64,000 bases of DNA from Brevibacillus composti. GTDB lineage: Bacteria; Bacillota; Bacilli; Brevibacillales; Brevibacillaceae. The notes under the pieces are model-generated. The model saw only the letters and a list, made by a program, of their open reading frames with translations, was not told the DNA's origin and searched no databases. Positions 1 through 64,000 of the stretch are shown one piece after another. Within the stretch, counting starts at the first letter, position 1. Each line of letters opens with the position of its first letter. The stretch covers positions 4,314,501-4,378,500 of the forward strand of contig NZ_CP066308.1 in the NCBI RefSeq assembly GCF_016406105.1, given 5' to 3'. A program made the position numbers and the translations under genes.

Positions 1-401
1 GTCAGCTCGGGCGAGAGCCAGTCGGTGATGTACGGCTCCAGAATGCTCCTGTTTTGCAGGACGCCGCCAATCTCCGGGTTGGACAACAGGACGAATTCGG
101 TGACCGGGTCGAGGCCGATGCCCTTGTATTTCTTGTTGCGGTCATGCTCATTGGTTTCAAAGGCGAGGAATTCGATATTGTCCGGCTTTTCCTTGCGCTT
201 TTTGGAAAGCGGGTCGACGGGCAGCTTGAAGCGGCGGTTCACCTGATACTTCAGGCGGAGCAGCGCGTCGATCCCCGTGCCGCCAAGGCCGATGACGAGC
301 ATCGGATTGTCGATGGTATCGACGCGGATCTTGTCACTGACAATCCCGCCGCCGAGCGATACGTCCAATTGCTGAATATGTTCTCTGACGACTGCTTTCA
401 T
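1..401 (-). CDS. Tubulin/FtsZ-like protein, partial (C-terminus beyond window)
   Basis: Only the first 133 codons are inside the window; the gene runs off the left edge. The start at 401 follows a good AGGAG site, which overlaps the stop of the VWA gene upstream, so the two form an operon. Residues about 34-50 read MLVIGLGGTGIDALLRL, the glycine-rich first nucleotide loop seen in tubulin/FtsZ-superfamily proteins, followed by a basic stretch and a strand (IEFLAFETNEHD) as in the tubulin-like PF13809 group. The diagnostic GGGTGSG loop would lie outside the window and cannot be checked. By family knowledge it is a cytosolic GTP-binding, possibly filament-forming protein. The link with VWA and membrane proteins suggests an envelope or membrane-remodelling role (inference). 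Confidence 0.72.
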   Translation of the reverse strand, partial: MKAVVREHIQQLDVSLGGGIVSDKIRVDTIDNPMLVIGLGGTGIDALLRLKYQVNRRFKLPVDPLSKKRKEKPDNIEFLAFETNEHDRNKKYKGIGLDPVTEFVLLSNPEIGGVLQNRSILEPYITDWLSPEL

Positions 402-413
402 CTTCGATCACTC

Positions 414-2207
414 CTACACGATGTAGTCTACATAGACGGACTTGTTGACGCTGGTCAGGGAAATCTTGATGCGGTCATTCTTTTTCAGCTCCCGCCCCTT
501 GCTGGCGTCCAGGACGCGGCCGGCCTTTTCCACCCGGCAGCCGGAGCGGTTTTCCAAGACGAGGGTGTCGTTTTTCCCGGGGAAAAAGAGGACCTTGTCC
601 GTCTCCTGGAACTCGGGTGCGAGCTGCAAGAGCTGATGCAGCTTCACCTTTCCTTTGAAGGCATTCAGCTTTTTATACTGCGGATGGGATTTCTCCCCGG
701 TATCCTCGTCGACGATCTCGATGGCGATCTGGCCGGTGAAGCCCTTGTTTGCCTTTTTCCAGGCGGACAGGAGAGCGAGGGCCCCAGCGGCGACGAGAAT
801 CAGGCCAGCCGTACCGATGATGACCGGCAGCCAGGGAAATGGTCTGTCGTCCTCGGCTGCGGGCGCTCCGGCGGGCGGCTGGGACGCACTTCCGCCAGCT
901 CCCTGGGAAGCGTCTATCGTCACCGGCTTCGTCTCCCGGTAAAAGCTGGTCTCCTCCGCCTTTACCTTCAGCTCGTACTGTTTGGCGTCCGGGACGGTGA
1001 AGCTGCCTTCAAAGCCGCTGCCCGTATTGGCCAGCTCCAGCTCGCTGGTCTGCTGGCTTCCCAGTTCGCGGACGATCAGCTTGGCCTTCATTTTTTTGTA
1101 GAGATCGGGGCTGACCGCTTGCTGTCCGGCCGTGACCAGCGCCGCTTTGATCGGGATGATATCCCCTTTTTTGTAAGGCTGCGCGGCAATCGGCTCCATC
1201 TCCAGCAGGACGTCGTAATTGAATATCAGGTTCATCGCGATCTTGTCCCGGTCCGCTCCTTTTACCTGCAGCTTCCACTCGCCCTGGGCCGGCTGGATCA
1301 TCTTCACCATCGTATAGGCGCGGGAGCGGGACAGCAGGATATCTGCGGACGGGATGGCCGCTTCCTTGCCGGAGGGATCGATCAGCTTCAGCTCGACTGC
1401 TTGGCCCGATGTGATCGAAATATTGGCTTCCAGCACGCTGCTGTTCGGGATGGAGAGCGGCACCTCCTGGAACTGCCCGTTTGAAGTGAAATTTTTCAAC
1501 GGAACTACCTTAACTTTTGAATGGTTGGCAAAAATTTCGCTTAAAATCTGCGGCAGCTTGTCAGCCGTGCTCGTCTCGAAAAACAGGCCGCCTGTCTCTG
1601 CGGCGATCTGCTGCAAAGGTGTCCGGTTGAGCTGGCCGTCCGCATTCAGTCCGATCGTGTAGACAGGATACCCTTTGGCTTTGGCCTTTTTGACCGCTTC
1701 GTCCAGGTCTTGGTCTGACTTCTGCTGGGTGCGTCCGGTGGCGGGATTGAGATAGTTGTTGCCGTCGGCCAAGAGTACGATGATCGGCGAGTGGGCCGGG
1801 TCATGCCCGTCCTCCAGGATTTTGATCGCCTCGCTCACCCCGACCGCGATATCGGTGTACGCTCCTTTTTGCAGGCTGTCGATGAAGGCCTTGATGTCCT
1901 TCTTGTCCTGCTCGGCATTGACGCCCATGAGCGCTTTTTCCCGCTCGATTTTATCCGTGTAGGCGACCACTCCGATTTTGTTGCCCTGTGCCGACGTCAT
2001 GTCGACGAACATCTTCATCGCTTCCAGGCTGACGCCGTTTTTATCGCTTTGGGACATGGAGTTGCTGACGTCGACGACCAGCACGGCGTCCATTTTGTCA
2101 GCCCCTGAGGCTGTCTGGGCAAAGGCTGCCGTTTCCCCGGACATGAACATTCCCAGCAGAAGAATCAGACAAAGGATGTATCGAAAGAGTGCGGGTAAAC
2201 GTATCAT
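414..2207 (-). CDS. Secreted, membrane-anchored VWA-domain protein
   Basis: 597 aa. A signal peptide (about 1-30, ending near AFAQ) leads into a von Willebrand A domain (about 38-225) with an intact MIDAS start, DVSNSMS, for divalent metal binding. Two beta-rich segments follow (about 235-430). A proline-rich linker and one transmembrane helix (about 458-482) come next. The last 110 residues are cytosolic, beta-rich and end in KSVYVDYIV; no family is assigned. This topology exposes the VWA domain outside and the tail inside, where the tubulin-like neighbour would be. GGAGG precedes the ATG at 2207. The next gene begins only 13 bp beyond the stop, so co-transcription is likely. The ligand is unknown. 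Confidence 0.82.
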   Translation of the reverse strand: MIRLPALFRYILCLILLLGMFMSGETAAFAQTASGADKMDAVLVVDVSNSMSQSDKNGVSLEAMKMFVDMTSAQGNKIGVVAYTDKIEREKALMGVNAEQDKKDIKAFIDSLQKGAYTDIAVGVSEAIKILEDGHDPAHSPIIVLLADGNNYLNPATGRTQQKSDQDLDEAVKKAKAKGYPVYTIGLNADGQLNRTPLQQIAAETGGLFFETSTADKLPQILSEIFANHSKVKVVPLKNFTSNGQFQEVPLSIPNSSVLEANISITSGQAVELKLIDPSGKEAAIPSADILLSRSRAYTMVKMIQPAQGEWKLQVKGADRDKIAMNLIFNYDVLLEMEPIAAQPYKKGDIIPIKAALVTAGQQAVSPDLYKKMKAKLIVRELGSQQTSELELANTGSGFEGSFTVPDAKQYELKVKAEETSFYRETKPVTIDASQGAGGSASQPPAGAPAAEDDRPFPWLPVIIGTAGLILVAAGALALLSAWKKANKGFTGQIAIEIVDEDTGEKSHPQYKKLNAFKGKVKLHQLLQLAPEFQETDKVLFFPGKNDTLVLENRSGCRVEKAGRVLDASKGRELKKNDRIKISLTSVNKSVYVDYIV

Positions 2208-2417
2208 CTGTAAGAACCTCCGCTTATGTAGATATTTGTCGAATCGAATAGGTCGGAAGATTTTGAATGAATTGCAAACAAACCAAGATTATAACAATAT
2301 TACCATTATATTCTACATGAATCTGAAACAAAAAGAATCTCGCGGCCTCTATAACGTAATACGGGCCACTTCTTTTTTTGTTACATCATCCGACAAACCA
2401 AGTGGGGAGAATGCTCG

Positions 2418-2621
2418 ATGCTCACGTACTATATCCTTGCCGTAGTCCTGCTGATGCTGGTGATTCGGTACATCGTCCTTTTGATGCACAAGCGGCGAAA
2501 TGTGTCGGAGATGGAGATTGATCGGCAGTTACTTACTTTGCTACACGACGAGAGGGGTTCCAATGAGAAAAAAGCTGGGAGTCCAGTTCCGCAAAAGTCC
2601 GAAAACGACGTACGCCTTTGA
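2418..2621 (+). CDS. Small single-pass membrane protein (67 aa)
   Basis: Begins divergently from the VWA gene with TGGGGAGA nine bases ahead of the ATG. Residues about 4-24 (YYILAVVLLMLVIRYIVLLM) form a transmembrane helix followed by a basic KRR stop-transfer signal and a short charged cytosolic tail. The 3' end overlaps the next gene by 59 bp in another frame, which is unusual and lowers confidence. If real, it is the first gene of the divergent membrane-protein set. No family is recognised; it may be a small assembly or regulatory subunit. Confidence 0.5.
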   Translation: MLTYYILAVVLLMLVIRYIVLLMHKRRNVSEMEIDRQLLTLLHDERGSNEKKAGSPVPQKSENDVRL

Positions 2622-3501
2622 ACGCTTGCGCTGCTGCAAGCACTGCCACTCGTATACCGTGCTCTGGCATGAGGAGTGCGATGTCTGCGGCAAAAGCCGC
2701 TTTCTCACCCTGCGTCAGCTCTCCCATGTCCTGACCCGCCACCGCTTTCAGAAACAACTGCTGATCCTGGGGCTGCTGATCTGTGTCGCGATCCTCAGTG
2801 CTGATACAGTCAGACAGCTGGCGGCCGCAGGGATCGGGGGCGTGCTGGCCCTCCTGGTCGCTCTATGGATGCAAAAAAAGTATGGCGTCTATGAGAGAAA
2901 CGGCCATTTTCTGCGCTTCCTCCCCAGGGAAGCAGACAAGATCAAAAACGGGCTGAAGCGAAATGCCGTCGAGGTAAACGAGGATGTGGAGGCGGAGCGG
3001 TACAAGGAGGCCTACGAAAAAATGCGGGAAGTGGGCTTCCTACTCGATTCCGATTCGGTCAAGCAGTGTCAAATCATGCTGCTGGGCCGCTTCGTTCTGC
3101 GCAAGGATATGGAGCTGGAGCTGGCTTCGCTCATCCCCTCCCGCTACGACCGGGATTTCGTGGAGTATCTGCATGACGTGCTGAAGGTGCAGCCCTGGCT
3201 CTTGAAGAAAGCGGTGATCGACTACGTCATCCGCTACAAGGGAAATATCCTGCTGGAGGAAGACGGTCAGCGGGTGCTGGGCCTGGTGGCGGGCTGCGCC
3301 CTGCGCATGAAGTCGTACGTGGTGCAATACCAGGAGTTTATCCGGGAGTCGCTGGAGTACATGCCCCGCGAGCGTCTGCTCCGCCTCGCCCAGCTGCTGA
3401 AGGCCCATCCCCAAGAGGATTGGGCTCCTCTCTATGAAGCTGCGGCGAGACTGATCGAGACCCGCTACTCGTTCGATCCCGAGTTCAAAGGCGTGCTGTG
3501 A
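2563..3501 (+). CDS. Zinc-ribbon membrane protein of unknown function
   Basis: 312 aa from the ATG at 2563, chosen because GAGAGGGG lies just upstream; an earlier in-frame ATG at 2500 has no such site. An N-terminal cytosolic segment carries a four-cysteine cluster (CCKHC at about 23-27, then CDVCG), typical of a zinc ribbon. Two hydrophobic helices follow (about 65-85 and 87-105). The remaining 200 residues are alpha-helical and charged, and resemble no enzyme I recognise. The stop overlaps the translation signal of the following SH3-tailed gene, so the two are translationally coupled. Together with the VWA and tubulin-like genes on the other side of the shared promoter region it probably forms one functional locus. 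Confidence 0.8.
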   Translation: MRKKLGVQFRKSPKTTYAFERLRCCKHCHSYTVLWHEECDVCGKSRFLTLRQLSHVLTRHRFQKQLLILGLLICVAILSADTVRQLAAAGIGGVLALLVALWMQKKYGVYERNGHFLRFLPREADKIKNGLKRNAVEVNEDVEAERYKEAYEKMREVGFLLDSDSVKQCQIMLLGRFVLRKDMELELASLIPSRYDRDFVEYLHDVLKVQPWLLKKAVIDYVIRYKGNILLEEDGQRVLGLVAGCALRMKSYVVQYQEFIRESLEYMPRERLLRLAQLLKAHPQEDWAPLYEAAARLIETRYSFDPEFKGVL

Positions 3502-3515
3502 AGGAGTATGGTGGC

Positions 3516-5357
3516 ATGATTGTCTCTTCCTATCGAAAATCTCTCTGGGTGCTGCGCGTCCTTTCTCTGGTATTTGCGATTGCGATGGCCGCCGTCTTCT
3601 GGAAACTGGGCCAGACGGTGCACAAGATCAGCTTGTATGACCGGGCGCTGGCCTATTACCGGGACGACAACCTGCTGCTGGCCGAAGAGACCTTTTCCCG
3701 CGCGGAGGCGATCTCTGCCATCCGCTATGGGGACGAGGCATGGAGCCGCTCCATGTCTGCCCTGACCGCCATACGCGCGGAGCTGGAGTCCTTAGCGGCT
3801 CAGGCCGAGGCTGCCAGCCGGGAACAGGATCATGCCCGGATGCTGGCCGTCTATGAGCGCTATCGCACGCTGGCGGGGAACTATGCTTCGCCCGGCGGTC
3901 TCGATGCCTCTTTCTTCCGGCAGACCGCCCAACGGCTCGCGCTGGGGAAACAGGTAGACGATTATTTTCAGCGGGCAAAGGACGGGGCGAGGCGGACACT
4001 TGAAACCAATCTGGCGCAAAAGAGTTTTCACGACGACAGCTTTGTCGCCACGCTCGTCCTGATCCCGGACGAATACTATGGAGGGGCAGAGAACAAACAG
4101 CGGGAATTGTCCCGTCTCTTGCGCGCATACGACCGGGAGAAATTTCGCGCTTCTACCGGCACGGGAACGTTTTCCGAAGTCGTCGCCCGCACGGCCGACA
4201 GCCTACGCGCCTATAAGCGGCTGAACATCGAAGCCGAATGGCTGACCAGCCTTTTGGAAAGCTACGCGGAAAAAGAAATCCGCACAGCCGTCAGACAAGA
4301 CGACCTGGCTGTTTTCATCGCGCTCGCCAAGGCCTATCGGCAGATCGAGGATGTGCTTCCTCCTGAGTCGGAAGCGCTGGACGAGATCGAAAGCCACCTG
4401 CAAGCCCGGTTGCGCCAGGCGGAACGGTACATCGCCGCCGGCCAGTATGAAAAGGCGATCGAACTGTACCGGCAGATCGGCCCGCTCCAGAATACTTCCG
4501 CGCTGATTGCCGAAGCGGAAAGCCGCTGGAGCGAGGATGACCCCGCCCGCTTGCTGGCGGAAAAACATCCGGACAACACCTACCGATTCGTTTTGACCGG
4601 AGAACAGCTCTGGGGTACGCAGGCTTACGCCATCGGATTGACCCAGGGCGATCAGCCCGAGCTGCATCTCGCCGGCAAAATGGCGGACGGCACCGTCGTC
4701 TACCTGGAGCGAGCGGTCAGCTCCGGCCGCAAGCCGCTCCGGCTCACTCTCTCCGACATCCGAGGCATCAAAAAAGCCCCGCTGATACTGCTGGAGGCAG
4801 AGGGGACGGAGCGCACGCATCTGTATTCGGGATTCATTCCGGACATGGAACGATCCTCACTCGTCAAAGGATTCGAGATCGAGGCGGAAGGGTTTCAAGC
4901 CGAGAATCCGGAGGAGATCATCCTCACGCATCCGACTGGAGACGGGGAAAATGAGGTCGCCTCGTTCCGGCTGGAGGAAAAGGGGCTCGTCTACACGGGA
5001 AAAATAGAGGACTATCTGCCGGAAGGGGCAGACGAGGCGGATACGCCTCCAGTTGAGGAAGGCATGGAGACTCCGGGTGGAGCGCCCCCGGATATTGCAC
5101 CCCCGACTGCGACGGAGCGCACGGGGCAGGATCAACACCGGGAGCCGGGTACGGGTACACATCAGGAAGAATCGGGAGCGCCGCCCGACATCGCTGGCGC
5201 AGCGGCCCCGATCACGCTCTACGCGGGACCGGGCGAGCAGTACGGACAGATCGGGGATCTCCCCGCAAAGGCAGCCGTCGAGGTGCTGGCGGAGGCGGAC
5301 GGGTGGTATCAGATCTCCTACCAAGGCAAGAAGGGCTGGATCAATCGGATGCCGTAG
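3516..5357 (+). CDS. Membrane-anchored helical-repeat protein with C-terminal SH3 domain
   Basis: 613 aa. The ATG at 3516 follows AAGGAG by nine bases; the in-frame GTG at 3498 has no ribosome site. A single N-terminal transmembrane helix (about 11-33) anchors a largely extracellular protein. Helical, TPR-like segments (about 35-345, for example AERYIAAGQYEKAIELYRQI) are followed by a beta-rich region, then a low-complexity acidic and proline-rich linker (about 490-560). A bacterial SH3 domain closes the protein (LYAGPGEQYGQIGDLPAK to GKKGWINRMP). SH3b domains commonly bind peptidoglycan or metals, so wall attachment is likely. The 3' end overlaps convergent recQ by 17 bp. It forms an operon with the zinc-ribbon membrane protein. 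Confidence 0.82.
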   Translation: MIVSSYRKSLWVLRVLSLVFAIAMAAVFWKLGQTVHKISLYDRALAYYRDDNLLLAEETFSRAEAISAIRYGDEAWSRSMSALTAIRAELESLAAQAEAASREQDHARMLAVYERYRTLAGNYASPGGLDASFFRQTAQRLALGKQVDDYFQRAKDGARRTLETNLAQKSFHDDSFVATLVLIPDEYYGGAENKQRELSRLLRAYDREKFRASTGTGTFSEVVARTADSLRAYKRLNIEAEWLTSLLESYAEKEIRTAVRQDDLAVFIALAKAYRQIEDVLPPESEALDEIESHLQARLRQAERYIAAGQYEKAIELYRQIGPLQNTSALIAEAESRWSEDDPARLLAEKHPDNTYRFVLTGEQLWGTQAYAIGLTQGDQPELHLAGKMADGTVVYLERAVSSGRKPLRLTLSDIRGIKKAPLILLEAEGTERTHLYSGFIPDMERSSLVKGFEIEAEGFQAENPEEIILTHPTGDGENEVASFRLEEKGLVYTGKIEDYLPEGADEADTPPVEEGMETPGGAPPDIAPPTATERTGQDQHREPGTGTHQEESGAPPDIAGAAAPITLYAGPGEQYGQIGDLPAKAAVEVLAEADGWYQISYQGKKGWINRMP

Positions 5358-7143
5358 CGGCCCCTTCTTTCTTCTGCAGGTATTCCTGCACGCAAGCGAG
5401 AAAATAGGATCCGTATTTCTCAAACTTGGCCGCCCCGATCCCTTTGATCGTCAACATGGTTTCCTTGTCTGTCGGGCATATCTGGCTCAGCTCTTTGAGC
5501 GTGCTGTCGTGGAAGATGACATACGGCGGCACGCCTTCTTTTTGCGACAGCTCTTTGCGCAGCTGTCTCAGCCGCTCGAACAGCTCGTCATCCTCCTCCC
5601 GCTTGATTGGCCGGATCAGCACCTTTTGCCATACCTGCTCCTCCCCTTTTAATACAGGGAGTGCCCGGTCCCCCAGCGCGAGGATCGGGTATTTGTTTTC
5701 GGTGACCCGCAGATAGCCCTCGGCGATAAACAGCTCGATCAAATCGACAATCTGTTTTTCGGTGTAATCGCTCATCAGACCGTACGTGGGCAGCTTGTCA
5801 AAGCCGAATTCCAGCACCTTTTTATTGCGGGAGCCTTTCAGCACCTGAGCGACCAGCGAGGCTCCGTAGCGCTCCCGCATCCTTTTGACGCAGGAGAAGA
5901 CCTTTTGCGCCTCCAGGGTGATATCAGCCAGCTCCGCTTCATTGGTGCAATTGCCGCAGCGGCCGCACTCCCCGGCGGCGTGGTCCCCAAAATACTGCAC
6001 GATATACTGCTGCAGGCAGCGCGGTGTCCGGCAGTAATCGATCATCGCGTACAGCTTTTTGTACTCATGCTCCCGGCGCTCGGCTCCCTGCTGGTTCTGC
6101 TCGATAAAAAACATCTGGGTCTGGATATCCTGCGAATGAAACAGCAGGATGCACTCGCTCGGCTCCCCGTCGCGTCCGGCCCGTCCCGCTTCCTGGTAAT
6201 AGGCTTCCAGATTTTTTGGGAGGCTGTAGTGAATCACGTAGCGGACGTTGGACTTGTCGATGCCCATCCCGAACGCATTGGTCGCAAACATCACGCGGGC
6301 ATCGTCATAGAGAAAGGCCTCCTGATTGCGCGCCCGCTCCGCCTCCGACAGCCCGGCATGGTAGCGGGTGACGGAAAAGCCCCGCTCCTGAAAGTAATCG
6401 TACAAGGCATCCACGTCTTTTCGCGTAGCGGCGTAGACGATGCCCGCCTGCTCGCGGCGCGCCTCCAGATAGTCGCGGATAAACCGGCGCCTGTCCTCCC
6501 CTTTGCGGACGGAGAGATGAAGATTATCCCGGCCGAAGCCGCTGATGTAGATGCGCTCGTCCTGCAGGCTGAGCAGACGCTGAATATCTGCTGTGACCTC
6601 CGGTGTGGCGGTGGCGGTCAGGGCCGCGATGACAGGCCGCTTTGGCAGGGATTGGATGAACCGGGAGATGGCCAGATAGCTGGGACGGAAATCATGCCCC
6701 CACTGCGAGACGCAATGTGCCTCGTCGACGGCTACCATCGCGATAGGCAGCTCGCTCACGAGCGCCATAAAACTGTCCGTCTCCAGCCGCTCCGGGGCGA
6801 CATAGAGCAGCTTGTACACCCCTTCGCGGGCTTTTCTCATCCGCTCCCGCACCTCGGCGGCATCCAGCGTGCTATTGATCTCGGCGGCAGCGATCCCGGC
6901 GCTGGCCAGCGCATCCACCTGGTCCTTCATCAAGGAAATCAAGGGAGAAATGACTATCGTGACGCCGTCGAACAAAAGGGCGGGAATCTGGTAGCAGATC
7001 GACTTTCCGCCCCCGGTCGGCATGATGCCGAGCGTGTCGCATCCGGACAACAGGCTCTTCACGATTGTTTGTTGTCCAGGCCGAAAACTGGTGTAGCCAA
7101 AGTATGTCCGCAGCTTCTCCTCCGCTTTCTGCAACAATCCCAT
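5341..7143 (-). CDS. recQ: ATP-dependent DNA helicase RecQ
   Basis: 600 aa, normal for RecQ. Helicase motifs are in order: Q-motif region FRPGQ, Walker A TGGGKS (about 45-50), DEAH-type box DEAHC, motif III TATAT, and motif VI QEAGRAGRDGE. The zinc-binding subdomain has cysteines in CRTPRCLQQY and CGRCGNC. A winged-helix RQC region and an HRDC domain (from about 515) follow. RecQ unwinds 3'-5' at stalled forks and recombination intermediates. The start at 7143 (MGLLQKAEEKL) matches the family and has GGAAGG close upstream; an upstream in-frame ATG at 7170 lacks any site. The 3' end overlaps the convergent SH3-protein gene by 17 bp without a separate terminator. Confidence 0.96.
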   Translation of the reverse strand: MGLLQKAEEKLRTYFGYTSFRPGQQTIVKSLLSGCDTLGIMPTGGGKSICYQIPALLFDGVTIVISPLISLMKDQVDALASAGIAAAEINSTLDAAEVRERMRKAREGVYKLLYVAPERLETDSFMALVSELPIAMVAVDEAHCVSQWGHDFRPSYLAISRFIQSLPKRPVIAALTATATPEVTADIQRLLSLQDERIYISGFGRDNLHLSVRKGEDRRRFIRDYLEARREQAGIVYAATRKDVDALYDYFQERGFSVTRYHAGLSEAERARNQEAFLYDDARVMFATNAFGMGIDKSNVRYVIHYSLPKNLEAYYQEAGRAGRDGEPSECILLFHSQDIQTQMFFIEQNQQGAERREHEYKKLYAMIDYCRTPRCLQQYIVQYFGDHAAGECGRCGNCTNEAELADITLEAQKVFSCVKRMRERYGASLVAQVLKGSRNKKVLEFGFDKLPTYGLMSDYTEKQIVDLIELFIAEGYLRVTENKYPILALGDRALPVLKGEEQVWQKVLIRPIKREEDDELFERLRQLRKELSQKEGVPPYVIFHDSTLKELSQICPTDKETMLTIKGIGAAKFEKYGSYFLACVQEYLQKKEGAATASD

Positions 7144-7181
7144 CACCTTCCATCCCGTGATTCTGGTCAAAGCATTCGCGT

Positions 7182-7222
7182 AAAAAAGAATTCGAGCGCA
7201 TGCCCGAGGGCCGCTCTCGAAT
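7182..7222 (-). terminator. Rho-independent terminator of the MATE gene
   Basis: On the minus strand a seven-base stem ATTCGAG/CTCGAAT closes a long GC-rich loop and is followed by TTCTTTTTT. It lies about 60 bp past the MATE stop codon and separates that gene from recQ. Confidence 0.75.
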
Positions 7223-7280
7223 CACTTATGCCAGATCGGACTGGGACAAATCCAGTCCGTTTTGTCGATCTCCCCCGCGA

Positions 7281-8639
7281 TTAGCTCGCCATCTCTCTGA
7301 TCTTCCGTCTCTGCAGAGAGAGCAGGCGGACGAACAGGAAGATCGCGCCTGCGGCCAGACCTGCGATCAAGCCCACCCAATATCCAAAGGCGGCCATCGC
7401 AGTGTAATTGGCCAGGACATAGCCCAGCGGAAGTCCGATCACCCAATACGATACCAATGCGACGCCGAAGGTGACGGTCACATCCTTGTAGCCGCGCAGG
7501 ATCCCTTGAATCGGCGCAGCAACAGCATCAGACAGCATGAACAGGATCGAGTACATCAAGAAGTGCTGGGCGAGATCAAGCACGCCAGGGTCATTGGTAT
7601 AAAATCCGGCTACCTGCTCGGTAAAGAAAAACAGGCCGACTGCACACAAGGAGGCCATCACAAGCGCTCCGCCAATTCCCATGTAGCCGTATTGGCGAGC
7701 GTCCCGGTAACGCTGTGCTCCCACCTCGAATCCGACCACAATGGTCAGCGCCATCGAGATGCTCATCGGCACCATGTAGAGAAACGAAGCGAAGTTCATC
7801 GCCGCCTGGTGTGCGGCGATTGTGGTCGTGTTGAACTGGCTCATCAAGAGGGTGACGGCCGCGAAAATGCTCACTTCGAAAAAAATGGCAAATCCGATCG
7901 GAACCCCGAGCCTGAGCAGCTCCTTCCAGGAAGCGAGCGAGACGCGGAAGAACTTGCGGAAGATGCCGTATTCCGCAAATGGCTCTACGCGATGCACGAC
8001 ATAGAGGCTGATCAGGGTAATGATCCAGTAGGTAATGGCAGACGCAAGTCCGGCTCCGATGCCGCCCAGCCGGGGAAACCCGAGATAGCCGAAAATCAGC
8101 ACGTAATTCAGCGCTACGTTGATCGGCAGGGAAGCGAGCGTGATCACCATCGTCACTCGGGTCATGCCGAGCGCATCGATATAGCAGCGAATAACCGTAT
8201 AGAGAAACAGGGGAATGATCCCCAGCGAGATAGCGACCAGATAATAAAAGGCGATATGCCGCACCTCAGTCTCCAGACTCATCCCATTCAACACGGGACC
8301 CAAAGCGAGAGCTCCTACTATCACAACCCCCACGGCGATCACCACGGACAAGTACATCGCCTGCATGACGGTAAAGGGCACCTGATCCTTTCGCATCGCG
8401 CCCACCATCTGCGCAACCATCGGCGTGACAGCGAGCAGAATGCCTGTCAATCCGGCCTGAATCGGCGTCCACAAACTGGAGCCAATGGCCACTCCCGCCA
8501 AATCTACCGGACTCGCCTGGCCGGACATGACGGTATCAAAAAAAGTCATGCTGAACAGGGCCAGTTGGGTGACCAAAATCGGAAGCACGACCGTGAGAAA
8601 CTGACGGACTTTTTCTCCTAGCGAATACGTCTGGTACAT
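7281..8639 (-). CDS. MATE family multidrug/sodium antiporter
   Basis: 452 aa with twelve predicted transmembrane helices in two six-helix halves, the MATE fold. The N-terminal half begins VVLPILVTQLALFSMTFFDTVMSGQ, the usual first helix of this family. Such proteins export cationic drugs or metabolites using Na+ or H+ gradients; the substrate cannot be read from sequence. The ATG at 8639 is preferred because AAGGA sits about eleven bases upstream; an in-frame ATG four codons earlier (8651) has poorer spacing. The gene is transcribed alone and ends in its own terminator. Confidence 0.93.
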   Translation of the reverse strand: MYQTYSLGEKVRQFLTVVLPILVTQLALFSMTFFDTVMSGQASPVDLAGVAIGSSLWTPIQAGLTGILLAVTPMVAQMVGAMRKDQVPFTVMQAMYLSVVIAVGVVIVGALALGPVLNGMSLETEVRHIAFYYLVAISLGIIPLFLYTVIRCYIDALGMTRVTMVITLASLPINVALNYVLIFGYLGFPRLGGIGAGLASAITYWIITLISLYVVHRVEPFAEYGIFRKFFRVSLASWKELLRLGVPIGFAIFFEVSIFAAVTLLMSQFNTTTIAAHQAAMNFASFLYMVPMSISMALTIVVGFEVGAQRYRDARQYGYMGIGGALVMASLCAVGLFFFTEQVAGFYTNDPGVLDLAQHFLMYSILFMLSDAVAAPIQGILRGYKDVTVTFGVALVSYWVIGLPLGYVLANYTAMAAFGYWVGLIAGLAAGAIFLFVRLLSLQRRKIREMAS

Positions 8640-8752
8640 GGCTGGTAACATCCTTGCTCTACAGAATTTTGAAACATACTGAATGTTATTATAGGGAAAG
8701 GCGGGGGGAATAGCAAAGAAATGTGCGCCTGCCGCCCCCTGGTGGATAGAGG

Positions 8753-8804
8753 AAAAAAACGGGACCGCCTCCCTTTGTAGTCGTCTACTTCGGGGGCAGT
8801 CCCG
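8753..8804 (-). terminator. Rho-independent terminator (originally of a chemoreceptor gene)
   Basis: Minus-strand hairpin with CGGGAC/GTCCCG at its base, an extended GC-rich stem and a seven-base T run. It follows the chemoreceptor 3' remnant by about 70 bp, so it probably was that gene's terminator before the deletion at 8985. Confidence 0.8.
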
Positions 8805-8872
8805 CTTGATTTTCCTTTTTTACTGGCATGTTCCGCCCTCGGCTGGAGGCTTCCGTTTACCGGTGGCCATCT

Positions 8873-8985
8873 CTAGACCGTAAACCGCTGCATGGTCCGC
8901 TTCAGCTCATCGGCCAACCGATGCAGGGTCTCGATGGAAGAGCTGATCTCCTCATTGGTAGCGAGCTGCTCCTGAGCGGCGCCGG
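8873..8985 (-). pseudogene. 3' remnant of a methyl-accepting chemotaxis protein gene
   Basis: The last 37 codons of a chemoreceptor: AAQEQLATNEEISSSIETL, then a LADELKRTMQRF tail before the stop at 8873-8875. This is the usual C-terminal end of the receptor's return helix (compare the [12 protein letters not shown] tail of the receptor at 58613-60253). No sensor, HAMP or tip sequence remains. It abuts the lipoate ligase 5' fragment at 8985/8986 and is in a different frame from it, so no fusion protein is made. The most likely cause is a deletion joining two formerly separate genes; an assembly error is the alternative. Confidence 0.8.
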
Positions 8986-9189
8986 GCGCACGACATGGAT
9001 TCCGTTTTTCGCCACGTAGTCCGCATTGATTTCCTCCGCGGTATTCTGGTTCTTGCCGATGATGATCGAAGGCTCATTTATGTAAAAAAGCAGGTAGTCT
9101 TGCTGGGCCGGGAGATGCTTCAGCGCGTATTCCTCGATGGCCAGATTGATCCGCGGATCGGTGATGTTTTGATTGTCGATAAACAGCAT
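8986..9189 (-). pseudogene. lplJ: 5' remnant of lipoate-protein ligase gene
   Basis: The first 68 codons match the start of Gram-positive LplJ (LFIDNQNITDPRINLAIEEY, then SIIIGKNQNTAEEIN and GIHVVR). Similarity stops exactly where the conserved RLSGGGAVYHD lipoate-binding motif should begin. The ribosome site (GAGGAGG) and ATG at 9189 are intact, so a truncated peptide running to 8902 could be made, but it lacks the active site. LplJ attaches lipoate to the E2 subunits of 2-oxoacid dehydrogenases. Loss would matter for lipoate scavenging unless a paralogue exists elsewhere. Confidence 0.88.
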
Positions 9190-9269
9190 CCGTTTCCCTC
9201 CTCAAGATGGGTGTATGCGAGTTTCCTCACCTTTGACTATACCTGATCTGCTTGCCTTTTCCCACCAAA

Positions 9270-9299
9270 CAAAAAGAGAGAAGCGCGAAGGCTTCTCTC
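9270..9299 (-). terminator. Terminator of the acyl-CoA dehydrogenase-like gene
   Basis: Perfect nine-base stem GAGAGAAGC/GCTTCTCTC with a six-base loop, followed on the minus strand by TTTTTG. It lies 24 bp past the stop at 9323. Confidence 0.88.
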
Positions 9300-9322
9300 C
9301 CCATCCCATCCTGTTGTATGGC

Positions 9323-10426
9323 CTACTTGGCCCGCGCGGAGGCAGAAAGCGGCGCTGCCTCCCGGACCAGCTTTTCCAGATGCTTGACCGTGGGCGTCAG
9401 GTTCACCAGGAAAAGCGACTCTCTCAGTCTCCGCGAGGGATCGCTCGCTTGCAGATAGCCGGCTCCCCCGTGGTGCAGCATGCTGGCGTAGACCGCTTTC
9501 GAAGTCAGATGGACGACGGCCAAGCGAAGCTTCACCAACTCCGGCCATTTTTCGGCGAGCTCTGCGGATACCGAGAGGCGGTACAGCTCCTCGCGCAGCG
9601 GCAGCAGCTCCTCGCGCAAATCCTCCGCCTGTACGGGCAGGTACTGGTTGCAGCCGCCCTGTTTGCCCTTCACCTTTTCGATAGATGAGATCGACGCCTC
9701 CGTCACTCCCAGCCCCAGCGGAATTTGATAGAGGAGAAAGGGCGGGCGAATCTCTTTGATAAAATCATCCGCCTCTTCGGATATGACCCATTCATCCGGG
9801 ACGAAGACCCCGCGGAATTCGCAAGCATAGGTGGCGCTCCCGTTCAGCCCGAGGTAGTTTCGCTTTTCCTTCAAGACGAGATGGTCCGCACGGCATGGAA
9901 CCAATGCCATCACCCGGTACTTCTCCTCCACCGCAGCGACGATCCCAAACCAGTGATCCGGCCCGAGATTGGAGACGGACGGGAGCTGTCCGCTGATAGT
10001 ATACCCGCCGCGGACACGCTCGGCTTTCAGGCAGAGCCGCTCCAGACCGGCGTAATATTTCATCGGATTGGACAGTCCGGTGCCGCCGCGAAGCTCGCCG
10101 TTTTCCAGCTTGGGCAAAATCGACCTCCGCAGAAAGGAGTTCTCGCTCTTGCGCACATAGGTGAGTGCCGCCATATGGCACCACAGATTAAACGCGGTCG
10201 TCATGCAGGTCTTCGCTGTCTCCTCCACCAGCCGGACGCCCTGTCCCAGCACCTCCTGGTCGGTTCGGCCGGCGGATTGCAGCAGGCCGGAATGGCCCAG
10301 TGCCTCAAAAAACGCCAGGGGGTAGCATGCTTCTTCATCAATCTTTTTGACGATCGGCTTTACCGTCTGATGAATGATCCGCTGCACGAGGTCCTCGGCG
10401 GCTCCCCCCGCTTCCTTCTTTTCCAT
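9323..10426 (-). CDS. Acyl-CoA dehydrogenase family flavoprotein
   Basis: 367 aa, close to the family norm of about 380. The N-terminal helical domain, the middle beta domain (GGTGLSNPMKYYAGLE, then GYTISGQLPSVSNLGPDHWFG) and a C-terminal four-helix bundle are all present. The GTGLS segment corresponds to the flavin-contacting strand of acyl-CoA dehydrogenases. The usual catalytic glutamate cannot be placed with certainty, and the sequence also resembles the DszC/hydroxylase-like branch, so the reaction is left open. It sits about 90 bp downstream of the DUF4242 gene in the same direction and may be co-transcribed with it. Confidence 0.82.
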   Translation of the reverse strand: MEKKEAGGAAEDLVQRIIHQTVKPIVKKIDEEACYPLAFFEALGHSGLLQSAGRTDQEVLGQGVRLVEETAKTCMTTAFNLWCHMAALTYVRKSENSFLRRSILPKLENGELRGGTGLSNPMKYYAGLERLCLKAERVRGGYTISGQLPSVSNLGPDHWFGIVAAVEEKYRVMALVPCRADHLVLKEKRNYLGLNGSATYACEFRGVFVPDEWVISEEADDFIKEIRPPFLLYQIPLGLGVTEASISSIEKVKGKQGGCNQYLPVQAEDLREELLPLREELYRLSVSAELAEKWPELVKLRLAVVHLTSKAVYASMLHHGGAGYLQASDPSRRLRESLFLVNLTPTVKHLEKLVREAAPLSASARAK

Positions 10427-10514
10427 CCCTGTTCCCCCCCTGACATTTGCTAGTGTCTCTCCTGCCGCGCCGATCCTTCCCCGCCGGTTCTGCCTGCCCG
10501 GCTTTCCGGCCAGG

Positions 10515-11048
10515 TTATTTGCCCGAAGCGATCTCCGTAATCGTGTCGATCGGCGCTTTTACGGCTTCGCGCGCTTTTTTCACCGCGGCTTCGTCCGGCG
10601 CCTGATAGAAACAGAGGCACTTGGTCATATCCTCGCAGACATAGGTCCGGGAGAAAGAAACCTCCGGTACTTCGGCGTAGTGAACCGAGTTTTTGCTTTT
10701 GCGGTCCAGGTATTGCTCCATCGTCAGATTCTCGGGCAGATTCCACTCGACCAGGTAGTTGACGCGGTCCGCCTGTTTTTTCACTTCGTCCAGATCGCTG
10801 CCGACGAGGCGAACGGGCTTGATCAGAGCGACAGGCACGCCTTGCGCGCGCAAGCTCTCATTCAAGACGGAGCGCTCCTCGCTTTCAAAGATAAAGAAGG
10901 CGCGCGCGAAATCCTTGGAGACCTGCACCTCGATGAGGTGAATCTGCTTTTGGGCCAGCTGCTCCTGCAGATCGGCGATTTTTTGCTCAAATGATTCCTG
11001 GTCCTGGACGATGCCATGCAATACAGATTCCACGAGATAAAGGGACAT
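10515..11048 (-). CDS. DUF4242 (SCO4226-like) protein
   Basis: 177 aa. The C-terminal half (about 95-175) carries the DUF4242 pattern: YLVEWNLPENLTMEQYL, then VHYAEVPEVSFSRTYVCEDMTKC and a CFYQAPDEAAV helix. The N-terminal half (about 1-85) looks like a second, diverged copy of the same ferredoxin-like fold. The Streptomyces member SCO4226 binds nickel; whether this protein does is unknown. The gene is divergent from the HxlR regulator at 11219 and shares with it a 170-bp promoter region rich in repeats, so HxlR control is likely. Confidence 0.75.
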   Translation of the reverse strand: MSLYLVESVLHGIVQDQESFEQKIADLQEQLAQKQIHLIEVQVSKDFARAFFIFESEERSVLNESLRAQGVPVALIKPVRLVGSDLDEVKKQADRVNYLVEWNLPENLTMEQYLDRKSKNSVHYAEVPEVSFSRTYVCEDMTKCLCFYQAPDEAAVKKAREAVKAPIDTITEIASGK

Positions 11049-11080
11049 AGGTTCTTCTCTCCTGACTGTAATCGATTTTT

Positions 11081-11143
11081 TTGTTTAAACTAAACAATAC
11101 AAACCTGTTTACTTGGTATTAAGGTAATAATAAGTTACTTGGT
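11081..11143. promoter_or_regulatory. Candidate HxlR operators in divergent promoter
   Basis: The region between the DUF4242 and hxlR-type genes has a perfect palindrome TTGTTTA-AAC-TAAACAA (11081-11097) and two exact direct repeats TTACTTGGT (11109-11117 and 11135-11143), 26 bp apart. HxlR-family regulators usually sit beside the gene they control and bind such repeats. Binding itself is inferred. Confidence 0.5.
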
Positions 11144-11218
11144 TTATAAATTCAACCTTGTTTTTGACAAAATGTGTTATGATGAACCTACCGAGACGGA
11201 ACGGAGGTTGCTTTTTCC

Positions 11219-11671
11219 ATGAAAGACAGATACGACTTGCCTTGCAATATCGCCCAGGCGCTGAACATCATCGGCGATCGCTGGACCCTGCTCGTCATCC
11301 ACGAGGTGCTGATCGGCCACAGCACTTTTAACCAGATCAAAAAATCGCTGGTGGGGATCTCCTCCAAATTGTTGTCCGACCGCCTCAAGTATTTAGAGGA
11401 ACAAGGGCTGATCAGCTCCACGCTCTATTCCGAGCACCCGCCGCGCTACCGCTACACGATTACGGAAAGCGGCCGGGATCTGGAGGGCGTCTTTCACGCG
11501 CTGGTCCTCTGGGGGAGACGCCATCTGCAAAAGTGCTACAAAAAGATGGTGCACCTCTCCTGCGACCATGAAGTGGAACTGGCTTACTTTTGCCCTCACT
11601 GCAAGCAAACGGTGGAAGACGTGGCCGTCGTCGAGCTGGATACGGCCGTGCGGGAAACGGCCTCTTCCTGA
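11219..11671 (+). CDS. HxlR-family winged-helix regulator
   Basis: 150 aa. The HxlR signature is clear: CNIAQALNIIGDRWTLLVIH, SHSTFNQIKKSL-type recognition helix, ISSKLLSDRLKYLEEQGLI, and the wing YRYTITESGRDL. A C-terminal extension carries histidine and cysteine residues in metal-site spacing (HLSCDH, then CPHC), which many HxlR proteins lack; it may bind zinc or sense metals or thiols. HxlR proteins are homodimeric DNA-binding sensors, often of electrophiles or redox stress. Likely targets are itself and the divergent DUF4242/acyl-CoA dehydrogenase genes. Confidence 0.92.
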   Translation: MKDRYDLPCNIAQALNIIGDRWTLLVIHEVLIGHSTFNQIKKSLVGISSKLLSDRLKYLEEQGLISSTLYSEHPPRYRYTITESGRDLEGVFHALVLWGRRHLQKCYKKMVHLSCDHEVELAYFCPHCKQTVEDVAVVELDTAVRETASS

Positions 11672-11676
11672 GTCTT

Positions 11677-11704
11677 CGTCCTCCCGGGCGGACACGGGAG
11701 GACG
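11677..11704. terminator. Hairpin between convergent genes
   Basis: Perfect nine-base stem CGTCCTCCC/GGGAGGACG with a ten-base loop between the convergent hxlR-type and ABC permease genes. There is no T run on either side, so it may act only as a transcript-end stabiliser or a weak bidirectional terminator. Confidence 0.45.
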
Positions 11705-11719
11705 GCTCGCGAAGGCAGC

Positions 11720-12496
11720 TTACGTCTTGGGCACAATCCCCCACTGCCGCTCTATCCAGCGCTCGCACAGCCGAATCCCTTTATCCAGCAGCAGTCCGCA
11801 GAGACCGATCAGGATAATACCGGCTAACACCAGATCCAGACGCAGTTGATTTCTCGCATCGACGATCAGATAGCCCAGCCCGGACTGGGCTCCCACCATT
11901 TCACCGGATACGAGAAAAATCCAGGATGTGCCGATCGCGATATGCAAGCCGTTGGCGATCGAGGGGAAAGCGGCCGGGAAAATAATCTTGGTCAAGAGCT
12001 TCGTCTTGCGAATCTCCAGATTCTCCGCCAGCTTCAAATAGGTAGAATCTACTTTTCTCACACCGGCGATGGTAGAGAGCAGCACGGGAAAAAAGGCGGC
12101 CAAAAAGATGATCACAATGGCAGGCGCATCGCCGATCCCGAACCACAGGACAATAAACGGCGACCACGCGATCGGGGAAACGGGGCGCAGAACCTGGACG
12201 ATGGGATCGACGATTTCCCATACCCGCTGCAGGCGGCTGAGGACCAGTCCCAGTCCGATCGCCAGTATCGCCGCGGCGAGATAGCCGACGGCGAACCGAA
12301 CCAGACTTACCTGCAGGTGGACAAACAAGGTGCCGTCTTGGATCAGCGAGATGACTCCCCGCAGCACTTTTCCGGGCGGCGGCAGCAGGGACTGCTCGTA
12401 TTTGCCCACGATGATAATCGCCTGCCAGATAGCCACCAAAATCACAACGCCAATCAGGATATTGGAGGTCTTTTTCAGCGCATTCATCTTCTTCAC
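11720..12496 (-). CDS. Nitrate/sulfonate/taurine-type ABC transporter permease
   Basis: 258 aa with about six transmembrane helices and the EAA loop in the C-terminal third (ENLEIRKTKLLTKIIFPAAFPSIANGLHIAIGTSW), the contact for the ATPase. Members (SsuC, TauC) form a homodimeric channel for sulfonates, nitrate, pyrimidine precursors and similar compounds. The ATG overlaps the stop of the binding-protein gene by 4 bp, so the order in the operon is ATPase, binding protein, permease. The substrate cannot be told from sequence. Confidence 0.93.
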   Translation of the reverse strand: MKKMNALKKTSNILIGVVILVAIWQAIIIVGKYEQSLLPPPGKVLRGVISLIQDGTLFVHLQVSLVRFAVGYLAAAILAIGLGLVLSRLQRVWEIVDPIVQVLRPVSPIAWSPFIVLWFGIGDAPAIVIIFLAAFFPVLLSTIAGVRKVDSTYLKLAENLEIRKTKLLTKIIFPAAFPSIANGLHIAIGTSWIFLVSGEMVGAQSGLGYLIVDARNQLRLDLVLAGIILIGLCGLLLDKGIRLCERWIERQWGIVPKT

Positions 12497-13467
12497 TTCG
12501 CCTTATCCATGAATGAATTGTCTACAAACTCGGCAAAGGTCGGCGGCTTCTCCGACAGTCCCATCTCGATCAGATACTGCCTCAGCTTCTCATACGCCTC
12601 CTCATCCAGCCGCAGATGATCATAGGCGATCCACTGCAGGGACAAATCCAGCACCTTTTCCTCCACATTCATATAGGCGGACAGGATGCTTTTTACCTGC
12701 TCATCCTTGGACTCTGCCTTCTCGCCCGCCTTGGCATACTCGGTGATAAATTCCTCTGCCGCTGCCCGGTTATCCCGGATCAGCTCTCCCCGAACGACCA
12801 AAGCGCAATCTACGGAATCCTTCCACAGCTCTTCAGACTGCAGGAAAGCCTTCCCCTTTTCGATCACGACTGATTTTGCGCCAAAAGGCTCTGCTACCAC
12901 ATAGCCTGCGATTCTTCCTTCTGCCAGCGCAGCCGGCATTTCCGCCGGTGGCAGCTCGATTACATTGACATCGGTATACTGCAAGCCTTCCTGCTTCAGC
13001 ATCTGGTACAAGAGGATGTTATGGGTGGAGAATTTATGCGGGATCGCGAAGTTCTTTCCCTTCAGATCGTTCACGCTATGAATATCGTTGGCCGTGACGA
13101 TGACATTGCCATCTCGATGGCCCAGTGCTACGGCCTTCAGGTCAATGCCTTGCTCCTTGGCCTTCATCGCCAGCTGGACCAGCACTGAGGCGCCGTCGAT
13201 CTTCCCCGTGTTCAGCGCGTCCATCAAATCCGGCCAGGAACCGAATTTCACCAGCTCCAGCTGAAAATGCTGAAACTTCCCCTTGCCCAGCTCATCCTCG
13301 ATGTAGAGCGGTGCGGCATGCGTAATCGGCAGATAGCCGATCTTGATCGTCGGTTTCCCTGTCTCTTTGCCAGCCTTCTCCGCATTTCCCTGACCGCAAG
13401 CCGTCAGGCCGATCACCAGAGCCAGCAATATAAATGAGGTTAACCATCTTCTCAGTCTCTTGTCCAT
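12493..13467 (-). CDS. ABC transporter substrate-binding lipoprotein (SsuA/TauA type)
   Basis: 324 aa from the ATG at 13467, preceded by AGGAG at eight bases; upstream in-frame starts lack a site. An N-terminal signal with lipobox LTAC marks a lipoprotein. The mature part has the NMT1/SsuA-like fold (IGYLPITHAAPLYIEDELGKG, GKIDGASVLVQLAMKAKEQG, LPPAEMPAALAEGRIAGYVVAEPF). It would hand a small anionic or N-heterocyclic ligand to the permease encoded downstream. The middle gene of a three-gene ABC operon. Confidence 0.93.
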   Translation of the reverse strand: MDKRLRRWLTSFILLALVIGLTACGQGNAEKAGKETGKPTIKIGYLPITHAAPLYIEDELGKGKFQHFQLELVKFGSWPDLMDALNTGKIDGASVLVQLAMKAKEQGIDLKAVALGHRDGNVIVTANDIHSVNDLKGKNFAIPHKFSTHNILLYQMLKQEGLQYTDVNVIELPPAEMPAALAEGRIAGYVVAEPFGAKSVVIEKGKAFLQSEELWKDSVDCALVVRGELIRDNRAAAEEFITEYAKAGEKAESKDEQVKSILSAYMNVEEKVLDLSLQWIAYDHLRLDEEAYEKLRQYLIEMGLSEKPPTFAEFVDNSFMDKAK

Positions 13468-13535
13468 TTGTCGTTCTCCTATCCACTCTTCTGATATGGG
13501 AAAGCTTGGCAATGCAATCCCATTGCCCGGCGACG

Positions 13536-14321
13536 CTAGATGCTGAACTCCACAGTGGGCAACGGATTATTGAAAGAGAATTCCTCCAGGATCAATTTGC
13601 GGAAATACTGGAATTCGTCATGTCCCCTGTCTCTTGGACGCGATGCGCGAATCCGGATCTCCCGGTGAATCCGTCCGGGACCCGCGCCCATAATCAGCAC
13701 GCGGTCAGACAGATACACGGCTTCATCAATGTCATGCGTCACGAGGATAATCGTCGTCTGTTCCCGGCTCTGAATGCGCAGCAGCTCATTTTGCAGGTGA
13801 TAGCGGGTAAAGGTATCCAGCGCGGCAAACGGCTCATCCATGAGGATCAGCTCCGGCTGGATGGACAGCGCCCTGGCGATGGCCACCCGCTGCTGCATCC
13901 CGCCGGACAGTTGGTGAGGAAACATCTCCAGCCTATCCTCCAAACCAACCAGCCTGAGATACTCCACGGCACGCTCCCTGCGCTCTGCGGGCGAGAGCGG
14001 CAGCTCTTCGAGAGCCAGCTCCACATTTTTCAGGACGGAGCGCCAGGGCAGCAGCCCATAATGCTGAAACAGCATCACGCACTTCCGGCTCGGTCTCTCG
14101 ACGGCCGTCCCTCCGCATTCGATCCGTCCGCTGTCCAGCCGCTCAAAGCCTCCGATCATATTCAGAAGCGTGCTCTTCCCGCACCCGCTCTGCCCCAGAA
14201 TCGAGACGATTTCTCCCTTTTTCACCTGAAACGAAACATCGGCCAGCACCGGCTGGTTCTTCTCTCGGGAAGAGAAGCTTTTCCACACATGCTCAACCCG
14301 CACGGCATCCATATGCTCCAC
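13536..14321 (-). CDS. ABC transporter ATP-binding protein (SsuB/TauB type)
   Basis: 261 aa from a GTG at 14321 lying seven bases after AAGGAGG; an ATG three codons further in (14312) is the alternative. Walker A GQSGCGKST, signature LSGGMQQR, Walker B LILMDEPFAALD and the switch histidine (VTHDIDEA) are intact, as is typical of the nitrate/sulfonate family. First gene of the operon with the binding protein and permease. Upstream (14322-14530) I see no clear promoter on the minus strand, only AT-rich sequence. Confidence 0.94.
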   Translation of the reverse strand: MEHMDAVRVEHVWKSFSSREKNQPVLADVSFQVKKGEIVSILGQSGCGKSTLLNMIGGFERLDSGRIECGGTAVERPSRKCVMLFQHYGLLPWRSVLKNVELALEELPLSPAERRERAVEYLRLVGLEDRLEMFPHQLSGGMQQRVAIARALSIQPELILMDEPFAALDTFTRYHLQNELLRIQSREQTTIILVTHDIDEAVYLSDRVLIMGAGPGRIHREIRIRASRPRDRGHDEFQYFRKLILEEFSFNNPLPTVEFSI

Positions 14322-14530
14322 CTGACCCCCTCCTTCGCCCGCGGTCAAGCCGTAGCCACATTAAATACGTTAATTCCTATGTTTTTAATCGGTTTTATTT
14401 AGAGGTTATTTTATGATACTTTGTTTAAAAAAACAACTTAAAAATGAGAACATTCGCGCCCTTATTTTTGACGTGAAAAAACAAAGCGTTTCCTGCGATA
14501 AAAGCGCTTACATTTTTTTAGTCAGAAATA

Positions 14531-14597
14531 TTGACAGTAAATATTTTTCTATGGTAAGATTAATAATTTTATTTCAATCGCCATTTTGTGATATAAT
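14531..14597 (+). promoter_or_regulatory. Promoter region of the CarD-like gene
   Basis: The 306-bp gap 14322-14627 is strongly AT-rich. It holds a consensus -35 TTGACA (14531-14536), 18 bp, and TAAGAT (14555-14560), and further down a perfect TATAAT (14592-14597) with a poor -35. Two start sites for the CarD-like gene are therefore possible. Nothing else is visible in this gap. Confidence 0.55.
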
Positions 14598-14627
14598 AAA
14601 GATATTACGAGATCGGGGGTGGGCTTA

Positions 14628-15122
14628 TTGTTTCAGATTGGCGACAAGATCTTTTATCCTGTCCATGGTGCCGGGATTGTCGAAACGATCGTTGAGAAGG
14701 AGTTCCTCGGGGAAAAACAACAGTATTACGTCTTGGACATGCTGCTCCGAGAGCTGCATATCATGGTCCCACTGCATAAAATCGATGGCCTAAATATTCG
14801 ACCCGTCGTAGAAGAAAGCACTTTGAATGAGGTGCTTGTCTTGCTTCATGAGGGCGAACCGGATCTGAGCGTCACCGCCGCGCAAAGGCAGCGGATCAAC
14901 CACGAAAAACTCAAAAGCGGCGATATCTATGAAGGCGCTATCGTCATCCGCGATTTGTCCTATCTCAATCGACTGAAAGGGCTGGGAACCGGCGATCGGC
15001 TGATGCTGGATCAGGCCCAGCAGTTGTTAATCAGCGAAGTGGAACTGGTCAAAGGCATTTCGACAGAAGAAGCGTCGGACATGCTGATCCAGGCGATTCA
15101 AGGCAGCGGATCTATCGCCTGA
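14628..15122 (+). CDS. CarD/CdnL-type RNA polymerase-binding regulator
   Basis: 164 aa. The N-terminal Tudor-like RNA polymerase interaction domain is plain (FQIGDKIFYPVHGAGIVETI, then EFLGEKQQYYVLDM) and a helical DNA-binding part follows (about 75-160). CarD/CdnL proteins stabilise open promoter complexes, chiefly at rRNA promoters. Bacilli usually begin this protein at MFQIGD, which here means a TTG at 14628 with GGGGGTGG upstream; a GTG three codons earlier (14619) would lack a site. It stands alone between two transporter and regulatory units and ends in strong terminators. Confidence 0.9.
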   Translation: MFQIGDKIFYPVHGAGIVETIVEKEFLGEKQQYYVLDMLLRELHIMVPLHKIDGLNIRPVVEESTLNEVLVLLHEGEPDLSVTAAQRQRINHEKLKSGDIYEGAIVIRDLSYLNRLKGLGTGDRLMLDQAQQLLISEVELVKGISTEEASDMLIQAIQGSGSIA

Positions 15123-15144
15123 ATGCAGGCCGCTTATATAGAAT

Positions 15145-15191
15145 GGAGGCTGTCCACCGTCCTTTTGCAGGGGCGGGGGCAGCCTCTTTTT
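15145..15191 (+). terminator. Terminator of the CarD-like gene
   Basis: Stem GAGGCTG/CAGCCTC followed by six T residues, 23 bp past the stop codon. The stem is extended by GC pairs within a longer loop. Confidence 0.8.
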
Positions 15192-15221
15192 ATGGGCTTT
15201 CTCTGTTTTGATGTGGCTGAG

Positions 15222-15253
15222 GGGCGCTTCCATTTAGGGAGCGCCCTTTTTTT
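15222..15253 (+). terminator. Second terminator between convergent genes
   Basis: Stem GGGCGCT/AGCGCCC with an eleven-base loop and a T7 run on the plus strand, in tandem with the terminator at 15145. It also lies at the 3' side of the convergent anti-sigma gene, but there is no T run for that direction. Confidence 0.75.
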
Positions 15254-15272
15254 CAGCAAAGAAACACGGGCA

Positions 15273-16190
15273 TTACCATTCCATTTTGTCTACGATCGCC
15301 ATCAACTCTTCCTTGGTCACGTTCGGAGAGGAGGTAAAAACGGTGTAGAGCTGTTTTTCATCATCCTTGTAAAGTTCGACGGACTGCTGGATCGATGCCA
15401 CCTTTCCGTCTTGGTCCATAAATTTGCGCAGGATGTAGAGGGCGTCTCTGTTTTTTACCTTGATGTTTTCAACGGTGTCATCGGGACCGGCTTCCGCGGT
15501 GGTATAGAGCACCTTCTCGAAATTTTCGATCCGGATGCTTACTTCGCTCTCGTCTTTGGCGTATCTCGCCACCGCATATTGATAGTCCGGTTTTACCTTC
15601 AGTTCCTTCACCACCACATCTTTCTTGGTTTCCTCTGCCTCTTTGTAAAAATCTTCGTCTTTGTAATCGCGGATGATCTCATTTCCAAGTACACCTTCTT
15701 TAAATTGGTAGCCGCCGGCAAGCTCCTCCGGAAGAGTGACTCCCCCGCCTACTGCCTCCAGCAGCGCCGAGCGGTCTTCAAACGACTTCGGCTTCTGGAA
15801 GAAGCTGATCCGTTTATCCGGATTATCGGGGACGATATAGACGGCCACCGCACCGCCCGGCGTGACGGAGTTGCGAACCTCCTCAAGCAACTCCATATAC
15901 GTCATGGGCTTCTCCACATCCGGTTTCTCCATCGTATGCTCAACCCTGGAGATCACTTCTCCCTGTTCGTTTTTCAACTCATACACCTTGACCGCCGCAT
16001 ACGCCGACGTTACGCCAAACACCAAACATGCCGCTACGATCAAACTCATTTTCTTTTTCACTCGAACTGCCTCCTTTTGCATATTTTGCTCACGCAATCG
16101 ATTCAACACCTGGTCCTTGATATCAATCTGCGGAACAGGCATGTGCTTCAAACTTTTCTCGAATTCATCGAATGGCTCGGTATGCTTCAT
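15273..16190 (-). CDS. Membrane-bound anti-sigma factor-like protein
   Basis: 305 aa from the ATG at 16190, which follows GGAGGGG. A short cytosolic N-terminus (about 1-45) ends in a basic KKK, then one transmembrane helix (about 47-65, MSLIVAACLVFGVTSAYAA) and a long extracellular part resembling DUF4367-type sensor domains (LPEELAGGYQFKEG, then KQLYTVFTSSPNVTKEELMAI). The gene overlaps the 3' end of the ECF sigma gene by 26 bp. The arrangement and topology fit an anti-sigma factor that holds its partner at the membrane until an envelope signal arrives; the signal is unknown. Confidence 0.78.
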   Translation of the reverse strand: MKHTEPFDEFEKSLKHMPVPQIDIKDQVLNRLREQNMQKEAVRVKKKMSLIVAACLVFGVTSAYAAVKVYELKNEQGEVISRVEHTMEKPDVEKPMTYMELLEEVRNSVTPGGAVAVYIVPDNPDKRISFFQKPKSFEDRSALLEAVGGGVTLPEELAGGYQFKEGVLGNEIIRDYKDEDFYKEAEETKKDVVVKELKVKPDYQYAVARYAKDESEVSIRIENFEKVLYTTAEAGPDDTVENIKVKNRDALYILRKFMDQDGKVASIQQSVELYKDDEKQLYTVFTSSPNVTKEELMAIVDKMEW

Positions 16191-16749
16191 TCGCTTCCCC
16201 TCCCTTCTGTGACAAAATTTGACGTTTGCATTTCTTGATGGCTCGTTCGTATTTTTTTCGCAAGGCAGCTGAATTTGTATGGAATAATGCCGCAAGTTCT
16301 TCGTAGCCCTTTTCTTCGATCACCCGCAGGATCACGAGATTTCGTTCCTCCGGCGATAGAATCGACAGCGCCTGATGAAGCGGCTCGCTGATTGGCTCCT
16401 GATCCAGCCGGACCGCTGCCTGATGGTGTTCCTGTATAGCCTCATCCTTTTTCCAGAACAGGATGAGCTGATGAAGTTTCTTCCTTTTGATCAGGTTGAG
16501 GCAGTGGTGGTAGGCAATCTTGTATACCCAAGCGGAAAAGGATACGGAGCGATTGTATTTTTCCAGATGCTCATAGGCTTTGATCAACACCTCTTGCACG
16601 GCATCCTCGGCTTCCTGTCTATGGCCCAGCATATGATAGCAGTAGGTAAAAATCGGTTGTTGCAGAGCTTCCACGAGGACTCCAAATTGCTCCAGGGAAC
16701 CGGAGACTTTGATCTCCTCTACGATTTGTTCCATATGCTCTCTTTCCAC
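16165..16749 (-). CDS. ECF (sigma-70 family) RNA polymerase sigma factor
   Basis: 194 aa from a GTG at 16749 placed after AAAGGGGGTG. Region 2 (YCYHMLGHRQEAEDAVQEVLIKAYEHL, then FSAWVYKIAYHHCLNLIKRKK) and region 4 (LSILSPEERNLVILRVIEEKGYEELA, ALRKKYERA) are complete; region 3 is absent, as in all ECF sigmas. It would direct polymerase to a small envelope-stress or metabolic regulon. The overlap with the downstream membrane gene marks a sigma/anti-sigma pair. Confidence 0.93.
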   Translation of the reverse strand: MEREHMEQIVEEIKVSGSLEQFGVLVEALQQPIFTYCYHMLGHRQEAEDAVQEVLIKAYEHLEKYNRSVSFSAWVYKIAYHHCLNLIKRKKLHQLILFWKKDEAIQEHHQAAVRLDQEPISEPLHQALSILSPEERNLVILRVIEEKGYEELAALFHTNSAALRKKYERAIKKCKRQILSQKGGEANEAYRAIR

Positions 16750-16787
16750 AATCTTCACCCCCTTTGTTAGGTATAACAAATCGCATG

Positions 16788-16801
16788 CGTCATTTGTGAC
16801 G
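16788..16801. promoter_or_regulatory. Short palindrome upstream of the ECF sigma gene
   Basis: CGTCA-TTTG-TGACG, an exact five-base inverted repeat 39 bp upstream of the GTG start. ECF genes are often autoregulated; this could be a promoter element or an operator, but no function is shown. Confidence 0.3.
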
Positions 16802-16820
16802 TGTTTGAAAAAATTGCCGC

Positions 16821-16872
16821 AAAAAGAAAAAGCCGACATCTGCTATGCATTTCGCATACAGACATCAGCTTT
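16821..16872 (-). terminator. Terminator of the second ABC transporter operon
   Basis: Long imperfect minus-strand hairpin: AAAGCTGATGTCTGTATGC pairs with GCATAGCAGATGTCGGCTTT with two or three mismatches, followed by TTTCTTTTT. It lies about 50 bp past the permease stop at 16922. Confidence 0.8.
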
Positions 16873-16921
16873 GGTGGTGCTTCGCACGCTTCCCCGCTTG
16901 AGGAGAAGCGCTTGGTTGTGT

Positions 16922-17713
16922 TTATTTCCACGGGAGCAGCTTGCGCTCCAGCCATTGCAGCGTACGGTTAAAGATCAGGCCCAGCAGGGAGAGGAGCAGG
17001 ACGCCGACCATCAGTTTGGTCGTAATCATCAGGTTCCCGTAATGCAGCACCATGGAGCCGATCCCTTGTTGGGCCGCAATCATTTCGGCGGACACCAGCA
17101 GCAGCAGCGAGGTGCCGGCCGCCAGCTTCAGCCCGGCGAAAATCATCGGCAGCGAACCGGGCAAGATCACCTTGCGTATCACGTTGAAGTGATTGGAGCC
17201 AAAGGTGACGGCTGCCTTGATCAGCATCGGGTCCACGCTCTTCACGCCGGAGTAGGTGTTGATGACGACCGGGAAAAAGACGCCGAGTGCGATGATCGCC
17301 ACCTTGGGCATCTCGCCGATCCCCAGCCAGAGGATGATCAGCGGCAGCAAGGCGATCTTGGGAATCGGGTAAATCGAATAGACAATCGGCGTCAGGATCG
17401 CGTCCACCCAGCGGGAGAAGCCGAGGAGCAGCCCGATCACAATGCCGCAAAGCGCTCCGATCGCATAGCCTGCCCCGATCCGCGACATGCTGGCGAGCAG
17501 ATTTTGCAGCAGCTCGCCATTGGTCAGCATATCCCACGCTGCCGCCAGAATCGCCGTAGGAGCTGGCAAAAACAGCGGCGGAACGATGTTCATCCGGCAC
17601 ACGATCTCCCACAGGATTAACAGACCGGCGATCCCCATGGCCGCCGCGTACCCGGGAATTTTTTGTTCCAGAAAGGCGACGCGGTTGGTGATGACTTGTC
17701 TTTGGTCGTTCAT
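16922..17713 (-). CDS. Nitrate/sulfonate/taurine-type ABC transporter permease
   Basis: 263 aa, about six transmembrane helices, with an EAA-like loop (AAVTFGSNHFNVIRKVILPGSLPMIFAGLKLAAGTS). Same family as the permease at 11720 but clearly diverged, so this is a paralogous system and not a recent duplication. GAGGGG precedes the ATG, four bases after the stop of the ATPase gene. Last gene of its operon, ended by a strong terminator. The substrate is unknown. Confidence 0.93.
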   Translation of the reverse strand: MNDQRQVITNRVAFLEQKIPGYAAAMGIAGLLILWEIVCRMNIVPPLFLPAPTAILAAAWDMLTNGELLQNLLASMSRIGAGYAIGALCGIVIGLLLGFSRWVDAILTPIVYSIYPIPKIALLPLIILWLGIGEMPKVAIIALGVFFPVVINTYSGVKSVDPMLIKAAVTFGSNHFNVIRKVILPGSLPMIFAGLKLAAGTSLLLLVSAEMIAAQQGIGSMVLHYGNLMITTKLMVGVLLLSLLGLIFNRTLQWLERKLLPWK

Positions 17714-17717
17714 CCCC

Positions 17718-18491
17718 TCACCCCTCTTTCAGCGCTTCCTGGGCATCGTGACGAATCAACTGCCAGATTTGATCGGCGTACTGCTCAAACTGGCTGCGGT
17801 ATTCCTCTTGATCTCTGCCCATTTTTGGCAAATCGATGTGGATAATGCTCTTAATTTGGCCGGGATGTCTCGACAGGACAATCACGCGGTCGGCCAGGTA
17901 TACGGCTTCCTGGATGTTATGGGTCACGTACAGCGTGCTGAGCCGCGTGCGGTCCCAGATGGTCAAGAGCTCCTCCTGCATCAGCGTCCGCGTCTGTGCA
18001 TCGAGAGCGGAAAAAGGCTCGTCCATGAGCAGCAGATCCGGTTCGATCGCGAGTGCCCGGGCGATTCCGGCCCGCTGCCTCATACCGCCTGACAGTTGTT
18101 TGGGATAGGCGCCTTCAAATCCTTGCAGGCCGACCATCTCGATATAATGCTTGCCCTTTTCCTCTTGCTCTTGTTTGCTTGCGCCATTTTCCTCCAGACC
18201 GAAGATCACATTCTCATAGACGGTCCGCCAGGGAAACAGGGCAATCTCCTGAAAGACGATGCCCAGCTTGGGCTTTTTGCCCCCGGTTCCCTCAAAATAG
18301 ACGCTGCCGCTCGTCGGAGACATGAGCCCCCCGACGATGTTGAGCAGCGTGGACTTCCCACAGCCGCTCGGGCCCACCAGCACGACGAATTCCTGCTCTT
18401 CGATGGAAAAATTGATGTTCTGCAGGGCGGTCACTTCTCTTTTTTTCGAATCGAGAAAGGACTTTCCCACATCCTCGATGACAATTCTCAT
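17718..18491 (-). CDS. ABC transporter ATP-binding protein (SsuB/TauB type)
   Basis: 257 aa with Walker [10 protein letters not shown], signature [15 protein letters not shown], Walker [13 protein letters not shown] and H-loop VTHNIQEA all intact. The middle gene of the order binding protein, ATPase, permease, which differs from the gene order of the system at 11.7-14.3 kb. The start at 18491 follows AGGGAAGTG inside the end of the binding-protein gene. Confidence 0.94.
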
Positions 18492-18495
18492 GCAA

Positions 18496-19560
18496 TCACT
18501 TCCCTAATTTCTGCAAGGCGTCTTCCAGCAGTTGGGTATTCACGATTTCGCTCGTATCAATCGCTTTGTCAATCAGCTTCTCTTTGGCGTACCATTCTAC
18601 CTGCGTCTTGATATCGGACTCCAACAGTTTGCCGTCTCGATCCATATAAGGAAGACCTTTTTTGATCATGTCCGGCTCTTGATCCGTGTACTTGGCGATA
18701 ATCTGAACGACTTCGTCAAAGTTTTCGCCCGGCACGATTTGACCGTCTTTCTTCGTCAGGACGGCATCATAGTAGTAGCGCGTTGCTTTTGCGTACGCCT
18801 TGAGGAAACGCTCGGCCACGTCTTTGTTGTCAGCCAACGCGGGAGAGAAGAAAATGCCCGAAGTTTGGTACTCGATTTCGTCCCCTACCTGCGCGATCAC
18901 TTTTCCGTAGCCCTCCGCTACGACGGTCGAGATATTGGGTTCATTCAGCAGCACGGCATCAACCTGCTTGCTCTTGAGGGCTTCCATCAGACCTTTGATG
19001 CTGTTCAGCGGAATCAGCTCGACATCGCTGAGACCAACCCCGTACTTTTCCAGCATTCTGCCCGCCATGTAGTGGTAGGTGGAACCCGTCTGGGTGATCC
19101 CGATTTTCTTGCCCTTTAACTCTTCGATGCTTTTAAGCGGTGAATCCCCAGGGACCAATAAAGCAGAGGAGGAGTAACCTTGCTGTTCTCTTCCTTTGTC
19201 AGCGACGATGACCAGTTTTTGCCCGCCGGCCACCATATTGTACAGGCTGGCCGTGATCCCGGTAGCCCCTACATCCACACTGCCCGCTGCAGTCGCGACA
19301 GCGATCGGCTGAGCCGCCTCAAACCACTTGGCCTGCGCATCGATATTTTCCTCTTGGAAAAAGCCTTTTTCAATCCCGATAAACAGGGGTGCGGAGCTGG
19401 TCAGTTTCAGCATTCCGATCTGTACGGTTGCGGCTTCCGCTTCCGTTTTCTGTTCCGGCTTCGGCTCGGCTGTATTTCCTGTGTCCTTCTGCCCACAGCC
19501 AGCCAGTGCCAATGACAATGTCAGCAGTGCACTTGCAGCAAACAATACTGATTTCTTCAC
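18496..19560 (-). CDS. ABC transporter substrate-binding lipoprotein
   Basis: 354 aa from a GTG at 19560, eight bases after GGAGG; a TTG five codons earlier lies inside the ribosome site and is unlikely. Signal peptide with lipobox LAGC, then the NMT1/SsuA fold ([40 protein letters not shown], then [19 protein letters not shown]). The extracellular ligand catcher of the second nitrate/sulfonate-type system. The exact ligand cannot be inferred. Confidence 0.93.
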
Positions 19561-19646
19561 CAAACGTCCCTCCAAAATTTTCTTTTTCTATAAGGCTAAA
19601 CTATTGACTTTATATTTCGACAAAGTAACATAAAAAGCTCGATAGA

Positions 19647-20147
19647 TCAATGCTTCCACTTGAGTATATGCTCGTCCATATGCTGGAGCAGCCTGGCCAT
19701 ATACACGATTTGACCCGTGTGATACGAGTAATGCGACGTGGTGTGATACAGCAGCTCCAGCACGGTTCGCGTATAGGACTCAATGCCGCTGCCGGGCGGA
19801 TAGACGATCAATACCTCTCTGTCCAGATCGGCGGCGGAGAGATTTGCCAGCACGCTTCTCGACTGCTCGCGCACATCGCGCAGCTTCGTCAGCAAAGCAG
19901 AAGACTCCATGCCCCCCTCGGCCAAAAACTCCGCAGACCGCTCGCGGATGAACGGCTTTTGTCCGATGCCGCTGATGATGTTCTGGTGCTCATTTCCGGC
20001 CAGGTGCAGACAGAGATTGCCAATACTGTTTGTCCCCTCGCGCGCTTTTTTCCACAAATGCTCCTCCGGCAAGCGGTTCACCGCTGTTTGGATGCGGTCC
20101 AGCTCCGTATCGAGCAGGTGCAGCGTTTGTTTGTAAAACAGATGCAT
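19647..20147 (-). CDS. DinB/DUF1572-like metalloprotein
   Basis: 166 aa from the ATG at 20147; GAGGGGAGAGGGAGG precedes it. Four long helices with histidines placed as in the DinB/YfiT superfamily: HLAGNEHQNI in helix 2 and YHTTSHYSYHTGQI in helix 3. These residues bind a divalent metal in characterised members, which include thiol transferases (bacillithiol or mycothiol dependent). The substrate is unknown. The frame extends 46 codons upstream but that part crosses a terminator and is not expected to be translated. Confidence 0.82.
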   Translation of the reverse strand: MHLFYKQTLHLLDTELDRIQTAVNRLPEEHLWKKAREGTNSIGNLCLHLAGNEHQNIISGIGQKPFIRERSAEFLAEGGMESSALLTKLRDVREQSRSVLANLSAADLDREVLIVYPPGSGIESYTRTVLELLYHTTSHYSYHTGQIVYMARLLQHMDEHILKWKH

Positions 20148-20223
20148 GACCTCCCTCTCCCCTCTCGTTCCTAAGCATACCACAGTCTCTTCGCGACGGT
20201 TGCCAAGCCAAAAATTGCCTGCA

Positions 20224-20255
20224 AAGAAAAAACGGCTGCCGCTCCAGCCGTTTTG
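20224..20255. terminator. Bidirectional terminator downstream of topB
   Basis: Perfect stem AAAACGGCTG/CAGCCGTTTT with a six-base loop. The minus strand ends in TTTTTTCTTT, matching the topB direction. It lies 105 bp past the topB stop and isolates the DinB-like gene. Confidence 0.85.
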
Positions 20256-20360
20256 GACATTTTTTCTGCCATTGCAACGAACCAAAGGACCTGCCGCCGC
20301 CAGATGAGCCGCCCGCTATATTCTCTTCCGTGAGGCGATCTCGGTCTCTGTCATTCTGTA

Positions 20361-22556
20361 TTATTCCAGCTTGAGCTTGGCCAGCGCTTCTTTCAGGGCC
20401 GGATTCACCATATCGTCATCGTCCTGGCTCTGCTGCTTCAGGTATTTGGATACCTCTTTCTTGGACATTTTGCTGCTTTTCTCGCGATTTCTACGCTCGT
20501 GGAAGGCAGAAAGCTTCTCCCGATGCCCGCAGTTGCAGACAAAGGTTTGCCCCTCCCCTTCGCCTCGCATCTCCAGTCTCTTGTGACACTGCGGGCATCT
20601 CGCATTGGTGACTTTGGAAATTTTCTTTCGGTGACCGCACTCGCGGTCCTGACAGACCAGCATTTTTCCCTTTTTCCCGTTAACCTCCAACAGAAACTTG
20701 CCGCACTCGGGGCATTTGCTGCGCGTCAGGTTATCATGCCGGAATTTTTTTTCGCTGTTCTTGATCTCTTGAACCACTTGCCGGGCATACGCCTTCATCT
20801 CGCCGATAAAGGCTTGCTTGCTCAGCTTTCCTTTGGCGATCGCGGCCAGCTTCAGCTCCCACTGGGCCGTCAGTGTCGGGGATTGCAGTTCGTCGGGGAC
20901 CAGCTCCAGCAATTGTTTTCCCTTGGACGTGAGGTGGATGTGCTTCCCTCTCTTTTCGATCAGGAAGGTATTGAACAGCTTCTCGATCACGTCGGCCCGC
21001 GTAGCCACCGTCCCCAGTCCGCCCGTTTCCCCGATCGTCTGGATCAGTTCTTTCTTCTCATGCGCCATGTACCTGGCCGGATTTTCCATCGCGGAAAGGA
21101 GTGTGGCCTCCGTGAAAGGCTCCGGCGGTTTGGTCTCTCCAGCGGTCTGGGTCAACGAGGCAATCGACAGACGATCGCCTTTTTCCATGCGAGGGAGGAG
21201 CTGATCGCCGATGCCATCCCCGCTCTCGTCTTCTTCCCACTCGAAATCGTATACTTCCCGCCACCCCGGCTGGGTCACTCTTTTCCCTTTGGCAAAAAAC
21301 GAATGATCGCCAATCTTGGCCTGAATCGTGGTCTGCTCGTATTCAAAAGGCGGGAACAGGACAGCCAAAAAGCGCTTGACGACCAAGTCGTAGATTTTTC
21401 GTTCCTTGTCGCTGAGATCTCCGAGAAATACCGACTGCTCCGTCGGGATAATGGCATGGTGATCCGTTACTTTGCTGTCGTCGACAAACGCTTTATTTGC
21501 TTTGATCGGGGAGCGCAGCACTTTGGCCGCGAGCGGCGCATAGGGCTTGATTTGCACCGCTTTGATCCGATCGGGAAGCGTCTCCACGATATCGGACGAT
21601 AGATAGCGGGAGTCGGTGCGCGGATAGGTCAGCACCTTGTGATGTTCGTAGAGACCTTGCATGACGGATAACGTCTCTTTTGCCGAGAAGCCGAACAGCT
21701 TATTGGCGTCCCGCTGCAGCTCGGTCAGATCGTAGAGCGGCGGGGCATAGCTTTTCTTCTGGGTTTTGATCACATCGGTGATCTCCGCTTTTTGCCCCTT
21801 GATCGCCTTCATGATTTGATCGCAGGTCTCTTTGGAGAAGGTTTTGATGTCTTTGGACTTGGAGTCTTGCCAGATCAGCCGAAGCTGGTTCTCGGCCACT
21901 GCCGTGATGCCGTAATAGGTGCGCGGCACAAAATCGCGGATTTCCTGCTCCCGTCTGGCGATGATCGCCAAGGTAGGGGTCTGTACCCGGCCGCAGGACA
22001 GCTGGGCATTGTGTTTGCAGGTGAGCGCCCGCGTCGCATTGATGCCCACTACCCAGTCGGCTTCGGCCCGAGCGGCCGCAGAGGCGTAGAGAGGCTCGAA
22101 CTCCTTGCCGTCCTTGAGACGGCGAAATCCCTCCAGGATCGCTTTGTCCGTCACCGATGATATCCACAGCCGCTTGATCGGCTTCTGCGCCCGGGCCATG
22201 TCGATGATCCATCTTGCGACCAGCTCTCCTTCCCGTCCCGCATCGGTGGCGATGACGATCTCCTTTACGTCCTTTCGGTTCAACTGCGTTTTCACAGCAT
22301 GAAACTGCTTGCTGCTCTCGCGGATGACCACCAGGCGAAAAGACGGCGGCAGGATCGGCAAATCCTCGATTTTCCACGAGCTGTACTGCTCCCCGTATCC
22401 TTCCGGGTCAGCCAGCGTGACGAGATGGCCCAAAGCCCACGTCACAATGTATTTGTCGCCCTCCAGAAAAGCGTTCCCTTTTTTATGACAATGCAGGACA
22501 CGGGCTATATCGCGCCCCACAGAAGGTTTCTCTGCCAACACCAGTGTTTTGCTCAT
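20361..22556 (-). CDS. topB: DNA topoisomerase III
   Basis: 731 aa, the usual length of Bacillales TopB. The Toprim domain opens the protein (TLVLAEKPSVGRDIARVL, then ATDAGREGE), and the active-site tyrosine is in LTYPRTDSRYL (about residue 310). Two zinc-finger-like modules close it (CPEC...CQDREC and CPQC...CNCG). TopB is a type IA enzyme that decatenates and resolves single-stranded junctions, often with RecQ, whose gene is 13 kb away. The ATG at 22556 follows GGAGGTG; the frame stays open for 52 codons upstream, but that stretch holds the promoter. Confidence 0.96.
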   Translation of the reverse strand: MSKTLVLAEKPSVGRDIARVLHCHKKGNAFLEGDKYIVTWALGHLVTLADPEGYGEQYSSWKIEDLPILPPSFRLVVIRESSKQFHAVKTQLNRKDVKEIVIATDAGREGELVARWIIDMARAQKPIKRLWISSVTDKAILEGFRRLKDGKEFEPLYASAAARAEADWVVGINATRALTCKHNAQLSCGRVQTPTLAIIARREQEIRDFVPRTYYGITAVAENQLRLIWQDSKSKDIKTFSKETCDQIMKAIKGQKAEITDVIKTQKKSYAPPLYDLTELQRDANKLFGFSAKETLSVMQGLYEHHKVLTYPRTDSRYLSSDIVETLPDRIKAVQIKPYAPLAAKVLRSPIKANKAFVDDSKVTDHHAIIPTEQSVFLGDLSDKERKIYDLVVKRFLAVLFPPFEYEQTTIQAKIGDHSFFAKGKRVTQPGWREVYDFEWEEDESGDGIGDQLLPRMEKGDRLSIASLTQTAGETKPPEPFTEATLLSAMENPARYMAHEKKELIQTIGETGGLGTVATRADVIEKLFNTFLIEKRGKHIHLTSKGKQLLELVPDELQSPTLTAQWELKLAAIAKGKLSKQAFIGEMKAYARQVVQEIKNSEKKFRHDNLTRSKCPECGKFLLEVNGKKGKMLVCQDRECGHRKKISKVTNARCPQCHKRLEMRGEGEGQTFVCNCGHREKLSAFHERRNREKSSKMSKKEVSKYLKQQSQDDDDMVNPALKEALAKLKLE

Positions 22557-22577
22557 ATAAAAAACACCTCCAGTTCC

Positions 22578-22607
22578 ATCATAAACAATTCCTTCGTCCT
22601 TGACCAA
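22578..22607 (-). promoter_or_regulatory. Promoter of topB
   Basis: Minus strand -35 TTGGTC (22602-22607), 18-bp spacer, -10 TATGAT (22578-22583), 22 bp ahead of the start codon. Close to the sigma-A consensus. The rest of the 227-bp gap to uppP holds only the uppP terminator. Confidence 0.5.
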
Positions 22608-22712
22608 CCGGGTGATGAATCGACTGCCCGGGCTCCGGTCAGAGATCATCGCCAGTTGGGGTACCGCCAGTCGCAGCCGGTCCCGCAGCCGGCACCGTAG
22701 ACTGTGCCGCAC

Positions 22713-22739
22713 AAAAAAACCGGAGCCTTTTCACTCCGG
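22713..22739 (-). terminator. Terminator of uppP
   Basis: Six-base perfect stem CCGGAG/CTCCGG with a short loop, followed on the minus strand by seven T residues; 45 bp past the stop at 22784. Confidence 0.88.
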
Positions 22740-22783
22740 GTTATTGCGCTTCCAGCAGGGCTGGTTACCATGATCACCTGATC

Positions 22784-23611
22784 TTAAAAGAAGACAAAAT
22801 AGAGGACCGCAGCCAAAGCCAGGCGGTAAATCGCAAACGGCACCAGCTTGATGCGATTGATCAGCTTCAGGAAGAAGCGGATACAGATGAGCGCAAAGAC
22901 AAACGCGCTGATGAAGCCGACGACGAAAAAGGGCACCACATCCATCGTGATCGCATCCCAGCTTTTGAGCAGCGAGAGGAAGCTGGCCCCTGCCATGATC
23001 GGTACCGCCATGATAAAGGTGAAGTCAGCCGCAGCCCGGTGACTCATCCCCAGCAGCACCCCGCCGGAGATCGTCGAGCCGGAGCGGGAGAATCCCGGCC
23101 ACAGCGAGAGGCATTGGACCAAGCCTACCAAGAGGGCTTGTCTGTACGTAATCTGATCGACGGTATCCACCTTGGGACGAGCGGGTCGGAACCAGTCCGC
23201 TGCGATCATGAGCAAGGCCCCCAGGACGAGCCCGATGATCACGGTTTTGGTCGAAAACAGGTATTCATCAATGTAATCATTGAACAAGACGCCGAATACC
23301 CCTGCCGGAATGAGGCCGATCAAGACGGTCAGCAGGTTCAGGCGCGGGCCGGATGCCGTCTGTCCGGGCATTTTTTTCAACCCCAACAGATTCATGAAAC
23401 GGTCCCACATCAGCACGACGACGGCCAGGATGGAGCCCAGCTGAATCACCACTTTAAACGTATTGGCTACGCCCGGGGCAAACATCTGCTGGGTCTGGAA
23501 CAGAAAATCATCGACAATGATCATATGGCCCGTGGAGGACACAGGCGCAAATTCGGTAAGCCCTTCGACCATTCCCAAAATCAGGGCGACAAACAATTCA
23601 TACAAATTCAA
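22784..23611 (-). CDS. uppP: Undecaprenyl-diphosphate phosphatase
   Basis: 275 aa, multi-pass membrane protein. Catalytic motifs are intact: GMVEGLTEFAPVSSTGHMII (glutamate-rich site) and the PGFSRSGST loop. It recycles undecaprenyl pyrophosphate to the monophosphate carrier for peptidoglycan and confers bacitracin tolerance. The start is a TTG at 23611 (protein begins NLYELFVALILG, as in homologues), with AGGAG twelve bases upstream; the open frame extends further but has no better site. Single-gene unit. Confidence 0.95.
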   Translation of the reverse strand: MNLYELFVALILGMVEGLTEFAPVSSTGHMIIVDDFLFQTQQMFAPGVANTFKVVIQLGSILAVVVLMWDRFMNLLGLKKMPGQTASGPRLNLLTVLIGLIPAGVFGVLFNDYIDEYLFSTKTVIIGLVLGALLMIAADWFRPARPKVDTVDQITYRQALLVGLVQCLSLWPGFSRSGSTISGGVLLGMSHRAAADFTFIMAVPIMAGASFLSLLKSWDAITMDVVPFFVVGFISAFVFALICIRFFLKLINRIKLVPFAIYRLALAAVLYFVFF

Positions 23612-23815
23612 CGGATTCTCACACTCCTCTTGGCTGTGCACTTTCCTCTCTATTAAAAAAGCCAGGCGGGTATTTGGCAAAATACCTTTGTAAAAAGCAG
23701 TACCTATTTAAAATACATGAACGCCGCCCGGAATCCAACCCCTATCTGGCAGCCCTCTGGCTTTTACATAAATTTCAAATGGTTGAAATGGGCTTACGAT
23801 TTGCCTACAAACGAT

Positions 23816-23847
23816 AAAGCCTCCCCCCATTGGCGGAGAGAGGCTTC
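23816..23847 (-). terminator. Terminator of the alpha/beta hydrolase remnant
   Basis: Minus-strand stem AAGCCTC/GAGGCTT with a purine-rich loop and a short TTTA tail, 17 bp past the hydrolase stop. The remaining bases 23612-23815 hold nothing I recognise. Confidence 0.5.
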
Positions 23848-23863
23848 ATGTAGCCGATTCGGA

Positions 23864-24580
23864 TCAGCGCAGATGTGTTTGGAGAAAATCGATTACTTGA
23901 TCAAAGGCTTGCGCCACGACAGGATCACTCATGTTTCGGTCGAAGAGATGACCCATACCCTCCAGCCGGATGAGCTGATTCGGGACGCCTTTTCTCGTCA
24001 GCTCTTCGGCCATGAGCGCGGACTGCTCATACGGTACATCCGTGTCCTTGGTGCCGTGCAGGAGCAGGGTGGGCGGATAATCCGGTTCGACTCGGTACAG
24101 CGGGCAATACGCCAAGAGCGGCTGCTTGTCGAGACGAGGATTGATGCCGCTCACTTCCTTGGCCCAGACCCCCTGTTGGCGGCAGTATTGGTAGAAAGAG
24201 AATCTGCCGAGCCCGGCTGTTGAAATGACCCGATTGCCGACAATCGAATACGCCTCGTCCCGGGTGACCAGCGGCATCCGGCAGTAGAACGGGTCGGGTC
24301 TGCCGTACCAATCCCCGACGATGTCTCCGTATCCGTAAAAGGAGACGATGGCTGTCGGTTTGTCCGCGAACGTCCCCGTCATCAAGCCCAGGTAGCCGCC
24401 GGCGGAGCTGCCCGCCACAGCGATCCGGGAGACATCCAGATCAAAGCGGCTCTGGCCTTCTTGTTTCAGCCAGGCGAGGGCATCCCGCACGTCCTCCACG
24501 ATCTCGGGCAGTCGGCTTTCCGGAGCCAGACGGTAGTCGATGGAGAATACCGAGAAGCCCGCCTGGTTGTAACGCTCCAC
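23864..24580 (-). pseudogene. Alpha/beta hydrolase lacking its N-terminus
   Basis: About 238 codons of an esterase/lipase-like alpha/beta hydrolase. Visible: YRLAPESRLPEIVEDVRDAL, nucleophile elbow GSSAGG (serine), acid GTKDTDVPYEQS, and the base histidine in GMGHLFD. The region that should precede, with the oxyanion-hole HGGG strand, is missing; similarity begins abruptly at VERYNQAGFSVFSIDYRL. Upstream lies promoter-like sequence (TTGGAG, 18 bp, TATGAT) and AAGGAG only three bases before a GTG at 24580. The 5' coding part has apparently been deleted, leaving the promoter. Probably inactive. In the same direction as the aldehyde dehydrogenase gene but behind its terminator. Confidence 0.75.
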
Positions 24581-24654
24581 CGTCTCCTTTTTACATTTTC
24601 CTGTGCAAGCCGTATGTTTCCTATCATAGAGGAGATGCAGGGGATGCTCCAAGT

Positions 24655-24692
24655 CAAAAAAGCTGACGCCCGCAAAATACAGGTGTCAGCTT
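24655..24692 (-). terminator. Terminator of the paaABCD-aldehyde dehydrogenase operon
   Basis: Perfect eight-base stem AAGCTGAC/GTCAGCTT, followed on the minus strand by TTTTTTGAC. It lies 26 bp past the aldehyde dehydrogenase stop. Confidence 0.88.
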
Positions 24693-24717
24693 CTCCTTTT
24701 CGAATCTCTAACCCGGC

Positions 24718-26157
24718 TTACAAACCAAAGGAAACAAACTTGGTCTCGAGGTATTCATCCATGCCGAAATGTCCGCCCTCGCGGCCAATTCCGCTCTCCT
24801 TGAAGCCGCCAAATGGCGCCTGGGTCTGGGTCGGCGCACCGTCGTTGATGCCGACGATGCCGTACTCCAGCTGCTCTGCCATGCGGAAGCAGCGGGCATT
24901 GTCGCGGGTGTAGACATACGCGGCGAGACCGTAGCGCGTGTCATTTGCCTTTTGCACCACTTCCGCTTCATCCGTGAAGCGAATCATCGGCACCACCGGA
25001 CCAAATGTTTCTTCGTAGGAGATTTTCATCTCATCTGTCACACCGGTGATGACCGTCGGTGCGCAGAAGAAGCCGTTGGCGTACTCGCCATCCGTCAACC
25101 GGGTACCGCCGTATACGACCTGACCGCCTTTGGCCTTGGCGTCCTCGATGTGCTCCAGGACCTTGTTCAGCGCCCGCTCGTTCACCAGCGGACCGATCTC
25201 CGTCTCTTTCTGACGGCCGTCGCCCACCCTGGTCTGCTTGAGGCGCTCCACCAATTTCTCCGTAAATGCGTCTGCCACGTCCTCATGCACGTATAGACGG
25301 TTGGTGCAGATGCACATTTGACCGGAGTTGCGGAATTTGCTCTCAAACAACCCTTTGACCGCCGCATCCAGGTCCGCATCCGCAAAGACGATAAATGGCG
25401 CGTGACCGCCCAGCTCCATGCTGACGCGTTTCACATGCTTGGCGGCGCCCTCCATCAGCAGTTTGCCGACGCGGGTGGAGCCGGTAAAGGCGATTTTGCT
25501 CAGCTTCGGATTGTCGATGAACTCCTGGCCGATCGATTCCGGTTTGCCGATGACGAGGTTTGCCACGCCTTTCGGGAATCCAGCCTGCTCAATCAGCTCA
25601 AACAGGCGAATCGCAGACAGCGGTGTGCTTTCAGCCGGCTTCAGCACGACGGTGCAGCCTGCTGCCAGGGCGGGAGCGATCTTGCGGGCGACCATGTTGA
25701 CCGGGAAATTCCACGGGGTGATCGCGCCGACCGGACCGACGGGCTGCTTCAGCACCATGATGCGCTTATTGGCCAGGGATGAGGGGATGGTTTCACCGTA
25801 GACCCGCTTCGCTTCTTCCGCGTACCAGAGGAAGTTGTCCGCAGCGCCCAGCACCTCGCCTTTGGCTTCGCCCAGCGGCTTGCCCATCTCGGCAGAAATG
25901 ATGCCGGCCAGCTCGTCGCGGCTCTTTCTCACCAGCTCGGCCAGATTGGTCAGATACTTGGAACGCTCGCGTGCTGTCAGGCGGGACCAGCTTGCGAATG
26001 CCTCGTGCGCAGCGTCAATTGCTTTCTTGGCATCGCGGCCGTCGCCGAAAGCGGCCGCCCCGACGATCTCTCCCGTAGCCGGATTGACGATCTCCACCGT
26101 CTCCCCGCTTTCAGCGGAAACCCATTCTCCATTGATATACATTTGCTTGCTCTCCAC
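24718..26157 (-). CDS. NAD(P)-dependent aldehyde dehydrogenase (succinate-semialdehyde type)
   Basis: 479 aa, full length. Catalytic cysteine in NSGQMCICTNRLY, glutamate in MELGGHAPF, cofactor motif FTGSTRVGK, and the NFPVNM segment typical of succinate/glutarate-semialdehyde dehydrogenases. The GTG start at 26157 is eight bases after AGGAG. It is 14 bp downstream of paaD and ends the operon. In the phenylacetate pathway the ring-opened semialdehyde must be oxidised, normally by the dehydrogenase half of PaaZ; no PaaZ fusion is in the window, so this enzyme may fill that step. That role is inference; a general semialdehyde dehydrogenase is the alternative. Confidence 0.88.
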   Translation of the reverse strand: MESKQMYINGEWVSAESGETVEIVNPATGEIVGAAAFGDGRDAKKAIDAAHEAFASWSRLTARERSKYLTNLAELVRKSRDELAGIISAEMGKPLGEAKGEVLGAADNFLWYAEEAKRVYGETIPSSLANKRIMVLKQPVGPVGAITPWNFPVNMVARKIAPALAAGCTVVLKPAESTPLSAIRLFELIEQAGFPKGVANLVIGKPESIGQEFIDNPKLSKIAFTGSTRVGKLLMEGAAKHVKRVSMELGGHAPFIVFADADLDAAVKGLFESKFRNSGQMCICTNRLYVHEDVADAFTEKLVERLKQTRVGDGRQKETEIGPLVNERALNKVLEHIEDAKAKGGQVVYGGTRLTDGEYANGFFCAPTVITGVTDEMKISYEETFGPVVPMIRFTDEAEVVQKANDTRYGLAAYVYTRDNARCFRMAEQLEYGIVGINDGAPTQTQAPFGGFKESGIGREGGHFGMDEYLETKFVSFGL

Positions 26158-26171
26158 GACACTCGCTCCTT

Positions 26172-26675
26172 TCAATCACCTGAATAGATTGGTTTCAAGG
26201 CTTCAAACGGATTCTTGCAGTGCCGGCAGTACAAAATGCTGCGGCAAGCTGCAGGGCCAAACAGATTCTCCATCTGTGTATACGGTGAATCGCAGTACGG
26301 ACAGACCACTTTCCATTCGTCGCCCGCCTTGAAATCAAGCGGCGGGGGAGCGATTCCAAAGCTGCGCAGTTTGTCCCGCGCCTCGACGGCGATGCGGTCC
26401 GATGTCCACGGGGGATCGTAGACGAATTGCACCTGCACACCCGAGATCCCCTCTGCTTCCACCAATTTTTCCGTGATGTTCTTTTTCATGATTTCCAGCG
26501 CCGGACAGCCGACAAAAGTGGGAAGCACCTCAACGTGCGCCACTCCGTCGTCCACCCGCACCCGGTGAATCATGCCCATTTCTACCATGCTGATCACCGG
26601 GATCTCCGGATCTTTTACCTCTTGCAGCAGTTCCCAGCATGCCGCTTCCCGTCGCTTATTGATGTCTTGCGTCAT
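26172..26675 (-). CDS. paaD: Phenylacetyl-CoA epoxidase accessory subunit PaaD
   Basis: 167 aa. N-terminal DUF59/MIP18-like domain (CWELLQEVKDPEIPVISMVEMG, then LPTFVGCPALE with its conserved cysteine) and a C-terminal zinc ribbon (CPYC...CRHC). PaaD is thought to assist iron-sulfur or di-iron maturation of the epoxidase. The ATG at 26675 follows AAAGGGGTG; it overlaps nothing but lies just 14 bp past the paaC stop. The 61 open codons upstream are inside paaC. Confidence 0.94.
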   Translation of the reverse strand: MTQDINKRREAACWELLQEVKDPEIPVISMVEMGMIHRVRVDDGVAHVEVLPTFVGCPALEIMKKNITEKLVEAEGISGVQVQFVYDPPWTSDRIAVEARDKLRSFGIAPPPLDFKAGDEWKVVCPYCDSPYTQMENLFGPAACRSILYCRHCKNPFEALKPIYSGD

Positions 26676-26689
26676 GCGGATCACCCCTT

Positions 26690-27523
26690 TTACCAGCTCG
26701 CGGCTGGATCCATGCGATACACTTCCGACAAAGTCCCCAGTGCCACTGTCAGATCTGCGGTATGCTCTCCGGCGCGACCGCGCTTCTCCGGTCTGCCCGG
26801 TTCGCCCGGCCATTCCAGGCCTGCGCTTTTGAATACGTCCTTGGTTTTGGCTACCCACTTCTGCCGGAGCAGCTCTTCGCCGGCAATCAGGCCAAAGCGC
26901 GCGATATTCTTTGCATTGGGTCCGAGATCGCTCAGTTCACCCGCATCCGCCCATACTTTTTGGGCCGCAGCCTCTACCTTTTGGCGGGCGATATCCGTGC
27001 TGTTCGCCAGCTGCTTCAGCCATACGTGCCAGTGCATCAGATGATAGCGGTGCTCGGTCAGCATCTTGCGGCTGACCAGCGTGAGCGGCACATACGAGGA
27101 GTTCTGCAGCGCCTCCAGACGGACCAGCTTGTGCAGCCCGTATACGTAGCTGCGGACAATCGCATAGGCCCAGTCGTAATGGGGATTGTCGTTGTATTCG
27201 CCCGTCCCGTTTTTCCGCTCGACCAATATGGCATTGCGGAAATCTTTGGCTTCGCGGAGCTGCGCGAGGTCGTCTGCTTTGCCCACACCCAGCTCCTCCA
27301 GCATTTCGTAAAACATAACCGCATGGCCCATCATGTCCTGCGACATGGAGGAGAAGGCTACGTCCTCTTCAATATGGGGGGCCAGGCCGAGCCACTCCGA
27401 CCCGCGATACGCGAGAATAAAATCGTCATCGGCAAGCTGGAACAGGAGATCCGTCAAGGCCTGCGCGTATTCCCGGTTCTGTTTTGCTTGTTCTACTGTT
27501 TCTACCCGTAAAAGGTCGCCCAT
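26690..27523 (-). CDS. paaC: Phenylacetyl-CoA epoxidase structural subunit PaaC
   Basis: 277 aa. A ferritin-like helical protein: ALTDLLFQLADDDFILAYRGSEWLG, SMSQDMMGHAVMFYEMLEELG, and EHRYHLMHWHVWLKQLA. PaaC pairs with PaaA in the (AC)2 core of the multicomponent monooxygenase. The ATG at 27523 follows AAGGAGG. Third gene of the operon. Confidence 0.95.
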   Translation of the reverse strand: MGDLLRVETVEQAKQNREYAQALTDLLFQLADDDFILAYRGSEWLGLAPHIEEDVAFSSMSQDMMGHAVMFYEMLEELGVGKADDLAQLREAKDFRNAILVERKNGTGEYNDNPHYDWAYAIVRSYVYGLHKLVRLEALQNSSYVPLTLVSRKMLTEHRYHLMHWHVWLKQLANSTDIARQKVEAAAQKVWADAGELSDLGPNAKNIARFGLIAGEELLRQKWVAKTKDVFKSAGLEWPGEPGRPEKRGRAGEHTADLTVALGTLSEVYRMDPAASW

Positions 27524-27538
27524 CTTGATTCCTCCTTC

Positions 27539-27883
27539 TCAGCTGCCGCTTGTTGCACGTTTCTGCTGCTGTTCTTCGTATTTTTCCTTATGGGTCCGCC
27601 ATCTGGCTTGCAGATCTCCATAGCCTTTGGTTTCCCGGTAACTCTTGTTGTCGAGGCGCTCCAATAGCGGACGATCCTCGGGGGCCAGGCCGTGAATGTC
27701 ATCCCGCTTGACCACCCAGAGGTTGAAGCAAGGCTCGCGGCGCAGGAAGTTCTCCCGCGCCATGGCCAGCGCTACCTCGGCGTTTGGCGCAAGCAGGCTG
27801 AATTGATGCACAAACGAGCTGCTTACGTTTTTTTGACTGAATACTTCATAGATGAAAAAACTCTCTTTTGCCTGTGTATCCAT
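27539..27883 (-). CDS. paaB: Phenylacetyl-CoA epoxidase subunit PaaB
   Basis: 114 aa from the ATG at 27883, placed seven bases after AAGGA; earlier in-frame starts (27889, 27898) are less well spaced. Family features: FFIYEVFSQKNVSSSFVHQFSLLAPN, then LRREPCFNLWVVKRDDI. PaaB bridges the PaaAC core with the reductase in the E. coli enzyme. Second gene of the operon, 15 bp after the paaA stop. Confidence 0.95.
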   Translation of the reverse strand: MDTQAKESFFIYEVFSQKNVSSSFVHQFSLLAPNAEVALAMARENFLRREPCFNLWVVKRDDIHGLAPEDRPLLERLDNKSYRETKGYGDLQARWRTHKEKYEEQQQKRATSGS

Positions 27884-27898
27884 GCTCATTTCCTTCAC

Positions 27899-28867
27899 CT
27901 ACCCTGCTTGGCGGCCGTACGACATGATGGCGTCGCGCACCCATTTGGTTTCTTCGTAGGACATCTGCCGCAAATTCAGTCGATGGGCCGAACGAGGGCC
28001 GTTTCCTTTGACAATCTGCTTGAACTCTTCCCAATCAGGCTGTTGGTACACCCATTGATCGGCGGCCTCATCAAAGTGGATGGTCTCATCCGGTAGCGTA
28101 AATCCGAGGTGAAAAATCCGCGGGACGTATTTCTTCAGGAATGCCTGACGCAGCTCTTCGTTTGTCTGCGAGCGGATTTTAAAGCGCATGTTCATCTCTT
28201 GGTTGCTCGTGATCACGCCATTCTCCGGCGGTCCGAAGAACATCAGGAGAGAGGGCCACCAGCGCGTAATCGCTTCCTGGAGCATTTGTCGCTGAGCTTC
28301 CGTTCCCTCGGCCAGCTCCAGTACGATGCTCTCGCCGTGCTGCGCGTGGAACTTCTCTTCCGCACAGATACGATGCAGGGCTCTGGCGTAGGGAGCGTAA
28401 GAGGAGTCGAGCGACATCGTTTGGGTGATGATCGCCGCCCCGTCTACCAGCCAGCCAATCACGCCGGCATCTGCCCAGGTGGGCGCCTCCATGTGGAATA
28501 CGTTGTGAAACTTCAGCCGGCCGGCAAACAGATCTTGCATCAAGTCTTCGCGCGTCTTGCCCAGGGGGGCCATCAGGTCTTCGGCTACCCGAAGCAGGAG
28601 CTGCCCGTGACCCATCTCGTCCTGTACCTTCGCCATGATCGCCAGCTTGCGGCGCAGCGTCGGCGCCTTCGGGACCCACTCCTTCTCCGGAAGCGCTCCC
28701 ATAATTTCGCTGATGCCGTGCATCGAGATCAGTTTGATCAGCTGGTTGCGGTACGCATCCGGCATCCAGTCGTCTGCTTCAATTTTTTCGCCGCGGTCGA
28801 TCCGCGCCAAAAACGCTTCCATTTTTTCTTCCTCTGTCAAATGAGAACGGTCAATTTGTGCTTGCAT
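27899..28867 (-). CDS. paaA: Phenylacetyl-CoA epoxidase catalytic subunit PaaA
   Basis: 322 aa. The di-iron ligands of the ferritin-like fold are visible: KVQDEMGHGQLL and CAEEKFHAQHGE. PaaA forms the 1,2-epoxide of phenylacetyl-CoA, the entry step of the aerobic hybrid pathway. AAAGGAGG precedes the ATG at 28867. First gene of paaABCD-ALDH. A 20-bp candidate PaaX operator lies 47 bp upstream. The reductase gene paaE, usually next, is absent here. Confidence 0.97.
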   Translation of the reverse strand: MQAQIDRSHLTEEEKMEAFLARIDRGEKIEADDWMPDAYRNQLIKLISMHGISEIMGALPEKEWVPKAPTLRRKLAIMAKVQDEMGHGQLLLRVAEDLMAPLGKTREDLMQDLFAGRLKFHNVFHMEAPTWADAGVIGWLVDGAAIITQTMSLDSSYAPYARALHRICAEEKFHAQHGESIVLELAEGTEAQRQMLQEAITRWWPSLLMFFGPPENGVITSNQEMNMRFKIRSQTNEELRQAFLKKYVPRIFHLGFTLPDETIHFDEAADQWVYQQPDWEEFKQIVKGNGPRSAHRLNLRQMSYEETKWVRDAIMSYGRQAG

Positions 28868-28913
28868 GGAGTAAGCCCTCCTTTATGCCGATATGATCAA
28901 TGAATTTTTTATA

Positions 28914-28933
28914 ATACGTTTTTGTAACGTTAT
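28914..28933 (-). promoter_or_regulatory. Candidate PaaX operator at the paaA promoter
   Basis: Minus strand ATAACGTTACAAAAACGTAT, with dyad symmetry (ACGTT/AACGT arms). The same 20-bp pattern, ATAACGTTA-N4-WACGYAW, occurs at 35681-35700 and 45375-45394, both at other phenylacetate promoters. It follows a possible -10 TATTAT with TTGCGA 18 bp upstream, so a bound repressor would block initiation. Binding by PaaX is inferred. Confidence 0.6.
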
Positions 28934-29004
28934 AATAACATACCGTCATACGTTTTCGCAATAGGCGCAACTTTCATTTGATTCATGCTTTATTTTGGAT
29001 GCGG

Positions 29005-29832
29005 TTATTCCTCATACGCAGTGGTTGCCGCGGCTGTCTTCAGCTGTTCCGCCATGTCCCGCAGCCGCTGCATGACGGCGTACAGCTCCTGGATGCGCGT
29101 GGACTGCTCGATGCTGTGGTTTAATGTTCGCTCCATTTCCGCGGAAACCACGCCGACCAGTTGATTCATTTCATCGAGGATCCGGAAAATGCTCTTGGCG
29201 GACGTCGATGTGGTCTGGGATAAGTGCCTGATTTCTTCCGCTACGACGGAAAAACCGCGTCCGGCTGCTCCCGCACGTGCCGCCTCCAGCACCGCGTTGA
29301 GGCCCAGCACATTGGAGCGCGTGGAGATCGTGCGGATCAGGTCGTTAATCTGGGAGGTTTCCGCAATCTTGCTCTCCATCTGCGCCGCCGTGTCGCTCAG
29401 CGTGTGAGAGGCCTGGGCCAGGTAGTCCGCTTCTTTGGCCAGGCTCTCGGTATGCAGTGCGATATCTCCTAGCGCACCGGTCAGATTCTCCGCAATCTCC
29501 CGCAGCCGGTCCTCCTGCTCAGTGGTGACACCCGTCGACAGGCACCCGACTACCTGTCCGCCTTCCATAATCGGATAGCCTACGGCGACATAGGGAATTC
29601 CGTATATCTCTTTGCTGATTTTGCGCACGACACGCCGCCCCTCCGCTACTGCCGTGGCATTGATGCTACCCGGACGGAGCGGGTCGCCCACCTTGATCCC
29701 CAGATGTAACCCCGGTGCCGGATAATAGGCCAAAAATTTTTCTCTGTCCGTAACCCCGACCATGCAATCGAATAAAAACGCCTTTTGCAAAATGGGCGCA
29801 ACGGTCAAAATACTTTCCAGCAAATGAGACAT
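29005..29832 (-). CDS. Small cytosolic chemoreceptor-like protein
   Basis: 275 aa from the ATG at 29832, preceded by GAGGAGGG. There is no transmembrane helix. Residues 1-125 form a single sensor domain ([24 protein letters not shown], then [27 protein letters not shown]). A short MCP signalling region follows with the conserved tip-side motif [32 protein letters not shown]. It resembles soluble transducers of the B. subtilis YfmS type. It lies between the Liv binding-protein gene and paaABCD, downstream of the transporter, so it may sense an intracellular signal linked to aromatic uptake (inference). Confidence 0.88.
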
Positions 29833-29938
29833 GTTCGTACCCTCCTCGCATCTGGTCACGAAAACGGCTATTCCCTCCGCATCCATCCTTTCGCGGAAAG
29901 AACAGCCGTATAGGTTGCCGTGTCGTATCTTTTGCAGG

Positions 29939-31162
29939 CTATTTAATGATCTGGAATTTGCCGTCTTTCACTTCGACCATGATCATGCTGTCTTCCGTCA
30001 GACCGTTGTGATCTTCCGCGGAGAAGGCAAACTCACCGGTTACCCCTACGTATTTCACTTTTTCCAGCACTTCGCCCAGCTTGGATGCATCGCCTCCTGC
30101 TTGCTTCAGGCCTTCGACCAAGAGGTTCAGACCGTCGTAGCCGTAACCTGCAAAACCGTCCGGCTCCGTATTGTAAGCCGCTTTGTAACCGTCTACGAAC
30201 TTCTTGATGATCGCGGCCTGCGGGTCGTTTGGATCTACCTGGTCCGGCACCAGCAGTTTGCCCGCTACCATCAGGACGCCATTGGCCGAATCGCCGGCCA
30301 GCTCCAGGAACTTGCTGTTGGCGGAACCGTGGCTGCTGATAATCGGAATGTTCAGATTCAGCTGCTTGGCTTCTTTGACGATCGTCGCCGGCCCCGGGTT
30401 GGTGCCTGCTATGATCAGCGCTTGGGCATCGGTCCCTTTGATTTTGGTCAGTTGGGAGCTCATGGACGGGTCTTTGGTGCCGTACTTTTCTTCGGCTACG
30501 ATGGTGATCCCGTATTCAGGCGCATATTTTTGAATCTGTGCCGTCCAGCCGCTGCCGTACGGATTGCTGTCGTTCAGCGTGGCGATTTTGGTGATGCCTT
30601 TTTCTTTCAGATATTTAAAGACGCGTTTGGTACCATGCACATCGGTGTGAGGTGTTTTGAAGATGCCGGGACGCACCGGGTTGGTAATTTGGTCGGCTGC
30701 TGCCATGGAGATCATCGGCAGTTTTTCCGCTTGGGCGAATTCAGCCATCCCGAGTGACGGGCCGCTTCCGGAGGAGCCCAGGACCGCGACAACCTTCTCT
30801 TTGGATACCAGTTTCTTGATCGCTTTCACAGCTTCGGTGTTGTCCGACTTGTCGTCTTCAAAAATGACTTCCAGCGGACGCCCATCCACGCCGCCTGCGG
30901 CATTCACTTCTTTGACCAGCATCTCGACGGCCTGCTTCTCCGGTACGCCGAGCGGGCTGTTCGGACCGGTCAAGGAGAAGATCGCCCCGACCTTGATCGG
31001 ATCTTTGCTGGCCTCGGCAGCCGGGGCACTTTGTCCCGCGCCGACATTTTGTCCGGCTCCGGCATCAGCGGCTGGCTTCGCGCCCCCGCCGCAGGCACTG
31101 AGCAGGACGAGGGAAGCGAGTGCCAACGGATACAGCCAGTTGCTCATCTTTCTCTTTTGCAT
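29939..31162 (-). CDS. Branched-chain amino acid-type ABC substrate-binding lipoprotein
   Basis: 407 aa from the ATG at 31162, after AAGGGGG. Lipobox LSAC, then the Peripla_BP_6/LivJ fold ([53 protein letters not shown]). This family binds branched-chain amino acids but also urea and aromatic acids. Last transporter gene of the livHMGF set and inside the phenylacetate island, so an aromatic acid ligand is plausible. An alternative open frame extends 78 codons upstream into livF and is not translated. Confidence 0.92.
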
Positions 31163-31199
31163 GGTAAATCCCCCTTGGTTTTTTGCTTTCATGTATAGG

Positions 31200-31943
31200 T
31201 CAAACCGCTTCATGAGCATGGCCCAGATAGGCGGATTGCACACGTGAATCGTTGCGGATCTCGTCAGCCGTTCCCTCCAGCATGACGGTTCCGGTGGAGA
31301 GCACGTAGGCTCTGTCGGAGATCGCCAGTGCCGCCCGCGCATTTTGTTCCACGAGGAGAACGGTCGTCCCCCACTCGGAGCGGATCTCCTGCACAATTTG
31401 CAGGATTTCTTTGGCGATCAGCGGCGCCAGTCCCAGTGAAGGCTCATCCAGGAGCAGCAGCTTCGGCCGCGATAACAGCGCTCGTCCGATGGCCAGCATC
31501 TGCTGCTGTCCGCCGGAGAGCGTCCCGCCCAGCTGCCATTTGCGTTCAGCCAGGATGGGAAAGCGCTGGTAGACGGTATCGATTTCTTTGGCGATCTCTT
31601 TTTTGCCGGTCTTGGGCATCCGGTGCGATGCGCCCAGCCAGAGATTATCCTCCACGGTCAGCGTAGAGAAGATCTGCCTACGCTCCGGCACATGGGCCAT
31701 CCCCCGGCCGACGATCAGCTCAGCAGGCACGCCGGTGATATCCTCGTCGCGGAACCGGATCTTTCCTTCCTTGGCGCTGTGCAGGCCGCAGATGCAGTTC
31801 AGCAGCGTGGTTTTGCCCGCTCCATTGGAGCCGAGCAGAGAGACGACCTCTCCTTCTTTTACCTGCAGATTGATCCCGTGCAGAACTTCGACGGGGCCGT
31901 AGCGCGCCGTCACGTTCTCTACTTGCAAAATGGCTTTCTCCAT
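31200..31943 (-). CDS. livF: Liv-type ABC transporter ATPase LivF
   Basis: 247 aa from the ATG at 31943 after GGGGGTGACGAG. Walker A GSNGAGKTT, signature LSGGQQQM, Walker B LLLLDEPSLGLAP and H-loop VEQN are intact; the SLGLAP and VPERRQIF segments are typical of LivF. It pairs with LivG on the inner face of the LivHM channel. In the operon livH-livM-livG-livF-binding protein. Confidence 0.94.
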   Translation of the reverse strand: MEKAILQVENVTARYGPVEVLHGINLQVKEGEVVSLLGSNGAGKTTLLNCICGLHSAKEGKIRFRDEDITGVPAELIVGRGMAHVPERRQIFSTLTVEDNLWLGASHRMPKTGKKEIAKEIDTVYQRFPILAERKWQLGGTLSGGQQQMLAIGRALLSRPKLLLLDEPSLGLAPLIAKEILQIVQEIRSEWGTTVLLVEQNARAALAISDRAYVLSTGTVMLEGTADEIRNDSRVQSAYLGHAHEAV

Positions 31944-31962
31944 CTCGTCACCCCCGCCTGTC

Positions 31963-32730
31963 TCACTCTTCGTCATCTCCCAGATACGCCGCGATGACAC
32001 GCGGATTCTCCTGGATTTCGCGCGGTGTTCCCTCCGCGATCTTCGCTCCCTGATCCAGCACGACGATGCGGTCGGCAATCGTCATGATCATGTCCATGTC
32101 ATGCTCGACCAGGAGGATGGCCGTTCCGTTCGCGCGGATTTCCTGAAACATTCGGCTCATCTCGGCTGTCTCGGTATGGTTCAAGCCCGCCGCCGGCTCA
32201 TCCAGGAGCAGCAGCCTGGGTCCGGCCACCATCGCCCGGGCGATTTCCATCAGCCTCAGCTTGCCATAGGGCAGACTCCCCGCGAGCGAAGAGATCTCTT
32301 CGGCCAGACCGACATGCTCCAGCCAGATTTGCGCCCGCTCCCGCATCTCCTGTTCCTCGCGGCGGGAGCTGCCCAGGTTCATCCCGCAGGCGAGCAGGCT
32401 GGAGCGGGTCCGGGTATGCATGCCGACCATGACATTTTCCAGCACGGTCATGTCATCAAAGGTCTGCAAATTCTGAAAGGTGCGCGTAATGCCCAGCCCG
32501 GCGTATTCGTGGCCCGGCACTTTTGCCATCGGCTTGCCGTCAAACCGGATCTCCCCTGCGGACGGGGGGATGACGCCCGACACCATATTGAGCACCGTGC
32601 TTTTTCCCGCGCCGTTGGGGCCGATGAGCGCGAGGATCTCTCCCTGGCGCACGTCAAAATCCACCTGATTCACGGCCCGGACGCCGCCAAAATCGCGTGA
32701 AAGCTGTTGTACCTCAAGCAGAGCTGTCAT
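31963..32730 (-). CDS. livG: Liv-type ABC transporter ATPase LivG
   Basis: 255 aa. Walker A GPNGAGKST, LivG-type ITRTFQNLQTF, Walker B LLLLDEPAAGLNHTE and VEHDMDMIM are all present; the signature is YGKLRLMEIARA, the usual LivG variant. The ATG overlaps the livM stop by 4 bp (translational coupling). Confidence 0.95.
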   Translation of the reverse strand: MTALLEVQQLSRDFGGVRAVNQVDFDVRQGEILALIGPNGAGKSTVLNMVSGVIPPSAGEIRFDGKPMAKVPGHEYAGLGITRTFQNLQTFDDMTVLENVMVGMHTRTRSSLLACGMNLGSSRREEQEMRERAQIWLEHVGLAEEISSLAGSLPYGKLRLMEIARAMVAGPRLLLLDEPAAGLNHTETAEMSRMFQEIRANGTAILLVEHDMDMIMTIADRIVVLDQGAKIAEGTPREIQENPRVIAAYLGDDEE

Positions 32731-33749
32731 GTCGCCGCCTTCCTTTCCACCACTTGCTCCGACTGTTGCGCCTGGTTGGCCTTGGCCTTTTTCGCCGCCG
32801 ACTTCTCATAGGCCGCCCGGATGCGGGGAACGATCCCCTCCGGCATGAACATGATGATCAAGACGAGAATGGCGCCAAACACGATCGTATCGAAATCGCC
32901 TTGCAGGCCGGGGATGACTTCGCTCAGCATGATCAGCCCTTCGCTGATGGAATTGATCAGGACGGTGCCGACCAAGGCCCCCCAGATGCTCGTCATTCCG
33001 CCGATGACCACCATCGTCAAAAATTTGATCGACTCGTGCAGTCCAAACGGCTGCGGGTCGAGAATTCCCATGTAGTGGGCGTACAAGCCGCCCGAAATAC
33101 CGGCAAACATGCCGCTGATGACAAAGGCATTCAGCTTGAATTTGCGCACATCGATCCCCATCGAAGTCGCGGCGATCTCGCTTTTGTGAATCGCCCGGAA
33201 AGCCCGGCCCACCCGCGAGTGCAGCAGGTTGAGCGAGAAAAGCAAGACGCAGGTGACGACACCCCAGATCAGGTAGTACATGGAGAGCTCACTGTCGCCA
33301 AAGACGGGTACGGACGGAATGCTGATCAGCCCGTTGGCCCCGCCTGTGACGGGCTCCCACTCGGTGATGCCGATCTGCACGATATAGCCAAACGCGAGCG
33401 TCGCCATCGCCAGATAGTAGCCCTGCAGACCGGCGATCGCACGGCCCAGGATAAAGGCGAACAGCCCGGGCAGGATCGCCGAAGCGATCAAACCCACCAG
33501 CGGAGGCAGCCCGTATTTGGTCGTCAGCACGGCCGACGTGTAAGCACCGATTCCCCAAAAGGCAGCCTGCCCCAGCGAGATTTGCCCGGCAAGCCCCATC
33601 ACCAGACAAAGACCGATGGTGACGATGGCGTGAAGACCGATGATGATGCCGACCGAACGGTAGTACTCATCCGGCATGATAAAGGGAAAGATGAGCACGA
33701 ATAGCAGATAGATGCCGAAGCTTTTCCCCCATTTGTTGATCCATTGCAT
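32727..33749 (-). CDS. livM: Liv-type ABC transporter permease LivM
   Basis: 340 aa with about ten hydrophobic helices and the family segments GLAGQISLGQAAFWGIGAYTSA and GIDVRKFKLNAFVISGMFAGISGGLYAHY, the latter facing the ATPase. The charged C-terminal tail (about 310-340) is cytosolic. Follows livH with a 2-bp gap. Confidence 0.95.
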   Translation of the reverse strand: MQWINKWGKSFGIYLLFVLIFPFIMPDEYYRSVGIIIGLHAIVTIGLCLVMGLAGQISLGQAAFWGIGAYTSAVLTTKYGLPPLVGLIASAILPGLFAFILGRAIAGLQGYYLAMATLAFGYIVQIGITEWEPVTGGANGLISIPSVPVFGDSELSMYYLIWGVVTCVLLFSLNLLHSRVGRAFRAIHKSEIAATSMGIDVRKFKLNAFVISGMFAGISGGLYAHYMGILDPQPFGLHESIKFLTMVVIGGMTSIWGALVGTVLINSISEGLIMLSEVIPGLQGDFDTIVFGAILVLIIMFMPEGIVPRIRAAYEKSAAKKAKANQAQQSEQVVERKAAT

Positions 33750-33751
33750 CT

Positions 33752-34630
33752 TTACAACCCTCCCTTGCCTACGCTGCGTTCACCAAAGATGCCGGACGGC
33801 TTGATCAACAGCACGGCGATCAACACCAGAAAGGCAATGGCGTCTTTCATGCCTGAGCTGATGTAGCCTGCACCCAGGGACTCTACGATACCGAGCAGGA
33901 AAGCAGCCACTGCCGCTCCCAGCGGATTTCCCAGCCCTCCCAGAATCGCGGCGGAGAAGCCCTTGATGCCGAGCAAGACGCCGATGTCGTAGGAGGTGAC
34001 ACTCAGCGGAGCGATCACGATCCCCGCGATTGCCCCTGTGGCGCCGCTGATCGCAAAAGCCAGCATGCTCATTTTCGCGGGACTGATGCCCATCAGCCGT
34101 GCGGCCATCGGATTGATCGAACAGGCGTTGATCTTTTTGCCCAAAATCGTTTTGTCCATGAGAAACCAGAGCAGGAGCAGAATAATCAGTACAGCCAGGA
34201 GAATCCAGATGCTTTGCTGGGCAATGTTGACGCCAGCGACGGAAATCGGTTCATTGCTCGTGATGGGAGGCAGGGCAAAGGCATCCTTGCCCCAGATAAA
34301 GCTGGCCACCCCGCGGATCAATGTAGAGATACCGATTGTCAGAATTATCAAACTTATTGGATTAGCTTTCTTCACATAGGCGATGACGTATTTTTGCATG
34401 AGCACGCCGATCAGCGTGACCGCGATGACCGCCAACAGCGCGGCCGCTCCGTATGGGATATTCATGCCGATCAAGGCGACGGTCATCATCCCGCCCAGCA
34501 TCAAGAACTCGCCCTGCGCCAGATTGATCACTTTGCTGACGCTGTAAATGGTGATAAACCCAACTGCTACGATCGCGTAGATGCCGCCGCTGACGAGGCC
34601 GTTTGCAACATACTGCAGCAATTCTGTCAT
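33752..34630 (-). CDS. livH: Liv-type ABC transporter permease LivH
   Basis: 292 aa from the ATG at 34630; AAGGGGG lies about eleven bases upstream. LivH hallmarks: NGLVSGGIYAIVAVGFITIYSVSKVINLAQGEFLMLGG and SPAKMSMLAFAISGATGAIAG. First gene of the transporter operon, located between paaX and the paaABCD operon. The 75 bp upstream contain AAACGCTTACATT, only a weak match to half of the proposed PaaX motif. Confidence 0.95.
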   Translation of the reverse strand: MTELLQYVANGLVSGGIYAIVAVGFITIYSVSKVINLAQGEFLMLGGMMTVALIGMNIPYGAAALLAVIAVTLIGVLMQKYVIAYVKKANPISLIILTIGISTLIRGVASFIWGKDAFALPPITSNEPISVAGVNIAQQSIWILLAVLIILLLLWFLMDKTILGKKINACSINPMAARLMGISPAKMSMLAFAISGATGAIAGIVIAPLSVTSYDIGVLLGIKGFSAAILGGLGNPLGAAVAAFLLGIVESLGAGYISSGMKDAIAFLVLIAVLLIKPSGIFGERSVGKGGL

Positions 34631-34704
34631 ATCTGTGTTGGACCCCCTTATCTTCGCTTTTCCCATCTAAAACGCTTACATTATATTATTTGGAAAATTC
34701 TTGG

Positions 34705-34740
34705 AAAGAAAGGCCCTAGATGGGACTAGGGCTTTCTTTC
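34705..34740. terminator. Bidirectional terminator after paaX
   Basis: Stem built from AAAGAAAG-GCCCTAG and CTAGGGC-CTTTCTTT-type arms with a six-base loop, flanked by T/A-rich tails on both strands; 11 bp past the paaX stop. Confidence 0.8.
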
Positions 34741-34750
34741 TCGGCCTCCC

Positions 34751-35578
34751 CTATTTTTGCGGCGCTGCCTCATAGACGGTTTCGAAGAACCGAACTGCCC
34801 CTGGATTTAGCATCGTGTAGTAATCTTGGAAAAGCTGATCCGCCTCCTTGCCCAGCCAGACCTCGGGCAGCAGCTCCTGCGGCAGATCAGGGTCGATAAA
34901 CAAGAATTTGCGGTACTCGTGAACCAGCTTGGTCTTTTCTACAAAGCAATAGCTGTCGGCCACTTCCCGGTTTTGCCGGAGGCTTTCGGCCATCTCCTCG
35001 TACTGCGGACGATAGGCTTCGATAAACCCTTTGTACTTCTCGTTGATCTCTTCGATGTTCCAGCACTTCTGCACCAGCTGTTTGGGATCGCTCCAACCGA
35101 AGTGCTCCGCCATAAAAATCTCCACATGCTCTGTGATCTCGTAGGCCTCCGTCAGTTCCTTCACATGGTCGGCGAGATTATTGGGGCTGATCCACGTGCT
35201 GGTGGTCAACATGCCGAAGCCCATCCAGCCCAGTTCCTTTCGCAGCTGATCCCGCAGAGCCCGGCGTTCTTCCGGAATATTGTAGCTGGCAATGCACCAT
35301 TTTCCGTCCCAGACGCCAGTCTCGACCTTGTATATGCGCGCAGCGGCTTCTTCCAGGCGCTTTTTGCCCCTCTCGGAAACCGAATAGTAGCTGCGGTTCC
35401 CCACTTTGCGCGACTCCAGCCAGCCCTGACGAAGCATCCGGGATATGGCAGCGCGAACGGCAGGCTCCGATAAACCGAACTCTCCCATCAGCTTGGTCAA
35501 ACTGCCAATCCAGATCTCACTGCCGTAATGGCGGACATATTCACCGTAAATGGTAAAAAGCATAGATTGTGGCTTCAC
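34751..35578 (-). CDS. paaX: Phenylacetate-responsive repressor PaaX
   Basis: 275 aa, within the usual PaaX range. N-terminal winged helix (MLFTIYGEYVRHYGSEIWIGSLTKLMGEFGLSEPAVRAAISRMLRQGWLESRKVGNRSYYSV pattern, positions 6-67), a middle Cas2-like fold (VWDGKWCIASYNIPEERRALRDQLRKELG) and a helical C-terminus. PaaX represses paa genes and is released by phenylacetyl-CoA in E. coli. GTG start at 35578 with GGGGG about ten bases upstream. A candidate operator lies 103 bp upstream, suggesting autoregulation. Confidence 0.94.
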   Translation of the reverse strand: MKPQSMLFTIYGEYVRHYGSEIWIGSLTKLMGEFGLSEPAVRAAISRMLRQGWLESRKVGNRSYYSVSERGKKRLEEAAARIYKVETGVWDGKWCIASYNIPEERRALRDQLRKELGWMGFGMLTTSTWISPNNLADHVKELTEAYEITEHVEIFMAEHFGWSDPKQLVQKCWNIEEINEKYKGFIEAYRPQYEEMAESLRQNREVADSYCFVEKTKLVHEYRKFLFIDPDLPQELLPEVWLGKEADQLFQDYYTMLNPGAVRFFETVYEAAPQK

Positions 35579-35680
35579 TTATTTTCTACCCCCAGATCGA
35601 TTCATCCCATCGCGGTGAAATTGTACCATATTCTCGGCAAGCACGTGAATCGACCTAGTTTATATGTCACAAAATAGGTA

Positions 35681-35700
35681 TTACGTATTTATAACGTTAT
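35681..35700 (-). promoter_or_regulatory. Candidate PaaX operator upstream of paaX
   Basis: Minus strand ATAACGTTATAAATACGTAA, matching the sites at 28914 and 45375 in 16 or more of 20 positions by eye. It lies between paaX and the 3' end of the paa catabolic operon, so the paaX promoter is the likely target. A further AAACGTTT is present at 35708-35715. Confidence 0.58.
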
Positions 35701-35723
35701 TATATTAAAACGTTTCACAAGAG

Positions 35724-36164
35724 TCAATTTTTTCTGTCACTTCTTGCCGAATTATTTTCGGCTTCGATCTCTTCCCGCAGCTGGCGAAATCTCTGCTGAA
35801 TCTCCTGCTTGTTGAAGATCGCCTGCGTGAACGTCCCCAGCCCGACCAGGTTGCGGGCGGTCTGCGCGCTAACCTCGCAAACCACCCGCTTTTCCGTCAC
35901 TTCCGTGCATACCGCTCGAAATGTGACCTCCTGGCCGACTACAGCCGGACCCACATGCTTGATGTTGATGCCGAAGCCGGAGCCTTCCTCATGTTCCTCC
36001 AGATAGGGGAGGATGACATAGCGTCCCGCTTTTTCCATGTAGTAGATCATGCTGACCGTCGACATCACCTGATGGACGACCTCCCCGTCAAAGGCGGGCA
36101 GCATCTCTTCTGTTACCGTCACGGAAAATTCTACTTTCGTACCTGGCACAAGTCCGCTTTTCAA
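35724..36164 (-). CDS. Hotdog-fold thioesterase (fluoroacetyl-CoA thioesterase-like)
   Basis: 146 aa. Hotdog pattern: VTEEMLPAFDGEVVHQVMSTVSMIYYMEKAG, then GFGINIKHVGPAVVGQEVTFRAVC, as in FlK-like thioesterases. The start is a TTG at 36164 eight bases after GGAGG. Last gene of the long paa operon, 21 bp past the thiolase stop. It might hydrolyse stalled or dead-end CoA thioesters and free CoA; the substrate is unknown. The C-terminal 30 residues are a charged helix. Confidence 0.83.
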   Translation of the reverse strand: MKSGLVPGTKVEFSVTVTEEMLPAFDGEVVHQVMSTVSMIYYMEKAGRYVILPYLEEHEEGSGFGINIKHVGPAVVGQEVTFRAVCTEVTEKRVVCEVSAQTARNLVGLGTFTQAIFNKQEIQQRFRQLREEIEAENNSARSDRKN

Positions 36165-36184
36165 GGCTTCCGCCTCCTCATGGC

Positions 36185-37384
36185 TTACACCCGCTCAATA
36201 ATCGTGGCAATACCCTGTCCTACGCCAATGCACATGGCGGCCAGACCGTAACGAGCCTCGCGGCGCTCCATCTCGTACAGCAGCGTCGTCAGAATCCGTG
36301 CGCCGCTGCATCCAAGCGGATGGCCCAGCGCGATGGCTCCGCCGTTTACATTCACCCGGTCGGGATCCGCCCCCAGCTCACGCACAGAGGCGACGGCCTG
36401 GGCCGCAAAGGCCTCATTAAATTCAAACAGGTCGATTTGGTCAATCGTCAGACCTGCCATTTTCAAAGCCTTGTGCGTCGCCGGAACCGGCCCGATCCCC
36501 ATGACCGACGGATCGACACCGGCCACGGCAGAAGCCACAATTCGGGCGCGCGGTCTGAGTCCCGCTGCTTCGGCTGCTTTCTGCTCCATGACCAGCAGGG
36601 CGCAGGCCCCGTCATTCAGCCCGCTCGAGTTGCCCGCGGTCACCGTGCCTCCCGCTTTGAAGGCTGGCTTCAGCTTCTGGAGCTGTTCGATGGTCGTCTC
36701 CGGACGGGGATGCTCATCGCGGTCAAACAAAGTGACCTCCCCTTTGCGTCCGCGAATCTCCACAGGCACGATCTCCGCCTCCCATTTTCCTTCGGCCAGC
36801 GCCCGGGCGTAGTTCTGCTGGCTGCGCAGCGCAAAAGCGTCCTGATCTTCGCGGCTGATGCCGTGTTGCTCCGCCACGTTCTCGGCCGTCTCGCCCAAGC
36901 TGATCGGCGGGTACATCTCTTCCATTTTTTTATTCACCAGTCGCCAGCCCAGCGTCGTGTCGACCAGCTGCTGGTTGCCGCGCTGAAAAGCCGTGCCCGG
37001 CTTCATCATCACGAGCGGAGAGCGGGTCATGCTCTCGGTGCCGCCGGCGATGTACACCTGACCGGCGCCCGCCTTGATCGCATGGGCCGTCTGGTTCACG
37101 GCCTCCAGTCCGGAGCCGCACAGACGGTTTACCGTCACACCCGGCACATCGACCGGCACCCCTGCCAGCAAAAGCGACATCCGCGCTACGTTGCGATTAT
37201 CCTCACCCGCCTGGTTGGCGCAGCCAAAGATCACATCGTCGATACTTTTGGGGTCGATCGGGTTTCGCTCCAGCAGCTTGCGGATCACATGAGCACCCAG
37301 ATCATCCGGGCGCACATCCTTCAGACCGCCGCCAAAGCGGCCGATCGGCGTCCTGATCGCGTCTACAATTACAGGTGTGTTCAT
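36185..37384 (-). CDS. paaJ: 3-oxoadipyl-CoA/3-oxo-5,6-dehydrosuberyl-CoA thiolase
   Basis: 399 aa from the ATG at 37384, eight bases after GGAGG. Very close to PaaJ/PcaF in its N-terminal half ([53 protein letters not shown] with the nucleophilic cysteine). The C-terminal histidine and cysteine are in [16 protein letters not shown] and MCIGVGQG. It cleaves acetyl-CoA from the two beta-keto intermediates of phenylacetate breakdown. Adjacent to a second thiolase gene. Confidence 0.94.
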
Positions 37385-37453
37385 CTCCGATTCCTCCATC
37401 AGGTACTGACTTCTCCCTACTCCTCGCATCCTGTCCGTTCGGTGATCCTCTCT

Positions 37454-38653
37454 TTACAGGGCTTCTACCAGCGTGGCCAGTCCCTGACCGCCTCCGATGC
37501 AGAGCGAGACGACGCCGTAGCGCTGCTTGCGGCGGCGCAGTTCGTACAATATCGTGCCGAGCAGACGGGCGCCGGAGCACCCGAGCGGATGGCCGAGGGC
37601 GATCGCTCCCCCGTTTACATTGGTCTTCTCTGCCGACAGTCCGAGCTCGCGCATGCAGGCGAGTGCCTGCGAGGCGAACGCTTCATTCAATTCAAACAAG
37701 TCGATCTCATCGATGGTCATATTCACTTCCGAAAGCAGCTTGCGTATGGCTGCGACCGGTCCGATGCCCATAATGCGCGGGTCCACGCCGGCGCTGGCGA
37801 AATGAACGATGCGTCCCAGCGGCGCAAGGCCGGATTCCTTCAGCTTGGCTTCGTTCATGAGCAGCACAGCGGCCGCACCATCGTTGATGCCCGACGAATT
37901 GCCGGCCGTCACGCTGCCGCCCTTGCGGAAAGCCGGACGGAGTCCCGCGAGCGATTCCAGGCTCGTGTCCCGGCGCGGAAATTCGTCCGTATCAAACAGC
38001 GTCTCTTCTCCCTTTTTGCCGACCAGAGTGACGGGAACGATCTCTTCCCGAAATCGGCCCGCATCGATGGCCGCAATGGCCCGCCGCTGGCTCTCCAGCG
38101 CAAAGCGGTCCTGATCCTCGCGGCTGATGCCGAATTGTTCGGCCACATTTTCCGCCGTATCTCCCATGGTCAGATCGCCGTACAGCGACACCGGTGCCGA
38201 ACGGGGCCCGCCAAAGGATTCCATCAGCGTCATGCCGCCGCGTTGGTAGGGCTGTTCGAACTTCTCCATGATATAGGGGGAGCGGGTCAGATTCTCCACG
38301 CCGCCCGCCAGCATGACGCTGCTGTGTCCCGCCTGGATGGACTGTGCCGCCAGATTGACCGCTTCCAGTCCGGATGCGCACACGCGGTTGACGGTCAGAC
38401 CCGGCACCGATTCGGGCAGTCCGGCCTTGAGCAATCCCACGCGGGCTATATTAATGAAAGGACCGGCGGAAATCACGTTTCCCATGATCACGCCATCGAC
38501 AGCTTCACCGCGCTGCCCTGCCCGCTCCAAAGCTCCGTTCAAGACGATGGCCGTCAAATCGTCGATCGGCGTATTTTTCAGGCTGCCGCCCAGCTTGCCG
38601 ATGGGCGTGCGAACCGCCGAGACGACATAGGCATCTGTGAGCCCTTGCTTCAT
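37454..38653 (-). CDS. Second thiolase (acetyl-CoA C-acyltransferase)
   Basis: 399 aa, full length. Active-site residues: cysteine in [16 protein letters not shown], histidine in [16 protein letters not shown] and cysteine in SLCIGGGQG. It is about half identical to the neighbouring PaaJ by eye, but closer to general beta-ketothiolases ([28 protein letters not shown]). Its ATG overlaps the stop of the 3-hydroxyacyl-CoA dehydrogenase-like gene by 4 bp. The pathway has two thiolytic steps; one thiolase per step or a separate substrate are both possible. Confidence 0.92.
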
Positions 38654-39405
38654 CCTTCACACCCCGCTTTGTCCCCGTAGCTGTAGAAGCCCTGCCCGCT
38701 TCGGACGCCCACTCTGCCTGCCAGTACCAGCTTGCGCAAGAGCGGTGCGGGCCGGTAGCGTTCTTCCGCGAGATCGCGCTGCAAACCGCGGGTAATGGCG
38801 TAGATTTCGTCCAAGCCGATCCGATCCGCCCACTCCAGCGGTCCATAGGGGTAATTGGTTCCTTTTTTCATCGCGATGTCGATGTCGCGGGGAGTCGCCG
38901 CCTTCTCCATCAGGGCAAAAGCCGCTTCATTGATGATCAGCGAGAGGATGCGCGGAAATACGAGGCCCACCTCGTCCTCCACCCGCTCCGTCTCTTTTCC
39001 GAGCGACTGAAAGAATGCCTCCGCCGCCTGCACCGCCGCTTCCGACGTCTGCAGCGCGGGGGCGATCTCGATCAGCTCTCGCTCCGCCAGCGGCACCAAG
39101 CTGCCGAAGCCGCAGATGCGCTCGGGGTGCCGGGCCCAGGAGGCTGCTTCGGTCGCAGTGACGGCGAGTGAGGTCGCGATGATCGGCACGGTGGGAGCCA
39201 GCAATCGATCCAGCTTGCGGATCAGCTCCTCCTTGGCCTTCAAATCTACGCTGGTGACCTCGATCGCCAGGTTGACAGACTCCGGCTGAGCCGCCGCCTC
39301 TTCCAGCGTCAGCACGCGGCAGCCGCGCTCCGTCATCAGCTGTTGCAGCTCCGCATACAGCGGACTTTCGCCTGCCAGCAACACGGCTTTACTTGTCGTA
39401 GTCAT
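38650..39405 (-). CDS. Degenerate 3-hydroxyacyl-CoA dehydrogenase homologue
   Basis: 251 aa from the ATG at 39405, after GGGAAGG inside the end of the previous gene. The C-terminal half is a recognisable 3HCDH domain ([47 protein letters not shown] pattern, about 165-212). The N-terminal part has lost the NAD-binding GxGxxG (here LLAGESPLY), and the catalytic Ser...His dyad region reads [10 protein letters not shown] and CGFGSLVPL instead of NTSSISIT and GFHFFNP. It is therefore likely inactive as a dehydrogenase; a structural or regulatory role beside PaaH is possible. Overlaps both neighbours, so it is firmly in the operon. Confidence 0.85.
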
Positions 39406-40252
39406 AGAAACCTTCCCCCGTCTTTCTGCCCAGGCTGCCGGCCTGTACCATCCGCTGCTGAATCCGGCTGGGCTTGAATCGTCCTTCGTGGAAGAAATCG
39501 GTGTACACGGATTGGGTGGTGGCAAAATTAATGTCGATGCCGATCATGTCCTGCAACTCGAACGGCCCCATCTTGAATCCGCCGGCCTTCTTCATGATCC
39601 GGTCGATTTTCTCCACATCGGCCAGATTGTCGCCGAGGATGCGCAGGGCTTCGTTGTAGTACGGACGTGCGATCCGATTGACGATAAAGCCGGGCGAGTC
39701 CGTTACCAGCACGGGCACCTTGCCCAGCTCTTCCGCGAAGCGATAGGCGCGCTGCACGTTCTCTTCGCTCGATTTCGTCCCCCGGATGACCTCCACCAGC
39801 GGCATAACCGGCGCCGGATTGAAAAAATGAAACCCGAGAATACGCTCGGGATGAGGCAGTCCGCCGGCAATTTCCGTGATGGAGATGGAGGAGGTGTTGC
39901 TGAGCAGCAGCGCGTCGCTCCGACAGATCCGGGCAAGTCCGCTGAATATGTTCTTTTTCAGATCAAGCCGCTCCGGCACCGCTTCGATGACGATGTCGCA
40001 ATCGGCGAGGAGCTCCATGTCGGAGATCCGGTCCACCAGGGCCAGCGTCTCTGTTTTTTTCTCCTCTGTGATCTTGCCCTTCTCCACATCCCGCGACAGC
40101 GTCGCCTGAAGGTAGGCGAGCGCCTTGTCCAAGACAGCCTGATTGGTATCCAAGAGCTTGACCTGATGTCCGTTGCGGGCGCAGACCAGGGCAATCCCTG
40201 CCCCCATCGTGCCCGCGCCAATCACGCCTACTGTTTCTGTATGTGTTGCCAC
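39389..40252 (-). CDS. paaH: 3-hydroxyacyl-CoA dehydrogenase
   Basis: 287 aa, single-function type. NAD motif GVIGAGTMGAGIA, catalytic NTSSISITEIA and LGFHFFNPAPVMPLVEVI, and a complete C-terminal domain ending [13 protein letters not shown]. It oxidises 3-hydroxyadipyl-CoA in phenylacetate degradation (PaaH) or a related 3-hydroxyacyl-CoA. In the operon after paaG. The assignment to paaH rests on context; a butyryl-type dehydrogenase would look alike. Confidence 0.88.
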   Translation of the reverse strand: MATHTETVGVIGAGTMGAGIALVCARNGHQVKLLDTNQAVLDKALAYLQATLSRDVEKGKITEEKKTETLALVDRISDMELLADCDIVIEAVPERLDLKKNIFSGLARICRSDALLLSNTSSISITEIAGGLPHPERILGFHFFNPAPVMPLVEVIRGTKSSEENVQRAYRFAEELGKVPVLVTDSPGFIVNRIARPYYNEALRILGDNLADVEKIDRIMKKAGGFKMGPFELQDMIGIDINFATTQSVYTDFFHEGRFKPSRIQQRMVQAGSLGRKTGEGFYDYDK

Positions 40253-40273
40253 TTGCCGAGCCTCCCTTTTCCG

Positions 40274-41050
40274 CTAGCGGCCCTGAAACCGGGGAGCGCG
40301 TTTTTCCATGAAAGCCGCGACTCCTTCCCGGTGGTCCTCCGTACTGCCGGCCGCTTCCTGCGCGAATGCTTCGTATTCGAGGGTCTCTTCCAGACCCATC
40401 TCCAGTCCCCTGCTCATCGTCCGCTTGATCAGTCCGATCGCGCGAGTCGGAAGTGCCGCCAGCTTGCGGGCATAGGCCAGCGCCTCCTCCTGAAAGCGCT
40501 CCGCCGGATACACCTGATTTACCAGCCCGATGCGCAGCGCTTCTTCGGCCGAGACCTTTTCCCCCGTCATCGCCAGCTCCAGCGCTTTGCCGATGCCGAC
40601 GATGCGCGGCAGGAACCAGCACCCGCCCGAATCCGGCACCAGCCCGATGTTGACAAAGGCATTGACGAAGGATGCCTTGTCGGAGGCCAGCCGGATGTCG
40701 CAGGCCAGCGCCACACTCATTCCGGCCCCCGCCGCCACGCCGTTGACAGCGGCGACGATCGGCTTCTCCGTCTTCTGGAATTGCAGAATCATCGGATTGT
40801 AGCGGTTGCGCAGAAAGCCGCCGAAGTCTACCGCGCCGCCCTGGACATCGCCGAGATCCTGTCCGGCATTAAAGGCGCGTCCCGCCCCTGTAAACAGGAT
40901 GCAGCGGACTTCCGGGTCCTTTTGCGCCTGCTTGAGCGCATCGGTGATCTCTTTGTTCATCTTCTCGGTAAAAGCATTGAACTTTTCCGGGCGGTTCATC
41001 GTGATTACGGCTACGCCGTCTGACAACTCATAGAGAATCGTTTCGTACAT
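40274..41050 (-). CDS. paaG: Ring 1,2-epoxyphenylacetyl-CoA isomerase
   Basis: 258 aa crotonase-fold protein. The PaaG-specific segment FNAGQDLGD replaces the usual catalytic glutamate loop, followed by GVAAGAGMSVALACDIRLAS and IGLVPDSGGCWFLPRI, all close to E. coli PaaG. It converts the epoxide to the oxepin-CoA. Starts at 41050, 9 bp past the paaF stop. Confidence 0.92.
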   Translation of the reverse strand: MYETILYELSDGVAVITMNRPEKFNAFTEKMNKEITDALKQAQKDPEVRCILFTGAGRAFNAGQDLGDVQGGAVDFGGFLRNRYNPMILQFQKTEKPIVAAVNGVAAGAGMSVALACDIRLASDKASFVNAFVNIGLVPDSGGCWFLPRIVGIGKALELAMTGEKVSAEEALRIGLVNQVYPAERFQEEALAYARKLAALPTRAIGLIKRTMSRGLEMGLEETLEYEAFAQEAAGSTEDHREGVAAFMEKRAPRFQGR

Positions 41051-41059
41051 GGCCGCCTC

Positions 41060-41833
41060 CTAGTTTCCCGTAAACCGGGGTTTGCGCTTTTCCAGGAAGG
41101 CCTGCATGCCTTCCTTTCGATCTTCGCTGGCGAGCAGCAGGTAAAAGCCGTTACGCTCGTAGTGCATGCCTTCGATCAGCGGCAGATCCTCTGCCTTTTG
41201 CACGGCTTTCTTGATCATCTGCACGGCGAGCGGCGGCTGCTGCGCGATTTTTTTCGCTAGCTTCACTGCTTCCGTCAGGTAGGCCTCCACCGGCACGACC
41301 CGGTTGACCAAGCCGTACTGCCATGCTTCTCTGGCCGAGATGGGCTCGCCGGTGAGCAGCATCTCCATCGCCTTGCGCGGACCGACCGCGCGGGTCAGCC
41401 GCTGGGTGCCGCCAGCCCCCGGCATCACACCCAGATTGATCTCCGGCTGTCCGATTCTCGCGGTCTCCGAAGCGATCACGATGTCACAGCTCATCATCAG
41501 CTCGCAGCCGCCGCCGAGAGCAAAGCCGCTGACCGCCGCGATGATCGGCTTGGAAATCAGCGAGATGCGGTCCCAAACAGCGAACTGGTCTCTCTTCATG
41601 ATCTCGATCGCGGACGCCTCGGCCATCTCATTGATGTCGGCACCAGCCGCAAACGCCTTTTCATTTCCGGTGATGACGATCGCGCGCACCTCTGGATCGC
41701 GGTCCATCCGCTCCAGTTCGGCTACCAGCTCATCCATTAACTGCAAATTCAACGCATTGAGAATCTTCGGTCGATTGAGGGTAATCAGACCGACAGATTC
41801 TTCTATCGCAACCGTGATACAGGCATAAGACAC
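41060..41833 (-). CDS. paaF: Enoyl-CoA hydratase
   Basis: 257 aa. Crotonase oxyanion motif FAAGADINEM and GFALGGGCELMMSCDIVIAS, then both catalytic glutamates in GQPEINLGVMPGAGGTQRL. It would hydrate 2,3-dehydroadipyl-CoA. In the operon between paaK and paaG. The symbol is based on context and similarity; general short-chain enoyl-CoA hydratase is the fallback. Confidence 0.9.
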   Translation of the reverse strand: MSYACITVAIEESVGLITLNRPKILNALNLQLMDELVAELERMDRDPEVRAIVITGNEKAFAAGADINEMAEASAIEIMKRDQFAVWDRISLISKPIIAAVSGFALGGGCELMMSCDIVIASETARIGQPEINLGVMPGAGGTQRLTRAVGPRKAMEMLLTGEPISAREAWQYGLVNRVVPVEAYLTEAVKLAKKIAQQPPLAVQMIKKAVQKAEDLPLIEGMHYERNGFYLLLASEDRKEGMQAFLEKRKPRFTGN

Positions 41834-41870
41834 GGGCTTTTCACACCTTTCACCGGGGCAGGACCAGATG

Positions 41871-43199
41871 CTAGATCACTGCCTGGGACTTGTTCCGATT
41901 ATCTACGATACGGATCGCTTTGCTTTCACTCCGCATCAGCGAGTTTGGCGGCAAAATGCGCATGACGACCGATACGCCCAGTGTGTTTTTGATATCGTGG
42001 CTGATCTGTTTGATCAGCGCAGCGAGAGCCCCACTGTCGCTGCCATTGACCAATCCCGCATGCTCGGGCGTCACTTCGCAATGCACCTCGAAGCGGTCCA
42101 GGGCGCCATCGCGCTCGATCACGACCTGGTAGTGAGGAGCGAGCTGTTTGAAGGTCAAGAGGACAGACTCGATTTCCGTCGGGAATACGTTTACGCCGCG
42201 GATGATCAGCATGTCGTCGACCCGGCCTTTGATGCGGGACATGCGCATGGTGGTGCGGCCGCATTTGCAAGGCTCCGGATTCAGCGAGGCGATATCGCCC
42301 GTGCGGTAACGGATGACCGGGAACGCTTCCTTCGTCAGCGAGGTGAAGACCAGCTCCCCTTCCTGGCCGTACGGCAGCACTTCCCCTGTCTGCGGGTCCA
42401 CAATTTCCGCGTAAAAGTGGTCTTCTGCGATATGCAGGCCGTCTTGTGCTTCATGGCACTCGATCGAAACCCCTGGCCCCATGACTTCGCTCAAACCGTA
42501 GATATCGACCGCCTTGATGCCGAGCGACTCTTCGAGCTGGACACGCATTTCCTCCGACCATGGCTCCGCGCCGAAAATGCCGTATTTGAGGCTGGTTTCG
42601 CGCGGATTGAGGCCCATCTTCTTCATTTCCTCTACAATATTGAGCACATAGGACGGCGTCGCTGCGAGTCCGCGCGGCTTGAAGTCCTGGATCAAAGTAA
42701 TCTGGCGAGGCGTATTGCCGCCGGATACCGGCACCGCGACCGCTCCCATACGCTCGATCCCGTTATGCAGGCCCAGACCGCCTGTGAACAAGCCGTAGCC
42801 ATACGCATTGTGGAAAACGTCTCCCGGCTCGCCGCCTGCACAGCAGATTGCGCGGGCCACGATTTCCGCCCAGTTTTCCAGGTCCTTTTTGGTGTAGCCG
42901 ACGACGGTCGGTTTTCCTTTGGTCCCGGAGGAGCCATGGATACGAGCGACTTCTTTCATATCGACAGCAAACAGATTAAACGGATAGTTTTCACGCAAAT
43001 GCGTTTTTTTCATAAACGGTAGCTTCTGAATGTCTTCCAGGGATTGGATGTCTTCGGGCTTTACGCCCGCTTCGTGAAAGGCTTGCTGATGAAACGGTAC
43101 GCGCTCATACGCTCGTTTGACCGTTTCTTTCAGTCGCTCCAGCTGGATTTCGGCCATCTTTTCCCTTGGCAGCGTTTCCATTTCCACATTAAAAATCAT
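41871..43199 (-). CDS. paaK: Phenylacetate-CoA ligase
   Basis: 442 aa. AMP-binding signature SSGTKGKPTVVGYT, then GIFGAEPWSEEM, DIYGLSEVMGPG, RYRTGDIA and the C-terminal lid (DMLIIRGVNVFPTEIE). Activates phenylacetate to its CoA thioester, which starts the pathway and creates the PaaX effector. Internal gene of the long catabolic operon, 61 bp after the stop of the upstream hydratase. Confidence 0.96.
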   Translation of the reverse strand: MIFNVEMETLPREKMAEIQLERLKETVKRAYERVPFHQQAFHEAGVKPEDIQSLEDIQKLPFMKKTHLRENYPFNLFAVDMKEVARIHGSSGTKGKPTVVGYTKKDLENWAEIVARAICCAGGEPGDVFHNAYGYGLFTGGLGLHNGIERMGAVAVPVSGGNTPRQITLIQDFKPRGLAATPSYVLNIVEEMKKMGLNPRETSLKYGIFGAEPWSEEMRVQLEESLGIKAVDIYGLSEVMGPGVSIECHEAQDGLHIAEDHFYAEIVDPQTGEVLPYGQEGELVFTSLTKEAFPVIRYRTGDIASLNPEPCKCGRTTMRMSRIKGRVDDMLIIRGVNVFPTEIESVLLTFKQLAPHYQVVIERDGALDRFEVHCEVTPEHAGLVNGSDSGALAALIKQISHDIKNTLGVSVVMRILPPNSLMRSESKAIRIVDNRNKSQAVI

Positions 43200-43260
43200 G
43201 CCGTTTTCCCCTCATTCCGTTTCTTTTATCGTCTGCTCCTCTAATGGCTCTTATTCGCCG

Positions 43261-44046
43261 TTATTCGCCCGTAAACACCGGTTTGCGCTTCTCGCGGAAG
43301 GCTTCGAGTGCTTCCAGACGGTCTTTGGTCGGAATAATGACTTCGTAGCACATCGTTTCCAGATCGAGTCCGGTTTGCAAGTCGACGCTCGACCCCCGGT
43401 CAATCGCGGCTTTCGCCTGATAGACGGCCAGCGGCGCATTGGCGAGGATCTCCTCGGCCAGTCCCCGGGCCAACTTTTCCAGCTCCGCGAGGTCGGCTGC
43501 TACCGCGCTTACGAAGCCGAACTGACAGGCTTCCTCCGCAGTGATGCGGCGAGCGGTCAATATCAGCTCCTTGGCCTTGGACGGGCCGATCAGGCGGGAT
43601 AAGCGCTGCGTGCCGCCTGCGCCCGGGATGATTCCCAGACTGACCTCGGTCAGCCCCATCTTGGCATCGGCCACCGCATAGCGGAAGTCACAGGCGAGCG
43701 CCAGCTCAAATCCGCCGCCAAACGCAAAGCCGTTGATCATCGCGATCGTCGGCTGGGGGAGCCGCTCCAGCGCTGTAAAGACATCCCTGATCTTGCGCAC
43801 ATTGCGGCGCACCTGCTGCTCCGTCAGCGTGCGGCGCTCCTTCAAGTCGGCTCCGGCGCAGAAAGCGCGGCCCTCCGCCTTGACGATCACGACGCGAATT
43901 TCTTTCGAATCGAGCCGCACCTGTTCGATCAGGTCGCCCAAACGCTCCAGCGTCTCGTAGTTCAATGCATTCAGTTCGTCCGGACGGTTCAGGGTGATGA
44001 TGCCCAGATGCCCGTCCCGTTCAAATCGTACCGTCTCCTGGCTCAT
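43261..44046 (-). CDS. Enoyl-CoA hydratase/isomerase family protein
   Basis: 261 aa crotonase-fold protein with FCAGADLKERRTLTEQQVRRNV and FALACDFRYAV-type segments (GFAFGGGFELALACDFRYAVAD), resembling AU-binding/methylglutaconyl-CoA hydratases. Catalytic glutamates lie in GLTEVSLGIIPGAGGTQRL. A third crotonase besides PaaF and PaaG; the reaction in this operon is uncertain. It might act on the ring-opened semialdehyde branch or on a different aromatic substrate. Confidence 0.9.
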   Translation of the reverse strand: MSQETVRFERDGHLGIITLNRPDELNALNYETLERLGDLIEQVRLDSKEIRVVIVKAEGRAFCAGADLKERRTLTEQQVRRNVRKIRDVFTALERLPQPTIAMINGFAFGGGFELALACDFRYAVADAKMGLTEVSLGIIPGAGGTQRLSRLIGPSKAKELILTARRITAEEACQFGFVSAVAADLAELEKLARGLAEEILANAPLAVYQAKAAIDRGSSVDLQTGLDLETMCYEVIIPTKDRLEALEAFREKRKPVFTGE

Positions 44047-44067
44047 GTCTGTCCTCCTCGGGCGGGA

Positions 44068-44460
44068 TTAGGATGAGGGGCCGCCGACCCGTGCGTACGT
44101 GCCGGTTGCAAAGGCGACCAGCTTGCCGTCACAGGTGACGCGCGCCTCCATGATGATCAGGCTTCGCCCGCTTTTCAGCACACGGGATTCCGCCTCCAGC
44201 CGTTCACCGCGCGCCGGACTGAGGTATTGGATCTTGCTCTCCACCGTGACGCACTGCTGCACGCCATCTACATAAGGTGCGGCGCCATGTCCCATCGCCA
44301 CATCCGCCAATGTAGCGGTTACCCCGCCATGCACGACTCCTTCGATACTGTTGAACAGCTCGGGGCGGATTTTCAACGCTACCCTGCAGCCCTGATCATC
44401 ACGGTGCAACACCTCGATGCCCAGATAGTGATTGAATCGATTTCGGAGTTCCTCTGTCAT
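44068..44460 (-). CDS. PaaI-type hotdog thioesterase
   Basis: 130 aa from the ATG at 44460, preceded by AAAGGGG; an ATG at 44529 in the same frame is badly spaced. PaaI-family pattern: FNSIEGVVHGGVTATLADVAMGHGAAPYVDG, with the HGG segment and the catalytic aspartate in LADVAMG. PaaI removes trapped CoA from ring-hydroxylated phenylacetyl-CoA. One of two PaaI paralogues in tandem. Confidence 0.88.
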   Translation of the reverse strand: MTEELRNRFNHYLGIEVLHRDDQGCRVALKIRPELFNSIEGVVHGGVTATLADVAMGHGAAPYVDGVQQCVTVESKIQYLSPARGERLEAESRVLKSGRSLIIMEARVTCDGKLVAFATGTYARVGGPSS

Positions 44461-44560
44461 CAAAGCGTCCCCTTTTTCTCGTTTTGCGTTGAAACGGGTG
44501 AAAGGAGCCCGATGTTTGGCATCAGGCATCCTTTCTTCTTGGTTTTTGTTCAATTGACGT

Positions 44561-45019
44561 TTAGGCCTCTTCATCGAGGGCGACGAAATACTCGTTTTTC
44601 CGGTACGCCAGAGCGTCCAGCGTCGCCACCAGGCCGTGCTCCGTCTCTACCCGGATGCGGTACCAGGCCGTGCGGTTGTTTTTCTTCTCCTCCGTCGCGG
44701 TCGCCACCAGGCGGTTGCCTTTCATCGCAGCGGCCAAAAAGCCGATATTTACGGAAAGGGCCACTGCTGTCTTGCCGTACGAATTGCAGGCAGCGGCGAA
44801 GACGAAATCGGCCAGGGCAAAAATCAGCGCGCCATGAGCAGTTCCGTGGGCGTTGAGCATGTTCTCCTGGACGATCAACTCTGCGGTCGCCGTCCCCTCT
44901 CCCAGCTCCAGGAGGTTGATGCCGAGAAACTGCGCGAACTGATCCTGCAGCAGCTTGGCGCGAATTTCCTCGTAATGCTTGTGATGGATCTCACGCTCGT
45001 CTACGATCCGTTTGCTCAT
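44561..45019 (-). CDS. paaI: PaaI-type hotdog thioesterase
   Basis: 152 aa. NAHGTAHGALIFALADFVFAAACNSYG is the PaaI active-site helix, with the conserved asparagine and aspartate. The start at 45019 overlaps the stop of the EthD-like gene by 4 bp. Closer to classical PaaI than the downstream paralogue. Rescues CoA from dead-end products when the epoxidase or downstream enzymes stall. Confidence 0.9.
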   Translation of the reverse strand: MSKRIVDEREIHHKHYEEIRAKLLQDQFAQFLGINLLELGEGTATAELIVQENMLNAHGTAHGALIFALADFVFAAACNSYGKTAVALSVNIGFLAAAMKGNRLVATATEEKKNNRTAWYRIRVETEHGLVATLDALAYRKNEYFVALDEEA

Positions 45020-45321
45020 TTTTCAACCACTTCGACAAAATGCATGGATACGACGTTGCCGGCAAAACCGCGCAGGTCTTTTCCGGCCGCACGCCCTTCC
45101 GCAGATGACAACGCTTCCATCAACGCTTCTTTTGTCTCGAAGTACATCTCTGCGATCAGATGCAGGTCGCTATCGCCAGCCGGGGTCCCGTATACTTTGC
45201 CTACCTCCATTTTGATGAGGCCAGGCATCTTTTCCGCCAGCGGGCCATGCACTTCAAAGTAATGCTTGTCAAAAGCTTCAACATCCTCCGGGACGCGATA
45301 AATAGCCACCAATTTCACCAT
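45016..45321 (-). CDS. EthD-like (dimeric alpha/beta barrel) protein
   Basis: 101 aa. EthD pattern: MVKLVAIYRVPEDVEAFDKHYFEVHGPLAEKMPGL, then AEMYFETKEALMEALSS. Family members are small ferredoxin-like barrels linked with degradation and oxidative steps, without a firm biochemical role. First gene of the twelve-gene catabolic operon, so it is expressed with the pathway. Candidate PaaX operator 54 bp upstream. Confidence 0.88.
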   Translation of the reverse strand: MVKLVAIYRVPEDVEAFDKHYFEVHGPLAEKMPGLIKMEVGKVYGTPAGDSDLHLIAEMYFETKEALMEALSSAEGRAAGKDLRGFAGNVVSMHFVEVVEK

Positions 45322-45374
45322 TCCATATCCCCGCTTTCCTATGGTTTTTTCTACATATGTGACGATTAATTAAT

Positions 45375-45394
45375 ATAACGTTATTTTAACGCAT
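45375..45394 (+). promoter_or_regulatory. Candidate PaaX operator at the main paa operon
   Basis: ATAACGTTATTTTAACGCAT, the third copy of the 20-bp motif, upstream of the EthD-first operon. The minus strand has TATATT adjoining the site, a possible -10. The location fits repression of paaK and all downstream genes. Confidence 0.58.
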
Positions 45395-45451
45395 GTCGTG
45401 GTTTTTATTATATAAAGTTTTCAGAATTGGTGCAAGTCTTTTTCAACGAGC

Positions 45452-45482
45452 AAAAAACCCCTGCCGGACAGCAGAGGTTTTT
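45452..45482. terminator. Terminator after the MBL hydrolase gene
   Basis: Stem AACCCCTGC/GCAGAGGTT with a six-base loop, flanked by A6 and T5 runs, so active in the minus direction (TTTTTTGC tail). 14 bp past the stop at 45497. Confidence 0.85.
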
Positions 45483-45496
45483 CCCAAAGCGCTGTA

Positions 45497-46447
45497 TTAT
45501 TGCTTTTTCTGCAAATAATCGACGAGCCCCATGGCGCAAATTTCCAGATCGGCGCGCAGGATACCGTAGGCCGGATGATCAGCGGCGATGCCCTGCGTCT
45601 CCAGATGCGCGGCCACCATCGCCAGCAGTTTTTGGCTGACGACGGCCGTCTCCAGCTGTCCGCTCGCCTGTGCCGCTTCCGCTGCCTGCACAAAGCGGGG
45701 AATCCACATCTCCAGCTGGCGATAGACCTCGTCCACCTCGCTGCTCATGCCAAAATGGCCGAAAAAGATGCGGGTCACCCCCAGCTCTCTGACCATCGCC
45801 AGCGAGCGCAGCATCGCTTCCGGGTCAAACTGGTTGGGCGAGGTCGAGGGGAGATACAGGGAGACGCCGTCCTCCTGCAGCTGGGAGTACAGCACGCCCA
45901 GCGTATCTCCGGTAAACATGCCGTTGCTGACCGGGTCGTAGATGCTGCTGTGATGGTAGGCATGTCCCGGTGAATCGTAAAATGTAAGCGCGCGCGACGG
46001 GCCAATCTGAAGCGTTTCCTCATGCCCTTTGACCAAAACCCGCTCCGCCGGCACGGGAATGATCGGCTCGAAAAACTGGTCAAAGCTCTCCCCGTACACC
46101 GCGCGCGCTCCCATGATCAGCCGTGAGGGGTCTACCAGATGGCGGGCTCCTTTGGGATGAACCACGACCTGTGCCTGCGGACAGTGATCCCGCAGCAGCA
46201 GTCCGGCCCCTCCCGCGTGATCCAGATGGATGTGCGTCACGACCACGTATTTGACATCAGCCGGATCCAGTCCCAGAGCGGACAGGCCGGCGATGATATG
46301 CGGTACAGAGGGACTGGCGCTCGTCTCGATCAGCGTCAGTTCCTCCTCCCGTATGACATAAGTGCCCGTCCGGCCCTCCATACCCAAGTCAAAACCGTCA
46401 ATGAGCGAAATGCCGTCTCCCAAATCGATAGGCAGCCGTTTTTCCAC
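45497..46447 (-). CDS. Metallo-beta-lactamase-fold hydrolase
   Basis: 316 aa from a GTG at 46447 placed nine bases after AGGAGG. Zinc motif VTHIHLDHAGG, then further ligands in DSPGHAYHHSS and FTGDTLG, and FGHFG. The C-terminal 90 residues are a helical extension. Resembles glyoxalase II- or lactonase-like MBL proteins; the substrate is unknown. It stands between the paa operon and the luciferase-like gene, in the same direction but separated from both by terminators or promoters. Confidence 0.88.
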   Translation of the reverse strand: MEKRLPIDLGDGISLIDGFDLGMEGRTGTYVIREEELTLIETSASPSVPHIIAGLSALGLDPADVKYVVVTHIHLDHAGGAGLLLRDHCPQAQVVVHPKGARHLVDPSRLIMGARAVYGESFDQFFEPIIPVPAERVLVKGHEETLQIGPSRALTFYDSPGHAYHHSSIYDPVSNGMFTGDTLGVLYSQLQEDGVSLYLPSTSPNQFDPEAMLRSLAMVRELGVTRIFFGHFGMSSEVDEVYRQLEMWIPRFVQAAEAAQASGQLETAVVSQKLLAMVAAHLETQGIAADHPAYGILRADLEICAMGLVDYLQKKQ

Positions 46448-46659
46448 GTCGTTTTCCCTCCTGTACCTGTTATGCAGAGGCCAGAAGCCTGCCATTTCTG
46501 CCAAGGATGGACGCCTTCTGTTTCCTCTCCGTCATTTTTGCCATTGTACACCGACCATTGGCGTTTTGTCTGTAAGCGGAGGAGAGAAATGTCTGACTTG
46601 TCTCACTTCTTTCAAAGGGATGGTGATCACCGCAGATTCCTTCATGGTTATGGTCGGGA

Positions 46660-46740
46660 TTATACTTTCTTGACGAACTCCGATTTCAGCTTCATCGCGC
46701 CAAAGCCATCAATCTTGCAATCAATGTCATGGTCCCCATC
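46660..46740 (-). pseudogene. 3' remnant of a phnA-like gene
   Basis: The last 26 codons of a PhnA-type zinc-ribbon protein (DGDHDIDCKIDGFGAMKLKS, then EFVKKV and a stop). Nothing of the upstream zinc ribbon or SH3-like part remains. The fragment starts immediately after the T run of the terminator that ends the luciferase-like gene, so a deletion removed the promoter and at least 60-80 codons. The rest of the 355-bp gap 46448-46802 holds only that terminator. Confidence 0.72.
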
Positions 46741-46742
46741 TT

Positions 46743-46777
46743 AAAAAATTTGGCTCCGCCAGGTATTTGGCGAAGCC
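46743..46777 (-). terminator. Terminator of the luciferase-like oxidoreductase gene
   Basis: Minus-strand stem GGCTTCGCCA/TGGCGGAGCC (one mismatch) with a short loop and AAATTTTTT tail; 26 bp past the stop at 46803. Confidence 0.85.
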
Positions 46778-46802
46778 TTCGTTGTGTTGATGTGAACGAG
46801 CT

Positions 46803-47852
46803 TTACTGGCCCTTCTCCCACTTTGCGATTTCCTCGCGAACCCGTGGCGCCACCTCCGTGCCCAGCAGCTCAATCGCCTTCATGACATCCTCATGCGGCA
46901 TGCTGCCTACAGGTACATGCAGCATGAAACGCGTAATGCCCACTTCCTTGCGCAGGTAGATGATTTTCTGCGCCACTGTTTCCGGGTCGCCGACATACAG
47001 CGCTCCTTCAAAGCTGCGCGCCGCATCGAAGCTGGACCGGTCGTAATGGCCCCACCCCCGCTCGCGCCCCAGCACGTTCATCACGTATTGGGTAGAAGGA
47101 AAGAATTTGTCAGCCGCTGTCTCGGTATCCTCCGCGATAAAGCCGTGCGAATGAGACGCCACCGGCAGCTTGGAGACGTCGTGGCCAGCCTCGGCCGCCG
47201 CTCTTTTGTAGAGTTTCACCAGCGGCGCAAACTGTACCGGCCTGCCCCCGATAATCGCCAGAACCAATGGCAGTCCCAAGACCCCAGCGCGAATCACCGA
47301 CTCCGGATTGCCCCCGCTGCCGATCCACACAGGCAACGGATTCTGCACCGGACGCGGATAGACACCGAGATTATGGATGGCTGGCCGATGTCCCCCTCTC
47401 CAGGTGACCTTTTCCGACTCGCGCAGCTTCAAAAGCAGCTCCAGCTTCTCGTTAAACAATTCATCGTAGTCCTGCAGGTCGTAGCCAAACAGCGGAAAGG
47501 ATTCGATAAACGACCCCCGCCCTGCCATGATTTCGGCCCGTCCATTGGATATGCCGTCCAGCGTCGCAAAGTCCTGAAAGACACGGACCGGATCATCGGA
47601 GGAGAGCACCGTGACGGCGCTGGTCAGGCGTATCCGTTTCGTCTGCGGGGCGGCTGCGGCCAGCACGAGCGCTGGAGAGGAGGCTGCAAAATCCTTTCGA
47701 TGATGCTCCCCGACGCCGAAGACATCCAGCCCTACCTGATCGGCGAGAATAATTTCCTCGACTACCTCTCGCAAGCGCTGTGCATGGCTGATGACCTCTC
47801 CGGTTTTGACGTCAGGGGTGGTTTCCACAAATGTGCTGATTCCGATTTCCAT
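46803..47852 (-). CDS. Luciferase-like (LLM class) flavin-dependent oxidoreductase
   Basis: 349 aa TIM-barrel protein: [31 protein letters not shown], then [23 protein letters not shown] and [30 protein letters not shown]. These match the bacterial luciferase/F420-or-FMN family, in which FMN comes from a separate reductase or is bound as a cofactor. The substrate is unknown. AGGAGGAAGAGCC precedes the ATG. Divergent from the sulfatase gene; the 239-bp region between them contains no recognised motif beyond AT-rich promoter-like sequence. Confidence 0.92.
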
Positions 47853-48091
47853 TGGCTCTTCCTCCTCGATTGCGTTCCGTCCCGTCGAATCTTATTGTTT
47901 CATATGAAAGCGGATTTCATTGAACGGAGAATATCTTTATTTTGAGGCTTTTATCCGATAATCTCAAGCGAACGCTGCTCATTTCATGCGCTACCGGCAA
48001 AATGAGAGCCCTGATGCCTTGGTTGCGTTACTTTTTCGACTGTCGGCCACATACATCTAGGGTATATTATCTAACCTGGGATGTGTGATTT

Positions 48092-49840
48092 ATGAATCAT
48101 GCTCAAACCTCTGCCTTTCCCCTGGAAAAACCCAATTTTCTCGTGCTCCTGGTGGATGAACAGCGCTATCCGCCCGTATACGAAAGTCCGGAGATTCGCG
48201 CCTGGTGCAGAGAAAACCTCCTCACGCAGCAGCTGCTGAGAACCCATGGCGTGGAATTCCACAGGCATTACATCGGGAGCTCCGCTTGCAGCCCGAGCCG
48301 GGCGACGCTATTGACCGGCCAATACCCTTCGCTCCATGGCGTCACCCAGACGACCGGAATTGCCAAAGAACCGTTTGACTCCGATGTGTTTTGGCTGGAT
48401 CATAGCACAGTGCCCACGATGGGCGATTACTTTCGCGCAGCCGGCTATCAGACCTACTACAAGGGAAAATGGCATATCTCTTATGAAGATATCCTCATCC
48501 CGGGCACCCATCAAAGCATCCCCAGCTACGATCCCGCGACAGGCGTGCCGGATCCCCAAAAGGAAGACCTCTATCTCTTCGCCAATCGTTTGGATAACTT
48601 CGGTTTTTCCGGCTGGGTCGGTCCGGAACCGCACGGCGGAAACCCGCGCAACTCCGGTTCTTCTGCGGCTATCGGACTGCGTGGACGAGATGAAGTGTAT
48701 GCGGCAGAGGCCGTCTCGCTGATTGAAGCGCTGGATCGGCAGAAGCGCCATAATCCCGATGCCCCGCCTTGGCTGATTGTCGCTTCCTTCGTGAACCCGC
48801 ATGATATTGTCCTCTATGGTGCGCTTACGGCCCAGCTGCCCCTGTATCGGTTTGAGCTGGAGCCGATGCCGGATGTCCCCCCTCCACCGACGATCACCGA
48901 ATCGCTGCGGACCAAACCGCGCTGTCAGGCTAGCTATCGGGACCTTTATCCGCTCGCTTTGCAGCCGATCATCCGTCAAGAGTTTTACCGCCAGCTGTAC
49001 TATCAGCTGCAAAAGAACGCCGACCGGGAAATGTACAAGGTATTTGAAGCGCTCACCCGCTCCTCGTTTTATGACAATACCATCGTGATCTTTACCTCCG
49101 ACCACGGGGAGCTGCTTGGCGCCCATGGCGGCCTGCATCAAAAATGGTACTGCGCCTATGAAGAGGTGCTGCGCGTCCCCCTTCTGATCCATAATCGGCA
49201 GCTCTTTCCCAGGCACAGGCATGTCCACGCCCTGACCAGCCATGTCGATCTCCTGCCTACCATGCTCGGACTGGCCCATGTGGATCCCGATTTGCTCCAG
49301 GACCGTTTGCGAGGCGCGCATAGCGACGTCCGCCCCTTTGTCGGGCGCGATCTGACACCCTATCTTCGCGAAGAGAGGCAGCGTGAGATGCCCAATGAGC
49401 CGATTTTTTTCATGACCGACGATGATCCGACCCGCGGCCAGCATCAACTCAATCCGTTGGGGGTGCCCTATCCGTCCGTCATTCAACCGAATCACATCGA
49501 ATCTGTCATCGCTGTGTTGCATCATCAGGGAAAAGAGGAATGGTGGAAGTTCTCCCGCTATTTCGATCACCCGCAGTTCTGGCGTCATCCGGGGATAAAA
49601 GACGAAACGTCTCTGCCCGTGCCAGGTACGGCGCTCGGACAAGAGACGTGTTGGGTGACTCGGGTCAAAACCCGGCCTGAGCCTGAGGAATATGAACTGT
49701 ATTGTCTGACGAATGACCCGTTGGAGGTGTGCAACCTGGCGAGCCCGGCCCATGCGACGGAATATACGCGTAGGGTACAGGCGCAGATGATGGAGCTGCT
49801 GAATGAGCAGCGGAAGCGAAAGCGTTTGGTTCCCGGTTGA
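48092..49840 (+). CDS. Sulfatase (alkaline-phosphatase superfamily)
   Basis: 582 aa. The sulfatase signature CSPSRATLLTG (cysteine at about 69) would be converted to formylglycine by a sulfatase-modifying enzyme. Metal-binding residues lie in FLVLLVDEQRYP and FTSDHGELLGAHGGLHQKWYCAYEEVLRVPLL. No signal peptide, so a cytosolic enzyme. The N-terminal half contains a long insertion (about 130-260). It could hydrolyse a sulfate or phosphate monoester or choline-sulfate-like compound; the substrate is unknown. RBS is weak (GGGATGTG). Convergent with glcF, separated by only 11 bp. Confidence 0.9.
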   Translation: MNHAQTSAFPLEKPNFLVLLVDEQRYPPVYESPEIRAWCRENLLTQQLLRTHGVEFHRHYIGSSACSPSRATLLTGQYPSLHGVTQTTGIAKEPFDSDVFWLDHSTVPTMGDYFRAAGYQTYYKGKWHISYEDILIPGTHQSIPSYDPATGVPDPQKEDLYLFANRLDNFGFSGWVGPEPHGGNPRNSGSSAAIGLRGRDEVYAAEAVSLIEALDRQKRHNPDAPPWLIVASFVNPHDIVLYGALTAQLPLYRFELEPMPDVPPPPTITESLRTKPRCQASYRDLYPLALQPIIRQEFYRQLYYQLQKNADREMYKVFEALTRSSFYDNTIVIFTSDHGELLGAHGGLHQKWYCAYEEVLRVPLLIHNRQLFPRHRHVHALTSHVDLLPTMLGLAHVDPDLLQDRLRGAHSDVRPFVGRDLTPYLREERQREMPNEPIFFMTDDDPTRGQHQLNPLGVPYPSVIQPNHIESVIAVLHHQGKEEWWKFSRYFDHPQFWRHPGIKDETSLPVPGTALGQETCWVTRVKTRPEPEEYELYCLTNDPLEVCNLASPAHATEYTRRVQAQMMELLNEQRKRKRLVPG

Positions 49841-49851
49841 ATGAGGAGACG

Positions 49852-51183
49852 TCAGGCTTTCGGTTGAGCCGAGGGATTTCCGTCGAGAATCCCGGCCCTC
49901 TGAGCCAGGTATTCGACCAGATGAACCGCTCTTACACGTTCCCCCAGATGTTCGCGCTCAATCCCCAGCTTCATTTGGAGGAGGCAGCCCGGGTTCGTCG
50001 TGACAATCGTGACCGCCCCGGTATCTATTACATGCTGCATCTTCAAATCCAGGATTTCCATCGAAGCGTCGTATTGTACCAGATTGTAGATTCCCGCCGA
50101 ACCGCAGCACATATTGGCCTCCGCCATTTCCACCAGTTCCACGTTTGGCAGGCCTGCTAACAGTTGCACAGGTTCCGCGGTTACTTTTTGCACATTAGTC
50201 ATATGGCATGACCGCTGATACGTCACTCTCTCGGTCGGCCCTTCTTTTCCCGCGATGCCCCCGCACAGGGCAAGCACTTGCGAGATGTCTCTGGTTTTCG
50301 CCGCAAAAGCGCGAGCCCGCTCCGCCCACTGGGCATCATCCGCCAGCAGATGGTCGTATTCCACCAGCATGGCGCCGCAGCCACCTGCGTTGTTCACGAT
50401 AAAATCAGCATCTACTGCGGCGAATGCCTCGATATTCCGCTTCGCCAGCTGCTTGCTCTCATCCATCTCGCCGGCATGGGCATGAAGAGCGCCGCAGCAG
50501 ATCTGATTCTCGATCACGATGACGTCGCAGCCGACTTCGGCCAAGAGTTGGACAGAGAGCTGGTTTATCTTGCGGAACATGGCGTCCATCACGCAGCCGA
50601 CGAAAAAAGCGACGGTGTACTTTCTCTGCCCCTTCGCCTTGGTTACTCGCGGGAGGCTGGCCCGCTCGCGGGGAGAGACGGCTGGCGGGACAATCGCTTC
50701 GAACTCTCCCAGATGGGCCGGCAGCTTTTTCATCAGGCCGCTTTTTCGCGCCAGCTTTTGGACGCCGGTCTTCTCGTACACCCACATCGCGTCTCCGAGC
50801 AGCTTCATCGCTTTGCGGCTGGGGAACACCTTTTTGAAAAGCAAGCTGCGCAGCGCCTTTTGCGGAACGGAGTAGGCTTTGCGCCGCGTGATCGACGCCC
50901 GCGCCGACTCCAGGATCGCTCCGTACTCCACGCCTGTCGGACATACCGTTTCGCAGGCGCGGCAACCCAGACATAAATCCAGCGGCTCCTCCAGCACGGA
51001 GAGATCTTTGATTTTGCCCTCTCCCGCCATCTTGACCAGATTGATGCGGCCGCGCGGGGAGTGGGTTTCTTTGCCCATCGTCAGGTAGGTAGGACAAGCA
51101 GGCAGACAGTAGCCGCACTGCACACACTTGTTTGTCTTGTCGTAATTCAGTTCGGCACGCAACTGTTCGAGCTGCTCGTTCAT
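49852..51183 (-). CDS. glcF: Glycolate/2-hydroxyacid oxidase iron-sulfur subunit
   Basis: 443 aa. Two 4Fe-4S clusters (CVQCGYCLPACP and CLGCRACETVCP) and two cysteine-rich CCG domains (CCGALH and CCGSAG with their partner cysteines). GlcF passes electrons from the flavin subunit GlcD to quinone. The ATG overlaps the glcD stop by 4 bp. Only D and F subunits are here; a third subunit (glcE) is not seen, as in many Bacilli. Confidence 0.94.
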   Translation of the reverse strand: MNEQLEQLRAELNYDKTNKCVQCGYCLPACPTYLTMGKETHSPRGRINLVKMAGEGKIKDLSVLEEPLDLCLGCRACETVCPTGVEYGAILESARASITRRKAYSVPQKALRSLLFKKVFPSRKAMKLLGDAMWVYEKTGVQKLARKSGLMKKLPAHLGEFEAIVPPAVSPRERASLPRVTKAKGQRKYTVAFFVGCVMDAMFRKINQLSVQLLAEVGCDVIVIENQICCGALHAHAGEMDESKQLAKRNIEAFAAVDADFIVNNAGGCGAMLVEYDHLLADDAQWAERARAFAAKTRDISQVLALCGGIAGKEGPTERVTYQRSCHMTNVQKVTAEPVQLLAGLPNVELVEMAEANMCCGSAGIYNLVQYDASMEILDLKMQHVIDTGAVTIVTTNPGCLLQMKLGIEREHLGERVRAVHLVEYLAQRAGILDGNPSAQPKA

Positions 51184-52592
51184 TCGCTCAACACCAACTT
51201 TTGTCCCGGTTCGGGAAAAATTTTGCCAGGATTCATAATGTTATGGGGATCCCACGCCTGTTTGATCCGCTTCATCATGTCGAGACCGGCGGCTCCCAGC
51301 TCCATCTCCATAAAGGGCGCCTTCATCAGACCGATGCCATGTTCGCCGGACAAGGTGCCGCCCAGCTCGACCGCCGCCTCGAAAATTTCCGCGACCGCCT
51401 TTTCGACCCGCTGCATTTCTTCGCGATCCGATTTGTCGGCGATAATATTGGGGTGCAGATTCCCGTCCCCGACGTGTCCGAATACGACGAGATGGATGCC
51501 GTACTTTTCTTTGATCGCCTGCAGGCGGCGGCACATCTCCGGTATTTTGCTCCGCGGCACGGTCGCATCCTCCGAAATTTTGGTCGGCTTCACCCGCACG
51601 ATGGCGGGGGACACCAATTTGCGCGCCTTCCACATATCTTCTTTTTCCTTCGCGGTCTGCGGCACACGCACTTCCCGCGCCCCGATCTCCCGGCATACCC
51701 GGGATACCTGCTCGGCTTCATCTCGCACGGCCATCGGGTGTCCATCCAGCTCGATCAGGATCAGCGCTTCGGCATCCTTGGGCAAACCGGACGGCTGATA
51801 ATTTTCCACCGCCACCATAGACGCCTGGTCCATCAGCTCCATCTTGGAAGGGAGAATCCCCGATGTCAAAATCCGTGAAATCGCTCTTCCGGCATCGACC
51901 AAATCGTCGAAAATCGCCATGACGGTCTCGGAGGCGGGCGGCTTGGGAATCAATCGGAGAATCGCTTTGGTAATGATGCCCAGTGTTCCCTCTGAACCGA
52001 CGATCAATTTGGTCAGATCGTAGCCCGTCACATTTTTAACTGTCCGGCCCCCGGTGCGGATAATTTCCCCCTGGGGCGTAATCACTTCCAAGCCGATGAC
52101 GTAATCCTTGGTCACGCCGTACTTCAGACCGCGCGGACCGCCCGAGTTCTCGGCCAGATTGCCGCCGATCGTAGAGACATGCGAGCTGCTGGGATCGGGC
52201 GGGTACATCAAGCCTTTCTCCTCTGCCGCCTTGTGAATCGCGGCAGTCAACACACCGGGAGATACGATGGCGACCAAATCTTCTTCATCGATTTCCAGCA
52301 GATCGTCCATGACCGATAGATCGATGACCATCCCGCCATGGACGGGCAGCGGCCCTCCGCTCAGGCTCGTTGCCTGTCCCCGGGGATACACCGGGATCTT
52401 TTCGCGATTGGCCAGCTTGACCAGCTCTGCCAGCTCCGCCACATCTTTGGTCTGAATCACGACATCCGGAAGGTAGGTCCCGAACGAGGCGTCAAAAGCG
52501 TAGCTAAACCGATCGTATTCTTCTGTCAGTACCCTGCCTGTCTTGACGATCGCCCGTATGGCAGCGATCTGTGCTTCCGTCATGGTTTTCAT
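51180..52592 (-). CDS. glcD: FAD-linked 2-hydroxyacid dehydrogenase, GlcD type
   Basis: 470 aa from the ATG at 52592, six or seven bases after AAAGGTG; nearby in-frame ATG/GTG codons are alternatives. VAO/PCMH flavoprotein: YPRGQATSLSGGPLPVHGGMVIDLS and PPDPSSSHVSTIGGNLAENSGGPRGLKYG bind FAD; the C-terminal substrate domain ends VFGHVGDGNLHPNI...GEHGIGLMKAPFME. Oxidises glycolate, D-lactate or a related 2-hydroxyacid. Downstream of gntR in the same transcript. Confidence 0.95.
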   Translation of the reverse strand: MKTMTEAQIAAIRAIVKTGRVLTEEYDRFSYAFDASFGTYLPDVVIQTKDVAELAELVKLANREKIPVYPRGQATSLSGGPLPVHGGMVIDLSVMDDLLEIDEEDLVAIVSPGVLTAAIHKAAEEKGLMYPPDPSSSHVSTIGGNLAENSGGPRGLKYGVTKDYVIGLEVITPQGEIIRTGGRTVKNVTGYDLTKLIVGSEGTLGIITKAILRLIPKPPASETVMAIFDDLVDAGRAISRILTSGILPSKMELMDQASMVAVENYQPSGLPKDAEALILIELDGHPMAVRDEAEQVSRVCREIGAREVRVPQTAKEKEDMWKARKLVSPAIVRVKPTKISEDATVPRSKIPEMCRRLQAIKEKYGIHLVVFGHVGDGNLHPNIIADKSDREEMQRVEKAVAEIFEAAVELGGTLSGEHGIGLMKAPFMEMELGAAGLDMMKRIKQAWDPHNIMNPGKIFPEPGQKLVLSE

Positions 52593-52616
52593 CATCGTCA
52601 CCTTTTTGTCTGCCAG

Positions 52617-53306
52617 CTACATAAACAAGCTCAGCTTTTTCTCGACGTTTCGGAGATGGATCGCGCATTGGATCTTCGCCAGCTCCGGCTCCTCCATCTC
52701 GATCGCCAGCAATATATCGTGATGCTCTTTGTAGACGGCCTTTCTTTTTTCTTTCATGCCGAGATTCGGCTTCAGCGTAATGTTCAAGGCCCGCTCGTAC
52801 AAAGACGACAAATTCTCCATCGCTTGGATCATCACCGGATTTTGGGTCGCCAAAAACATCGTCCGGTGGAACTCCAGGTCCGCTTCCAGGCTTATTTTGT
52901 TGGCATCGGCCAACTCTTCCTCCAGCCAGTGCAGCGCATTCCACATGCGCTCCAGATGCTCATTCGTTCGCCGCTGCGCAGCGAGGTAGGCCGCTTCGGG
53001 CTCCAGCACCTTGCGCATCTCAAACAAGTGCTTGATCAGTTCCGCATCTTCGTTTTCGATCGTCAGTTTGTTCAGGATGCCATTGTCGGCGCGCTCTTCC
53101 ACGAAGCTGCCGCCACCTTGGCGGGAGGTGATCACACCGGCTGCCCGCAGCACGCTTAATGCTTCCCGGATCGGGATGCGGCTCACCCCGAACTGAGCCG
53201 CCAGCTCCATCTCTGTCGGCAGCTTGGAACCGGCGGGGTATTTCCCGGACTCGATGTCCTGCAGCAATTGCCGCGATATGATTTGGGAGAGTTTTTCCTT
53301 TGACAT
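52617..53306 (-). CDS. GntR/FadR-family regulator with FCD domain
   Basis: 229 aa. N-terminal winged helix (PAGSKLPTEMELAAQFGVSRIPIREALSVLRAAGVITSRQGGGSFV) and a C-terminal FCD sensor domain with metal/ligand histidines (FHRTMF, KEHHDIL). FCD regulators bind organic acids such as lactate or glycolate. GGAGATCGATCGC precedes the ATG. It heads the glcD-glcF transcript. Four copies of TTGTATTACAA or near it in surrounding promoters are its likely operators. Confidence 0.93.
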   Translation of the reverse strand: MSKEKLSQIISRQLLQDIESGKYPAGSKLPTEMELAAQFGVSRIPIREALSVLRAAGVITSRQGGGSFVEERADNGILNKLTIENEDAELIKHLFEMRKVLEPEAAYLAAQRRTNEHLERMWNALHWLEEELADANKISLEADLEFHRTMFLATQNPVMIQAMENLSSLYERALNITLKPNLGMKEKRKAVYKEHHDILLAIEMEEPELAKIQCAIHLRNVEKKLSLFM

Positions 53307-53334
53307 GCGATCGATCTCCGTTCTATTTTCTTAT

Positions 53335-53345
53335 TTGTAATACAA
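53335..53345 (-). promoter_or_regulatory. Candidate GntR operator, site 1 (gntR promoter)
   Basis: TTGTATTACAA on the minus strand, 29 bp upstream of the gntR start codon; a near-perfect palindrome and one of four copies. It would give autoregulation and control of glcDF. Confidence 0.68.
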
Positions 53346-53433
53346 ATTGTAAAACATGTTTGGAAAAGAGTCAACGTAAAACCTCGGTTTCATTAGAGTT
53401 CCCTCACTTTTCCGATAGGCAAATCAATAATTA

Positions 53434-53444
53434 TTGTATTACAA
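53434..53444 (+). promoter_or_regulatory. Candidate GntR operator, site 2
   Basis: Exact TTGTATTACAA on the plus strand, 99 bp from site 1 (start to start), between gntR and the terminator of the MFS operon. The spacing of about nine helical turns would allow looping between the two sites. Confidence 0.66.
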
Positions 53445-53482
53445 ATAAAAAATGTGGAGTCGGCTGACCGGGAAGCATGAGG

Positions 53483-53526
53483 AAAAAAAGTTCATGTTGG
53501 GAAGATCCCCCACATGAACTTTTTTC
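53483..53526. terminator. Terminator of the MBL-DUF6282-MFS operon
   Basis: Perfect stem AAAGTTCATGT/ACATGAACTTT with a 12-base loop, flanked by A and T runs; on the minus strand it is followed by TTTTTTTCC. It lies 18 bp past the MFS gene stop. Confidence 0.88.
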
Positions 53527-53543
53527 TCTCTTTTGTTCACATC

Positions 53544-54794
53544 TCAATTCAATTGTTTGCCCAGCGTTTCCGGCAGGAAGAAGAATACCAGCAGGGCCGC
53601 CAAGGCAAATGAAATGGAGAGGAAACCAAATGCGGCACCCAATCCGATGCTGGAGGCCATAAATCCGACCACCGTCGGTGCAGTCGCGGCAATCCCGCGC
53701 CCAAAGTTATAGCAGAAGCCTTGCCCGGTCGCGCGAATCTCGGTCGGGAACAATTCCGCCAAAACCGCACCGAATCCGCTGAAATACCCGGAGCCAAAGA
53801 AAGCGACAAACGGCCCGAGAATCAACAGCCAGGTCGGATCTCCGCTCATGCCGTAGAACGGCACCAGGAGGGCGGCCAGCGCAAAGAACAGGATAAAGGT
53901 TTTTCTTCGGCCGATTTTGTCCGCCAAAAATCCGAAGGAAACGTAACCGAGCCAAGCACCCGACTGCATGATGACAATCCATGTGGTCGACTTCATGATG
54001 TCGAGTCCCGCACCGCCTTTTTCAATCGGCGAGCCGAGGTACGTCGGAATCCAGGTAAACAATCCCCAATAACCAAACTGCGCACATACGCTAAGCACGG
54101 CCCCCAGCAGCGTCCAACGGAATACCTTGCTGGAGAAGAGCTCCATCAGCTTCGGTTTGCCCTTTTCCTTGGCAGCAGCGTCCTTCTTCATTTTTTCCCA
54201 AATTTCCGGTTCTTCTGTCCCTTTTCGAATCCAGATCGCGACCAGAGCCGGTACGATGCCGAAGAAGAACACGCCGCGCCAACCCCACAGCGGCGAGATG
54301 ACGCCCGCCACGATGGCTGCCAGCGCGTAGCCGATCGCCCAGGCGCTCTGCACCAGACCCATGGCTTTCCCGCGGTGTTTCGCGTCCCATGTTTCCGTGA
54401 TCAAGGCGGCTCCCGCTACCCACTCGCCGCCCATCCCGAGACCGAGCAGCAAACGGAATACAGCCAGCTGCGTCACGGTTTGGGAAAACCCGCATAAGAA
54501 CGTAAATAATGAGTACACAAAAATGCTAATCATCAACGACTTCGTCCGGCCATAACGGTCGGCTACCATTCCGAACAAGATGCCCCCCACCGCGGAGCTG
54601 AGCAAGGTCAGCGTCGCCAGGAAACCGGCTGTCGTCTGGCCCATCTGCAGGTCATTCATCACGTGCACCAGGATCATCGAGTACAGCATGACGTCCATCG
54701 CATCCAAAGCCCAGCCCGAACCGGCGGCAATCAGTGCTTTCCACTGCCTTTTGGTAATCTCTTTGTACCAGGGCACCACTTGTTGATTACTCAT
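53544..54794 (-). CDS. MFS transporter (aromatic acid/organic acid:H+ symporter type)
   Basis: 416 aa with twelve transmembrane helices. MFS motif A between helices 2 and 3 (GMVADRYGRTKSLM) and its repeat after helix 8 (GFLADKIGRRKTFIL). GSGWALDAMDVMLYSMIL in helix 1 is typical of the aromatic acid and sialic acid symporters. The ATG at 54794 follows GAGGGGA; a GTG three codons earlier is too close to the site. Last gene after DUF6282 and MBL genes; likely the importer of the regulon's substrate. Confidence 0.92.
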   Translation of the reverse strand: MSNQQVVPWYKEITKRQWKALIAAGSGWALDAMDVMLYSMILVHVMNDLQMGQTTAGFLATLTLLSSAVGGILFGMVADRYGRTKSLMISIFVYSLFTFLCGFSQTVTQLAVFRLLLGLGMGGEWVAGAALITETWDAKHRGKAMGLVQSAWAIGYALAAIVAGVISPLWGWRGVFFFGIVPALVAIWIRKGTEEPEIWEKMKKDAAAKEKGKPKLMELFSSKVFRWTLLGAVLSVCAQFGYWGLFTWIPTYLGSPIEKGGAGLDIMKSTTWIVIMQSGAWLGYVSFGFLADKIGRRKTFILFFALAALLVPFYGMSGDPTWLLILGPFVAFFGSGYFSGFGAVLAELFPTEIRATGQGFCYNFGRGIAATAPTVVGFMASSIGLGAAFGFLSISFALAALLVFFFLPETLGKQLN

Positions 54795-54812
54795 CGCCTT
54801 CACTTCCCCTCT

Positions 54813-55688
54813 CTATTTTGCCTGCAGCCCGAGCAGCTCTGCCGGGTTCGAACAAGCCATTTGTTCAATCTCTGTCTCTGTGATGCCATGGTCGAGGAGA
54901 ATCTGGATGAACTGGTTGTACCCTTCCGTGGGGACCGGGTGATTGGCTTGTCCAAAATCGGTCTGGAGAATACAGTTTTCCGTCCCGAGCTGGCGAATGC
55001 CCCGGACCAATTCATCAGGCTCGATCGACTTCCACTGCGGCATCAGGGTCAGCATCGATTTTTCCACGTAGGCGCCCATCTTCACCAATTCACACTGGAG
55101 GGAGAGGTCCATCTTGTTGATTTTGAGGTCGGGATGGGCGACCAGGACCTTTTCCACACCGCGCGAGACGGCTGCTTCCACGAGAACTTTTGTTTCCAGC
55201 GGGGACAAGTGACCTGTCGCCAGCACCGCGCCGCTCCCTTTGACCAGATCCAGAATGTCATAGACAACCGGCAGCAGGCGGCCATCCTCAGACAGGACAG
55301 TGATGCCTTTCTGCGGGAGCAGGCGAATGGTAGACTTCTGTTCCTTGTAGTCGCTCTTTCCCCCGTAGTGGTCGATATGGTGCTTGGCTGAGCCGGTAGG
55401 CATCCAGATCAGTTTGGCGCCCTGCTGGATGGCCATGTCGACCGCGTACGGATTGAGGCCGCCCACATATTCGTTCAGCACCAGTGAACCGTACACCTCA
55501 ATCCCTTCGACGACCTTGCTGACCAGCTTGGCCCGCGAAACCGTCGATTCCTCATGCGCCTTCAGTACAATCGCCCGCATGCCTGCCCGTTTGGCTTGCT
55601 CGGCCAACTCCAGGTCATCGACAGAGCGGGGAAAAATGCTGGGACTGGAATGCACGTGAATGTCGATGGCCCCTTTTAAATAATTCAT
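54813..55688 (-). CDS. DUF6282 amidohydrolase-like protein
   Basis: 291 aa. Begins with the metal motif AIDIHVHSSPSIFPRS, as in amidohydrolases and PHP-like hydrolases, with further histidines (KAHEES, AKHHIDHYGG, ATGHLSPLE, VAHPDLK) and a late aspartate in LQTDFGQANHP. DUF6282 proteins are uncharacterised. It sits between an MBL hydrolase and a transporter under a candidate GntR site, so it probably opens or deacylates a catabolic intermediate (inference). AAGGTGAG precedes the ATG. Confidence 0.83.
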   Translation of the reverse strand: MNYLKGAIDIHVHSSPSIFPRSVDDLELAEQAKRAGMRAIVLKAHEESTVSRAKLVSKVVEGIEVYGSLVLNEYVGGLNPYAVDMAIQQGAKLIWMPTGSAKHHIDHYGGKSDYKEQKSTIRLLPQKGITVLSEDGRLLPVVYDILDLVKGSGAVLATGHLSPLETKVLVEAAVSRGVEKVLVAHPDLKINKMDLSLQCELVKMGAYVEKSMLTLMPQWKSIEPDELVRGIRQLGTENCILQTDFGQANHPVPTEGYNQFIQILLDHGITETEIEQMACSNPAELLGLQAK

Positions 55689-55705
55689 GCTAGTCTCACC
55701 TTCTT

Positions 55706-56428
55706 CTATGCCTTTATCGTAAAAGTCTTGTCCAACCAGGGGACGATTACGTTTAAAACGCTTTCATTTACAGGAACAATCTCGGCGTTTTTCCCGCTTC
55801 GATGTACCCGGAGCAATTGATCATGGCCGGGAACGACAATATCCGCCCACTCTTTGATCGCTTCGATGCTCTCCTTGCTTTTCGCGTCGTCCCATGTCAT
55901 CGACACTTCTCCGGTGCTCAGTTCCTGCCTGTTTTTGATCGTATCGGAGACGATGGCCCACTTTTCCCCCTGATAATCGACCAGAATGGAATAAAGTCCG
56001 GGTGTATGCCCAGGAGTGTGCAGCCAGTTCAACCCTTCGACGATGCCGGATGTGCCGGACAGAATCTCCAATCGGCCACAGTCGCGCAAGGCCGGAAACA
56101 TCTCAACCGGGACGGCCAGATCTTTTTTTCCGTTTTCTGCGATGTGCGCCACTTCTTTTTCATGGAGGTAAAACGTTGCGTTTGGAAAAAGCGGATAATT
56201 GACGGCGTGATCAAAGTGAAAGTGGCTCAAGAGAACCGTTCCGATCTCGTCGGGGCTCACCCCTGCCTGATTCAACCTCTCCAACAGGGTATACCGCTCA
56301 TTAAAGCCCAACGTGTCAAACAGGATCGGCCGTTCTCCCTCGCGGCGAATCAGCACGCAGCTCGACCACCCGAGAAAACCGCGGCTGGACCTCCCCGGAA
56401 AGCCATCGAATAACACAGTAATGTCCAT
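55706..56428 (-). CDS. MBL-fold hydrolase, lactonase-like
   Basis: 240 aa from the ATG at 56428 (GGGAAGGG upstream). Zinc motif SHFHFDHAVNYPLF, then HTPGHTPGLYS, VSDTIKN and the C-terminal VPGHDQLL, the pattern of small N-acyl-homoserine lactonase-like MBL enzymes. First gene of the operon. Coupled with DUF6282 and an importer, a lactone or thioester substrate of the hydroxyacid pathway is likely; quorum-signal lactonase is an alternative. Confidence 0.87.
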   Translation of the reverse strand: MDITVLFDGFPGRSSRGFLGWSSCVLIRREGERPILFDTLGFNERYTLLERLNQAGVSPDEIGTVLLSHFHFDHAVNYPLFPNATFYLHEKEVAHIAENGKKDLAVPVEMFPALRDCGRLEILSGTSGIVEGLNWLHTPGHTPGLYSILVDYQGEKWAIVSDTIKNRQELSTGEVSMTWDDAKSKESIEAIKEWADIVVPGHDQLLRVHRSGKNAEIVPVNESVLNVIVPWLDKTFTIKA

Positions 56429-56534
56429 CTCTTCACACCCTTCCCCACAAGACGAGGATACACAAACACGCCTCTTGCCATTCCGGACCAAACCGGATTG
56501 TTGCCATACAAGATCGAAAACTTGTAATAACAAC

Positions 56535-56545
56535 TTGTACTACAA
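56535..56545. promoter_or_regulatory. Candidate GntR operator, site 3 (MBL operon promoter)
   Basis: TTGTACTACAA, one mismatch from the other sites, about 107 bp upstream of the MBL start. An overlapping near-copy (TTGTAATAACAA, 56522-56533) precedes it. The 329-bp gap 56429-56757 separates divergent promoters and holds only this, site 4 and the lhgO promoter. Confidence 0.6.
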
Positions 56546-56669
56546 GAATCAATCATCACCACCTTGATTTAACTGTTTCAAATCGTCGGACGATTAGGTA
56601 AATAGGATGATTACTAGAATACAATAAGTAAATCGCTTTGTCTACATTCAAATTATTTTACATTTTCAA

Positions 56670-56697
56670 TTGATTTGTCATACATTTGTCTTATAAT
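56670..56697 (+). promoter_or_regulatory. Promoter of lhgO
   Basis: TTGATT (56670-56675), 16-bp spacer, TATAAT (56692-56697). The GntR operator site 4 begins at the last base of the -10, so repression by blocking initiation is expected. Confidence 0.55.
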
Positions 56698-56707
56698 TGT
56701 ATTACAA
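56697..56707 (+). promoter_or_regulatory. Candidate GntR operator, site 4 (lhgO promoter)
   Basis: Exact TTGTATTACAA overlapping the end of the -10 box and about 50 bp ahead of the lhgO start. Links lhgO to the gntR-glcDF and MBL-DUF6282-MFS units. Confidence 0.68.
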
Positions 56708-56757
56708 GTTTTGCGTTTGTCTTGAAAGATATACTCGTTTGAAAGAAAGGTGGTACC

Positions 56758-57954
56758 ATGTACGACTACGTGATCATCGGCGGCGGGATCGTCGGACTCT
56801 CCACCGGCTATGCCCTGATGCAAAAATACCCGGGCGCCAAACTGGCCATCCTCGAAAAAGAAAACACGCTCGCTTTTCACCAAACTGGACATAACAGCGG
56901 CGTTATTCATTCCGGCATTTACTATAAACCCGGCAGCCTGAAAGCAAAGCTGTCCCGAGAAGGCGGCCAGTTGCTGCGGGATTTTTGCGATACACATGAG
57001 ATCTCCTATGAAATGTGCGGAAAAGTGATCGTGGCTACCGAACAGGAAGAATTGCCGCTGCTCGACAATTTGTACAAGCGGGGGTTGGAAAATGGATTGG
57101 ACGTTTCGCTGATCGGGCCGGATCAACTGAAGGAGATCGAGCCGCATGCCTATGGCATCGGAGCCATCCATGTCAAAGCGGCGGGGATCGTCAATTACAA
57201 ACAAGTGGCCAACGTGCTTGCGAGAGAGATCCAGGAGCGCGGGGGCGAGGTATTTCTCGGCACCAAAGTAGAAGCGATTGCGGAAAACAACGAGGGGCTT
57301 CAGATTGATTGCACCCACCATACGTTCCATAGCCGTTATCTGATCAATTGCGCCGGGCTGCACTGCGATCGGATTGCCGCTGCGCAAGGCTTGCAAACCG
57401 GGATGAAGATCGTCCCGTTTCGCGGCGAATACTACGAGCTGAAGCCGGAAAAGCACCACCTGGTGAAGCATTTGATCTATCCTGTGCCGAACCCCAACTT
57501 CCCGTTTTTGGGCGTTCATTTTACGCGCATGATTGACGGCCACGTCCATGCCGGCCCCAACGCGGTGCTCAGTTTGAAGAGGGAAGGCTACCATAAAACC
57601 GATTTTGTTCTGCGAGATTTTGCCGAAGTAATGACCTATCCGGCCTTTTGGAAAATTGCCTCCCAGAACCTCGGGGAGGGAATGAAAGAGATCATTCGTT
57701 CGCTGAGCAAAAAAGTATTTGTGAAAAGCCTGCAACGGTTGATTCCCGAAGTGCGGGAAGAGGATCTGGTCCAATCGGAAAACGGCGTTCGCGCGCAAGC
57801 ACTGACCAGGGACGGCAAATTGGTGGATGACTTTTTCATCGTGACCAATCAGCGTTCCACCCATATTTTAAATGCCCCCTCTCCCGCTGCGACGGCATCC
57901 ATCGCGATTGGCCGGAGCATCTGCGCGGATATTCCCGGTCCTGATGAGATTTGA
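56758..57954 (+). CDS. lhgO: L-2-hydroxyglutarate oxidase/dehydrogenase
   Basis: 398 aa FAD-dependent oxidoreductase of the DAO family. Dinucleotide motif DYVIIGGGIVGLSTGYAL, then HQTGHNSGVIHSGIYYKPGS and the C-terminal VTNQRSTHILNAPSPAATASIAIG, as in YgaF/LhgO. It oxidises L-2-hydroxyglutarate to 2-oxoglutarate and feeds electrons to the membrane. GAAAGGTGG precedes the ATG. Divergent from the MBL operon under shared GntR sites. Confidence 0.93.
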   Translation: MYDYVIIGGGIVGLSTGYALMQKYPGAKLAILEKENTLAFHQTGHNSGVIHSGIYYKPGSLKAKLSREGGQLLRDFCDTHEISYEMCGKVIVATEQEELPLLDNLYKRGLENGLDVSLIGPDQLKEIEPHAYGIGAIHVKAAGIVNYKQVANVLAREIQERGGEVFLGTKVEAIAENNEGLQIDCTHHTFHSRYLINCAGLHCDRIAAAQGLQTGMKIVPFRGEYYELKPEKHHLVKHLIYPVPNPNFPFLGVHFTRMIDGHVHAGPNAVLSLKREGYHKTDFVLRDFAEVMTYPAFWKIASQNLGEGMKEIIRSLSKKVFVKSLQRLIPEVREEDLVQSENGVRAQALTRDGKLVDDFFIVTNQRSTHILNAPSPAATASIAIGRSICADIPGPDEI

Positions 57955-57979
57955 GACGAGGAAACAGCGGGCTTTAAGC

Positions 57980-58016
57980 AAAAAAGGGACCCTTGCAATG
58001 GCAAGGTCCCTTTTTC
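57980..58016. terminator. Bidirectional terminator between lhgO and the YbaK-like gene
   Basis: Near-perfect stem AAAAAGGGACC/GGTCCCTTTTT with A and T runs on both sides, between convergent genes. Confidence 0.9.
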
Positions 58017-58080
58017 TGTCTGGAAAGTGGAGAGGTGCGTCCGGTGACGTCACATTCAGCCACTTCAGGATTCCGTCATC

Positions 58081-58587
58081 TTAGAACACCGTCTCCTGCG
58101 AATCCGGCTCAGCTCCGTCCCACCCTTTGCACACATCCACCCACTCTTTTGCGGACGAAAAGCGAACCAGCTCGTCCAGCGTCAATTCGATCGCGGAGTT
58201 GACGCTTCCGCATGCGGGATAGACCGTCTCGAAACGTTTCAGAGAGTCGTCGAGAAACACGTCCAGCTCCGTCTTCAACCCAAACGGGCAGACCCCGCCG
58301 ATCACATGCCCCGTCTGTTCCAGCACTTCATCCGGCGTCAGCATGCGCGCTTTGAAGCCAAATGTGTGCCGGAACTTCTTGTTGTCGACCTTGGCGTCGC
58401 CAGCCGCGACGATCAGCATGGCCTTCTCCCCCTCTCCGCGAAAAGAGAGCGTCTTGGCGATCCGGGCCGGAATCACGCCGATGGTCTCCGCCGCCTGTTC
58501 AACAGTCGCGCTCGGCGTCGCAAACTCCATCACATCGTGCTCCCGATTCCACTGGCGAAAATGGGCTTTTACCGTTTCAATCGACAT
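58081..58587 (-). CDS. YbaK/ProX-type aminoacyl-tRNA deacylase
   Basis: 168 aa from the ATG at 58587. Deacylase fold: PSATVEQAAETIGVIPARIAKTLSFRG, MLIVAAGDAKVDNKKFRHTFG, then GHVIGGVCPFGL, the GGxxPFG substrate loop. Such proteins hydrolyse misacylated tRNA (for example Cys- or Ala-tRNAPro). The frame opens 13 codons upstream with poorer start signals. It lies 25 bp downstream of the chemoreceptor gene, whose stop it nearly meets. Confidence 0.9.
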   Translation of the reverse strand: MSIETVKAHFRQWNREHDVMEFATPSATVEQAAETIGVIPARIAKTLSFRGEGEKAMLIVAAGDAKVDNKKFRHTFGFKARMLTPDEVLEQTGHVIGGVCPFGLKTELDVFLDDSLKRFETVYPACGSVNSAIELTLDELVRFSSAKEWVDVCKGWDGAEPDSQETVF

Positions 58588-58612
58588 CTTGCCTATCAAC
58601 TCCCGTGCCATT

Positions 58613-60253
58613 CTATTGTTTGACAAACCCGCTCTCTTCTATCTTGAACGTTCCGATCAGGTTTTGCAATTCTTCCGCCATTTTGGCCAATGTGGCGGCC
58701 GAGGTCGCAATCTCCTCCATCGAGGCCAGCTGTTCTTCCGAGGCCGCGGCCATATTTTGCGAGTTTTCCGCTGCTTGCTCGGATACTTGTGAGATCGAGG
58801 CAATCATGCCCACCATGCTTTGCGTAGTGGAGCCTACCTCTTCCACGATCGCCGATACTTCCTGGGACTGCGACGAGACGCCCTCAATCATCTTGGCAAT
58901 GCTCCGGAAGCTTTCCCCGGTCTGGTGCACTTGTTGTCTGCCGGTATCCACTGCGCTGGTCCCTTCTTGAATCGCCAGCACGGCATGTTGCGTGTCTTTC
59001 TGGATGTCTTGGATGATGCTTCTGATCTTTTCCGTCGCTTGGCCGGATTGCGCCGCCAGTTTGCGCACCTCATCCGCTACGACAGCGAAGCCCTTGCCAT
59101 GCTCTCCCGCCCGGGCAGCCTCAATGGCCGCGTTCATTTGCTCGACAGTCTGCTGCACGACGTCGTTCCCTCTCGCAGCTTCCAGGTTGGCATCCAGGGC
59201 AGCGTCCGCGACCGCTTGGATGGAGACGGCCACATGATCCATGCCCTTCGAAATATCATCGACCACCTCCGTGGTTTTGCCCGTCGTTCTCGCCTGGTTC
59301 TCGGCCCCGATCGCCACTTCCTGGGAGGCGGCGGCGATTTGCTCGATGGCCTTGGACGTTTGCTGGGCACCTGCAGACAACTGCTCGGACATGGAGGCGA
59401 CATGCTCGGAGCTGGCGGATACATGACCGATCAATTCTCGCAAGTTGCCCGTCATGATATTGAAATCACGGGTAAGCAGCCCAATTTCGTCGCTGTTTTT
59501 CTCAGGCAAGGCTTCGATCGTCAAATCTCCATGCGACACCCGTTCCGCTTGCTTGGCGATGGCGGCAATCGGCTTGACGATGGAGTTGATAAACAGCCAC
59601 ACGACCACCGCACCGACCATGAGTGAGAGGACCAGCGTGACCAGAAGGGTGCGGAGAACCAGACCCGATCCCTGGTTAAACTCGTCCAAATAAGCCCCGG
59701 ACCCGATAATCCAGCCCCAGTTTTCATCCATTTCCACATAGGAGACCTTTGTCTCGTCGCGGCCGGACACAGGGTTGTTCCAGATGTATGTATAATAGCC
59801 GCCGCCGCTGGTGCCCAGGCCGACAATCGTCTGTCCCATCTCCACTCCGTCCGGTGTCACGATCCCATGCAGCAATTTCCCTTCGTTTTTGGGATTCATC
59901 ACGGAGACGCCGTCTTTATTGACAGCGTACAGGTAGCCCGTCTCTCCCACCACGTATTTGGGATTGATCGGCCGCTTGTTGTCCGCATCTTTGGGGCCGA
60001 ATATCTCCTCGCGAAAGGTCTCCTGGGCTTCCTCCAATGTCATATGCCCTGCCTTGACTTCCCGGTCCAGCAATGAAATCATGCCGATCGCCAGCCGGAC
60101 GCTTGTTTTCATCTGCTCCCGTCCCGCTTGGTCCAACTGATGCTTGGATATTTGATAGGCGACGATCCCTATCACCAGCGAAGGTATCAGAAGCAAGATG
60201 GAACAAATCAATAAAAATTTGGGTCGCAAAGATGTAAAACGCAGTCGATTCAT
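58613..60253 (-). CDS. Methyl-accepting chemotaxis protein with internal deletion in the signalling domain
   Basis: 546 aa. Transmembrane helix 1 (about 11-34), extracellular Cache domain (about 35-195, [25 protein letters not shown], then [15 protein letters not shown]), helix 2 (about 203-225), HAMP, and an MCP signalling region. The residues normally linking the outgoing helix to the [16 protein letters not shown] motif are missing: the sequence jumps from TVEQMN to [15 protein letters not shown] at residues 373-375 (59132-59137). About 43 residues are gone on one arm only, in frame, so the antiparallel hairpin cannot pair normally; signalling is probably impaired. Starts overlapping the truncated response regulator. 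Confidence 0.85.
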
Positions 60254-60537
60254 CGTTTACCCCGAATCTTGTCCACATCATCGCTGCGGGCACTCAAGAA
60301 GAGGAGGGGAACGTTGCTTTCCGACCGAATCTGCCGACAGAACTCAAAACCGTTTTGTCCCGGCATCATGATGTCCAGGACGATGCCATGAATGTGCTCC
60401 TGTTGAAACACAGCCAGGGCCTGCGTGGTGTCATATGCGGTTTTTACACGGAAACCCTCGTTCTCCAGAAAATCCTGCAATAGCTCGACAATGCTTTTGT
60501 CATCATCCACGACCAAAATCGTATGGAATTCCTTCAC
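60250..60537 (-). pseudogene. Response regulator receiver domain, truncated
   Basis: 95 aa. Intact receiver start: HTILVVDDDKSIVELLQDFL, phosphoacceptor aspartate in GIVLDIMMPG, and LFLSARS. It stops after [10 protein letters not shown] where the lysine-containing KPF segment, last helix and DNA-binding domain of OmpR/PhoB proteins should come. The stop overlaps the chemoreceptor start (ATGA). The GTG start after GGAGG is normal. A deletion joining the two genes is the simplest view; a stand-alone short receiver is unlikely because the conserved lysine is lost. Confidence 0.75.
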
Positions 60538-60800
60538 GAAAGCCCTCCACCCTCTCCTCCGTCTTTCTCTCTATCACTCCTACGACTCTTCCGAGAAAGG
60601 AGTCGTTCCATTCCAAGCTACTGTTTAGTTTATCACTGCTGCAACTAGCGACAAACCCGATCATCTGTATTGGGACCGCTTGTTGATTGTTTTGTGATTT
60701 TTTTGCCCCGCCCTTTGAGACATGAAACTGTTAGGCTTTTCTTGTGCAACCAGCGGCAAATAGGCCTGGATTGAGGAAAACACGGGTGGGGAGTTTTTAT

Positions 60801-60932
60801 ATGAAAAAGACAATCGGCATAATCATGTGCATCATCTCGATCTTGTGGGTCTTTCATACATTCTCAAAGAATTTTATGGTGGATCCTGCTTTCGAAAAGT
60901 TTCTTGCCAGAAAGGATCAACTTCTTACAGAT
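60801..60932 (+). pseudogene. DUF2306 membrane protein, 5' part (split by IS)
   Basis: 44 codons from an ATG at 60801 behind GGGGAG: MKKTIGIIMCIISILWVFHT, the first transmembrane helix, then residues to LLTD. The frame then runs into the insertion sequence and ends at 60947. Removing the IS and one ACAGAT copy joins this part in frame to the 3' part at 62377, giving a 233-aa protein. Confidence 0.82.
60927..60932. repeat. Target site duplication, left copy
   Basis: ACAGAT directly before the left IS end; the second copy is 62371-62376. Confidence 0.85.
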
Positions 60933-62370
60933 GAGCATTTTGCATAAATCTAAGCCCTTGATAGGCAAGGATTTTCAAACATAAAAAAGGGACTTCACCC
61001 CGACTTGGAGAAGTTTTCAAGTGATCAAACCAGAAAACCCAAGGGGGGGAAGTCACCTTGTATATTCTCCAAGAAAGTCTGTTTTCCTTCGAAGAACTAC
61101 TAAAAATGCAATCCAAAGAGCGATTGCCGATCTTTTTTGGTGTGCTGGATCTTCGTCCTTACGCCAAGGAACTAAGAAGTCGTTCACCCCGAGGCGCTGA
61201 CGGTCATTGCAGGGAAGGTATTTTGCGGGCGCTTTTGGCGGCACCAATTGAGCACATTCATACGTTTACCGCCCTGCATCATCGCTTGGAAACCGACCTT
61301 CGTTTTCGCTACCAATGCGGACTTTCGCTTGATCGTGAAGCACCGTCTGTCTCCACATTAAGCCGAGTGTTTGCCGAACTTACAAAGAAAAACTTAGCTC
61401 AGCAACTGTTTGAGGATTTGGTCAAACGCTGCCAGGAAGACGGAGTCATCGACGGCAGTCACGTGGCGATCGACAGCGCCGCCATCCATGCTTACGAAAA
61501 GAAGCAGCCCAAACGCAAAAGCGAGCAAACCGGCAATGCAAATTGGGGCGCGAAGTTCGATTCTTTTGGCAACAAGATCACCTGGTTCGGCTATAAGCTC
61601 CATCTTGCTGTCGATACGAAAAGCGAGCTGCCGTTAGCGCTGGAGATCACGCCGGCGCATGTAAACGACGGCGAAAAGGCACCTGGTTTGATTCGAAAAA
61701 TCGCCTCCAAAGCCAATACGCGATTTTTCATGCTTGATGCGGGCTATGATCAACTGAAAGTGTACGAAGCTGCCCGCAATGTGAGAGCGCAAGCGATCAT
61801 TCCGCTTAACCCACGCGGCGAGAAGGAACCGCCTGCCGGGTTCACATCGAACGGAACGCCTTGCTGCTCGATGGGATTCGCGATGACCTATTGGGGAGCC
61901 GACGGAGATGATTTGAAGTTTCGTTGCCCGCACGCAACAGGCAAAGTCGAATGCCCGCTAGGCATGGCTGCATGCTCGTCTTCCAACTATGGCATGGTGG
62001 TCAAAATTGACATAAAGGATGACCTACGGCGATTTAGCAGCCCGCATCGGGATACGAAGCGCTGGAAGGAGCTATACAACGAACGGACAAGTGTGGAACG
62101 TTGCAACTCCAGATTAAAATCGTATCTCACAGCGAATGACCTGCATGTCTGGGGCATCCAGAAAGTGACGACACATCAGTATTTGAACGCTATCGTACTA
62201 CTTATATCCGCCCTTGCCGCCGCTTGCAAGCAAAAGCAAATAGCTGCTTAAAAACGGAAAAACGAAAATTCTGCAGGTATGCCCATTTTTGGAAATGAAC
62301 CTATTTCATAACCAAAGAGCCTTCAGATTTTGACTTTCTGTAACTAAAATCGGAATTATGCAAAATGCTC
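60933..62370 (+). mobile_element. Insertion sequence, 1438 bp, DDE type
   Basis: Bounded by 15-bp perfect inverted repeats GAGCATTTTGCATAA (60933-60947 and 62356-62370) and flanked by 6-bp direct repeats ACAGAT. One transposase gene fills it. Sharp ends, intact repeats and a clean target duplication point to a recent insertion. Confidence 0.9.
61058..62251 (+). CDS. DDE transposase of the insertion sequence
   Basis: 397 aa. Catalytic triad candidates: AIDSAAIHAYEKK (D), FMLDAGYDQLK (D), and YNERTSVERCNSRLK (E), the last fitting the Y-(2)-R-(3)-E-(6)-K signature of IS4-superfamily transposases. A TTG start at 61058 follows GGGGGGGAAG. No frameshift or stop, so it appears active. Family assignment below superfamily (IS4/IS5/IS1182-like) is not certain. 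Confidence 0.92.
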   Translation: MYILQESLFSFEELLKMQSKERLPIFFGVLDLRPYAKELRSRSPRGADGHCREGILRALLAAPIEHIHTFTALHHRLETDLRFRYQCGLSLDREAPSVSTLSRVFAELTKKNLAQQLFEDLVKRCQEDGVIDGSHVAIDSAAIHAYEKKQPKRKSEQTGNANWGAKFDSFGNKITWFGYKLHLAVDTKSELPLALEITPAHVNDGEKAPGLIRKIASKANTRFFMLDAGYDQLKVYEAARNVRAQAIIPLNPRGEKEPPAGFTSNGTPCCSMGFAMTYWGADGDDLKFRCPHATGKVECPLGMAACSSSNYGMVVKIDIKDDLRRFSSPHRDTKRWKELYNERTSVERCNSRLKSYLTANDLHVWGIQKVTTHQYLNAIVLLISALAAACKQKQIAA

Positions 62371-62376
62371 ACAGAT
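62371..62376. repeat. Target site duplication, right copy
   Basis: ACAGAT directly after the right IS end, identical to 60927-60932. Confidence 0.85.
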
Positions 62377-62946
62377 ACATCCCTCTGGCTGTTCATGATT
62401 CGCATCCATATTTTGTTGGCGATCCTCTCGCTTCTCACCGGCCCGTTCGGCTTGTTGAAAAGAGTGCGGGCCAAATCGATCAAGTTTCACCGTTGGAACG
62501 GCCGAGTGTACGTCTTGTCGATCCTTTACAATTTCATTCCCGGCGTCTTCGTCTCTTTCTTTGCGACGGGGGGATGGCCAAGTACAATCGGGTTTCTGAT
62601 TTTAAATACCTTATGGCTGGGAACGACGATTCTGGGTTATTTGTCTATCAAAAAGCAAAGGATCATCTTGGATCGTCAATGGATGATTCGCAGCTTCTTT
62701 CTTTCCTTTGCCAATATGACGATTTATATCATCGTAGCCATTACACATCATGTGATGAATGTTTCCTATGGCAATGCATACACCATCGCCGTCTGGTTAT
62801 GCTGGACTCTCAATCTGCTTGTAGCAGAATGGACCATTCAACATCCCTATACAACATTCCAACAATTTACAAAAAACATGCGAAATGTTAATATTTGTAT
62901 AAACAAGCTAAAGGAAAATAAAGGGATGGTCTTGATTGGAAGGTGA
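62371..62946 (+). pseudogene. DUF2306 membrane protein, 3' part (split by IS)
   Basis: 192 codons after the IS, with four or more hydrophobic helices (for example IRIHILLAILSLLTGPFGLL, then RWNGRVYVLSILYNF and DRQWMIRSFFLSFANM). HRWNGR and RQWMIRSF are typical of DUF2306 (YesL-like) membrane proteins. The inverted repeat of the IS supplies an in-frame ATG at 62365, so a shortened 193-aa protein lacking the first helix could still be translated. Confidence 0.82.
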
Positions 62947-62951
62947 AAACC

Positions 62952-64000
62952 ATGGGGGAAAGTGTTAGTACTCTTCAATTTACAACCATCGGTGATGTCA
63001 TAAAGAAATATAGAGAACAATCGAATCAGAGTATTTCACTACTGGCAAAGGTGTCAGGGGTATCCAAAGGGGTTATTTCAAAGGTCGAAAGCGGGGAGAC
63101 CAAACGTCCAGAGTTAAAAACGATTATGCCTATTGCGAAAACCCTCGGTATTCCCATTGCCGAAATCATCGAACACTACATAGAAATTGATGAGCGGCCA
63201 GATGTCCTACTCGAGCTCATCCATGAGGCTATTCAGTTGACCAACATTCCATTGGTCACGAAAGTTGCTTTACGGTTCCTCCAGACCTCTTATGAAGAGA
63301 GCCATGTTTTGATAGAGCGACTGTATAACTTCGTCGTTTCTCTGACAGACAAAAGTTATCAGCTGCCCTTGTATGATGTCATCATCAAATATGCGAGGGA
63401 ACGTGGAATGCAGCGTTTCCTTGCGAGAGGGTTGATGCAAAAATTCCTCCTTCAAATGCATGATTTGGAGAAGCTGGAGGAATCCTTTCGCCTTGGAGAA
63501 GAAGCACTTCATTACACGGATTTCTTGGATCAGGAAGAAAGAGTCAACTTATACTATCAGATGGCTTTCCAAGCACATGACTTGAAAAAATATGAGAAGT
63601 GCATCGAGTTTGGAAAGATGGGACATGCCGAAGATACCACAAACAATGAAACAAAGGAGAGGGTTGCTTGGGCAATCTGCAATTCTTATTTTAGGATGAA
63701 TAACATTCTTGGATTGGAAGAACATCTTCGAATGTACGAAGAATTGGGGTATCGCTTTGTAATTGAGAGATTAAAGTATTACAAAGCAATCATACTCTCT
63801 AACAAAGAACAGTATGATGAAGCGATCCCCTTATTAAGAGAGTGTGTGAGCGAAGCAACGAAAATCAATCGATTGCATCGGGTGAACATCCTTATGGAGA
63901 CACTTCTCAAAATAAATGCCACTGATGCGATCCGAGAACTTATTGAGCACGAGGAAAATAATTTCGTATATGATTTCACCACTCCCTATAATTTTTCCGA
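62952..64000 (+). CDS. HTH (Xre-type) regulator with helical-repeat C-terminus, partial (RRNPP-like)
   Basis: At least 349 codons; open to the window edge. The ATG at 62952 follows AAGGTGAAAACC, and the site overlaps the stop of the preceding gene. Residues about 12-72 are an Xre-type helix-turn-helix (IGDVIKKYREQSNQSISLLA, VSKGVISKVESGETKRPEL, AKTLGIPIAEII). The remainder consists of paired helices resembling TPR repeats (YYQMAFQAHDLKKYEKCIEF, YYKAIILSNKEQYDEAIPLL). This architecture (HTH plus TPR) is that of peptide-sensing RRNPP regulators such as NprR, PlcR and AimR. Codon use is AT-richer than the rest of the window. No peptide gene is visible before the window ends. Confidence 0.85.
   Translation, partial: MGESVSTLQFTTIGDVIKKYREQSNQSISLLAKVSGVSKGVISKVESGETKRPELKTIMPIAKTLGIPIAEIIEHYIEIDERPDVLLELIHEAIQLTNIPLVTKVALRFLQTSYEESHVLIERLYNFVVSLTDKSYQLPLYDVIIKYARERGMQRFLARGLMQKFLLQMHDLEKLEESFRLGEEALHYTDFLDQEERVNLYYQMAFQAHDLKKYEKCIEFGKMGHAEDTTNNETKERVAWAICNSYFRMNNILGLEEHLRMYEELGYRFVIERLKYYKAIILSNKEQYDEAIPLLRECVSEATKINRLHRVNILMETLLKINATDAIRELIEHEENNFVYDFTTPYNFS

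Follow-up and report, generated by a model that had tools for sequence, protein, structure and literature searches.

A conserved tubulin, VWA and GTPase locus of Brevibacillus composti pairs an intact tubulin with a putatively degenerate one

What is the role of a tubulin-like gene that lies beside a gene for a secreted VWA protein in Brevibacillus composti? Two published roles compete for such systems: membrane remodelling (PMC2875224) and biological conflict (PMC7159879), as stated in the available text of the two papers. In that text, Makarova and Koonin 2010 describe the FtsZl1 system and name Brevibacillus brevis in an alignment legend (PMC2875224), and an earlier note on this DNA correctly linked its FtsZ-like/VWA pairing to their work. 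The note overlooked Kaur et al. 2020 (PMC7159879), the available sections of which describe a Firmicutes tubulin theme of GAP1-N2/DO-GTPase systems and assign it to biological conflict.

The window is the whole stretch of 64,000 nucleotides that was analysed. In the genome the locus spans approximately -11424 to 5357 (window coordinates) with about ten genes, and the window covers about half of it. A run of seven genes, probably an operon, has the order VWA-1, TUB1, TUB2, multi-pass VWA-2, a 211-aa protein, DO-GTPase and GAP1, the last five of which lie left of the window edge. Reading the locus as five genes that make up the whole was therefore incomplete, since TUB2, VWA-2, DO-GTPase and GAP1 sit outside the window. 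Opposite the run lies a divergent arm with genes for a small membrane protein, a membrane protein with a zinc ribbon, and a TPR-SH3 protein. The gene at 5341-7170 is presumably recQ. Of 287 relatives found, 80 named loci were retained for comparison; eight or more of these belong to genomes that were also sampled separately. The loci of 48 relatives were fetched, and some genes of L045, L049 and L050 that were missed in the ORF view were recovered by tblastn. Locus L051, at a contig end, has only DO-GTPase and GAP1 and was not counted for VWAs or tubulins. By the window's family we mean the Brevibacillus family of the analysed genome, which we take to be Brevibacillaceae in GTDB; NCBI places Brevibacillus in Paenibacillaceae.

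TUB1 begins within the window on the minus strand (1..401) and continues to -2988. The complete ORF encodes 1129 aa and matches PF13809 (Tubulin_2, the FtsZl1 family) with 262.7 bits, above the cut-off, bearing out the tubulin/FtsZ-like gene with a GLGGTG loop that had been read from the window. That T1 loop is conserved among orthologues, and the leftward extension that the earlier note had proposed finds the T4 loop, GGTGSG, intact at residues 189-194, just left of the edge. A sequence search for solved structures related to TUB1 gave one chance-level match (E 0.71). FtsZ is encoded separately from the Tubulin_2 gene in 30/30 genomes.

The neighbouring TUB2 also appears to be a tubulin-domain protein, as indicated by a partial PF13809 match below the cut-off (E 7.7e-5), an hhalign match to TUB1 (E 8e-5, probability 61%) and structural modeling. 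No homology was found by hhalign between the C-terminal parts (E 0.42), so that paralogy by sequence is supported for the N-terminal halves only. The pattern GG[TS]G[ST]G is present in 48/48 TUB1 orthologues vs 0/48 TUB2 sequences and, with the tubulin fold of its model, TUB2 is probably a degenerate tubulin that has lost its GTP loops in 48/48 loci. The top-ranked row for the TUB2 model is BtubB (Z 17.6 over 304 residues, rmsd 4.2), with the following rows tied within 1. Foldseek against the PDB gave no match at E 0.001; the best, at 0.021, was a microtubule entry, and unrelated folds appeared from rank 9. The five TUB2 models range in pLDDT from 62 to 75, and alignments for structure work used 30-32 of the 48 relatives plus the window protein.

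VWA-1 (414..2207, minus) carries a VWA domain (PF00092, E 1.9e-17), a beta-rich second domain with a weak MG2 match in 26/31 members, one TM stretch and a conserved C-terminal domain of ~112 residues. Membrane topology of the locus proteins was predicted from hydropathy, and the signal-like stretch at residues 4-22 and single TM-type stretch at 462-480 agree with the secreted VWA protein, one transmembrane helix and cytosolic tail proposed earlier; the C-terminal domain is thus likely to be cytosolic. Its last 112-113 residues, suspected from sequence to be FHA-like, found no support in Pfam or the PDB. In the AlphaFold model the VWA region reaches Z 22.5, and the fold search is dominated by this domain. 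MIDAS residues are kept in 48/48 VWA-1 proteins and in every non-fragment VWA-2 of the same set, the VWA-2 of locus L033 being a 214-aa fragment.

The DO-GTPase matches PF19975 (33.8 bits) and PF19993 (32.9 bits), both above the cut-off, and its Walker A motif, Walker B motif (FFDVAGEG, with a conserved Glu) and four zinc-type Cys are invariant or nearly so in 49 sequences. GAP1 contains GAP1-N2 and GAP1-M (PF20013, 156.5 bits; PF20014, 93.4 bits), followed by a hydrophobic stretch at 750-768 and a Gly/Thr-rich polar tail. The 211-aa protein gave no consistent Pfam match among 31 members and one chance-level PDB match (E 0.041).

The divergent zinc-ribbon and SH3-tailed proteins recognized in the earlier note are indeed present on the plus strand. 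They are preceded by an ORF for a small membrane protein of 67 aa (2418..2621, plus; hydrophobic stretch 5-23), the 3' end of which overlaps the zinc-ribbon gene. Similar small ORFs stand ahead of the zinc-ribbon gene in 40/46 relatives' loci, counted with a script that allowed less overlap than the window's own copy shows. The zinc-ribbon protein (2563..3501) has hydrophobic stretches at 65-83 and 85-103, a conserved C-terminal part and four Cys kept in at least 90% of 31 sequences. The SH3 protein (about 3516..5357) ends in an SH3_3 domain (PF08239, E 8.1e-11), matches TPR weakly and has a stretch at 10-28 that would anchor it in the membrane; it probably faces the wall. The expectation that both would accompany the tubulin/VWA pair held for the zinc-ribbon gene, found in 79/80 named loci with position and orientation unchanged, and less steadily for the SH3 gene, found in 56/80. 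Among the fetched loci, tblastn did not find the SH3 gene in L039, L041, L043, L046, L047, L050, L051 or L052; in L050 the arm is represented by a zinc-ribbon match close to the stretch end, and neither a zinc-ribbon nor an SH3 ORF was recovered.

An ECF-sigma-like promoter motif, TGTAAC-N16-CGTATT, points towards VWA-1 from the intergenic region (2358..2385, minus). It is the only match in the window, with 0 in 100 shuffles, and a related motif precedes VWA-1 in 29/29 upstream regions of the window's family vs 3/5800 shuffled regions. Outside the family it was found in 1/19 loci, and control of the operon by this motif may be lineage-specific. A search of 2100-2600 for sigma-70 consensus promoters and terminators found none. 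SigW promoters have a TGAAAC -35, a CGTA-type -10 and a spacing of 16-17. The -10 and spacing in the family agree with this type, the -35 being TGTAAC or TGCAAC. The TGAAAC form stands before the SigW gene of the same genome; the hexamer at the locus is TGTAAC, which leaves SigW as no more than a candidate. Elsewhere in the genome, TGWAAC-N16/17-CGTATW precedes the SigW gene and genes for Spo0M, SPFH, NfeD and EcsC; YqeZ/YqfA are NfeD/SPFH proteins. There were 12 promoter-like genome sites, one being the locus itself, and the downstream gene was run against Pfam for 10; the site on L124 has no credible gene downstream. The core SigW genes of B. subtilis include sigW, spo0M and yqeZ-yqfA, according to the available text of PMC3498285.

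The kind of system found here has already been described. Like the FtsZl1 system set out in the available text of PMC2875224, the locus has a Tubulin_2 protein with T1 and T4 loops, and its run of genes also encodes an intact-MIDAS VWA and a divergent P-loop GTPase, the VWA and GTPase standing together in 80/80 loci; it differs in that no OmpA-type protein occurs among the ten locus proteins. That text makes no mention of a second, degenerate tubulin, of GAP1 or of the divergent zinc-ribbon/SH3 arm. With the Firmicutes theme, as far as the accessible sections of PMC7159879 describe it, the locus shares a pair of tubulin-type genes whose products have long helical regions, two VWAs of which one is multi-pass, and a zinc-ribbon DO-GTPase followed by a GAP1-N2 protein with a polar tail; the Walker B Glu and GAP1-M are found here as well. 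The same sections list one VWA with a YtkA domain, an FNIII-repeat component and GAP1-C (PMC7159879). No YtkA domain is listed for the window's VWA-1 (for the members, the list covers 25 of 56 families), Pfam (31 members) and the PDB gave no support for an FNIII identity of the 211-aa protein, and GAP1-C is not among the Pfam matches of the window's own GAP1 at E 0.1. These sections say nothing of the second tubulin losing its GTP loops, of a divergent arm or of a promoter (PMC7159879). The present analysis adds the TUB2 loop loss, the order and linkage counts, the rpoB tracking and the promoter-like motif. Among open-licence papers, no experiment was found on an FtsZl1/DO-GTPase tubulin system.

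We tentatively propose, as a serious possibility, a GTP-driven trans-envelope scaffold in which cytoplasmic tubulins are joined to wall-facing VWA and SH3 parts, and which is probably induced by envelope stress. TUB1, with its GTP loops intact, would co-assemble in the cytoplasm with TUB2, with DO-GTPase and GAP1 as the switch. The single-pass VWA-1, through its conserved C-terminal domain, and the multi-pass VWA-2 would connect the scaffold to the outside, where the SH3 protein, and the two VWAs through their metal-ion adhesion sites, could touch wall or surface ligands. The ECF-sigma-like promoter would switch the operon on in the window's family, with envelope stress as the simplest trigger, after which the scaffold would brace or reshape the membrane against the wall. 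The reading builds on gene content, motifs, TUB2 loop loss, gene order and the promoter-like motif; from these we infer the TUB1-TUB2 partnership, the operon and switch roles, stress induction and membrane bracing.

A biological conflict system, in which a threshold would be set by DO-GTPase and GAP1 and the tubulins would assemble as effectors to contain or kill the infected cell in defence against phages or other invaders, is a more doubtful explanation. The combination of DO-GTPase and GAP1-N2 with a pair of tubulin-type genes and a pair of VWAs fits the theme described in the available text of PMC7159879, and an envelope-stress promoter would also be compatible with a response to antimicrobial attack. 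Evolution is fast in GAP1 and in the zinc-ribbon and SH3 proteins, whose median identities to the window's own copies are 0.30, 0.32 and 0.22, respectively, outside the family. However, the seven genes keep one order in 80/80 named loci with no gene swapping, and the locus genes are linked in 28/28 loci of the window's family, as the earlier note had anticipated for related genomes. The locus is nearly always single-copy per genome, and distances of nine locus genes track rpoB with rho 0.82-0.90, FtsZ giving 0.82 (30 of 49 genomes; n=30 for rpoB, FtsZ and eight genes, n=27 for SH3). Marker frames were picked by blastp, those of FtsZ and rpoB running stop to stop, and FtsZ identities include some extension. 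Inside the window's family the correlation with rpoB is looser for the components (rho 0.63-0.85) than for FtsZ (0.95). A search of the phage collection with TUB1 found nothing, plasmids gave three remote matches (25-27% identity), and PADLOC defence models gave only weak matches to the ten locus proteins, the best being LmuB (E 0.0011, TUB2 helical region). Constant gene content and vertical-like inheritance are the opposite of the mobile neighbourhoods and highly variable effectors of conflict systems as characterized in the available text of PMC7159879. These counts, which inform the choice of role for one lineage only, favour a fixed, inherited machine over a mobile conflict system there. 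Tubulin_2 occurs in 23/26 genomes of the genus and GAP1-N2 in 66/75 of another genus, and absence from 3/26 and 9/75 genomes makes the locus dispensable.

A morphogenesis or sporulation machine under Spo0A, remodelling sporangium membranes or controlling cell shape, is rather unlikely. Brevibacillus and Paenibacillus are spore formers, and a putative Spo0A-box-like TGTCGAA lies at 2237..2243 (plus); TGNCGAA occurs in the intergenic region in 22/22 of the window's family among the matches listed, and most members of a 16-sequence subset share an aligned TCGACA block. Such a role would also agree with the 2010 membrane-remodelling proposal, as set out in the available text of PMC2875224. Against it, the 7-base box is short, and outside the family it appears in 3/19 loci only. 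GAP1-N2 is present in just 61/398 sampled genomes of the class, most of which lack it, and of 14 control genomes the spore former Bacillus subtilis matches neither Tubulin_2 nor GAP1-N2, whereas Corynebacterium glutamicum, which does not form spores, matches both. It is very unlikely that the genes are mere neighbours with separate jobs and the divergent pair unrelated to the operon: the two arms need separate transcription and the SH3 gene was not found in 24/80 loci, but the zinc-ribbon gene holds its place and orientation nearly throughout.

For laboratory work on the proposed scaffold, the conserved ECF-type promoter hints at inducing conditions, and the intact/degenerate tubulin pair suits reconstitution. 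BtubA/BtubB of Prosthecobacter are likewise encoded by two adjacent tubulin genes, and BtubB tops the TUB2 model ranking; each of these two proteins retains its GTP loops, whereas TUB2 has none and carries ~350 residues of predicted helix. An unlikely further reading is that the active and degenerate tubulins could form a GTP-gated cytoplasmic scaffold, similar in logic to tubulin heterodimers, wired through the membrane to metal-dependent VWA adhesion domains and induced by an envelope-stress sigma factor, a bacterial counterpart of the integrin-to-cytoskeleton connection. The TUB2 coiled coil would then be an insert between H10-like and S9-like elements, not a C-terminal addition.

The locus lies at the left end of the window (main contig, bases 4314501-4378500; genome size, 4.47 Mb), and its closest named record is from Brevibacillus borstelensis (94% for TUB1). 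The earlier note described a tubulin-like gene and a VWA gene divergent from membrane and SH3 genes; that locus stands and contains the genes named there, and it has more members, extending left of the window. The Tubulin_2 protein TUB1 (262.7 bits, Pfam) starts within window positions 1-401 and runs leftwards beyond the window, being complete in the genome with 1129 aa. After it, in the same orientation, come genes for proteins of 810, 427, 211, 422, and 916 aa; these six genes and that of VWA-1 (414-2207) make up a seven-gene, operon-like run. Three genes lie on the opposite strand: one for a 67-aa protein (2418-2621), one for a membrane protein with a zinc ribbon (2563-3501), and one for an SH3 protein (approximately 3516-5357; SH3_3 in Pfam), whose end abuts the gene at 5341-7170, which we take to be recQ-like. 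This last gene is convergent with the SH3 gene and overlaps its end; its best relative lies approximately 40-70 kb from the locus in three relatives' genomes (G001, G020, and G029), and a relative is also found in two genomes that lack the locus (G013 and G025).

In Pfam, VWA-1 and VWA-2 (427 aa) match VWA, the 422-aa protein matches DO-GTPase1 (33.8 bits) and DO-GTPase2 (32.9 bits), the 916-aa protein matches GAP1-N2 and GAP1-M, and the 810-aa TUB2 gives a partial Tubulin_2 match below the cut-off (22.5 bits, profile positions 226-353). A Pfam scan of the window's copy of the 211-aa protein returned no match, and this protein and its relatives have no consistent match to Pfam or PDB sequences; it has many invariant positions, is encoded left of the window (L003:8605-9240), and is found between VWA-2 and the DO-GTPase in 80/80 named loci. 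Nothing exceeded the curated cut-off in NCBIfam, and the PADLOC defence models gave weak matches only.

The locus is of a known kind. Makarova and Koonin (2010) describe FtsZl1 in the company of VWA and GTPase proteins and, in some cases, OmpA (PMC2875224), and Kaur et al. (2020) describe a Firmicutes form in which tubulin and VWA genes, two of each, accompany a DO-GTPase and GAP1-N2, and for which they propose a role in biological conflict (PMC7159879). Neither paper, in its sections on these neighborhoods, mentions that the second tubulin lacks the GTP-binding loops, nor the divergent arm, nor the promoter. A 2023 study of FtsZ/tubulin evolution left out Tubulin_2 because of its divergence (PMC9871819). 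Searches of the open-licence literature listed no experimental work on a locus of this kind.

The loop motif GG[TS]G[ST]G is present in 48/48 TUB1 sequences and in 0/48 TUB2 sequences, and the first 250 residues of the 48 TUB2 proteins contain no GG[TS]G. Profile alignment of TUB1 with TUB2 is modest (E 8e-5, probability 61%; N-terminal half, E 4.6e-4, probability 33%); in it, a GD-S-type TUB2 segment faces the T1 loop of TUB1, and RADDPA faces the region of the T4 loop. An AlphaFold model of TUB2 (33 sequences) had a mean pLDDT of 75 and a pTM of 0.62, the five models spanning 62 to 75. When it was searched against the PDB with Foldseek, the first eight rows were tubulin, CetZ, or TubZ entries, with a best E of 0.021 and unrelated folds interspersed from rank 9. 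With a second structure aligner, all 50 entries listed were titled tubulin, BtubAB, CetZ, or tubulin complexes; BtubB gave a Z of 17.6 over 304 residues (rmsd 4.2). Because the alignments span approximately residues 30 to 810 with some 300-330 aligned, and strands and helices beyond residue 728 follow one another much as they do where the tubulin fold ends, a long helical part may interrupt the fold; this is a suggestion, since residues 710-770 are poorly predicted.

By hydropathy, VWA-1 has an N-terminal hydrophobic stretch and another at 462-480, VWA-2 has six, the zinc-ribbon protein two, and GAP1, the SH3 protein, and the small protein one each. None was found in TUB2, the DO-GTPase, or the 211-aa protein, and TUB1 has a single marginal stretch within its GTPase domain; the sidedness of the proteins is inferred. 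The MIDAS residues are kept in 48/48 VWA-1 sequences and in 48 of VWA-2, with a gap at two positions from a fragment (L033). The mean share of the commonest residue in VWA-1 is 0.77 in the C-terminal domain, nearly equal to the VWA domain (0.80), with 0.71 in the second ectodomain, which suggests a cytoplasmic binding partner for the C-terminal domain.

Within the genus, 23/26 genomes, that of the window included, have Tubulin_2. The three members without it (G003, G013, and G025) are exactly those that lack GAP1-N2, a pattern expected from joint loss. GAP1-N2 is present in 29/39 genomes of the order, in 66/75 genomes of another genus taken around one relative (G173), and in 61/398 genomes sampled from the class (8/145 genera). 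All 28 loci retrieved from the window's family have the nine larger genes in identical order and orientation; another 20 loci show this order as far as the stretch reaches, with exceptions. Among the best 80 of 287 relatives, the seven-gene order is kept in 80/80 named loci; the company of the zinc-ribbon and SH3 genes, which the earlier note had proposed to count, holds for the former (79/80) and is less steady for the latter (56/80). Directly before the zinc-ribbon gene, 40/46 loci have a small ORF that encodes a hydrophobic stretch. Five loci from a genus of another family (g33: L039, L041, L046, L047, and L052) have the seven-gene run and the zinc-ribbon gene, and no SH3 gene was found in them.

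Pairwise distances of the nine components correlate with those of rpoB (rho 0.82-0.90; FtsZ, 0.82; 30 genomes). Within the window's family, the locus tracks species less tightly than FtsZ (rho 0.63-0.85 versus 0.95). Nearly all carriers have a single locus, the exceptions being a partial extra Tubulin_2 match (G020), a below-cut-off fragment (G009), and a broken GAP1 (G442). A search of 50,697 phage records with TUB1 returned no match, and one of 72,556 plasmid records returned three remote ones (25-27%); the DO-GTPase had two remote plasmid matches (30-31%). Outside the window's family, median identity to the window protein is 0.70 for the slow-evolving TUB1 and DO-GTPase, and 0.30, 0.32, and 0.22 for the fast-evolving GAP1, zinc-ribbon, and SH3 proteins. 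Variation therefore consists mainly of sequence change and SH3 gene loss, not exchange of parts. The Bacilli loci examined are thus not mobile and variable as expected of a conflict system, which lowers the filing by Kaur et al., although a defensive role remains compatible. A fixed, GTP-driven scaffold that spans the envelope is the reading with the best support.

A promoter-like sequence, TGTAAC-N16-CGTATT, lies at 2385-2358 on the strand of the seven-gene run; it is the sole match in the window and is absent from 100 shuffles. The form TG[TC]AAC-N16/17-CGTA[TA][TA] stands upstream of VWA-1 in 29/29 sequences of the window's family (3/5800 shuffled regions) and in 1/19 outside the family; each of the 28 fetched loci of the family contains it once. 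These 29 sequences are related and hence non-independent, yet both ends are kept around a spacer that varies. Genome-wide, TGTAAC-N16/17-CGTATT occurs twice (reversed control, 0) and TGWAAC-N16/17-CGTATW at 12 sites (L113-L124; reversed control, 2). The locus itself aside, nine of the 12 are followed by a gene whose product has a Pfam domain: one is SigW by NCBIfam (285 bits, cut-off 209), and the others encode Spo0M, TerB, EcsC, YbjQ, DUF2500, SPFH, NfeD, and DUF817 proteins. According to one account of the B. subtilis regulon, SigW responds to antibiotics, alkali, and salt by induction and has sigW, spo0M, and yqeZ-yqfA under its control (PMC3498285). The 12 sites likely sketch a SigW-type regulon of Brevibacillus. 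Given the conserved motif and the same-genome sites before SigW, Spo0M, and others, the locus bears by sequence an ECF-type promoter-like motif; it may be read by SigW or by another sigma factor, since its -35 is one base off the SigW-type sites. The scaffold would probably be induced under envelope stress in Brevibacillus. Near VWA-1 there is also a Spo0A-box-like TGTCGAA (2237-2243), and in other genomes of the window's family a conserved TCGACA block (2390-2395) lies immediately beside the ECF-like -35.
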